Of a stretch of DNA of 33,104 bases, positions 1-33,104 are shown piece by piece; position 1 is the first letter of the stretch; each line of letters starts with the position of its first letter. The translations under genes and the position numbers were made by a program. Origin of the DNA: an uncultured Candidatus Saccharibacteria bacterium (lineage in GTDB: Bacteria; Patescibacteriota; Saccharimonadia; Saccharimonadales; Saccharimonadaceae); NCBI GenBank assembly GCA_947304155.1, contig CAMZAD010000006.1, positions 1-33,104 of the forward strand, given 5' to 3'. Under the pieces are notes generated by a model. That model did not search any database. It worked only from the letters and a program-made list of their open reading frames with translations, and was not told the origin of the DNA.

Positions 1-288
1 TCTAATCGTACGCAGGCCAGTCCCAAACCGGATAAATCCTTTAATCCGAAGATCATATGCGGTATTAGCACACCTTTCGGTGCGTTATCCCTCAGTTTGG
101 GGTATGTTCCCACGCGTTACTCAGCCGTCCGCCGCTCGTCAGCAGCTTCACTGTTCCCTCGAATCGAACAACCTACGATAGCACGCTAGGTGTGTCAAGG
201 AAACGGTGAAGCCCTGTTACCGCTCGACTTGCATGTATTAGGCACGCCGCCAGCATTCATCCTGAGCCAGGATCAAACTCTCCATTAA
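1..288 (-). rRNA. rrs: 16S ribosomal RNA, 5' part (cut by the window edge)
   Basis: Reading the minus strand, the universal 5' segment GAGTTTGATCCTGGCTCAG appears at 262-280, followed by a GCTGGCGGCGTGCC-type segment, AATACATGCAAGTCGAGCGG, and the GGCGGACGGCTGAGTAACGCG block. Aligning GAGTTTGATC with E. coli positions 9-18 puts the mature 5' end near 288. The gene runs off the window at position 1, so only about the first fifth is present. The GATGAATGCTGGCGGC start and the segment near 1-25 look CPR/Saccharibacteria-like, which is an impression from memory and not a search. The transcript starts about 160 nt upstream. Confidence 0.97.
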
Positions 289-289
289 G

Positions 290-308
290 GACTTCTTTAA
301 AAGAAGTC
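290..308 (-). other. Hairpin immediately before the 16S 5' end
   Basis: GACTTCTTT (290-298) and AAAGAAGTC (300-308) are perfect inverted arms around a single central base, two nucleotides upstream of the predicted 16S 5' end. In most bacteria the 16S processing stalk pairs the leader with the spacer after 16S; this local hairpin could be a maturation signal or a 5' boundary element. Function is inferred. Confidence 0.55.
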
Positions 309-457
309 ATAAATTCAAATTTGATTACTCAAATAAAAAAACTGACGATGATATTTTAAAAACAATTGTTTCTAAAAAATAAATTGCACAACTAAATTGT
401 TAAGCTTCTGTTTCAAACACTACTAAAATAACCTCTCGCAGCTGTTTGATATTTCCT

Positions 458-516
458 ATCTTATATCAACTAGATAATTTCGTCAAGACTTTTTTTGGAC
501 TTTTTTTGACTTTTTT
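458..516 (-). promoter_or_regulatory. rRNA operon promoter with phased A-tracts upstream
   Basis: On the minus strand -35 TTGACG (481-486), a 17-bp spacer and -10 TAAGAT (458-463) predict a start near 451. Directly upstream, three runs of six to seven A, each followed by GTC, recur at about 10-bp spacing (490-516). This is the arrangement of an UP element or intrinsically curved DNA, expected for a very strong rRNA promoter. The leader (289-451) holds no boxA I recognise. Confidence 0.85.
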
Positions 517-570
517 ATGATATTTTAGCCAAGTCCCCGAAAAACGCCATTTTTACCGCGTTTTTCCCTA

Positions 571-1014
571 TTATTTTAGGCAAAGTTCGATCGCAAGCGC
601 AATTACTACACCAATTACAAAGCCAACTGCCGCCTGTGCAACCGTATGTCCTTCCACTAATTTCAAAGGTTTTGCTGTCTGACTGTCAAAATTACTAGCG
701 ATTTTATTTAATAATTTTCCTTGTTGACCAACCGCATAACGTACATTTGTAGCGTCATAGATAATAATTACGGTATTACATACTGCAAGCGCAAAGAGTG
801 CTGAGTCAAATCCACATCTAAAGCCAATCGTAAGCGATGCAGCAGTAAAACATGCCGTATGCGAAGATGGCATCCCTCCAGATTTCATCGTTAGCTCAAT
901 TAATTCCTTAAATGAGACTTTTCCCTTCTTCATAATTAAGGTAATAATAATCTTTGCAGATTGTGCCAAAAGCCAACCTAAAAAGAATGCAATTAAGACA
1001 TAAAAACTATCCAT
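571..1014 (-). CDS. DUF212 (divergent PAP2) family integral membrane protein
   Basis: A 147-residue membrane protein of the DUF212/YuiD family, distantly related to PAP2 acid phosphatases; the biochemical role is not established. Visible family motifs are GGMPSSHT (46-53), YDATNVRYAVGQQ (86-98) and KLVEGHTVAQ (118-127), with hydrophobic helices near 4-28, 60-80 and 129-146. I place the start at the ATG at 1014, not at the longer frame beginning at 1053, because a TATAAT box lies at 1021-1026 with exactly six bases between it and this ATG; the longer frame would have to be transcribed from further upstream. The mRNA would be leaderless, and no Shine-Dalgarno sequence is present. Length matches the family. 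It lies downstream of the surface-protein gene with 261 bases between them. Confidence 0.85.
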   Translation of the reverse strand: MDSFYVLIAFFLGWLLAQSAKIIITLIMKKGKVSFKELIELTMKSGGMPSSHTACFTAASLTIGFRCGFDSALFALAVCNTVIIIYDATNVRYAVGQQGKLLNKIASNFDSQTAKPLKLVEGHTVAQAAVGFVIGVVIALAIELCLK

Positions 1015-1020
1015 AACTAC

Positions 1021-1026
1021 ATTATA
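1021..1026 (-). promoter_or_regulatory. -10 box of the DUF212 gene (leaderless)
   Basis: TATAAT, then GTAGTT, then ATG; the seventh base after the box, the usual start site, is the A of the start codon. No good -35 is visible at 16-18 bp. Confidence 0.6.
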
Positions 1027-1189
1027 CACTATTTTGGTGCTCCCATCCGCCAATAGAAACTTTCGATTTTAGAAGTTATGAAATTATGACTATATCATGA
1101 CCAGATAAAAGATGGGAGCTTGATTAAGGAGAAACACTATTTCAGAGGTGGAGAAATATTGTTTCTGCTATTCTTCTCTTAATGTACAC

Positions 1190-1259
1190 CTATTTTTGAC
1201 CAACCGACACCTGAGAAAGGTTTAGCCTTAGGGAGATAAGCTATTTTTGAGGGTGTCGG
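1190..1259. repeat. Inverted repeat with internal direct repeat, downstream of the surface-protein gene
   Basis: CCGACACC (1204-1211) and GGTGTCGG (1252-1259) are perfect 8-bp inverted arms about 40 nt apart. A direct repeat CTATTTTTGA occurs at 1190-1199 and 1241-1250, just outside and just inside the hairpin. There is no U-run, so this is not a standard terminator. The rest of 1060-1275 shows no gene. It could be a 3' UTR structure or the remnant of a small mobile element; I cannot decide. Confidence 0.4.
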
Positions 1260-1275
1260 CGAGTGGGTTGAAAGA

Positions 1276-2373
1276 TTATTTCACTCGAGAGTCCTTTACT
1301 CTTTTTATTGTCAGAAATAGGAACGATGTTAATATTGTGCCGCTACAGAAGCCAATCAGGAACCAGTTTAACCAGCTGTTGTCCTCTTTTGCCTCTGTTT
1401 CTACCTTACCCAGAACCGGCACATCTAGCGTAGTTTCACCTGGGCCTTCATGACTTTCATTATCTGTTTCTTCCAAGATACTATTATCAATAATTATCTC
1501 TTTCTTCCTGTAACTATCATCTATGACAATCTCAGAACTTAAATCCGTATTCTGATTATCAGATCGTTCTTCAGTAATTTCCTCGGTCTCTTCAGTATTT
1601 TTCTCTGTTTCCACCCTCGTTTCATTATTGTCTCCAGATTCATATTCAGATTCAGACCCAGAACCAGATTCCGTTTCGGAGTTCCCTGTATTTTCAGATT
1701 CCTCCTCTGTTTCATCGCTCCCGGTTTCAGCCTCATCAGGCTCCTTCTCTACCGGAATCTCAACTACAACCGTCTCTATTATCTTCTCTGGCGGAACATA
1801 TCTCTCTGGTGCTACCGCCATCGAATAAAGCGTGCTGTTTACTTCATTTTTAATTACGAACCCCGCTTCATAGCAATCCGCACCCGGCTTCCAAAGATTC
1901 TTACAAATCTTATAATCTATCTTATCTACCCACGTTTCGCCACTCTCGAGTCGAACAATAAACATCATTTCGCCAATTTCATTCTCTTTTAAATCATAAA
2001 ACGCATCTACAATATAACTTCTGTAGAAGTTGACCATATCAACGTAATAATCTTCAAAGTTTTCACTGTTTTTAAAAGCTGTCTTTACCCCTTCCATCTC
2101 TGATAAGTCATATTCTAGGAGCCGCTCTTCATCTACTCCATCCGGAAGATACAAGAGTTCCACCTCTTTAATCTTTCTACTTCCAACCATTAGACTGCTG
2201 ACACGAAATTCTATCTGATTATTCGTCATGTCTATTCTTGCCACATGAATAATTGGAATATTGTAAGGTTTTGGTACATATACTACCCCTGTTTCCGCAA
2301 AGACGTTACTCGGAAATAACAGAGATAGCACTGCTACCACCGACAAGATTTTCTTAACTATTTTACCGTTCAT
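1276..2373 (-). CDS. Secreted, membrane-anchored surface protein with acidic stalk
   Basis: I do not recognise the family. The 365-residue protein has a signal peptide (basic start, hydrophobic 9-20, likely cleavage after VFA at 26), a folded domain of about 170 residues with two cysteines (C157, C167) that could form a disulfide, then a low-complexity Glu/Ser/Thr/Asp/Asn stretch (about 207-282). A C-terminal transmembrane helix (about 335-355) is followed by a basic tail (KRVKDSRVK). That is type I topology: outward-facing domain, charged stalk, membrane anchor. Since CPR cells live attached to a host cell, a host-facing role is an attractive inference without direct evidence. The start has a clear SD (AGGAG, 6 nt spacing). 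It has its own promoter at 2403-2430. Confidence 0.8.
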   Translation of the reverse strand: MNGKIVKKILSVVAVLSLLFPSNVFAETGVVYVPKPYNIPIIHVARIDMTNNQIEFRVSSLMVGSRKIKEVELLYLPDGVDEERLLEYDLSEMEGVKTAFKNSENFEDYYVDMVNFYRSYIVDAFYDLKENEIGEMMFIVRLESGETWVDKIDYKICKNLWKPGADCYEAGFVIKNEVNSTLYSMAVAPERYVPPEKIIETVVVEIPVEKEPDEAETGSDETEEESENTGNSETESGSGSESEYESGDNNETRVETEKNTEETEEITEERSDNQNTDLSSEIVIDDSYRKKEIIIDNSILEETDNESHEGPGETTLDVPVLGKVETEAKEDNSWLNWFLIGFCSGTILTSFLFLTIKRVKDSRVK

Positions 2374-2402
2374 TTTAACTCCTGTTCTCTTGATTTGCGC
2401 GC

Positions 2403-2430
2403 ACTATACCAAACCAAAAAAATAATACAA
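2403..2430 (-). promoter_or_regulatory. Promoter of the surface-protein gene
   Basis: Minus strand TTGTAT (2425-2430), 16-bp spacer, TGG plus TATAGT (2403-2408); predicted start near 2396 gives a leader of about 22 nt that contains the SD. The rest of 2431-2611 shows nothing I can name. Confidence 0.6.
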
Positions 2431-2611
2431 GCATAAGCACGTTATTTTCTTCAAAAATCTGATTTTAACAGGGGTAATTTCATCAAAAAATCCTCAAAAT
2501 TTTAATCATGCTAATGCTTATTTCCCATAAAAAGTGCCAAAAATGCAATTCTGCACACAATTAACAGAGATAAAACCGTCCATTTTCGCATTTTTAACCC
2601 CAAAAATCATC

Positions 2612-2641
2612 AAAAAATCCCCAGTAAAGTGGGGATTTTTC
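2612..2641 (-). terminator. Rho-independent terminator after gyrA
   Basis: AAAAATCCCC (2613-2622) pairs with GGGGATTTTT (2631-2640) around an 8-nt loop, and the minus-strand RNA ends in a U-run. It lies 12 bases after the gyrA stop. Confidence 0.9.
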
Positions 2642-2653
2642 GTTTTAAAGCTC

Positions 2654-5311
2654 TTATTTAGCTTCAGTTTCAGCGGTAGCTTCAGCAGCTTCGCCGTCGT
2701 CGTCTTTCTCTTCTGGCAAGACAATACCGAGAGAAGCAACTGTATCACCTTCAGCCATCTTCATGATGCGAACACCTTGAGTTGCACGTCCAAGTGTTGG
2801 AATTTCCTTCACTGCTACACGGATTGCCTGTCCCTTGGTTGACATCATAATTACCTCTGATGCTTCTGGATCGAGCGTGTGAACTGCTACGATATTACCA
2901 GTCTTCGCTGTTACAGCTGCGACCTTAATACCTACACCACCACGCTTGTGGATTGGGAAGTTAGAGACCAAAGTTGCTTTTCCATAACCGTTTGCAGAGA
3001 CAGCAATCAATTTTTGCTTTGGATCAGTTACGATGTCCATACCAACGACTTCATCTTTTGGACGGAGCCTGATACCTCTGACGCCCATTGCTGAACGGCC
3101 CATCGCGCGTACATCTGCTTCGTTAAATCTGATAGCCTGGCCAGCTGAGGTTGAGACGATGATATCGTTCTTACCTGTTGTAGCCTTCACCCATTTAAGT
3201 TCATCACCTGGATCAAGCTTAATAGAGATGAGACCATTTGAACGAACGTTCATGTATTGCTTGATTGCGGTCTTCTTGATTGTACCCTTCTTGGTGCACA
3301 TAAAGAGGTAGCCATCTTCAGCTGAAACTTCAGAATTCTCTTTAATCACCTCTGTAACTTTCTCGTCCGGGTGCATGTTAAGGAGATTCACCGCTGCCGT
3401 ACCCTTAGCTTGAAGTGAAGCTTGAGGGATTTCGTAAGCTTTCATCCTAAACATACGACCTTGAGAGGTGAAGAATAGCAAGAAATCATGAGATGAAGCA
3501 GTGATAATCTGTGAAATCACATCTTCTTCCTTAGTTGTCATACCCTTCTTACCTTTACCACCTCTGTTCTGGCGGCGGAAGTCGTTCTGAGAGACACGCT
3601 TTACATAGTTCTCTGCTGTAAGGAGAATAACTGACTCTTCCTCTGGAATAAGCTCTTCCTCAGAGAATTTACCGAGTTCGTGATTGAAAATCTTAGATTT
3701 TCTTTCATCACCATATTTCTCTTTAAGTGCAAGAAGTTCCTCTTTTACGACTGCCAAAATCTTCATTTCATCAGAGAGGATATCCTCATATTTAGCAATC
3801 AATTCATGAAGCTCTTTGAGTTCTTCCTCAATCTTATCGCGTTCGAGACCTTGGAGACGGCGAAGTTGCATTGCAAGGATTGCTGCAGCCTGAATTTCAG
3901 AGAGGCCGAACTTCTTCATGAGTTGCTTATCAGCATCATCGTAAGATTCACGAATAGTCTTAATCACCTCATCGATGTTATCAAGCGCAATCTTCAAACC
4001 TTCGAGGATATGAGCGCGTTCTTTAGCTTTTCTGAGGTCATACTCTGTTCTTCTACGAATCACCTTCTGACGGTGCTTAATAAACTCTGCGAGAATCTCT
4101 TTAAGACCCATCACACGAGGCTGAATACCATCAACAAGCGCCAAAACGTTGTAGTGGAATGTGGTCTGGAGATCTGTTAGCTTAAAGAGTTGGTTCAAAA
4201 TCTTCTTCGGGAAGGCATCTTTCTTAAGTTCAACCACCACACGCACCTTACCACGAGCAGATTCATCACGTGCATCAGCAATATGAGTGATTTTCTTATC
4301 AATTACGAGCTGGCGAACCTTCTCAATAAAGGCCTCCTTGCTCATACCATAAGGCACCTCTGTAATTACGATGTTATAGCGGCCACCTTTACGCTCCTCG
4401 ATATTAGCTACAGCGCGGATTGTTACTGAACCTTTACCTGTTGCATAAGCCTGTTTCATTGGCTCACCACCGTAAACTTCAGCACCAGTTGGGAAATCTG
4501 GACCTTTAATATGCTTCATCAAGCCATCAAGAGAGATATCAGGGTTATCAATCTGAGCAACTGTTGCATCAACTACCTCTGAGAGGTTGTGTGGTGGAAT
4601 ATTTGTTGCCATACCAACAGCGATACCCATCTGGCCGTTAAGGAGAATATTAGGGAGAGCTGCAGGAAGCACTACTGGCTCCTTCTCTGTACCATCGAAG
4701 TTATCGCGGAAATCAACTGTTTCCTTCTCAATATCAGCGAGGAGCTCTGCGCCGACCTTATCCATCCTAGCCTCGGTATAACGGGAAGCAGCTGGTTCAT
4801 CACCATCCATCGAACCGAAGTTACCTTGACCTTCAACTAGCGTATAACGCATCTTCCAAGGTTGAGCGAGGTTAACCATAGCGTCGTAAATTGATGAATC
4901 ACCGTGTGGGTGATATTTACCCATCACTTCACCGACGATACGAGCGGACTTAACTGTTGCGTGTGGCGCCTTCCAACCGTTCTTCTGCATTGCGTAAAGA
5001 ATACGGCGGTTTACAGGCTTGAGACCATCACGTACATCTGGGAGCGCACGGTCGACAATCACTGAGAGAGAGTAACGGATGAACGAATCCTCCATCACGT
5101 TCTCAACAGTCAGCTCTTCTACTCCGTCTGCACCTTCGTGAGCGGTCAAACCACCAATCTTAACGATTTCCTCTTCTACCTCTTCAGCTTCCTCTTCGCG
5201 AGTACCGCCTTTAGTAAAAGTTTCATCAACACCCTGGTCGTCTGCGCTATCTGGTACACCAGTGTTTTTGCTTACATCTTTTTCGTCTTCTGGGTTTACT
5301 TTTTCTACCAT
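2654..5311 (-). CDS. gyrA: DNA gyrase subunit A
   Basis: The breakage-reunion subunit of gyrase: with GyrB it introduces negative supercoils using ATP. 885 residues, near the family length. Visible: HPHGDSS-YD quinolone-region motif (134-143, Ser and Asp in the sensitive-type state), catalytic tyrosine in AASRYTEAR (Y178), leucine-rich coiled-coil gate region, and a C-terminal beta-pinwheel opened by QNRGGKG, a variant of the GyrA box QRRGGKG. That box marks gyrase rather than topoisomerase IV. Unusual is an acidic N-terminal extension of about 60 residues before the conserved [14 protein letters not shown] region. The SD AAAGGA precedes the ATG. The gene follows gyrB by 13 bases, so the two are one transcript ending at 2612-2641. 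Confidence 0.97.
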
Positions 5312-5324
5312 TTTTTATCCTTTC

Positions 5325-7304
5325 CTAGAAGTCCAAGTCATCAAGATCAACTGTTGCTGCTCTTGATTGAATGAAGTTTTTACGCATTTCGACCTCTTGA
5401 CCCATCAATTTGGTAAAGATTGCGTCTGCTTTTTCAGCATCTTCGATATTAACTCTAATAATCGTCCTATTTGCTGGGTTCATTGTAGTTTCCCAGAGTT
5501 GAGCAGCATCCATCTCACCAAGACCCTTAAAGCGCTGTTGTGCAGTGTAGCCTGCCTGTTTGAAGCGTTCGTCTTCTTCGTTAATCTTTGTGCCGGCAGC
5601 TTTTCTCTCTTCAATTCTCTTTGTGAGAGTTGCTTCAAGTGCTTCTTCGTTATAGATATATTCAATCTTACGAGTATTACCTGTACCCTTAATTAAGCCA
5701 AATAGAGGTGGTTTTGCAAGATAAACGTGTCCCTCTTTAATTAACTCTGGCATGTATCTGAAGAAGAAAGTAAGAAGAAGGGTTGAAATGTGGGCACCAT
5801 CAACATCGGCATCCGTCATGAATACAATCTTGTCATAGCGAAGACCAGAAATATCGAATTGGTCACCAATACCTGTACCAAGTGCCTTAATTAGAGATAC
5901 AATCTCTGCGTTTGCATACATCTTATCAAGACGTGCTCTCTCGGTGTTAAGAACCTTACCGCGAAGTGGAAGAATAGCTTGAATAGCTGAATCACGACCT
6001 TCCTTTGCGGAACCTGCAGCAGAGTTACCCTCTACGATAAAGAGTTCACAGTTGTCGCGACTCTTTGAGCTACAGTCAGCAAGTTTTGATGGAAGATTAA
6101 GACCATCAAATGCACCCTTACGGATAACATTATCACGTGCAGCACGAGCAGCCTTGCGAGCGCGAGCTGCAAGAGTAGCTTTCTGGACAATCTTCTTAGC
6201 GATTGCTGGGTTTTCTTCGAGATAATAACCGAAGTATTCGCTCATTACCTTATCAACATAACCACGGACCTCTGGGTTACCAAGTTTGTTCTTGGTCTGA
6301 CCTTCGAACTCTGGGTTTGGAAGTTTAACAGAGATAACTGCAACAAGACCTTCCTTGATATCATCACCGGTAAGGTTATCTTCTTTCTCTTTAAGAAGAC
6401 CATTTTTACGAGCGTAATCGTTAATTACACGGTTAAGTGCTGTTCTAAAGCCAACTACGTGCGTACCACCATCAGGGGTAAGAACGTTGTTAGCGAATGG
6501 CTTCATTGTCTCTGCAAAGGTGTCATTATATTGGACTGCAATCTCAACTTCAGAGTCTTCAATCTGTTTATCAACATAGAAGATTCCATCTGCGAGCACC
6601 TCTTTACCGTTGTTAAGACGCTTAACATAGCTAGAGATACCACCTTCAAAGTAGAAGGCTTCCTTCTCTCCGGTTCTCTCGTCAGCAACAGAGATTAAAA
6701 TACCTTTTGTAAGATATGCTTGGTGACGAGCATAGTGGCTCACCCAATCATAGTCAAAGGTTGTTGTCTCTTTAAAGATTGTTGGATCTGGGTAGAAAGT
6801 AATACTTGTTCCCTGTTTGTTTGTTTTCCCTGTAATCTGCAAATCAGATGTTGGTTTACCGGTATCGAATTCAATATGATGAATCTTTCCTTCCCTGTAA
6901 ACCTCAGCTATCATGTGAGTCGAAAGCGCATTCACCACTGATGAACCCACACCGTGAAGACCAGATGATACCTTATAACCACCACCGCCGAATTTACCAC
7001 CAGCGTGGAGCACTGTAAGCACTGTTTCAAGGGTTGATTTATGTGTTTTAGGGTGTAAGTCTACTGGAATACCACGACCATTATCATCTACGCGCACACC
7101 ACCGTCGCTCAAGATAGTAATTGATACATTAGTAGCATACCCTGCGATTGCCTCATCAATTGAGTTATCAGCAATCTCTTTAATCAAGTGATGGAGACCA
7201 TCATAACCTGTTGAGCCGATATACATCCCTGGACGGACACGAACTGGTTCAAGACCTTCAAGCACCTGAATTTCTGAGCTGTCATACTCTTCAGCTTTTG
7301 CCAT
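5325..7304 (-). CDS. gyrB: DNA gyrase subunit B
   Basis: The ATPase subunit of gyrase, 659 residues. Order of domains: GHKL ATPase (EIADNSIDEA, DNGRGIP, GLHGVGSSVVNAL), transducer, then TOPRIM with FIVEGNSAAGSAK, the metal-binding MTDADVDGAHI and QRFKGLGEM near the C-terminus. It lacks the roughly 165-residue insert found in E. coli GyrB, as in most short GyrB proteins. The start ATG follows an SD (AGAGG). It has its own consensus promoter (7381-7409) and a leader of about 70 nt. It is first in the gyrB-gyrA operon, so both gyrase subunits are produced from one promoter. Confidence 0.98.
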   Translation of the reverse strand: MAKAEEYDSSEIQVLEGLEPVRVRPGMYIGSTGYDGLHHLIKEIADNSIDEAIAGYATNVSITILSDGGVRVDDNGRGIPVDLHPKTHKSTLETVLTVLHAGGKFGGGGYKVSSGLHGVGSSVVNALSTHMIAEVYREGKIHHIEFDTGKPTSDLQITGKTNKQGTSITFYPDPTIFKETTTFDYDWVSHYARHQAYLTKGILISVADERTGEKEAFYFEGGISSYVKRLNNGKEVLADGIFYVDKQIEDSEVEIAVQYNDTFAETMKPFANNVLTPDGGTHVVGFRTALNRVINDYARKNGLLKEKEDNLTGDDIKEGLVAVISVKLPNPEFEGQTKNKLGNPEVRGYVDKVMSEYFGYYLEENPAIAKKIVQKATLAARARKAARAARDNVIRKGAFDGLNLPSKLADCSSKSRDNCELFIVEGNSAAGSAKEGRDSAIQAILPLRGKVLNTERARLDKMYANAEIVSLIKALGTGIGDQFDISGLRYDKIVFMTDADVDGAHISTLLLTFFFRYMPELIKEGHVYLAKPPLFGLIKGTGNTRKIEYIYNEEALEATLTKRIEERKAAGTKINEEDERFKQAGYTAQQRFKGLGEMDAAQLWETTMNPANRTIIRVNIEDAEKADAIFTKLMGQEVEMRKNFIQSRAATVDLDDLDF

Positions 7305-7380
7305 CTCTTTTCCTCTTTTATTTTCTATCCCAGATACCGGGGTTTAACCCACCTAATTACCTCTCTTTGTATCTTTAAAT

Positions 7381-7409
7381 AGTATAGCCCGCGCCACATA
7401 AAAAGTCAA
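7381..7409 (-). promoter_or_regulatory. gyrB-gyrA promoter
   Basis: Minus strand TTGACT (7404-7409), 17-bp GC-rich spacer, TATACT (7381-7386). The GC-rich spacer just before the -10 is a feature often linked to supercoiling sensitivity, which would suit gyrase genes; that link is inference. The leader (7305-7374) contains GGGTTAAACCC, which could form a small hairpin, and ends in GAGGAAAAGAG before the ATG. The remaining bases to 7501 hold only a weak 5-bp hairpin (TGCGA-TAA-TCGCA) just after the upstream gene's stop. Confidence 0.8.
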
Positions 7410-7501
7410 GCTTAATAGCCCATTAAACGCGTTGAGAGCGCGTCTAAGGCCACTTTCAGCCCAAAGTGCTATAATTTTACGTTTCGAGTTCCAAAATGCG
7501 A

Positions 7502-10297
7502 TTATCGCAGTTTTATGACGTCGCCGTCTTTCATCTCGTTCGGCTCACGTTTTTCTGGCTGTTTTTCAGCTTTTTTAGGCTCAGCTTGTTCTAGCATCTC
7601 GACAGACACCTCTGGGTCAGCTGCTGGTACTTCTGGATCAGCTACTGGCGTCTCTGAAACACTCTTCCTCTTCTCTTGGGTATTTGCCCATTTATCAAGA
7701 AAACTCTTTCTCTGTGGTTTCTGCGCCGCTGGGGCATTCATCGCCTCTTCAATCCCCTTCTCAGCCTGAACTTCGCCAGCTTCTCTCATCTCTGGGATTT
7801 CTGGCATTGCTGGCGCCTCTGGAGCGACTGGTTTCGGCTTTACCGACATTCTCTCATTAATCTCTCTTTCCACCTCTGCAATTGGACGACCATACTTAGT
7901 TGCAGAATAATTCTTGAGTGATTCAAGTACAGATTGATTCTCTTCTCCCATCGGAGGTAGCAAGTTCATCGTAAATGGCGCAGTTGGCATACCATACATC
8001 ATCACCGTAGCAATAGCGTGGTAATTTGGTTGCTTATGCAAATCCTCTGCCTTAAAGGTTGGAGTGAAGACTTTTTCAAGCATTTCCGCATCTGTTACAC
8101 CGATACGACCAGCGATAATTGTGCCAACGTTACCAAGCACACCTTCCCTAATCTTATCTGTAAGCTGTGTCATAAACTGGTTTGCAACAAACAGATTCAA
8201 GCGGAATTTACGGGCTTCAGATAGAATCGATTCGAAGCTCTCTGTTGAGAAGTTCTGGAACTCATCCACAAAGAGACAGAAATCTTTACGTTCGTTCTCT
8301 GGAATATTCACACGGCTCATCGCTGCAGCCTGGAACTTCATCACGAAAATCATACCGAGCAACTTTGAGTTCATCTCACCAAGTTTACCTTTAGAGAGGT
8401 TAACCAGGAGAATCTTCTGTTGATCCATCACGTCACGGATATTAAAACCAGAATGAATCTGACCAAGCACACATTTCATCATACGGTTTGCGATGAATGG
8501 TGACCACTTAGAGTTGAACCATGTCACAACCTCACCAGCGTCATTAGATTTCTGAGATGCTGGGAACTCTTTTGTCCAGTAATCATAGACGTTCTTATCT
8601 GTTACATATTTCAATTTCTCTTTTACAAACTCTGGGTCAATGAAACATTTTGGCACATCAATAAAGGTTGCACCCGCTGGGTCAGACATCAAGAGTAATG
8701 CTGCATTCCTAAACATCTGCTCACCTCTTGGGCCAAAGATACCAGTATGTCCTGGGTCGTACAGAGAGTAAAGCATGTTAATACCCTCTTGCACGATAAA
8801 GTCCTTCTGGTCCTCTGCTGTCCACTCGAACATATTCATACCAATAGGATTGGTTAAATCACTTGGATCAAAGTAAATTACATCGTCAATTCTCTCTGGT
8901 GGAACCATCGACAAAAGTTCTTCCGTCACATCACCGTGCGGATCGATAAAGGCGAAGCCACGACCATCCATCATATCTTGATAAGCCACATTCTTAAGGA
9001 ATACGGATTTACCCATACCAGTAGCACCAATTACATATGTATGGCGACGACGGTCATTTTGGGACAACCTGATTTCCTTCTTCACGCCTCTATATTCATT
9101 TACACCAAGAATCACACCCTCTGTTGCCAAGCGTGCTGGACCATCAACTTGTTTAGTTTGTTGTCTCTCAACACCAGATGTTGGAATTGATGACTGTGAT
9201 GGCAAGTGGAAAATTGACGCGAGTTCAACCGTATTTAGTACACATTTTTTGTTCGAAACTGGAAAATTATGAAAGATGTAATCTGTTGATAGCTGTTCAC
9301 TATTTTTAAGCATATTGTATTTGAAGCCATTGAAAGTAGTCGAATCAAACTGAGAGAATGCTGCTACAACGCCAGCTACTAATGCTTCCGACCTCTGTTT
9401 GTTAGTTGATGAGGCTACTACACGAATCAAGGTCTCAAATCCAGGATATTTAGTCTTATTCTCTATTGCATTAATTTCTTCTTGCTTTGGTTGAGACAAA
9501 GGTTTTTGCTCTTCCTTTTTTTCGTCATATTTGTGTTCATCCGGAACTTCAAATGGCGCTTTAATAACGTCAATAAATAAATTTAGTATTCGAGATGGGA
9601 GATTCGAACCGCTAGATTTTTTCTTTCCATCCTTAATTCCGGAAATAATTTGTTCAGCTTCGTCAGTCCATTCTGATGATGCTGGGCGGAACAACATTTG
9701 AATGCCGATACCTTCACCTTCTTTTGCCTTTGAAAGCGCATTCAAGATTGCTGTCTGAGCATCCCATTTTGCATCTTCATAGGTTAAGATTGGATATGCG
9801 CTCTCTTTCTTGAGCTCAAATTCACCACCAGCAATCATATCTGATGTAACACCATCACTAAAGATAATTTCCTGTTCAGCTCTCTCTAGACGAGCCGTAG
9901 GATAAGATGAGGTGATTGCCTGTTTTACAGTCTCTTCAAGCACCGCTGGAACCAAGGCATAATACTTTACAAAGCCATCTTTTACCAAGATATCGAATGA
10001 AAAATACCTCTGTCCATACATCTTAGTATTCATATTCTTCTTCTTAGCAGTAGAAGCCAAGATGGAATACATCACTGTTGCAGCTGAGATTGCCTCATTA
10101 TAAACATCACGTTCATCCCTACCACCTTTCTCAATATCATCTACCTCTGGTGGAAGATAAATCAAAAGTGGAACCAGCTTGAGCTGTCTCTCATAAGATT
10201 TCTTTTCCTTCTTATGATTAATATTTTTAACAATAAGCGCAATCACCACTAAAAATAAGACAATTGACGCTGCTAAAATTACCACCCAACCCGGCAT
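7502..10297 (-). CDS. Type IV secretion/conjugation-like ATPase (VirD4/TraG/DUF87 type), membrane anchored
   Basis: A 931-residue hexameric-ATPase-type protein. An N-terminal transmembrane helix (about 4-24) is followed by a roughly 380-residue region without a motif I recognise, then a RecA-like domain: Walker A GATGMGKS (424-431), IDPHGD (451-456), Walker B CLFVDEF (674-680) and a downstream VANQFMTQL helix as in TraD/VirD4 and HerA/DUF87 proteins. The last 100 residues are Pro/Ala/Glu-rich and end basic, resembling a flexible docking tail. Such ATPases drive DNA or protein through membrane channels; what this one moves is unknown. The ATG overlaps the upstream stop (TAATG) behind SD GGGAGG, so translation is coupled. 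The cluster could be a secretion or DNA-uptake machine. Confidence 0.8.
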   Translation of the reverse strand: MPGWVVILAASIVLFLVVIALIVKNINHKKEKKSYERQLKLVPLLIYLPPEVDDIEKGGRDERDVYNEAISAATVMYSILASTAKKKNMNTKMYGQRYFSFDILVKDGFVKYYALVPAVLEETVKQAITSSYPTARLERAEQEIIFSDGVTSDMIAGGEFELKKESAYPILTYEDAKWDAQTAILNALSKAKEGEGIGIQMLFRPASSEWTDEAEQIISGIKDGKKKSSGSNLPSRILNLFIDVIKAPFEVPDEHKYDEKKEEQKPLSQPKQEEINAIENKTKYPGFETLIRVVASSTNKQRSEALVAGVVAAFSQFDSTTFNGFKYNMLKNSEQLSTDYIFHNFPVSNKKCVLNTVELASIFHLPSQSSIPTSGVERQQTKQVDGPARLATEGVILGVNEYRGVKKEIRLSQNDRRRHTYVIGATGMGKSVFLKNVAYQDMMDGRGFAFIDPHGDVTEELLSMVPPERIDDVIYFDPSDLTNPIGMNMFEWTAEDQKDFIVQEGINMLYSLYDPGHTGIFGPRGEQMFRNAALLLMSDPAGATFIDVPKCFIDPEFVKEKLKYVTDKNVYDYWTKEFPASQKSNDAGEVVTWFNSKWSPFIANRMMKCVLGQIHSGFNIRDVMDQQKILLVNLSKGKLGEMNSKLLGMIFVMKFQAAAMSRVNIPENERKDFCLFVDEFQNFSTESFESILSEARKFRLNLFVANQFMTQLTDKIREGVLGNVGTIIAGRIGVTDAEMLEKVFTPTFKAEDLHKQPNYHAIATVMMYGMPTAPFTMNLLPPMGEENQSVLESLKNYSATKYGRPIAEVEREINERMSVKPKPVAPEAPAMPEIPEMREAGEVQAEKGIEEAMNAPAAQKPQRKSFLDKWANTQEKRKSVSETPVADPEVPAADPEVSVEMLEQAEPKKAEKQPEKREPNEMKDGDVIKLR

Positions 10298-10713
10298 TAC
10301 GCTGCATCCTCCCAGTAACTACGATTTAGCGCAGAATACTTTGTTGCCATCTCGCCGAGATTCTTATTTCTCTTAATCTCTTTAATTTCATCCATCACTT
10401 CATCAGAGACACCGTTTTTAGCGAGCTCGTCACGTCGTTGACTTGCTGCACCAGCAAAATCGACTACTTTCGCCTCTGAATTTACATCAACAATCTCGCC
10501 AACCTTAGGCTCCTCTTGTACTGGCTGCATCATATTGCCATAAGCCGCAGCACCCATCGCCGCGCTGCCGAGTGCAGCAGAATCAGTAAAGATATTCTGT
10601 TCTTGCCCCATTTCCTGAGGTTGTGAAAGATTTTCCCCCTGATAATTAGGATTAAGAGCGCCATCAAAAGATGGGTTTTGTGTGTTTACTGCTCCCATAT
10701 TCCCATTATTCAT
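10297..10713 (-). CDS. Small Asn/Gln/Ala-rich protein upstream of the VirD4-like ATPase
   Basis: 138 residues, no family recognised. The first half is rich in Asn, Gln, Gly and Ala with a GSAAMGAAAYGN stretch and looks disordered; the second half is predicted helical with many charges (DEVMDEIKEIKRNKNLGEM). No signal peptide or membrane helix. It sits directly before the ATPase and its stop overlaps the ATPase start, so it is likely an accessory or adaptor of that machine. The start at 10713 is supported by an extended -10 box whose start site falls on the A of the ATG (leaderless). Confidence 0.7.
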   Translation of the reverse strand: MNNGNMGAVNTQNPSFDGALNPNYQGENLSQPQEMGQEQNIFTDSAALGSAAMGAAAYGNMMQPVQEEPKVGEIVDVNSEAKVVDFAGAASQRRDELAKNGVSDEVMDEIKEIKRNKNLGEMATKYSALNRSYWEDAA

Positions 10714-10719
10714 ATGCTT

Positions 10720-10728
10720 ATTTTATCA
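10720..10728 (-). promoter_or_regulatory. Extended -10 promoter overlapping the upstream stop codon
   Basis: TGA (10726-10728) followed by TAAAAT (10720-10725), then AAGCAT and the ATG at 10713. The TGA is also the stop codon of the preceding gene. No convincing -35. Confidence 0.55.
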
Positions 10729-11076
10729 CACTTTCTTTATTAAAAACATATCAAGTGCCACAAAAATCGTTGATCCAACTACCGAAACCAACATATTTGA
10801 CACACCCGCTGACGTAAAGAATAGAATCATTACTGGCCAGAATGCCAAAACCGCCGCATAGGCATATTCCTTCCAATCCGCCTCTATTTTACGATACACC
10901 ACCTTCATAAATGCTCTGATAATCGTAGCCATCACGCCAAGCATCGTAATATAAACCGTCACAAAAAACACCAAAATTCCCACCGGGCCTAAGCTCGCTG
11001 GGTTAGTAAAGAAAAGCATCGACACGAGGACGATTGCTGATACCATCGATATAAGCAGAAAAACATGGCTTAGCAT
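10726..11076 (-). CDS. Four-helix membrane protein of the VirD4-like cluster
   Basis: 116 residues with hydrophobic segments at about 3-23, 32-55, 70-88 and 92-112, joined by a basic loop (KVVYRKIEADWKEY). No family recognised; the size resembles small pilin- or VirB2/TrbC-like or channel subunits, but helix number does not match VirB2. First gene of the cluster. It ends in TGA, which shows UGA is a stop in this genome. The start ATG lies seven bases after a TATAAT box, so the message is predicted leaderless. Confidence 0.7.
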   Translation of the reverse strand: MLSHVFLLISMVSAIVLVSMLFFTNPASLGPVGILVFFVTVYITMLGVMATIIRAFMKVVYRKIEADWKEYAYAAVLAFWPVMILFFTSAGVSNMLVSVVGSTIFVALDMFLIKKV

Positions 11077-11082
11077 GCTTCT

Positions 11083-11091
11083 ATTATACCA
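11083..11091 (-). promoter_or_regulatory. Extended -10 promoter of the VirD4-like cluster
   Basis: TGG (11089-11091) plus TATAAT (11083-11088), then AGAAGC and ATG; the predicted start site is the A of the ATG. Confidence 0.65.
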
Positions 11092-11149
11092 TAACCACTT
11101 TGAAAAGTTAGATTTCGCCTATCATGAATCGGCGATTTCTTCCCTTTGT

Positions 11150-11180
11150 TTTACGATTAAACTGCGAGAAAAATCGTAAA
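11150..11180 (-). other. Hairpin A with the shared CUCGCAG loop
   Basis: TTTACGATT (11150-11158) pairs perfectly with AATCGTAAA (11172-11180). The minus-strand loop reads TTTCTCGCAGTTT. The core CTCGCAGTTTA recurs in the loop of the sRNA hairpin at 12387-12427. The flanking region 11181-11389 holds other small stems (for example AAAATCT-AAT-AGATTTT) but no convincing gene. Confidence 0.6.
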
Positions 11181-11389
11181 TGTCTAATGCTGTTTACTCC
11201 CAAAATCTATTAGATTTTCAAGACTAATCCCAGCAATATTGCAGGATTCCCCCGTTTTGTTCCCCCTTATTTTAATAGTCCTACAGTGTAGGTTTGGATT
11301 TTAAACTCAAATATTGATGCTTTCACATCTTTATTTGACATATTTTTAACCTGGATTCATTGATTCCTCCATGTTTATTTTTTATTCTA

Positions 11390-11787
11390 ACCCAGACAGT
11401 TCAATCTGTTCTGGGCTAAAGACGGGGGGTCATCCGGTTCCAAAAAAATTACTATTAACCGCGACCCTCACCGTCTAAAGCTTTTGACCGCTCCTCGTAT
11501 AGAGGGGCATCTGTCCTTGTTATTCCCCTTCTTATTCTAATTATTTAAAAGGTGCTAATAAGAAGCTTCGTAACGCGCTCAAACGCTCAGTTTGATATTT
11601 CTATCAAACGCTTTAGCGGAGCTTTAGGTAACTCCTATTTGTAATTTATGGCTAGAAATTACCTACCAGCTCGCCAAACTTTCATTCTCACCCGCTCGCG
11701 CAGGATTTCGATCCCCCATCGTTCACTCCAGTTTGGTTCTGACGTGACTAATTGTTAATGTGTGCGTTTTTATTTTTGTCTTTCGAC
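11390..11787 (-). ncRNA. Large, highly structured RNA of unassigned family
   Basis: No open frame of note, yet the minus strand is dense with perfect stems. A GAAA-capped hairpin GTC-GAAA-GAC lies at the very 5' end (11778-11787). A CCAAACT/AGTTTGG stem (11674-11680 with 11730-11736) encloses a GGAT-CGAA-ATCC and a GCGA-capped hairpin. Further on come TAGGTAA/TTACCTA (11625-11631 with 11659-11665), an 8-bp GAAA-capped hairpin (11590-11609), a 9-bp CTTCTTATT/AATAAGAAG stem (11528-11536 with 11557-11565), a composite GACGG-GGGTC-CGGTT hairpin closed by 11421-11425 with 11471-11475, and a final CCCAG-ACAG hairpin (11391-11415). GNRA loops suggest tertiary packing. It is not tmRNA, RNase P, SRP or rRNA. 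The 3' end is uncertain because no U-run follows. I do not recognise the family. Confidence 0.7.
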
Positions 11788-11793
11788 ATTCTC

Positions 11794-11822
11794 ATAGTAG
11801 CATAAGCGTTTATTATATGCAA
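11794..11822 (-). promoter_or_regulatory. Promoter of the large structured RNA
   Basis: Minus strand TTGCAT (11817-11822), 17-bp spacer ending in TGC, TACTAT (11794-11799). The predicted start, about 11787, is the first base of the 5' GAAA hairpin. A second TATAAT lies at 11812-11817. Confidence 0.65.
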
Positions 11823-12334
11823 TGGTTTTGTACAACAATTTTAATGTATTTTTTACAACACCAATATCACCGCCCCTGTTATACCTACATTTTAACTGTT
11901 GTATTATTTACAACGTTTTAAGCAATTTTGTATAATTTTCTTTCCTTTTACCACACATTGCAGCCACCCGCCGCACATTGATCCGCCACATTTTTTAGTA
12001 TTTTTGTATAAAAATATTTTCATACTTTCACACACCTTCATGTCATTTTTATGTCGTATTTCGTATTTCATTATGTTGCCACGTTTTTGTTTTTTAAATA
12101 TCCCACGTTTTTGCATGTCGCGTTTTCGCGTTCGTTTTTAATATTTACTTTCCTGCCACACGCTTTTATTAAAGTCGCAAAAAAATAATAAAAATGTGGA
12201 ACGCGTGACGACCATTTTTCATTATTCCAAAAGCCATATTTCAAAACTCGTTTTTCATTTTTCTAAATATGGCATAAAAAATTCAATAACATTTACGTTC
12301 CGTTTTTTATAAAAATATCAACTTCAAAAGCCAC
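11823..12334. other. AT-rich, strand-asymmetric intergenic stretch
   Basis: About 510 bases, pyrimidine-rich on the plus strand and hence poor in stop codons on both strands in some frames; overlapping 70-80 codon frames here are probably an effect of composition. It contains short repeats: TGTATTTTTTACAAC (11845-11859) and the dyad GTTGTA-TTATT-TACAAC (11898-11914), both related to the comM-region repeat, and two copies of CCACGTTTTTG near 12080-12115. No RNA or protein gene is convincing. Confidence 0.4.
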
Positions 12335-12360
12335 AAAAAATGCGGCTTTTTTGCCGCATT
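12335..12360 (-). terminator. Rho-independent terminator of the 162-nt sRNA
   Basis: Minus strand AATGCGGC (from 12353-12360) pairs with GCCGCATT (from 12339-12346) around AAAAAA and is followed by a U-run (12335-12340). Confidence 0.85.
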
Positions 12361-12496
12361 GAATTTCAATTTTTATTTTCTTAGTTGGATTAAGTCAGCT
12401 AAACTGCGAGGAAAACTGACTTAATCCGTAGAGTGTGGAGTTATTTTGGCTAAATTTTTATTTTTGGCCTTTGAATAATATTTTTATTCAAAAGCT
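12335..12496 (-). ncRNA. Orphan 162-nt small RNA with own promoter and terminator
   Basis: A consensus promoter (12503-12531) and a terminator (12335-12360) bracket a noncoding RNA on the minus strand. From 5': a 9-bp AT hairpin TTTGAATAA/TTATTCAAA, a linker with GGC/GCC pairing, a perfect 12-bp stem (12387-12398 with 12416-12427) capped by a 17-nt loop TTTTCCTCGCAGTTTAG, then the terminator hairpin. The C-rich loop (TTTTCCTC) is the reverse complement of the GAGGAAAA in the gyrB ribosome-binding region and would fit other purine-rich SD sites, so a riboregulatory role is possible; that is inference. No known family recognised. Confidence 0.75.
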
Positions 12497-12502
12497 ACCT
12501 CT

Positions 12503-12531
12503 ATAATATCGCATAAAAATGCTTACGTCAA
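12503..12531 (-). promoter_or_regulatory. Promoter of the 162-nt sRNA
   Basis: Minus strand TTGACG (12526-12531), 17-bp spacer, TATTAT (12503-12508); predicted start A at 12496. The -35 hexamer is identical to that of the rRNA promoter. Confidence 0.8.
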
Positions 12532-12637
12532 TAGTTTTGGCGAACAATTTTTTTACATTTTTTAAGGCACTTTTCCACAGGAAAAACCGCACAATTTTTG
12601 TTTAATCTGGACACACTTTTTACATAAACGAGCAAAC

Positions 12638-12665
12638 AAAAAAGGCCGTAAAAACGCGCCTTTTT
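12638..12665 (-). terminator. Terminator after tmRNA
   Basis: AAAAAGGC (12639-12646) and GCCTTTTT (12658-12665) pair; the minus-strand RNA ends in six U. It lies about 17 bases after the tmRNA CCA. Confidence 0.85.
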
Positions 12666-12682
12666 ATATTTCAAAAATTGTT

Positions 12683-13045
12683 TGGTGGAGCTGCCGGATA
12701 CTGCCTCCGGGTCCGAAAAATCTTCATAATATCATTCTACACGCATAGTTTTCTGTTTTTGATCTCGGCTTAAATTTCTAAGCTGCAGAAAACGAAACTC
12801 AGAATCGCCATGACATAAGTCTTAACAACCTTCCAGTCACAAAAGGAAGTCTAGCACTATGAATATAATAATCCTAAAAGCTTATAATGCGTCAGCTAAG
12901 GACCAGCCTATAAAATAATTAAATTAGGCATAAACAGGTGCAAAAAGCACATGTTTTGAAGTTTTTTCTTCATTTATTCAATACTTACGGTATCAATCGT
13001 CGTGCTTGATATCTGTTAATAATCCGTCTAAGCTTTGTCAGCCCC
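12683..13045 (-). ncRNA. ssrA: Transfer-messenger RNA (tmRNA)
   Basis: 363 nt. tmRNA rescues stalled ribosomes with SmpB and tags the nascent chain. The 5' end GGGGCTGACAAAGCTTAGACGG pairs through GGGGCTG with the 3' CAGCTCC-ACCA; the third pair is G-U, the alanine identity element. CCA is encoded. The stem TATCAA/TTGATA near 12983-13014 could be part of pseudoknot PK1. The tag frame follows (12924-12974). The T-arm is CCGGA-GGCAGTA-TCCGG: the stem is intact, but the usual T-loop TTCRANY is replaced by GGCAGTA. It is one-piece, since 5' and 3' parts are collinear. A consensus promoter precedes it and a terminator follows. Confidence 0.93.
12924..12974 (-). other. tmRNA proteolysis-tag reading frame
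   Basis: Within tmRNA, the frame after the first pseudoknot region reads NEEKTSKHVLFAPVYA and then TAA. The length and the small hydrophobic end (YA) fit tag peptides recognised by ClpXP-like proteases. The exact resume codon is inferred: the frame is open from just after a TGA, and AAT or the preceding ATA are alternatives. The other two frames give tags with unlikely ends. Confidence 0.65.
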
Positions 13046-13056
13046 AACTATCTCTT

Positions 13057-13085
13057 ATTATACCATACTTCACCCCAATAATCAA
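13057..13085 (-). promoter_or_regulatory. tmRNA promoter
   Basis: Minus strand TTGATT (13080-13085), 17-bp spacer ending in TGG, TATAAT (13057-13062); start near 13050, five bases before the mature 5' end made by RNase P. Confidence 0.85.
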
Positions 13086-13171
13086 CCCGCTAACGCCTTT
13101 TCATTCACAAATGCCACCTGTTTAGATATTTCCTACAACATTCACAATCCGACAGATGTAAAAAGCGAATC

Positions 13172-13196
13172 TGGACGTCAGCAACAGATACGTCCA
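13172..13196. other. Hairpin in the tmRNA-comM intergenic region
   Basis: TGGACGT (13172-13178) pairs perfectly with ACGTCCA (13190-13196); an alternative stem TCTGGA/TCCAGA uses overlapping bases. No U-run of note. The rest of 13086-13280 shows no gene. Confidence 0.4.
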
Positions 13197-13280
13197 CATC
13201 CAGAATTGCAAAACTAGACCATTTTTCAAATTATCACATAAAACTCTGCCACCAAACCACGCCAAAATCCGCATTTTTTA

Positions 13281-13303
13281 TCTGTTATATTATTTTTTAC
13301 AAC
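13281..13303 (+). repeat. Left copy of a 23-bp perfect inverted repeat around comM
   Basis: The 23 bases are the exact reverse complement of 14580-14602 inside comM. It lies just upstream of the comM -35. A partial relative, GTTGTAAAAAATACAG, occurs at 13881-13896, and its complement at 11845-11859. Confidence 0.75.
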
Positions 13304-13311
13304 GCTTATGC

Positions 13312-13339
13312 TTGCAACAATTTCAGCATTTGCTATAGT
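13312..13339 (+). promoter_or_regulatory. comM promoter
   Basis: TTGCAA (13312-13317), 16-bp spacer ending in TGC, TATAGT (13334-13339), then seven bases and the ATG; leader of zero or one nucleotide. Confidence 0.7.
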
Positions 13340-13346
13340 GCCGGCC

Positions 13347-14858
13347 ATGAAAACGATATACACCACCATCCCACTCGGCTTCGACGGTCAAGTTATAGAA
13401 GTAGAAGGTTCCATCACCCAGGGTCTACCTCAATTCGACATTGTCGGCATGGCTAACAAGACGGTCTCTGAGGCTCGACAGCGCGTCCGTAACGCCATCA
13501 AGAGCCTAGGACTATATTTCCCTCCTAACCACATTACCATTAACCTCGCGCCCGCTGAGATTCCAAAAGAGGGTAACTTCTTTGATCTCCCTATCGCCAT
13601 CTGTATCCTCACCTTATCAAATCAGATTGCCCCACCAAATCTTCAAAATACCATCATTGTAGGTGAGCTGTCTCTGGATGGTAAAATCCGGCCCGTCAGA
13701 GGAATCATCAATATCATCGAGACAGGAATTACCGCCGGCTTTAAACACTTTATCATCCCAAAAGACAACCTCGCCCAAGTTCAGTTCGAACAACAAATTG
13801 ACCTCATCGGCGTCGCCGCGCTCAAAGAATTAATCCTCTTCTTTACTGGCCAATCCCGCCCAACTTTGCCCACAACGTCTGTTGTAAAAAATACAGAAAC
13901 AGATGAAAATGACCTAATTTTAGCCGATATCCGCGGCCAGACGCTCGCCAAGCAGGCACTCATTACTGCCGTCGCCGGCCATCACAACATCCTGCTTTCT
14001 GGCCCACCAGGAGCCGGCAAAACCATGCTTGCTCATGCCGCCTTAAATCTAATGCCACCGTTGAACAAAAAAGAAGCGCTCGAGGTCACAAAAATTTATT
14101 GCCTCTTTAATAAAACTTCATCTCTTGCCATCAACCGTCCGTTCCGCTCGCCACATCATACTTCAACCTTAACTTCCCTGATTGGTGGTGGCGCCCAACT
14201 CAAACCCGGAGAGATATCGCTCGCCCACCAAGGCATTCTCTATCTCGACGAGCTGCCCGAATACAAGCGAGAGACTCTGGAGGCTCTACGACAACCTCTA
14301 GAAGACCACCAGATTTCTCTATCGCGAGCCAATCTTAAGTGCACCTTCCCCTCCAACTTTATGCTTCTTGCCACCATGAACCCCTGCCCTTGTGGCTATC
14401 TTGGCGACCCCAATCACAAATGCAAATGTAAAAACTTCGAAATCAAGCGTTACCAGAATAAACTCTCTGGGCCACTCCTGGATCGCATCGATATCAGAAT
14501 CAATGTTGACGCCGTCAAAACCTCAGATTTATATCAAGAAATTACCGACAAACGTAGCGAGCTTGTCAAAGAACAAGATGTTGTAAAAAATAATATAACA
14601 GAGGCCATAGCCCGCCAACACGCCCGATATCACGACGAGACGACCTTTAATAGCATGCTTTCCTCTACTCAAATCGTCAAACTCATCAACCTCGAAACCA
14701 AAGCCAAGCAACTGCTAAACAACGCTTCTGAGCGCCTAAACCTAAGTGCTCGCTCATATTTCAAAATCATCAAAGTCGCCCAAACTATCGCCGATTTGCA
14801 TGGCTCCAACACCATAGCTGAAGCCCATATCGCCGAGGCTCTTTCCTACCGAATGTAA
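13347..14858 (+). CDS. comM: ComM/YifB-family AAA+ (magnesium chelatase-like) protein
   Basis: A 503-residue AAA+ protein. In Vibrio and Haemophilus ComM is a hexameric helicase that promotes branch migration during natural transformation; the same role is plausible here, as Saccharibacteria lean on imported nucleic acids, but is inferred. The N-terminal ChlI/Lon-like domain (DIVGMANKTVSEARQRVRNAI, INLAPAEIPKEG) is followed by Walker A GPPGAGKT (219-226), Walker B ILYLDEL (297-303), NPCPCG with a Cys cluster (345-361), and a C-terminal lid. The start at 13347 is chosen over a longer frame because the promoter overlaps the longer version and the MKTIYTT start matches the family. It diverges from tmRNA. 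A 23-bp repeat copy overlaps codons for VVKNNITE. Confidence 0.93.
   Translation: MKTIYTTIPLGFDGQVIEVEGSITQGLPQFDIVGMANKTVSEARQRVRNAIKSLGLYFPPNHITINLAPAEIPKEGNFFDLPIAICILTLSNQIAPPNLQNTIIVGELSLDGKIRPVRGIINIIETGITAGFKHFIIPKDNLAQVQFEQQIDLIGVAALKELILFFTGQSRPTLPTTSVVKNTETDENDLILADIRGQTLAKQALITAVAGHHNILLSGPPGAGKTMLAHAALNLMPPLNKKEALEVTKIYCLFNKTSSLAINRPFRSPHHTSTLTSLIGGGAQLKPGEISLAHQGILYLDELPEYKRETLEALRQPLEDHQISLSRANLKCTFPSNFMLLATMNPCPCGYLGDPNHKCKCKNFEIKRYQNKLSGPLLDRIDIRINVDAVKTSDLYQEITDKRSELVKEQDVVKNNITEAIARQHARYHDETTFNSMLSSTQIVKLINLETKAKQLLNNASERLNLSARSYFKIIKVAQTIADLHGSNTIAEAHIAEALSYRM
14580..14602 (-). repeat. Right copy of the 23-bp inverted repeat, inside comM
   Basis: Exact reverse complement of 13281-13303. 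It encodes part of a helical, variable segment of ComM (VVKNNITE). A shorter relative inside the same gene (13881-13896) encodes VVKNTE. Confidence 0.75.
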
Positions 14859-14895
14859 TCAAATATTAAATAAGCGCTTTTCCCCTTAAAAACTC

Positions 14896-14924
14896 TTGCA
14901 TTACCTCTTAAGATTTGATATAAT
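14896..14924 (+). promoter_or_regulatory. Promoter of the infC-rpmI-rplT-rpmB operon
   Basis: TTGCAT (14896-14901), 17-bp spacer ending in TGA, TATAAT (14919-14924); start near 14931, leader about 30 nt with SD GAAAGGA. No terminator for comM is visible in 14859-14895. Confidence 0.85.
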
Positions 14925-14960
14925 GTAGAAGTTAAGGTTATAAGAGAAAGGACTACTACC

Positions 14961-15482
14961 ATCAGTAACAATAATTCACATACTCGTATTAACGGAGAAA
15001 TCCGCTACCCTGAAGTTCGTGTAATTGGTTCTAATGGTGAGCAGCTTGGCATTATGTCAAGCAAAGAAGCTCAAGCCCTTGCCCGTGAGCAAGGTGTTGA
15101 TCTCGTTGAGATCGTCGCCAATGCGCAGCCTCCTGTAGTAAAAGTCATCGACTGGGGTAAATACCAATATCAGAAGATGAAAGAGGAAGCTAAAAACCGC
15201 AAAAAAGCTCGCGAAAAACAATCTGAACTCAAACAGATGAAGATTGGTCTAAAAATCTCTGAAAATGACCTGAATATTAAAATCCGTAAGATTAAAGGTT
15301 TCCTCGAGGATGGTGACCACGTCAAGATTATCATTATCTTCCGCGGCCGCGAAATGGCTCACAAGGAACTTGGCGACGAGCTCTTAACTCGTATCCTTGC
15401 TTCTCTTGAAGACAGCTGCATTGTCGAAGGCAAGCCTCAATTCACCGGACGTAACCTAACGGTCGGAATACGGAAGAAGTAA
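14961..15482 (+). CDS. infC: Translation initiation factor IF-3, rare AUC start codon
   Basis: IF3 binds the 30S subunit, prevents early 50S joining and checks the start codon-anticodon pair. The protein has the N-terminal domain (INGEIRYPEVRVIGSNGEQLGI), the basic linker (KMKEEAKNRKKAREKQSE) and the C-terminal domain (KIGLKISENDLNIKI, GDHVKIIIIFRGREM). No ATG, GTG or TTG occurs in frame before the ATG at 15054, which would delete the first 31 residues including conserved sequence. An ATC at 14961 lies 8 bases after GAAAGGA, so I take ATC as the start: 173 residues. E. coli infC starts with AUU and is repressed by its own product, which rejects non-AUG starts; the same loop is likely here. 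Confidence 0.9.
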   Translation: MSNNNSHTRINGEIRYPEVRVIGSNGEQLGIMSSKEAQALAREQGVDLVEIVANAQPPVVKVIDWGKYQYQKMKEEAKNRKKAREKQSELKQMKIGLKISENDLNIKIRKIKGFLEDGDHVKIIIIFRGREMAHKELGDELLTRILASLEDSCIVEGKPQFTGRNLTVGIRKK

Positions 15483-15496
15483 TTTCCTACTTCCAC

Positions 15497-15532
15497 GGTT
15501 CCCCGTTCGAACCTCGTGCAATAACCTTGCAC
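15497..15532 (+). promoter_or_regulatory. Two hairpins in the infC-rpmI spacer (possible L20 site)
   Basis: GGTTC (15497-15501)/GAACC (15509-15513) and GTGCAA (15516-15521)/TTGCAC (15527-15532) form adjacent stems 38 bases before the rpmI start. In E. coli and B. subtilis ribosomal protein L20 represses this operon through RNA structures that mimic 23S rRNA; a similar role here is inference. Confidence 0.45.
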
Positions 15533-15569
15533 AACAATATTAATAACAATAATAACTAAAGGAAAACCT

Positions 15570-15764
15570 ATGCCAAAGTTAAAAACGCATAAAGGCACTG
15601 CAAAGCGCATCAAGATTTCCGGTACTGGAAAACTTATCCGCGAACGTGCATACGGCAACCACATTCTTGCCAAAAAATCAAAAGCCCGCAAACGCAACAT
15701 GAAAACTGCTAGCTCAATCAACGGGAAAATCAGAAAAAACGTTAAGACTGCATTAGGAGTTTAA
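15570..15764 (+). CDS. rpmI: 50S ribosomal protein L35
   Basis: 64 residues with the typical start [20 protein letters not shown] and Lys/Arg-rich body; it binds 23S rRNA in the large subunit. SD AAAGGA lies before the ATG. Second gene of the infC operon, in the canonical infC-rpmI-rplT order; two bases separate it from rplT, so translation is probably coupled. Confidence 0.97.
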
Positions 15765-15766
15765 TC

Positions 15767-16120
15767 ATGAGAGTTAAAAGAGGCGTTCCTGCACACGCAA
15801 AACACAAGAAAATCTTGCAAGCCGCTAAAGGCATGCAACACTACCGCACTAGAAGCTTCCGCTTAGCCAAACAAGGTGTTATCAAAGCCCTTCGCTACGC
15901 ATATCGCGACCGTAGAAACAGAAAACGCGATCTTCGCGCTATCTGGATCACCCGCATCAACAATGCTTCTCGTGAACTCGGTCTTAGCTATTCACAACTT
16001 ATCAATGGTATGAAAAAACAAGGTATCACCCTTGACCGCAAGATCCTCGCTGATCTCGCAGTAAATCAACCAGCAGCTTTCAAAGCTATCGTCGAACAAG
16101 TTAAGAAGGAGGCTAAATAA
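15767..16120 (+). CDS. rplT: 50S ribosomal protein L20
   Basis: 117 residues, family length. Visible: [22 protein letters not shown], the [36 protein letters not shown]-type long basic helix, and the globular C-terminal part ending in [10 protein letters not shown]20 is needed for early 50S assembly and in model bacteria represses its own operon. SD AGGAG precedes the ATG. Its TAA overlaps the ATG of rpmB. Confidence 0.97.
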
Positions 16121-16311
16121 TGGCTATTTGTGAACTCACCGGTAAAGGTAAAATGTATGGTCACAATGTTTCCTTCTCACAACACAAGACTCGCAAGGTC
16201 TTCAAACCAAACATTCAGAAGAAAACTTTGACTGTAAACGGTAAGAAAATTAAGGTCAACGTTAGCGCATCTGCACTTCGTACCCTTAAGAAAAAAGGTC
16301 TCGTTAAATAA
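16120..16311 (+). CDS. rpmB: 50S ribosomal protein L28
   Basis: 63 residues: [26 protein letters not shown] followed by the KPNIQKKTL strand, typical of L28. It starts inside the rplT stop (TAATG) behind SD GAAGGAGG, so it is translated coupled to L20. Linkage of rpmB to the infC-rpmI-rplT operon is not the usual arrangement (rpmB normally pairs with rpmG). It places L28 under the same IF3/L20 control as its neighbours. Confidence 0.95.
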   Translation: MAICELTGKGKMYGHNVSFSQHKTRKVFKPNIQKKTLTVNGKKIKVNVSASALRTLKKKGLVK

Positions 16312-16323
16312 TTAACCAGAACT

Positions 16324-16355
16324 AAAAAATAACCCCTTACTCGGGGTTATTTTTT
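16324..16355. terminator. Bidirectional terminator between rpmB and rnpB
   Basis: AAAAAATAACCCC (16324-16336) pairs with GGGGTTATTTTTT (16343-16355) around TTACTC. It has U-runs in both directions and ends both the ribosomal-protein operon and the convergent RNase P RNA. Confidence 0.93.
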
Positions 16356-16360
16356 ATATT

Positions 16361-16697
16361 AAGCTCTCAGTAAGCCGGGTTTTGTTTCCCTGTCGGGACA
16401 GGGGGACAATCATCTATCTAGCCTTGATATTGCTACCAAGTTCGAGCGGTGAACGTGCATCGCCGGACAAGCGTACGTAGCACTCCTTGCAGCGAGTAGG
16501 GTTTGCCTCCGTAATCTGTCGCCAGACTACACTGTGAGCTCTTACCTCACTCTTTTCACCTTTACCAGCAAGCTGGCAGTATTGTCTCTGTGGTACTTTC
16601 CCTATTCTTGCGAACGGTCGCCGTTAGCGACTACTCTGTCCTGTGCTGCCCGGACTTTCCTCTTGAACTAATGCCCAAGCGATTGTCTTTCAAGCTT
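16361..16697 (-). ncRNA. rnpB: RNase P RNA (bacterial type A)
   Basis: The catalytic RNA that trims tRNA and tmRNA 5' ends. On the minus strand the conserved core is clear: GAGGAAAGTCCGGGC (P4/CR-I), CAGAGTAGTCGC, GGGAAAGTACCACAGAGA, GGTAAAGGTGAAAAGAGTGAGGTAAGAGCTCAC, GGAGGCAAACCC and, near the 3' end, ACAAAACCCGGCTTA. P1 is formed by AAGCTT at 16692-16697 and GAGCTT at 16361-16366. The predicted start from the upstream box is exactly 16697, the first P1 base, so no 5' trimming is needed. Confidence 0.96.
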
Positions 16698-16703
16698 CTT
16701 GAG

Positions 16704-16712
16704 ATTATATCA
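16704..16712 (-). promoter_or_regulatory. rnpB extended -10 promoter
   Basis: TGA (16710-16712) plus TATAAT (16704-16709) on the minus strand; start seven bases downstream at 16697. A -35 is weak. Confidence 0.75.
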
Positions 16713-16764
16713 CGCTTACACTAAAAAGTCGAGACCTTCGCCTCGACTACCCCCTATCTTAAAA

Positions 16765-17700
16765 TTATTTCTCGTCCCCTGAAATAATCGTCTCTGTTTC
16801 ATCAAAGTGTCGATCAATCGCCAAATTCGCCTGTTCGTCCGCTTCCTTATTGTAATCTCTTGTCACATGAATAAACGCCACTGCGTCAAACTGTTTTAAG
16901 AGATTCCTAATATCATTATAAAGTGGCAACAAATCCTTATTCTTGATGCGATATACCCCATTCATCTGATTCACCATCATCAGATTATCAGAGACGAATC
17001 TCACAGACTTGAGCCCAAGCGCAATTGCTTGCTCACAGCCTTCCTTTAGACCATAATATTCCGCAACTCTTGATGTCGCAAAACCAATGAATTCCCCACC
17101 GCGCTTCACCTCATTACCGTTCTGGTCGATAATGAAATAACCAATGCCAGATGGGCCAGGATTCCCTCTCGAACTTCCATCTGTATAAATTGTCGCGCCA
17201 TTTGCTGCACTGCGATAAGGAACGCCCGCCGCGCCACTCTCGGCACCTTCAAGCGTCTCTACCGCCTCGACCAAGCTATTTCTATTCACCGCCCCAAGCT
17301 CAATCTCAAGCACAGATTGTGACGCCTCATTTAATTTCATCCCTGATATACTATCAGAGTTATACTTCAAAAACTTATACTGAGTATAACGCTCATCTAG
17401 CGTCAACTTTACATCTTCATCTAAAATAGTTTCAAAAACAATATATAAATTATATAACCTACTTGCACCAGTCAGTGCCGTAAAGGTTATCACATCTTTT
17501 AGAGTTACGTTCGAGACAGTCACCCCTAGGTTTTCGTTCATAACTCTCGACATTGCTTCCTCAGGCTGTTCGCCGAAAGCAATTTTGCCAGTTGGGAGCT
17601 CCCACACCGGCTCAGATTCTATGCGACCTAAATTTCTCTTAAGCAGCAAAATATCATCACCTCTTCTTACGATATTTACTACTCTAATTCTCTGTTTCAT
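16765..17700 (-). CDS. NUDIX-like domain fused to ribonuclease HI
   Basis: 311 residues in two domains. Residues 1-135 form a NUDIX fold (LLLLKRN, WELPTGK), but the box at 38-60 (G-x5-E then RVMNENLGV) lacks the first and last glutamates of the REUXEE core, so hydrolase activity is doubtful. Residues 168-298 are RNase HI: YTDGSSRGNPG with D174, E214 in VAEYYGLKEG, D238 in FVSDN and D288 in NKEADEQANLAI, so all four DEDD-type acidic ligands are present. RNase HI removes RNA from RNA-DNA hybrids (R-loops, primers). The start has no clear SD (only GTGGG close by). The gene lies directly behind a structured RNA and may be translated from that transcript. Confidence 0.88.
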   Translation of the reverse strand: MKQRIRVVNIVRRGDDILLLKRNLGRIESEPVWELPTGKIAFGEQPEEAMSRVMNENLGVTVSNVTLKDVITFTALTGASRLYNLYIVFETILDEDVKLTLDERYTQYKFLKYNSDSISGMKLNEASQSVLEIELGAVNRNSLVEAVETLEGAESGAAGVPYRSAANGATIYTDGSSRGNPGPSGIGYFIIDQNGNEVKRGGEFIGFATSRVAEYYGLKEGCEQAIALGLKSVRFVSDNLMMVNQMNGVYRIKNKDLLPLYNDIRNLLKQFDAVAFIHVTRDYNKEADEQANLAIDRHFDETETIISGDEK

Positions 17701-17724
17701 AGCCCACTCGTTTTTCTTTCAAGG

Positions 17725-17854
17725 TCCCTGATAGCTTATGTTTCCCCTGTATTAGATACAAGGTGGGTAAAATCTTATGCGTGTACCCACGGGTACTGCG
17801 CCACGAAATCCCTAAAACATGAATATTCAGGAAAATCATGCCGCTACCAGGGAT
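17725..17854 (-). ncRNA. Structured RNA or leader before the NUDIX-RNase H gene
   Basis: An extended -10 at 17861-17869 predicts a start at 17854. The first bases TCCCTGGTAGC (17843-17853) pair with GCTATCAGGGA (17725-17735) over 11 bp, closing a roughly 130-nt RNA. Inside are CATGA/TCATG, GTACCC/GGGTAC (17783-17796), the competing stem GTGGGTA/TACCCAC (17763-17769 with 17784-17790), and an 8-bp CCTTGTAT-CTA-ATACAGGG hairpin (17745-17763). Two stems contain G-U pairs that would be C-A on the other strand, which supports the minus-strand orientation. Competing stems suggest a switch; the single closing stem also recalls 6S RNA. Family not recognised. Confidence 0.6.
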
Positions 17855-17860
17855 ACTTTA

Positions 17861-17869
17861 ATTATATCA
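17861..17869 (-). promoter_or_regulatory. Extended -10 promoter overlapping the M50 stop codon
   Basis: TGA (17867-17869) plus TATAAT (17861-17866). The TGA is also the stop codon of the upstream protease gene. Confidence 0.7.
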
Positions 17870-18502
17870 CATTCCTACTAGCCAAGAGAAGAAGGATAGT
17901 ATCCCATACATCGCATCAATCATAATTCCAGAGAAGAAATCACTAAAGAAAAATACAAGCACAAATACCAAGACAATACCCATCGTTCCCTCTAAGCGTT
18001 CCATCATATCTCTTACACCATCTGGCGCAATCGCATATAATACTCTCGATCCATCTAGTGGTGGAATTGGAATCAAGTTAAATATCATGAAACCAAGATT
18101 AGCTATCACAAATTGTCTTGCCAAGAACCCACCATACCCTCCAGCATAAATTACCCCTGTATAATGTCCAATTAAGAAGCCAACTAAAGCGAGTAAGAAG
18201 TTCATTAAAGGTCCAGCAATCGCTACAAGCGCCATTCCCCATGCTCCACCTTTAAGATTACGTCTATCTATTGGCACTGGTTTTGCCCCACCAAAAATCG
18301 GTCCACCAGAGACAAATAACAGAAGTGGCAAAGCTATCGACATCCATGGATCGATATGCACAAATGGGTTTGGCGATAGTCTCCCCTCTTCCTTTGCAGT
18401 ATTATCACCCAAAAAATACGCCGTATAAGCATGTGACATTTCGTGAAGTACCATTGAAAATAACACAATCCCAAAAACAATGATAATTTCGAAAAAATCC
18501 AT
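17867..18502 (-). CDS. Site-2-protease-type (M50 family) membrane metalloprotease
   Basis: 211 residues with about five hydrophobic segments. The zinc motif HEMSH (20-24) lies in the first helix and the second-site motif NLIPIPPLDGSRV is in the C-terminal half; both mark a functional M50 protease. The gene lacks a PDZ domain, like other short bacterial M50 proteins of the YwhC type. Such enzymes cleave transmembrane segments in signalling or clean-up; the substrate is unknown. The ATG at 18502 is seven bases after a TATAAT box with no SD, so the message is predicted leaderless. The region 18503-18675 upstream is AT-rich with a small GTATAAA/TTTATAC hairpin and no gene. Confidence 0.92.
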   Translation of the reverse strand: MDFFEIIIVFGIVLFSMVLHEMSHAYTAYFLGDNTAKEEGRLSPNPFVHIDPWMSIALPLLLFVSGGPIFGGAKPVPIDRRNLKGGAWGMALVAIAGPLMNFLLALVGFLIGHYTGVIYAGGYGGFLARQFVIANLGFMIFNLIPIPPLDGSRVLYAIAPDGVRDMMERLEGTMGIVLVFVLVFFFSDFFSGIMIDAMYGILSFFSWLVGM

Positions 18503-18508
18503 ATATAT

Positions 18509-18517
18509 ATTATAGCA
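18509..18517 (-). promoter_or_regulatory. M50 protease extended -10 promoter
   Basis: TGC (18515-18517) plus TATAAT (18509-18514), six bases, then ATG. Alternating TA sequence makes the exact start site less certain. Confidence 0.6.
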
Positions 18518-18675
18518 TTAATTCTCATGTTTTTCCCGTCACAAAAAGTGTATAAATTTTTTATACAAAACCAGCAACCACGCATTTTCCAAAATTTTTG
18601 CACAAATTTCGTCACGCGTTCGAACACATGTTTCAGATTTTTTGAACACATTTTTTATATAGTCCGAGCACAACA

Positions 18676-18706
18676 AAAAATCCCGCTGTCATTTTGCGGG
18701 ATTTTT
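18676..18706. terminator. Terminator after the MBL-fold gene
   Basis: AAAAATCCCGC (18676-18686) pairs with GCGGGATTTTT (18696-18706) around TGTCATTTT; U-run on the minus strand, sixteen bases after the stop. Confidence 0.9.
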
Positions 18707-18721
18707 GTGCATTTTAGTACC

Positions 18722-19174
18722 TTAGTTTAATACTACAACTTCCATTGCAGCCGGCAAATCATCAGCCTTCTTTATCTTTAATTTCTTCTCTGTCCTGGCT
18801 GAAAGCTTCAATTCTGTCACCATTCCATCAACGTTACCCATCGCAACCACGAGTTTTGGTGAAATTTCCCTCACGGCACGTACAGAAGTTGTACAAAGAA
18901 TGTCGGCAATGCCAAGATCGTCCAACTTTTCTTCATATCCAGCTGTAATTCCGATATGCAAGCCACCAATTTCGACATCATAAATCGTCTTAGTATTATT
19001 CAACACGCCAAGACCGCGAATTGTAGCCTCGCCAATCTCGAACTCACCAGGGCCGCTAATTTGCCCTACTGGAAGACCTGCGTCAATTGTCGACTCTGCA
19101 GTATTGATTGTAATAGTCTTCGTGTTGGTCCTAATTACAATCTCGTCTGGATTTTTACTTTCTATTTCAAACAT
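18722..19174 (-). CDS. Metallo-beta-lactamase-fold-like protein without metal site
   Basis: 150 residues. The pattern of short strands with GPGEFEIGEATIRGLG and GLHIGITAGYEEKL resembles UlaG-like MBL-fold proteins that are common in CPR genomes, but the HxHxDH metal motif is absent and the protein is about half of normal size. It is therefore probably a non-enzymatic relative; the family call is tentative. SD GAAAGGA precedes the ATG. It follows the winged-helix gene by 11 bases in the same operon, so a regulatory pairing is possible. Confidence 0.6.
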   Translation of the reverse strand: MFEIESKNPDEIVIRTNTKTITINTAESTIDAGLPVGQISGPGEFEIGEATIRGLGVLNNTKTIYDVEIGGLHIGITAGYEEKLDDLGIADILCTTSVRAVREISPKLVVAMGNVDGMVTELKLSARTEKKLKIKKADDLPAAMEVVVLN

Positions 19175-19185
19175 TTTAGTCCTTT

Positions 19186-19797
19186 CTACCTATCTAATTT
19201 TAACATGCCATACGGATCATAAGTATCAGTAATTTCCATTGCCAGCACCTCTGCGATAAAGCGGTCCTTTACCGACAAGCGATAAGAGAAGTCGTCGCTA
19301 GACAGAATCACGTAGTTAAGCGGCTTACCTTGTTTCTTCTCTACTACCTCTGCCCAATGCGTCAATTTCTTGGTCTTATCATCACCTACAATCAAAAGAT
19401 CAATCCCCTCTTGTCCTGGCAAACGATTCGTCACAATCAAACAACTAAGGAAGTTTTTAACTGGACGAACATATTCTTCCCAGCCACTTGGTCTTACCTC
19501 AGCATCTTCCACGCGAACACTCTTAGATGAGAATAACTCAGAAAGTGCATGCGCATAAGGATGTTTCATATTAGCTGAATAATAAATCTTATTATCATAA
19601 GTTTCGTTTTTAATAATACCAATACCCTCGAGATTCAAAAGCTCACGACGGACAGAATGGATCTGTTCTTCAATCACGCGAGTCATTTCGCGTACATAAT
19701 AAGACTTTTCTGGAGCACCAAAAAGTAGCGCGAGCAATTTCGTGCGCGTCCTTGAGCCGAAAAGTTTTTCGAGTGGTGTACTATTTTCTTTTGCCAT
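19186..19797 (-). CDS. Winged-helix protein with nucleotidyltransferase-like C-terminal domain
   Basis: 203 residues. Residues about 9-65 form a winged helix-turn-helix (LFGSRTRTKLLALLF, SYYVREMTRVIEEQIHSVRRELLNLEGIGII), like MarR/ArsR-type DNA-binding domains. The C-terminal half has a nucleotidyltransferase-like core (NFLSCLIVTNR, GIDLLIVGDD), but a full GSxxxGxxxxxSDxD signature is missing. Similar two-domain regulators occur widely in CPR. It probably controls its own operon (this gene plus the MBL-like gene). SD is a modest AGAGAG; an extended -10 lies 28 bases upstream. Confidence 0.65.
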   Translation of the reverse strand: MAKENSTPLEKLFGSRTRTKLLALLFGAPEKSYYVREMTRVIEEQIHSVRRELLNLEGIGIIKNETYDNKIYYSANMKHPYAHALSELFSSKSVRVEDAEVRPSGWEEYVRPVKNFLSCLIVTNRLPGQEGIDLLIVGDDKTKKLTHWAEVVEKKQGKPLNYVILSSDDFSYRLSVKDRFIAEVLAMEITDTYDPYGMLKLDR

Positions 19798-19824
19798 ATA
19801 TTTTTACTCTCTTTGTATAATTTT

Positions 19825-19833
19825 ATTGTATCA
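19825..19833 (-). promoter_or_regulatory. Promoter of the winged-helix operon
   Basis: TGA (19831-19833) plus TACAAT (19825-19830); leader about 20 nt. Confidence 0.55.
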
Positions 19834-19874
19834 CAAAAGAACAAAAATATTAAAAATCCCGAAAGTCTTCTCTA

Positions 19875-20705
19875 TTAATTATTTAGTTCAGCTAGCATCC
19901 TCTGAACAATTTCGTCTTGCCTGCACCAAATAATTTCTGGATTACGTTTAAACCAGGTCATCTGACGCTTTGCCAAATGATAATCATCCAAAATAAATTG
20001 CTCCAAAGCCTCGTCATAGCTCATCTCGCCCTTAAGATATTTGTCCACAAACTGATAAATATTGCTCTTCATCGCCTGGGAATCCCAACCGTACTTCGAG
20101 ACCAAAAACCTCGTCTCGTCGTATAGTTCATCGCAAAACATCAGCTTAGCGCGCTTCGTGATTCTCTCTCTAAGCTCATCCGAAGACCACTCAATGCCAA
20201 AGACCTTAAAATCTTTACCCACTTGTTTCCTATCGTGAGCAAAATCCATCGCTTTATTAACGCTTTTACCACCTTTATTAAGGTTCAAGTTAGCATCTTT
20301 AGTGCCATGAGCAACATCCTTGCTCAAACCATCAAAATGATAGTCATAAACCAACGCATCAACATAAAGACCAGTTCCACCTGCCACAATCGGTACGTGT
20401 CCACGCGCACGAATCTCAGCAATCTTAGCGAGCGCATATTCTTTAAAGTCCGCCGCTGTGAACCTTTCGCCCGGCTCGACTAAATCAATTCCAAAGTGTG
20501 GTACCCCATCCTGCTCCTCGAGCGAAGGCTTTGCCGTGCCAATATCCATATATTTATAGATTGCACGCGAATCCGCCGAGATTACCTCGCCAGAAACCAA
20601 TTTCGCAAGAGCAATGGCGGCGCCAGTCTTCCCTGACGCCGTCGGCCCAACGATTACAATACAAGGACCATTATAAGGTCTTGAGATACTCTCCGAGCTT
20701 TTCAA
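19875..20705 (-). CDS. miaA: tRNA dimethylallyltransferase, shortened
   Basis: MiaA transfers dimethylallyl to A37 of tRNAs reading UNN codons. P-loop GPTASGKT (20-27), SADSRAIYKYMDIGTAKP (43-60), GGTGLYVDALVYDYHF (109-124) and the C-terminal AKRQMTWFKRN (245-255) are clear. The TTG at 20705 is preferred as start: SD GAGAAGG precedes it by six bases and it is translated overlapping the end of thrS by 35 bases. A longer TTG start at 20777 would add a basic stretch not seen in the family. At 276 residues it is about 40 shorter than E. coli MiaA. The missing part lies between 124 and 168, where the usual PND-x-RR-x-x-RALE segment is replaced by an Asn/Lys-rich stretch. Confidence 0.88.
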   Translation of the reverse strand: MKSSESISRPYNGPCIVIVGPTASGKTGAAIALAKLVSGEVISADSRAIYKYMDIGTAKPSLEEQDGVPHFGIDLVEPGERFTAADFKEYALAKIAEIRARGHVPIVAGGTGLYVDALVYDYHFDGLSKDVAHGTKDANLNLNKGGKSVNKAMDFAHDRKQVGKDFKVFGIEWSSDELRERITKRAKLMFCDELYDETRFLVSKYGWDSQAMKSNIYQFVDKYLKGEMSYDEALEQFILDDYHLAKRQMTWFKRNPEIIWCRQDEIVQRMLAELNN

Positions 20706-22428
20706 GCTTAACCTTCTCTTCTTTATCTTTAAGACGAACAGAAACTTCACCAGCCTCAACGTCCTTAGGACCAACAATCAAGATGCAAGGGATCTTCATC
20801 TTAGTTGCCTCACGAATCTTCTTACCAAGACTCTCATTTCTATCATCAAGTGAGTAGCGAATCTTACGGTGTTCAAGTGGCTCGTTAAGTTCAGTCTCAT
20901 CAAGCACAGCCTTAATCTTATCAGCATAATCAGCCACCTCATCGTTAATCGTGAGGATTCTGACCTGTTCAGGAGCCATCCAGAATGGGAACCAACCTGC
21001 AGTGTGCTCAATCAAGACAGACATAAAGCGTTCAATTGAGCCAACAAGTGCACAGTGAATCATAATTGGAGTCTTCTTTGAACCATCAGCATCAATATAC
21101 TCAAGACCAAAGCGAGATGGAGTTGCGTAATCAAGTTGCACAGTTGCAACTTGCCATTCGCGTCCAAGTGCGTCTGTTGCCATGAAGTCCATCTTAGGAC
21201 CATACATTGCAGCTTCACCAATACCGATGAAGTATTCAATCTTATGTTCTTCAGCCATCGCTTGAATTGCGCTCTGTGCCTTCTCCCACATCTCTGGAGT
21301 GCCAGTGTAGCCATCGCCATCATCACGGAATGAAAGGCGAAGATGAAGTTTCATACCAATTTTTTCATACAAATCTTGTGCAGATGCAATCAATTCACCA
21401 AAGACCTGTCCAATCTGTTCCTCAGTACAGAAAACGTGTGAATCATCCTGAGTGATTGAGCGAACACGTGAAAGACCACCGAGCTCACCTTTTCTCTCAT
21501 CACGATAAACCATCGTAGTTTCGAGATACTTCACTGGCATCTCTTTGTAAGAACGTGGCTGTGAAGCAAAAATCTGTGAGTGGTGTGGACAGTTCACTGG
21601 TTTAAGTGCCAAGTGGTCGCCAGACTCTTGAGAAACGAATTGAAGCATCTCTGGGAATTTCTCATAGTGACCAGAAGTCTTATAAAGATCAACTAAAGCG
21701 ATATGTGGAATACAAACCTTCTGATAACCGTTCTTAATGCGGTAGCTCTGAGCAAAATCATTAAGAATATCACGAAGAATGGTGCCGCGAGGAGTAAACA
21801 TTGGAAGACCTGAACCAACTAACTCTGAGAAGCAGAAGAGTTCTAGCTCCTTGCCGAGTTTTCTGTGGTCACGAGCCTTAGCTTCCTCTTGTTTCTTAAG
21901 ATATTCATCAAGCTCTGCCTCGGTTTCAAAAGCCAAGCCATAGATACGGGTAAGCATTTGACGCTTCTCGTCGCCACGCCAGTAAGCACCAGCAACCTTC
22001 TCAAGCTTGAATGCACCGCATTCTGAAGTATTTTCAACATGTGGGCCTTTACAGAGGTCCGTAAAGATATCACCAAGATCATAGAAAGAAATCTTTTCGC
22101 CTTCAGGGAGCTCATTAATCAGCTCAACCTTAAGGTCTTGCTTCCCTTCCTTTGCCCATTTAAGAGCTTCGTCGCGAGAAACTTCACGATAAGTCATTGG
22201 AAGCTTGCGCGCAATAATTCCGCGCATTTTCTTTTCGATACGAGTAAGGTCAGTCTCTGTCACCTTTGTTGTACCAAAATCAATGTCGTAGTAAAAGCCT
22301 GTATCAATTGCAGGACCAATACCGAATTTAGCTTCTGGATATAACTCACGTACGGCTGCAGCCATAACATGAGAAAGGGTGTGGCGCATACGCATCACGA
22401 GACTGTTTGAATTTTCCTCTTTACTCAT
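20671..22428 (-). CDS. thrS: Threonyl-tRNA synthetase without TGS domain
   Basis: 585 residues. It charges tRNA-Thr. The protein starts directly at the editing domain: HTLSH (16-20) and DLCKGPH supply the H-x3-H and C-x3-H residues of the hydrolytic site that clears Ser-tRNA-Thr. The class II core follows, with motif 2 region VYRDE, the zinc cysteine in VNCPHH, and the anticodon-binding C-terminal domain. The N-terminal TGS domain found in E. coli ThrRS is absent. SD AAAGG lies before the ATG. It is first in an operon with miaA and starts divergently from tRNA-Val. Confidence 0.97.
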   Translation of the reverse strand: MSKEENSNSLVMRMRHTLSHVMAAAVRELYPEAKFGIGPAIDTGFYYDIDFGTTKVTETDLTRIEKKMRGIIARKLPMTYREVSRDEALKWAKEGKQDLKVELINELPEGEKISFYDLGDIFTDLCKGPHVENTSECGAFKLEKVAGAYWRGDEKRQMLTRIYGLAFETEAELDEYLKKQEEAKARDHRKLGKELELFCFSELVGSGLPMFTPRGTILRDILNDFAQSYRIKNGYQKVCIPHIALVDLYKTSGHYEKFPEMLQFVSQESGDHLALKPVNCPHHSQIFASQPRSYKEMPVKYLETTMVYRDERKGELGGLSRVRSITQDDSHVFCTEEQIGQVFGELIASAQDLYEKIGMKLHLRLSFRDDGDGYTGTPEMWEKAQSAIQAMAEEHKIEYFIGIGEAAMYGPKMDFMATDALGREWQVATVQLDYATPSRFGLEYIDADGSKKTPIMIHCALVGSIERFMSVLIEHTAGWFPFWMAPEQVRILTINDEVADYADKIKAVLDETELNEPLEHRKIRYSLDDRNESLGKKIREATKMKIPCILIVGPKDVEAGEVSVRLKDKEEKVKLEKLGEYLKTL

Positions 22429-22457
22429 ATTTTTAACCTTTTAATATTAACTCTTTT

Positions 22458-22466
22458 ATTTTATCA
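22458..22466 (-). promoter_or_regulatory. thrS promoter (extended -10)
   Basis: TGA (22464-22466) plus TAAAAT (22458-22463); leader about 23 nt with SD. It lies 13 bases from the -10 of tRNA-Val on the other strand. Confidence 0.65.
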
Positions 22467-22473
22467 CAAAATA

Positions 22474-22482
22474 TGATATTAT
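22474..22482 (+). promoter_or_regulatory. tRNA-Val promoter (extended -10)
   Basis: TGA (22474-22476) plus TATTAT (22477-22482); predicted start near 22489, ten bases before the tRNA. Confidence 0.65.
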
Positions 22483-22498
22483 AACAGATATAAATAGC

Positions 22499-22575
22499 GG
22501 GTGATTAGCTCAGTTGGCTAGAGCGTCTCGTTTACACCGAGAAGGTCGGGGGTTCGAGCCCCTCATCACCCACCA
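22499..22575 (+). tRNA. tRNA-Val (anticodon UAC)
   Basis: Full cloverleaf: acceptor GGGTGAT/ATCACCC, D-stem GCTC/GAGC, anticodon stem TCTCG/CGAGA around TTTACAC (anticodon TAC), T-arm GGGGG-TTCGAGC-CCCTC. Discriminator A and encoded CCA (22573-22575). Confidence 0.98.
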
Positions 22576-22650
22576 CAAACTTCCGGTGGAAGTATGTGGA
22601 ACGGCAAACTTGCGAACTAGTGAGCAAGGAAGACGTACCACGAAATTGAG
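22573..22650 (+). other. Structured trailer after tRNA-Val
   Basis: ACTTCC-GGT-GGAAGT (22579-22593) sits inside CCACA/TGTGG (22573-22577 with 22595-22599); the outer arm uses the CCA end of the tRNA. A second composite stem follows, with GTGG/CCAC enclosing CTTGC/GCAAG. The whole lies between tRNA and terminator. Confidence 0.5.
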
Positions 22651-22672
22651 CTTGCCGTAGGCAAGTTTTTTT
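22651..22672 (+). terminator. Terminator of the tRNA-Val transcript
   Basis: CTTGCC (22651-22656), GTA, GGCAAG (22660-22665), then seven T. It touches the end of the convergent GNAT gene. Confidence 0.88.
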
Positions 22673-23177
22673 ATAGCGAAATTCTCATATAATAATGAGT
22701 ATCATCTTCGCGCACAATTTTAGCGCCATTCTTTTGCTGCACTTTCAGAGACGCAGGATTATTCTTTAAGACTGACAAATATAACTCATCAGTATCTATA
22801 GGTAGTTTACGAGCTTCCTCAATAATAAGACGCAAACCCTCCGTAGCATAGCCATGGCCACGATATTCTTCTGCAATTCCATAACCAACATGTCCAGCAT
22901 GTCCCCTTAACCAATCGTTCAAATAGTGGCGAAGTTTAAATATACCTACCGGCGTATCATCTACCCATAAGAAATAACGGGTTTCCGGCACGTGCCCATC
23001 GCGCAAGTTTATTCCTTCATCATAATCAAGCCATTTAGGGATAATTTTTTCTACAAACTCTTCAAAAGAAACACCGTAGGCTCCGTTTTCATAGCCATTT
23101 TCCTCAGCTGGAATTTTTTGCGCCAGCTCGTACTCTTTTTTAGCGTCCTCAAGATTGGCTTTTTTTAGATAAATCAT
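22671..23177 (-). CDS. GNAT family N-acetyltransferase
   Basis: 168 residues. The acetyl-CoA-binding motif is visible in VGYGIAEEYRGHGYATEGLRLI (the RGHGYA turn), followed by LYLSVLKNNPASLKVQQKNGA, which is strand 5 plus motif B; FLWVDDTPVGIFKLRHY is strand 3/4. The closest kind is the small-molecule acetyltransferases related to RimJ or aminoglycoside types; the substrate cannot be told. SD AAAGG overlaps the region just after the PNPOx-like gene (17 bases apart), so the two are cotranscribed. Confidence 0.85.
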   Translation of the reverse strand: MIYLKKANLEDAKKEYELAQKIPAEENGYENGAYGVSFEEFVEKIIPKWLDYDEGINLRDGHVPETRYFLWVDDTPVGIFKLRHYLNDWLRGHAGHVGYGIAEEYRGHGYATEGLRLIIEEARKLPIDTDELYLSVLKNNPASLKVQQKNGAKIVREDDTHYYMRISL

Positions 23178-23194
23178 TTATGACCTTTATTAGA

Positions 23195-23599
23195 TTAAAA
23201 TTCTTCTTCCGCTAAAATCTTGCCTTCTTCATCATAAATCGTAGACTTTGCATTAGCCAAACGATAAACCACAAAATCAGGAGCATCAAGAGTATAACCA
23301 GCCTCTTCTGCCCATTCAAACTCTGCAATCATGGCCTTCTTTGCTTCAATATTGTCGCTCTCATTAATCATCTGACAGTTAATACGAATCCAGTTTTCTC
23401 CGTTATAAGCCACGATACAGACATTATTGTTCTCAGTAATTTGCTTAGCCACGTTTTTCTTAGCATTTGTCATAGCGTAAATATGACCATTAAATAAGAC
23501 TGGATCACCAAAAGGACGACAGCTTGGCTTATCGCCATTGATAGTTGATACAAAATTAACTTTAGTTTGGTTCTTTAAGAAATCAAATGTCTTTTCCAT
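23195..23599 (-). CDS. Pyridoxamine 5'-phosphate oxidase-like flavin-binding protein
   Basis: 134 residues, split-barrel flavoprotein type. The pattern FLKNQTKVNFVSTINGDKPSCRPFG, followed by FNGHIYAMTNAKKNVAKQITENNNVCIVAY, matches the small PNPOx-like/FMN-binding family of general oxidoreductases; true PNPOx substrate residues are not evident. The ATG is nine bases after a TATAAT box, giving a leader of at most two nucleotides and no SD. First gene of an operon with the acetyltransferase. Confidence 0.82.
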   Translation of the reverse strand: MEKTFDFLKNQTKVNFVSTINGDKPSCRPFGDPVLFNGHIYAMTNAKKNVAKQITENNNVCIVAYNGENWIRINCQMINESDNIEAKKAMIAEFEWAEEAGYTLDAPDFVVYRLANAKSTIYDEEGKILAEEEF

Positions 23600-23607
23600 A
23601 TAGGCTC

Positions 23608-23613
23608 ATTATA
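23608..23613 (-). promoter_or_regulatory. -10 box of the PNPOx-like gene
   Basis: TATAAT, eight bases, ATG. It directly abuts the terminator of the upstream gene. Confidence 0.6.
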
Positions 23614-23615
23614 CA

Positions 23616-23645
23616 ACAAAAAAGTCCCCAAGTTCCAGGGACTTT
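23616..23645 (-). terminator. Terminator of the 146-residue orphan gene
   Basis: On the minus strand AAAGTCCC pairs with GGGACTTT (from 23638-23645 and 23621-23628) followed by a U-run. Confidence 0.8.
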
Positions 23646-23672
23646 CTCTTTAAATAATGTGCTAGCTAAGAA

Positions 23673-24113
23673 CTAAATCTGAGTGCAAACGAATGCGCTC
23701 TCAGGGTAGCCCATCCTATCAATTGCGTACTTTAAGAATTCTTCTGCACTCTTGAACGTATTCTTAGTATATAAGAATTCGTACTTCATGCGAATCACCT
23801 TGTCAGTACCACTATCAGTAGCGAACATCGTGATGGACTTCGAGTAGCGCCCGTTCCTTACGGAGTAGATTATTAACTCCTCCGGCCACTTTCTTAACTT
23901 CTTAACTACAGCCTTCGAGACCTCTTCAATCTCAAGATCTCTCTTCAGGCCTCCCTGCTTCTTGGCTACAGCGAACGGTATTAACCGATACGTTGTCTTC
24001 TTAAAGCAAGCATAATCATCCGGACCATCAAACTCCAGAATGTAGTCATACAACCCCATCGAGTTCAACTCCTTCTGAATCTTTTTAATTTCCATCTCTT
24101 TAGTCATTTTCAT
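23673..24113 (-). CDS. Unrecognised 146-residue protein with a near-consensus promoter
   Basis: I do not recognise this protein. It looks like a soluble alpha/beta fold: a helical N-terminus (MTKEMEIKKIQKELNSMGL), strands such as YDYILEFDG and KSITMFATDSG, and a C-terminal helix FKSAEEFLKYAIDRMG. No signal peptide, membrane helix or cofactor motif. Expression signals are strong: TTGACG, 17 bp, TGG-TATAAT, a hairpin at the very 5' end of the mRNA, SD AGGAG eight bases before the ATG, and its own terminator. It is a single-gene unit that could be very abundant. Confidence 0.8.
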   Translation of the reverse strand: MKMTKEMEIKKIQKELNSMGLYDYILEFDGPDDYACFKKTTYRLIPFAVAKKQGGLKRDLEIEEVSKAVVKKLRKWPEELIIYSVRNGRYSKSITMFATDSGTDKVIRMKYEFLYTKNTFKSAEEFLKYAIDRMGYPESAFVCTQI

Positions 24114-24149
24114 CTTAATGACTCCTCCCTTCTTTTTTGTGGAAATAAA

Positions 24150-24167
24150 AAATGAGTTACCTCATTT
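24150..24167 (-). promoter_or_regulatory. 5'-end hairpin in the leader of the orphan gene
   Basis: AAATGAG-GTAA-CTCATTT on the minus strand, with the predicted transcript start (24164) inside the first arm. Such 5' stems often protect mRNA from decay; a three-codon frame ATG-AGG-TAA sits in it, probably by chance. Confidence 0.45.
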
Positions 24168-24170
24168 CTT

Positions 24171-24199
24171 ATTATACCATATCCGCTTTACCGCGTCAA
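24171..24199 (-). promoter_or_regulatory. Strong promoter of the orphan gene
   Basis: Minus strand TTGACG (24194-24199), 17-bp spacer ending TGG, TATAAT (24171-24176). Confidence 0.88.
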
Positions 24200-24218
24200 A
24201 CACTGCCCCTAGTAGCTT

Positions 24219-24953
24219 CTAAATCTCAACTTCCGCCTGAAGCCCAAAATGGTCAGATACCACCTCTGACACCACGCCAAAATCAAGAACCTTAACCTTG
24301 TCATTCACCAAAATATGATCACATGGCACCTTAAACGGCACCTTGCGCCCCGAAAGCGTGGTCTCTATCTTATATTCATTCGTCAAATCGCGCAAAAAGT
24401 CCAAGCTCCTGAAAGCCGGCGAATCATAAATAATATTAAAATCACCACAAACCACCAGTGGCCCCTCTTCCGCTAGCGGCGTCAAGACCTTTCCAACGTT
24501 CGAAAATGCCTCAATCGTCTTCTCATTCCCTACTGGACTCTTATCCCAATAGCCATGATGGGTTGCAATAATCACACCGTTTTCTAATCTCGCAATATCA
24601 ACTGCACTCGCATTCGTTGGCTGCGCCACCAAAACATCATCCGGCAAATACTCACCCCAAGTAAAAATCTGTTCAGTCGAGACAATCGGAATCTTAGACA
24701 GAATCAGATTTCCCATATCCATCGTCCCGTTCGCAATCTTCGAAGACCAGTTCGCAAAAAACTTATGATACGGCATCTTCGAATCACGAATAATCTGTGC
24801 CGCATCATAGAACAACCTGCCAACGTGCTCCGCCGCGTTATCTGAATGTACTACCTCCTGCATACAGATAACATCGTAGTCGCACGACTCTAAAAATCGT
24901 CTCAAATCCCCCTCAAGTCTGCCCATCCAAACGTTAAGTTGTAAGACTTTCAC
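24219..24953 (-). CDS. Endonuclease/exonuclease/phosphatase (EEP) family protein
   Basis: 244 residues with the full EEP signature: LNVW at the N-terminus, MQE (catalytic Glu), THHGYW, GDFN, the DHILVN segment and the final SDHFGL. Members are metal-dependent phosphodiesterases such as ExoIII, sphingomyelinases or inositol phosphatases; the substrate here cannot be told, and no signal peptide is present. It starts with GTG that overlaps the stop of the FKBP gene (TAGTG) behind SD AGAGGA. Last gene of the pheS-pheT-FKBP-EEP run; no terminator is visible after it. Confidence 0.9.
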   Translation of the reverse strand: MKVLQLNVWMGRLEGDLRRFLESCDYDVICMQEVVHSDNAAEHVGRLFYDAAQIIRDSKMPYHKFFANWSSKIANGTMDMGNLILSKIPIVSTEQIFTWGEYLPDDVLVAQPTNASAVDIARLENGVIIATHHGYWDKSPVGNEKTIEAFSNVGKVLTPLAEEGPLVVCGDFNIIYDSPAFRSLDFLRDLTNEYKIETTLSGRKVPFKVPCDHILVNDKVKVLDFGVVSEVVSDHFGLQAEVEI

Positions 24954-25675
24954 TAAAGTTCCTCTGGGTGAAGTTTGTAGTAAAGAGTGTTGTACTGAGC
25001 GACCAAGTTGTTATATTCTTCCATCTTAGTCTTATAAGCTTCAGTTGGCTCAACAACCATAATGATAAACTTAAGAGGTGAATCATAACCGCCACAAATT
25101 TCACGGCTTGAGCCATAAGCGAGCTCGCCAGGGATGTCGATTTCGCGAACACCACCGACTTTCATACCAAGCACACCTTCTTCCCAACCAGCGATGAAGC
25201 TTGTCTTGCCTGCTTCGTAGCCAATTGGCGCATTAAGCTGAGTTGGCTTACTCCAGTCATTAAATGAAGAATCAAATACAGACTCATCAGCACACCAACC
25301 GATGTAGTATGCATAGTAAATACTCTCGACTGTAATCTCTGCGCCATTACCCCTCTTAAGATCAATCGTCTTAAGACCAGCATTATAAACACTTTGCGCA
25401 TTGTAAGAACGAACCTTTGAACGATAGCCCTTGAAAGTATTGTAATACTTATCAGACATCTTCTTTGCTTCCTCGTCGAGCTCATTACTCTTTACGGAAA
25501 TTTCCTCGTCAATTTTTGTAAGCTCAGCTGAAATTTCCTTGTCTGTCATCTCTTTCTTCTCGCCTGAAAGTACGATCAATGCATAAACTGCCACTGTCGA
25601 GAAAAGTAACAAAAATGCGATTACACCAAAAATAATTCTCTGTTTCCAGGTTGTCTTTAACTGCTCTTGATTCAT
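24953..25675 (-). CDS. Membrane-anchored FKBP-type peptidyl-prolyl isomerase
   Basis: 240 residues. A transmembrane helix (about 15-35) is followed by a coiled-coil segment of about 50 residues (TDKEISAELTKIDEEISVKSNELDEEAKK) and an FKBP domain with FIAGWEEGVLGMKVGGVREIDIPGELAYGS near its core. The domain would face outside, assisting folding of exported proteins. SD AAGGAGG is among the best in the window. Its placement after pheT is not a functional pairing I know; it may just share the promoter. Confidence 0.92.
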   Translation of the reverse strand: MNQEQLKTTWKQRIIFGVIAFLLLFSTVAVYALIVLSGEKKEMTDKEISAELTKIDEEISVKSNELDEEAKKMSDKYYNTFKGYRSKVRSYNAQSVYNAGLKTIDLKRGNGAEITVESIYYAYYIGWCADESVFDSSFNDWSKPTQLNAPIGYEAGKTSFIAGWEEGVLGMKVGGVREIDIPGELAYGSSREICGGYDSPLKFIIMVVEPTEAYKTKMEEYNNLVAQYNTLYYKLHPEEL

Positions 25676-25693
25676 TCTACCTCCTTGGTTCTG

Positions 25694-28162
25694 TTATACG
25701 GTTTCTGCGCCCAGTTCAGAAGCTCTGTCTTCAATATTCTTCATTATATCAGAGATTTCATCTGATTCGAGTGTTTTTTCTGTACTTGAGAATGAGATAT
25801 GGAAGCTCAAATTCTTAGTTGCCTTATCTTCACCTTGGTAAATTGAAACTGGAGTCACTCTGAAGACCAATCCATCTTTACCTTCAAGCACATCATTAAT
25901 CGCGTCGAATACTTCAGCAAAGGCCTTGCCAACCTCAACTTTCAAGGTCAAATCACGTTCTACAAATGGGAATTTCGAAAGTTTCAAAGCTACGGTTGCC
26001 TTACGTTCAAGTTTTACGAGCTCATCAAGATTAAGCTCAAAGCCAGCAGCTGCCTCAACCTTAAATTTCTTCAACACACGTTGCTTAATCTCACCTACAA
26101 CACCGAAGTCCTTGCCATCAACTGTAACTTTAGCTGAGCGAACCTTCTCAAAGTATGGATACTCAGATAAGTTATTCTCTTCAAAATCAAATTTAACATG
26201 AAGTTTTTTACCAAGCTCAGTCAAGAAGTTCTTTGCTGTATAAAAATCACCTGTACAAATTAATGCCACATGGTTCTCAATTACCGGCACCTGCTCCTCT
26301 GTTAGACCAAGAGATTTCTTCGTGACCTGGTTGAATTCATAAAGAGCAAATTTTTTATGCCCTGCACGAACGTTGTCATACATCTTATCGATAAGTGATG
26401 GCGTGATTGACTGGCGGAAGCATTGAAGCTCTGGCGAGATTGAGTTCACAATTTCATAGCTATCAAGTTCATCTTCGCCAACTTTACTTTGCAAATCTTT
26501 TGAAACGAATGAATAAGTCAAAACCTCATTACAACCAAGTTTGTCAGACAAAATTCCACGCATTTCCCTCTTAAGTTCGAAGAGTGGATTCTTTTTCGCA
26601 CCAACAAATGGTCTCATTGGCAAATCAAGCGGAATATTATCATAACCACGGAGGCGTCCGACTTCCTCAATCACATCCTCTTTAATATGAATATCAGTTC
26701 TCCACATTGGAGCCACTGTTGAGATATTATCACCATCAGCCTGAATGAAGAAGCTGGTATTATCAAGCGTTGAGCAAATTTCGTTTGCAGTATATTTTGT
26801 GCCAAGCAAGCTGTTAATCTCATCTACAGTAAGACTAATCAACTTATTGCCAATTTCGCCTGAAGGCACTACGTCTTTATATCCGGCAACTTCAGCTGGG
26901 CTCTTCACGAGCATTGAAGCACAAATTGCAAGTGCTGGCATAGTACCACTAATTGGCTGGCCCTTCGTGAAGCGAGTGATTGCTTCAGAGAAGATACCGT
27001 GCGCCATCTGCATTTTGCGTTCATTAAAGAGACTGAAAGTTGCAGACTCAAGAATAATCTTAGAAGTATTCTCGTCAATCTCGGTTGATTCCCCGCCCAT
27101 CGCGCCTGCGAGCGCTACCGGAGTTTCATTTGAACAGATTACAATGTCGTCACCTTCGACAAGCTCAATTTCCTTGCCGTCAAGCAACTTCAATTTCTCG
27201 CCTTGTTTTGCAGCGCGAACCACGATTTTTGGTTTGTCGCCACCACCAACCGCTACGAACTTATCATAGTCAAAAGCGTGAAGTGGCTGGCCAGTCATCA
27301 ACATTGTGATGTTTGTTGCATCAACGATTTTTGAAATCTTGCGCATCCCAGCCTTCGCCAAGAATACATCATTCAAAGTCAAATATTTCTCAGCTTCGAG
27401 TGCGGTATCAAAACCAGTCTTAGAAACCTCAAACACTGCCGCTGTATATCTCTGACAGAGATTCTCATCTTGAATCTCAATATCAATATCTATGCCGTTT
27501 CCACTAAAACTATTCCAGCAAGAGACCCCTGTCATATTAATCGTAGCATCACCAAATTTCACTTCTGGTTCAATAAACTTAATACCAAGAATGCCCGCTA
27601 CCTCGCGTGCGAAGCCGATGAGCCCAAATGTATCTGGACGATGAGTAAGAGATTTATTCTCAATGTCTAAAATAATGTCATTAAGGCCAAACTTCTCTGC
27701 AAAGTCATCACCAGCCTTTGCAAACTCAGGGTCAATCTCAACAATTCCAGAGTGATCGTCGCCAAGGTCAATTTCATCAAGTCCAGCGAGCATACCGTTT
27801 GATTCGTATCCACGAAGTTTACGAACAGAAAGCTCAAAATTTTCACCACCGTAAGTTTGTGGCACGATACAACCAGGCTGAAGCCAAACTGCCAACATTC
27901 CGGTATGAACGTTTGGTGCGCCACAGACTACCTGAATATTCGAGCCAGTCCCGGCGTCAATTTGGCAAAGATGAAGATGTGTTTCTGGAATATCTTCACA
28001 AGAAACCACCTTAACAATCTTAATTCCCTTATATTTCTCTGCAAGATTAATTGTCCCCTCAACTTCAACCAATCTTGAGCCAATCAATTTTACCAACTCA
28101 TCAGTAGACACCTCTATCGGAGTCTGAATAAGTTTTTTAATCTCATTAATCGATACTAACAT
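25694..28162 (-). CDS. pheT: Phenylalanyl-tRNA synthetase beta subunit
   Basis: 822 residues, near full length. It binds tRNA-Phe in the alpha2-beta2 enzyme and hydrolyses Tyr-tRNA-Phe. Visible parts: the N-terminal EMAP-like tRNA-binding domain (VVCGAPNVHTGMLAVWLQPG), the B3/B4 editing core, B5 with VDEINSLLGTKYTANEICSTL, the catalytic-like region and the C-terminal FDX-ACB anticodon-binding domain (SKFPFVERDLTLKVEVG). Translation is coupled: its ATG overlaps the pheS stop (TAATG) behind SD GGAGGAG. Confidence 0.97.
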   Translation of the reverse strand: MLVSINEIKKLIQTPIEVSTDELVKLIGSRLVEVEGTINLAEKYKGIKIVKVVSCEDIPETHLHLCQIDAGTGSNIQVVCGAPNVHTGMLAVWLQPGCIVPQTYGGENFELSVRKLRGYESNGMLAGLDEIDLGDDHSGIVEIDPEFAKAGDDFAEKFGLNDIILDIENKSLTHRPDTFGLIGFAREVAGILGIKFIEPEVKFGDATINMTGVSCWNSFSGNGIDIDIEIQDENLCQRYTAAVFEVSKTGFDTALEAEKYLTLNDVFLAKAGMRKISKIVDATNITMLMTGQPLHAFDYDKFVAVGGGDKPKIVVRAAKQGEKLKLLDGKEIELVEGDDIVICSNETPVALAGAMGGESTEIDENTSKIILESATFSLFNERKMQMAHGIFSEAITRFTKGQPISGTMPALAICASMLVKSPAEVAGYKDVVPSGEIGNKLISLTVDEINSLLGTKYTANEICSTLDNTSFFIQADGDNISTVAPMWRTDIHIKEDVIEEVGRLRGYDNIPLDLPMRPFVGAKKNPLFELKREMRGILSDKLGCNEVLTYSFVSKDLQSKVGEDELDSYEIVNSISPELQCFRQSITPSLIDKMYDNVRAGHKKFALYEFNQVTKKSLGLTEEQVPVIENHVALICTGDFYTAKNFLTELGKKLHVKFDFEENNLSEYPYFEKVRSAKVTVDGKDFGVVGEIKQRVLKKFKVEAAAGFELNLDELVKLERKATVALKLSKFPFVERDLTLKVEVGKAFAEVFDAINDVLEGKDGLVFRVTPVSIYQGEDKATKNLSFHISFSSTEKTLESDEISDIMKNIEDRASELGAETV

Positions 28163-29106
28163 TAGAACTCCTCCAAGAAATCAAGTTTACCAGATTCGAA
28201 ATAACGCACGTCGTTTAGCATATATTTCATCATCACTAAGCGATCAATACCGCCACCCCAAGCGAAACCTTTGTATTTCTCTGGGTCAATACCTGCCGCT
28301 TTAAGCACGTTTGGATGAATCATGCCACAACCAAGTAGCTCAAGCCATCCATCGCCTTTACCACCTAGTGTCTTTGGTTTCTCAACTAAAAGCTCAAATG
28401 ATGGTTCAGTGAATGGGAAGTAGCCAGGTTGAGTCTTAATTCTAAGCGTCTGGCCATAGTAAGTTTCAAAGAAGTTTTTAAATACGCCAAGAAGTTGCCC
28501 CATCGTAGCTTTCTCTGCTACGTAAATACCTTCACATTGATAGAATGTATGTTCGTGAGTTGGGTCAACATCTTCGTTTCTAAACACGCGTCCAGGAATC
28601 ACTACTGCGATTTGTCCGCCTTTTTCAAGGTCATCACGATAAGTTGTAAGCGCGCGGTTCTGCATTGCTGAAGTGTGAGCGATTGGGATAAATCCTTCAG
28701 CAGTTCTAAAGGTATCATAACCATCACGAGCAGGGTGGCCTTTCGAGAAGTTCAAAGAATCAAACATATGGAATTCATCATCAAGCTGACGAGGCTCCAT
28801 CACGTTAAAGCCCATCGCCTGATAGATATCCACCACGTGGTCAAGCTCAGTCATAAGAGGATGTTTCGAGCCACAGCTCGCTTTTGGAAACTCTGCGTTA
28901 AATCCTGCTGGTGCAGTAATATCAACCGCCTCAACATTCATGTCTTCAGCTGCTTCCTCAGCCGCCTTAATCTTGGCAAGAATCGCCTCTTTCTTTTTAT
29001 TCATTTCTACGCCAAAAGCTTTACGCTCCTCGACCGGAATCGTTTTAATTTTGGCATATTCTTTGTTGAGCTCCTTGAGCTCTTCTTTTAACTTCTCAAT
29101 TTCCAT
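28162..29106 (-). CDS. pheS: Phenylalanyl-tRNA synthetase alpha subunit
   Basis: 314 residues. The catalytic class II subunit: an N-terminal coiled coil (1-55), motif 1 region, motif 2 FRNEDVDPTHEHTFYQ, FPFTEPSFEL and motif 3 FAWGGGIDRLVMM. It is slightly short for the family because the N-terminal coiled coil is reduced. The ATG is eight bases after TATAAT, so the message has at most one leader nucleotide and no SD. It heads the operon pheS-pheT-FKBP-EEP. Confidence 0.97.
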   Translation of the reverse strand: MEIEKLKEELKELNKEYAKIKTIPVEERKAFGVEMNKKKEAILAKIKAAEEAAEDMNVEAVDITAPAGFNAEFPKASCGSKHPLMTELDHVVDIYQAMGFNVMEPRQLDDEFHMFDSLNFSKGHPARDGYDTFRTAEGFIPIAHTSAMQNRALTTYRDDLEKGGQIAVVIPGRVFRNEDVDPTHEHTFYQCEGIYVAEKATMGQLLGVFKNFFETYYGQTLRIKTQPGYFPFTEPSFELLVEKPKTLGGKGDGWLELLGCGMIHPNVLKAAGIDPEKYKGFAWGGGIDRLVMMKYMLNDVRYFESGKLDFLEEF

Positions 29107-29113
29107 TAGATTA

Positions 29114-29119
29114 ATTATA
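29114..29119 (-). promoter_or_regulatory. -10 box of the pheST operon
   Basis: TATAAT, seven bases, ATG. It diverges from the promoter of the lipocalin-like gene, 39 bases away. There is no room for a tRNA-like or leader-peptide attenuator such as E. coli pheST has. Confidence 0.65.
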
Positions 29120-29155
29120 CCTCTTGAACCTTAAATTTTCAATAAAACGTAACTA

Positions 29156-29164
29156 TGTTATACT
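29156..29164 (+). promoter_or_regulatory. Extended -10 promoter of the lipocalin-like gene
   Basis: TGT (29156-29158) plus TATACT (29159-29164); leader about 31 nt with SD AAAGGAG. Confidence 0.6.
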
Positions 29165-29201
29165 AATTATGGATATCATTTTTAAAGGAGAAAATATCAA
29201 A

Positions 29202-29630
29202 ATGGCAGACGAAAAGTCATCCAGCGCAAATAAAGGTCTTATCGCTGGAGTTATCGGTGTCGTTGCAGTTGTAATTGTTGCAATCTTCTTCTGCATCAAC
29301 GTACTTGGCAGAAACATTGCTGGTACTTACAAACTTCACTCATATATTAGTGATGGTAAAGAGACAACCGAGCTTGTCGAATTAATGGAAAAAGCTGGCG
29401 TGACCATGACGCTTGAACTTAAAAGCGATAAAACTGGTACTATGAAAACTACCGGTGGCACTACTTCAGAAGGTGAAAGCGATAATGTCGAATATAAATT
29501 CAAATATGACGACAAGAAATTCACTATTGAAGAAGATGGCCAATCTGAATCAATCGAATACAAAGTTGACGGCGACTTCATCACTATCACCTTCGAAGGT
29601 GAAACAATGAAGTTCAAAAAGACTAAATAA
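29202..29630 (+). CDS. Membrane-anchored lipocalin-like small protein
   Basis: 142 residues. A short polar start (MADEKSSSANK), a transmembrane helix (about 12-34), then an extracytoplasmic domain of about 100 residues in which strands alternate with acidic/polar turns (IAGTYKLHSYISDGKETTELVELMEKAGVTMTLELKSDKTGTMK, VEYKFKYDDKKFTIEEDGQSESIEYKVDGDFITITFEGETMKFKK). The W/YK-start and beta-meander resemble the lipocalin-like DUF families found in gut and oral bacteria; the exact family is not certain. The ATG at 29202 is chosen because SD AAAGGAG precedes it; a longer frame from 29124 starts before the promoter. Single-gene unit with a terminator. Confidence 0.75.
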   Translation: MADEKSSSANKGLIAGVIGVVAVVIVAIFFCINVLGRNIAGTYKLHSYISDGKETTELVELMEKAGVTMTLELKSDKTGTMKTTGGTTSEGESDNVEYKFKYDDKKFTIEEDGQSESIEYKVDGDFITITFEGETMKFKKTK

Positions 29631-29645
29631 TAGTTAGTTTTTACG

Positions 29646-29676
29646 AAAAAACGCCGGCACTTAACCGGTGTTTTTT
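29646..29676 (+). terminator. Terminator after the lipocalin-like gene
   Basis: AAAAAACGCCGG pairs with CCGGTGTTTTTT (one G-U pair) around CACTTAA. Confidence 0.85.
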
Positions 29677-29687
29677 CTTACCGTTTA

Positions 29688-29696
29688 TGCTAAAAT
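29688..29696 (+). promoter_or_regulatory. Promoter of the AEC-ABC operon
   Basis: TGC (29688-29690) plus TAAAAT (29691-29696), nine bases, ATG; leader about three nucleotides. Confidence 0.6.
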
Positions 29697-29705
29697 AAAA
29701 GTATC

Positions 29706-30632
29706 ATGCATATTGACTTGAATACTTTTTATTTTAGCCTTATCACTATCGTCATCATCGTAACACTTGGCTTCGTCCTCGGCAAACTTCGTATGATTGG
29801 CAAAGACGCAAACCGTGATATCGTTAATTTGCTTCTTTCAGTCTTTATGCCAGCCGCGCTCTTAAACGCCTTCCCTTCCGTCTATTCGAATGAGTCGCTC
29901 ACCCTCTTTATCCAAGGTCTAATCGGCGGCGCACTCGTCATGACAGCCATGATTATCCTTTCCTGTATTATCTTCTCGAAGAAATTCTTCAAAGGACAAC
30001 TTAGCTACGAAGCAAAATTCGCCTTCGTCTTTAACAACGCGACCTTCCTCGGTTATCCGCTTATCTCTACCGCCTTCGGGCCGTCTGCCATTATCCCGTA
30101 TTGTGGTTTTATCATCGCATTTAACCTCGCTCTCTTCTCTTACGGTGTCTGGCTATTTGAACGAAAAATTTCATTTAAGTTCATTATCAAACTCCTTACA
30201 AATCCAAATATCCTGGCCGTCGTCGCTGGTGCAGCGCTTTTCCTCTTTAAAGCCAAACTCCCTGTTCCAGTCGCCTCAGCCGTTTCGTATGTCGCTGGCG
30301 CAACCACCCCGCTCAGCCTCATCTGTATCGGCTATATGCTCTCACGCGCCGATTTTAAATCAATTCTAAAACGCTGGCGCCTAGCCGTAGTTGCACTTCT
30401 GCAACTTACTATCGCTCCAGTCGTAACTTGGGCTATTTGTAGCCTCCTTCAATTCCCATCCGAAGTTGTCCTAGTCTGCACTTTAATTCAGGCTCTTCCA
30501 ACCGCAACGTCCCTCGGACTCTTCGCTGAGAAATATGGTGGCGACCAAGTTGAAAGCTCAGAGCTAGTCGTTATTTCGACTCTACTCTCCGCTATAACAT
30601 TACCAATAATAATTTTAATATTCTTTAGATAA
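29706..30632 (+). CDS. AEC (auxin efflux carrier) family transporter
   Basis: 308 residues with about ten transmembrane helices in two repeats of five. Family features: GFVLGKLRMIGKDANRDIVNLLLSVFMPAALLNAF at the N-terminus, FNNATFLGYPLISTAFG in the first repeat and ALPTATSLGLFAEKYGG near the end, which matches the broken-helix motifs of the PIN/AEC fold. Bacterial members export malate, lactate or similar organic anions, so a role in organic-acid efflux after fermentation is plausible. The start has no SD and lies close to a promoter. The stop is one base from the ABC transporter start, so the two are cotranscribed. Confidence 0.92.
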   Translation: MHIDLNTFYFSLITIVIIVTLGFVLGKLRMIGKDANRDIVNLLLSVFMPAALLNAFPSVYSNESLTLFIQGLIGGALVMTAMIILSCIIFSKKFFKGQLSYEAKFAFVFNNATFLGYPLISTAFGPSAIIPYCGFIIAFNLALFSYGVWLFERKISFKFIIKLLTNPNILAVVAGAALFLFKAKLPVPVASAVSYVAGATTPLSLICIGYMLSRADFKSILKRWRLAVVALLQLTIAPVVTWAICSLLQFPSEVVLVCTLIQALPTATSLGLFAEKYGGDQVESSELVVISTLLSAITLPIIILIFFR

Positions 30633-30633
30633 T

Positions 30634-32421
30634 ATGAAAGCTAAAAAAGAAAAGAAAACCAATGTAAAACGCACTCTGCATTACTACTGGCAAATCACCA
30701 AGAAGTACAAGTTTTACAACTTCACAAACTTGCTTGCGACGATTGTTACCATAGTAATCAGAAACACTCTTGTTGCATTGATTATGGCCGATATCATCGA
30801 CGATCTTTCTGCTGGCCGTCCTGCTGACGAAATCTCTGGCAAGGTCATCACCAAAGGTCTTATCGCCATCGGCTTACACATTGTCTCGCAGGTTCTAAAC
30901 GAATATCGCACTTATTCAAACTGGAAGGCCGAAATTTTCGCGATGTACGACCTCTCCAACATGGCATTCGATACCGTTTGTTACCAATCAATGCAATTCC
31001 ACACGGACCGCTTCTCCGGTTCCCTCGTATCTCAAACCAACCGCTTCGTCCGCGCTTACGAGCGCTTGATGGATGTGATTGTTTGGGATGCGCTTCCATT
31101 CGCAATTAGCACCATCTCAATGTTGATTGTGATTGCAATCAAACTCCCGCTCTTCGCGGCTTGTCTGATTGTATTTATTATCATCTACATCGCAATCTCA
31201 ATTCTCACTTCAAAGAAGCTTGCCAAACTTAACGAGGTTGAAGCTTCGGCTGAGTCTAAAACCACTGGCCAGCTCGCCGATTCAATCTCAAACATCACTT
31301 CTGTTAAGTCTTACGCTCGCGAGCTTCACGAAAAGAAACGCTATGCTAGCTTCGCTGAAAAGCAACGCAACGCTACCCTTGATTTGATGCGCGCCAACAT
31401 TAAGCGCAACTCAAAATACGATCTCGTCTACATGATGCTTAACGCTTCAAGAATATTTGTCTTAGTGTTTGGTGGTCTCTATTGGGGTCTTCCATTCTCT
31501 TTGATTTATCTTGTCGTGGCCTACACTGGCGAAATCATGTCTGAGCTCTGGAGTGTCAACCACATCTTGAAGGATTTCAACCGTGTCTTTGGTGACGCTA
31601 AAGAAATGACCGAAATTCTCGACATGGTGGACGATGTTGTAGACTTGCCAGGCGCCACCACTCTCACAGTCAAGCGCGGCGAAATCGAGTTTAGCGACAT
31701 CGCCTTCAGACATGCTGACGCTAAGGCTAATATCTTTGAGAATTTCAATCTTGATATTAAACCAGGCGAACGCGTTGGCCTTGTCGGTGTCTCCGGCTCC
31801 GGTAAGACTACTTTAACTAAGCTTCTTCTCCGTTTCGCTGACGTCTCAAGTGGTGAAATCTTAATTGATAGCCAAAACATTAAGTTCGCTACCCAGGAGT
31901 CTTTGAGAAAGAACATCGCTTACGTTCCTCAAGAAACCGCCTTGTTCCACCGCTCAATCGCCGAAAACATCGCTTACGCTCGTCCAACCGCTACCAAGAC
32001 TGAGATTATTCGTGCCGCCAAGCTTGCTAACGCTCACGAATTCATCCAGGAACTTCCAAATGGTTACGATACGCTCGTTGGTGAACGTGGTATCAAACTT
32101 TCTGGCGGCCAACGCCAACGTATCGCTATCGCTCGCGCGATTTTGAAAGATGCGCCAATCCTCGTCCTAGACGAAGCAACTTCTGCGCTCGACTCTGAAT
32201 CCGAATCTTTGATTCAAGAAGCCCTGAACGAGCTTATGAAAGGCCGCACTAGTATCGTAATCGCCCACCGCCTCTCAACCATCGCCAACCTAGACCGTAT
32301 CGTCGTCTTAAAAGATGGTAAGATTGTTGAGCAAGGCTCACATAAAGAGCTTCTCAAAAAATCTGGTGCCTACGCCAAGCTCTGGTCTCGCCAATCCGGC
32401 GCCTTCATGCAAGAAAACTAA
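30634..32421 (+). CDS. ABC exporter (fused membrane and ATPase domains)
   Basis: 595 residues: six transmembrane helices (about 30-310), then the nucleotide-binding domain with Walker A GVSGSGKTT, Q-loop YVPQET, signature LSGGQ, Walker B ILVLDEATSALD, and H-loop IAHRLST. It works as a homodimer or, if a partner exists elsewhere, a heterodimer; D-loop and catalytic Glu are intact, so both sites of a homodimer would be active. Substrate unknown: lipids, peptides or drugs are all exported by this class. No SD; it starts one base after the AEC stop, so it depends on translational coupling. Confidence 0.95.
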   Translation: MKAKKEKKTNVKRTLHYYWQITKKYKFYNFTNLLATIVTIVIRNTLVALIMADIIDDLSAGRPADEISGKVITKGLIAIGLHIVSQVLNEYRTYSNWKAEIFAMYDLSNMAFDTVCYQSMQFHTDRFSGSLVSQTNRFVRAYERLMDVIVWDALPFAISTISMLIVIAIKLPLFAACLIVFIIIYIAISILTSKKLAKLNEVEASAESKTTGQLADSISNITSVKSYARELHEKKRYASFAEKQRNATLDLMRANIKRNSKYDLVYMMLNASRIFVLVFGGLYWGLPFSLIYLVVAYTGEIMSELWSVNHILKDFNRVFGDAKEMTEILDMVDDVVDLPGATTLTVKRGEIEFSDIAFRHADAKANIFENFNLDIKPGERVGLVGVSGSGKTTLTKLLLRFADVSSGEILIDSQNIKFATQESLRKNIAYVPQETALFHRSIAENIAYARPTATKTEIIRAAKLANAHEFIQELPNGYDTLVGERGIKLSGGQRQRIAIARAILKDAPILVLDEATSALDSESESLIQEALNELMKGRTSIVIAHRLSTIANLDRIVVLKDGKIVEQGSHKELLKKSGAYAKLWSRQSGAFMQEN

Positions 32422-32450
32422 AACCCACACAAAAGGCATAGTCTAGACGC

Positions 32451-32481
32451 AAAAAATATCCCCTTCTCGGGGATATTTTTT
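32451..32481. terminator. Bidirectional terminator after the ABC exporter
   Basis: AAAAAATATCCCC (32451-32463) pairs with GGGGATATTTTTT (32469-32481) around TTCTC; it also ends the convergent small membrane-protein gene. Confidence 0.92.
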
Positions 32482-32506
32482 CTATCAATCCTTTACTAAT
32501 TCCCTA

Positions 32507-32866
32507 CTATTTCTTATAGAGTTTCATCGTCGTGTCGTAAAGCTTCTGCACGTGATTCTCCAAGAAGTAGTAATGTTTTACATAACAAATCGAAAGTATC
32601 GTCATAATGGCTGATAACGCGTAAAGCGGCCACATTTCAAGGCAGAATCCGTTTGTTTCGATATAGCTATATCCAACTGCAATAATTATTCCAATCGTGA
32701 GAGTGATAAAGAAAAACATCACAATCATGTGGATTAGGCGCTCGTGCTGAAAATTCTGCACCATTTCCCTATTCAAATCGGCAAGTTCCGCTCTCTCCGC
32801 CGCGCTCAGCTCGCGTTTCATTTCGCTATCGATATACTTTTCGTATTCACGAATTCTTTTTTCCAT
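32507..32866 (-). CDS. Small two-helix membrane protein, family unknown
   Basis: 119 residues. A charged, helical N-terminal cytoplasmic part (MEKRIREYEKYIDSEMKRELSAAERAELADLNREM), two transmembrane helices (about 44-68 and 77-96) joined by a short loop containing a Cys, and a C-terminal amphipathic helix. I do not recognise a family. The start at 32866 is chosen over a frame reaching 33034 because the longer frame runs through tRNA-Lys, and a TATAAT box lies seven bases before this ATG (leaderless). Confidence 0.75.
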   Translation of the reverse strand: MEKRIREYEKYIDSEMKRELSAAERAELADLNREMVQNFQHERLIHMIVMFFFITLTIGIIIAVGYSYIETNGFCLEMWPLYALSAIMTILSICYVKHYYFLENHVQKLYDTTMKLYKK

Positions 32867-32872
32867 AAGCTT

Positions 32873-32881
32873 ATTATAACA
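32873..32881 (-). promoter_or_regulatory. Extended -10 promoter of the two-helix protein gene
   Basis: TGT plus TATAAT (32873-32878), AAGCTT, ATG; start site on the A of the ATG. Confidence 0.65.
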
Positions 32882-32927
32882 TTTACTACTATAAATTTTA
32901 TAGCCTCTTCCCAAAATCACAAATCTG

Positions 32928-32936
32928 TGGTATAAT
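32928..32936 (+). promoter_or_regulatory. tRNA-Lys promoter
   Basis: TGG (32928-32930) plus TATAAT (32931-32936); start near 32943, about 14 bases before the tRNA. Confidence 0.7.
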
Positions 32937-32956
32937 ACAGGAATCAAAACCAGTTT

Positions 32957-33033
32957 GGTCCGGTAGCTCAGCTGGTTAGAGCACGAGCCTCTTAAGCTTG
33001 GTGTCGTGGGTTCAAGTCCCACCCGGATCACCA
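32957..33033 (+). tRNA. tRNA-Lys (anticodon CUU)
   Basis: Acceptor GGTCCGG/CCGGATC, D-stem GCTC/GAGC, anticodon stem CGAGC/GCTTG around CTCTTAA (anticodon CTT), T-arm GTGGG-TTCAAGT-CCCAC. Discriminator A and encoded CCA (33031-33033). One G-U pair in the acceptor. Confidence 0.97.
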
Positions 33034-33045
33034 CGAATCTCCAAC

Positions 33046-33066
33046 CCGCCGCAAGGCGGCGTTTTT
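33046..33066 (+). terminator. Terminator of tRNA-Lys
   Basis: CCGCC-GCAA-GGCGG followed by a short T-run (GTTTTTATTT). Confidence 0.8.
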
Positions 33067-33104
33067 ATTTAAGCGCTTTGACCGCTTTCAGTAACTCTGC
33101 AGTA
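33065..33104 (-). CDS. C-terminal end of a gene running off the window
   Basis: The last bases read on the minus strand as TAELLKAVKALK and then TAA. The alternating hydrophobic/basic helix and the converging layout toward the tRNA terminator suggest a real C-terminus. Only twelve codons are present, so no function can be given. Confidence 0.35.
   Translation of the reverse strand, partial: TAELLKAVKALK

Follow-up and report, generated by a model that had tools for sequence, protein, structure and literature searches.

The window, i.e., the whole stretch of 33,104 nucleotides that was analysed, forms a single contig (G000:C6) in a genome of 0.77 Mb. Its named relatives are uncultured Candidatus Saccharibacteria, most of which come from ruminant guts. 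On the minus strand between 11800 and 11380 no gene-length open reading frame was found, in agreement with the initial annotation, and the region folds with a minimum free energy of −130.9 kcal/mol, compared to −98.0 ± 6.0 kcal/mol for dinucleotide shuffles (z = −5.5), none of which equalled it in 100 trials. Together with covariance model matches, this folding energy marks an RNA gene at 11391–11787 on the minus strand. Its ends were placed by means of the promoter and the last hairpin, and the predicted transcript probably runs from about 11787 to 11391, as proposed earlier. We are highly confident that these positions hold a real noncoding RNA gene.

A promoter of the form TTGCAT-17-TGC-TACTAT had also been proposed, and it is present on the minus strand at 11822–11794. 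The −35 element TTGCAT (11817–11822) is separated by a 17-nt spacer from the extended −10 element TGC-TACTAT (11794–11802), and relatives carry a better version at the same position. In the window itself, the promoter is degenerate and was missed by a strict consensus scan. Further upstream, two tandem palindromes, TTGTATTATTTACAA at 11899–11913 and a second one at 11845–11858, represent possible operators to which no strand is assigned. Such palindromes (TTGTAN5TACAA, 55–60 nt apart) occur just 5′ of the RNA promoter in 23 of 30 genus loci (L001–L030), compared to 2.2 in shuffles, and in 19 of 73 loci of the compact form described below, compared to 3.4 in shuffles. They are likely operator sites.

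The structural parts are given here from 5′ to 3′ along the minus strand. The transcript is predicted to begin with hairpin HP1 (GUCGAAAGAC, 11778–11787), followed by an A-rich stretch; a 5′ hairpin stands in the same place throughout the order, where its loop is A-rich and AAAAACAAAAA-like. Another hairpin (AUCCUGCGCGAGCGGGU, 11690–11706) is specific to the sublineage, being common only to the window and L003 and altered in L002. Strand A (11669–11679) can pair over about 10 bp with strand B (11612–11622) in 133 relatives, and hairpin P2 (11627–11663) lies between the two strands. The near-invariant P2 loop GCCAUAAAUUACA is kept while the stem changes from GGUAAUU to AGCUUAUU. In line with partner-shuffle and contingency tests, strand B may be common to two alternative helices, A:B and B:C, with strand C (11577–11587) as its candidate partner in the alternative fold. 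A hairpin at 11590–11609 sits in the segment that separates B from C, an insertion of variable length that is missing in short relatives and exceeds 100 nt in others. Helix P4 (11570–11576 with 11515–11524) surrounds P5 (11557–11565 with 11528–11536), which has the conserved loop UUAGCACCUU; columns of this element (11515–11576) exceed 20/20 tree-preserving nulls. Hairpin P6 (GAC..GCCCCUC..GAGGAGCGGUC, 11486–11515) shows covariation and contains the order-wide motif GAGCGGUCA. P8 (11471–11482 with 11415–11425) surrounds P7 (11427–11467), and this element (11415–11482) covaries in both the genus and the order. P7 has the conserved internal loop G/GAU and the loop AAUAGUAA. A 3′ hairpin (CCCAGAACAG..CUGUCUGGG, 11391–11415), recognized from its sequence, completes the predicted gene.

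The composite stem previously noted at 11421–11475 is real and corresponds to P8/P7, which is among the best-conserved parts of the RNA and is backed by covariation. The emphasis that the initial annotation placed on GNRA loops has to be given up, as they do not form the conserved core: most relatives have GAGAU in place of the GAAA loop of HP1, the GCGA hairpin is limited to the window's sublineage (L001, L003), and the CGAA loop is not a GNRA loop. A candidate pseudoknot, in which the P2 loop (AAAUUAC) would pair with GUAAU of the P7 loop, was seen by eye in several sequences; the P2 loop never varies.

Conservation in the genus and across the order

By blastn, 33 of 60 relatives carry the element, every one of them from the window's genus. 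The aligned homologues have in common the promoter, the 5′ hairpin, P2 with its near-invariant loop CCAUAAAUUACA, P4/P5 with the loop UUAGYACMUU, P6, and P8 around P7. For 21 genus sequences, RNAalifold yielded 47 pairs, and double changes are seen in 24 of them. Covariation was further assessed by a tree-aware, R-scape-like test of our own making, i.e., a G-test with APC and a null in which the substitutions of each branch are relocated on a FastTree tree. When applied to an alignment of 100 genus sequences, 13 pairs, each of them predominantly Watson–Crick and located in P4, P5, P6, or P7, exceeded 20/20 null alignments. The P2 pair 26:109 gave E = 0.15.

Three covariance models were used to follow the RNA further. 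R1 was built from the 21 genus sequences and matched 41 of 43 sampled genus genomes, later 60 of 62, as well as, more weakly, other genera of the window's family. R2 was derived from a MAFFT alignment across genera in which only 6 base pairs were retained, and its weak matches (E 0.01–0.05) were therefore not counted on their own. R3 comprised 15 sequences from outside the window's family and one distant family member, and the window's genus contributed none. Most other families of the order Saccharimonadales carry a compact form of approximately 150–260 nt, which consists of a 5′ hairpin with the A-rich loop, a variable hairpin, P6 ending in GAGCGGUCAGUC, and P7/P8 with AAGCGC...GCGGAUUU. The P6 sequence GAGCGGTCAGTC was found in 68 of 73 compact loci.

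R3 matched 169 of 295 genomes of the order, in nearly every family and with E-values down to 2e-20. It also detected the window locus (E = 4.8e-4) without any sequence from the window's genus in the model, so two separately built models, R1 and R3, converge on one locus. The matches there span 11405–11683 for R1, 11410–11516 for R2, and 11415–11509 for R3. With the 59 R1 matches from the window's family and the 157 R3 matches elsewhere in the order, at least 216 of the 295 genomes are positive. G319, a genome from another order of the same class, gave a clear R3 match (E = 4e-6). Among approximately 260 genomes from the rest of the phylum beyond the class, just two weak matches were obtained, and these are not claimed.

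An alignment of 78 order-wide sequences was fitted to the model, and 62 of the 78 were not among the model sequences. In this alignment 93% of the cells pair, compared to 27–47% for slid versions, and 17 of 19 pairs show double changes, compared to 7.5 after shuffling. Five P7/P8 pairs are significant order-wide in the tree-aware test. Covariation, which had been named in advance as a check on this RNA, is thus strong at both levels. Of 73 compact copies, 72 have a TTGAC-type promoter in front, compared to 10 when the sequence is reversed, and a U-rich stretch follows P8 in 39 of the 73. The results show an independently transcribed noncoding RNA gene that is orthologous across the order Saccharimonadales, and its identity as a new, lineage-wide RNA class is near certain. 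The initial annotation had suggested a housekeeping-level RNA of this lineage; this is supported, and the range is wider than expected, extending to essentially the whole order.

Two observations concern individual assemblies. G221 (C5, C17) and G375 (C17, C50) each contain two strong RNA copies on separate contigs, reflecting either duplication or a mixed bin. L199 (JAITNW010000008.1), from a record titled Candidatus Nomurabacteria, has the Saccharibacteria-family form of the RNA and is probably a misnamed or mixed MAG.

Conservation at the DNA level, for example because the region belongs to a replication origin close to gyrB and its RNA fold is incidental, would fit an AT-rich block with palindromes close to gyrB/gyrA and the switch in gene direction at comM. 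However, the compensatory changes include G-U pairs and fall in defined helices, the promoter is strand-specific, and lineage-specific insertions occur at loops. We regard this explanation as barely credible.

Known RNAs and the neighbouring genes

Rfam 15 (4,227 families, including OLE, raiA, ROOL, GOLLD, HEARO, and T-large) gave no above-chance match to window positions 11370–11830 at E ≤ 5 or even E ≤ 10, and homologues from the genus, family, and order gave only tmRNA or chance-level matches. The earlier view that no known RNA family is involved therefore stands for both the window and its homologues. Among openly accessible papers, none was found to describe the RNA. We consider it very probable that neither Rfam nor the open literature covers it.

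If the RNA were a divergent version of a universal RNA already known (SRP RNA, 6S RNA, tmRNA, or RNase P), an order-wide distribution such as the present one would be expected, and SRP RNA was not found elsewhere. The SRP RNA models RF00169 and RF01854 have no match in the genus, and the SRP core pattern is missing from the genome. The M domain of Ffh (PF02978) was detected in 0 of 10 genomes of the order (G000–G005, G036–G039), compared to 14 of 14 positive controls. SRP RNA was rejected on the basis of these models, the motif pattern, and the Ffh result. Judged from these genomes, the order seems to lack SRP, and SRP subunits are reported to be missing in many CPR (PMC8080830). The 6S model RF00013 likewise has no match in the genus, and the hairpin layout is unlike paired ends with a central bubble; 6S RNA was rejected. 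Both tmRNA and RNase P are separate genes present beside the RNA, which has neither a tRNA-like domain nor a tag frame, and they were rejected as its identity. The three or four separate hairpins resemble neither 6S nor SRP RNA, and G037 has a separate 6S-like match 4.4 kb from the RNA. A diverged universal RNA is thus very improbable.

The match in G037 (G037:C51:16563-16716, L334) is sub-threshold, with 32.4 bits and E = 2.7e-5, and is possibly a saccharibacterial 6S RNA beyond the coverage of Rfam. A phage origin of the RNA was also considered and rejected, as the core motif was not found in 2.9 million viral contigs.

Rfam matches elsewhere in the window are tmRNA (12683–13045), RNase P (16356–16698), and the start of 16S. 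The RNA had been placed in one noncoding block with two other RNA genes. This is correct for tmRNA; RNase P lies 3.3 kb further, beyond comM and infC. Across families the gene order is rnpB ... rplT, infC, comM (opposite strand), tmRNA, the RNA, a 108–132 aa membrane protein, a protein of approximately 140 aa, a large TraG/TrwB-like ATPase, and gyrB. In the window, positions 7502–10297 (minus strand) encode a 931-aa protein with weak matches to TraG/TrwB-like ATPases of the type IV secretion type, which is conserved downstream in the order.

The constant downstream neighbour is a 116-aa membrane protein (10726–11076, minus strand) with four predicted helices, of which the second and third are connected by a loop with basic residues. 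It matched no family in Pfam or NCBIfam, and its AlphaFold single-sequence model has low confidence (pLDDT 67, pTM 0.35). The protein is present in 25 of 25 Saccharimonadia genomes of the phylum sample. In all 11 sampled genomes with both R3 and protein matches, its gene follows the RNA on the same strand at a distance of 29–339 nt; the gap reaches approximately 550 nt in G056. In G319 the pair is retained although it is flanked by trpS and pheST. Relatives of the protein were also found in approximately 54 other Patescibacteria without R3-detectable RNA. At three loci, L315 (G321, same class), L319 (G496), and L331 (G520), a promoter, an A-rich stretch, and a U-tailed hairpin precede the protein gene. 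This arrangement may represent the RNA in diverged form and is only a lead.

The membrane-protein gene has its own −10 box, TATAAT (11083–11088, minus strand), located 6 nt before the ATG at 11076. A −10 box 4–9 nt 5′ of the start codon was found in 105 of 108 loci, compared to 12% at random positions; since up to 25 in-frame starts were scanned, the first figure is somewhat generous, and most matches are at the first start. Leaderless transcription of this gene appears to be fixed across the order. The gene is apparently transcribed from its own promoter without a leader, and therefore the RNA is probably not its 5′ UTR. A related possibility is that the RNA serves the membrane-protein/ATPase operon as a 5′ leader, i.e., a riboswitch or attenuator, in which P7/P8 would be the regulated terminator. 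The constant upstream, same-strand position of the RNA would suit such a role, as would the U-rich stretch behind P8 and the tiny leader ORF in the genus (see below). The predicted leaderless transcript and the wide gap in G056 argue against it, and leader terminator stems rarely keep their loop sequence across an order. We consider a 5′ leader quite unlikely.

The expanded form in the window's family

In the window's family the RNA has a length of approximately 390 nt, with about 200 nt inserted between the 5′ hairpin and P6. Within this insertion, strand B can pair with either the upstream strand A (~10 bp) or the downstream strand C (~8 bp), and these helices are mutually exclusive. In a partner-shuffle test, A:B (133 relatives) scored 22.2 with its own partner, compared to 19.8 for shuffled partners (maximum 20.4), and B:C scored 15.96, compared to 15.45 (maximum 15.75). 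Neither helix is significant under the tree-aware null, so a switch is a hypothesis here.

A tiny basic ORF of 4–13 codons, with an AUG led by a Shine–Dalgarno sequence, occurs in 82 of 117 genus-like loci, compared to 6.4 in shuffles. It lies between the 5′ hairpin and strand A (L004–L027, many of L083–L200) and encodes lysine-rich products such as MKYK and MKKKRFKARNKP, each followed directly by the stop, which often comes after K-P or K-T. The stop is placed just 5′ of strand A, at the identical nucleotide in 48 of the 82 loci. The window's own sublineage lacks the ORF, and so does genus g32. In leader-peptide attenuators of the TnaC/trp type, a tiny ORF stands just before competing helices and proline is often its last codon. 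The arrangement here is similar in that the tiny ORF lies directly 5′ of candidate competing helices and often ends in proline. It differs in that the candidate switch helices are not statistically proven and a regulated gene on the same transcript is putative at most.

These features may suggest a trans-acting regulatory RNA that would bind a protein or mRNAs and be induced via the tandem TTGTAN5TACAA sites, with translation of the tiny ORF acting as a switch for the form found in the window's family. Its own promoter with the tandem palindromes upstream, the two exclusive pairings with scores above those of shuffled partners, the fixed distance between the ORF stop and strand A, and the single-stranded A-rich loop are all consistent with such a role. 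On the other hand, the conserved parts are paired or internal-loop motifs and not a seed, the switch is not significant in the tree-aware test, and the ORF is missing outside the genus. A regulatory RNA of this kind is conceivable, and we rate it as rather doubtful.

A resemblance to tmRNA is limited to the adjacency of the tmRNA gene and the small reading frame inside the RNA in the genus. The bona fide tmRNA is separate, the RNA lacks a tRNA-like domain, and the ORF, which has its own Shine–Dalgarno sequence and AUG, is conserved only within the genus. A further possibility is a ribozyme or a ribosome-associated RNA, such as a ribosome rescue or hibernation factor, given the location beside tmRNA and infC/rplT, the Shine–Dalgarno-led ORF in most of the genus, and the near-invariant internal loops. 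However, the RNA is unlike known Rfam ribozyme families, the ORF is not conserved, and the neighbours simply reflect conserved gene order. This explanation is improbable.

Possible function and significance

The commonest gene immediately downstream of ole is oapA, whose four-helix product OapA binds OLE RNA (PMC12265935). The arrangement of the Saccharibacteria RNA and its membrane protein recalls this pair, and for this reason a membrane ribonucleoprotein is preferred as the mechanism. As in Bacillota, an orphan structured RNA is directly followed by a gene for a small four-helix membrane protein, and the pair stays together; this is a resemblance and not homology. In contrast, OLE is approximately 600 nt long and found in Bacillota, and the Saccharibacteria RNA has no Rfam match to it. 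The saccharibacterial membrane protein has its own leaderless promoter and no detectable Pfam/NCBIfam relation.

Under the preferred mechanism, the RNA would be trans-acting and would provide a small ribonucleoprotein with its structural RNA. This particle would be held at the cell membrane, or act on it, via the adjacent four-helix protein of approximately 120 aa, as OLE RNA does with OapA. Protein binding or tertiary contacts may take place at the invariant P6 tail and the internal loop of P7, to which the P2 loop would be added in the window's family. In most relatives within this family, a ribosome terminating on the tiny ORF might bias the fold towards A:B or B:C. The membrane ribonucleoprotein is a tentative proposal by analogy with OLE/OapA, in which binding, membrane location, and function are all inferred, and it stands well below even odds. 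As a whole, the best explanation, i.e., identity and mechanism together, has a probability of roughly 40%.

Several findings weigh against this mechanism. The adjacency could be inherited gene order, as most of the order has retained the rnpB-rplT-infC-comM-tmRNA-RNA-4TM-ATPase-gyrB block. Members of the protein family are also present in the approximately 54 other Patescibacteria without an R3 match, and contact between the RNA and the protein is inferred only. The switch step is further weakened by the tree-aware result for A:B/B:C and by the absence of the ORF in the window's sublineage and g32. A broader version would make the membrane ribonucleoprotein universal to Saccharibacteria, possibly diverged in other protein-keeping Patescibacteria, as an OLE-like machine that evolved independently in epibionts that lost SRP; this version is unlikely.

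The RNA is new as a family. As a kind, i.e., an orphan structured RNA whose function is to be found, it has precedents in OLE and raiA. The raiA-motif RNA (ModT) of Bacillota and others is a widespread structured bacterial RNA of unresolved function (PMC11706538). The Saccharibacteria RNA is similarly a widely conserved structured bacterial RNA; it differs in lineage and neighbours and has no Rfam match to raiA at the thresholds used.

Some Saccharibacteria have been cultured with their hosts, so expression, essentiality, and partners of the RNA are directly testable. Order-wide bacterial RNAs are few, namely rRNA, tRNA, RNase P, tmRNA, SRP RNA, and sometimes 6S RNA. The present RNA adds one more, in host-dependent epibionts with genomes below approximately 1.6 Mb that keep little beyond need. 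A whole bacterial lineage thus seems to keep an RNA that nobody has studied. Should this RNA and its membrane-protein neighbour indeed act together, they would represent a second, independent bacterial membrane ribonucleoprotein.
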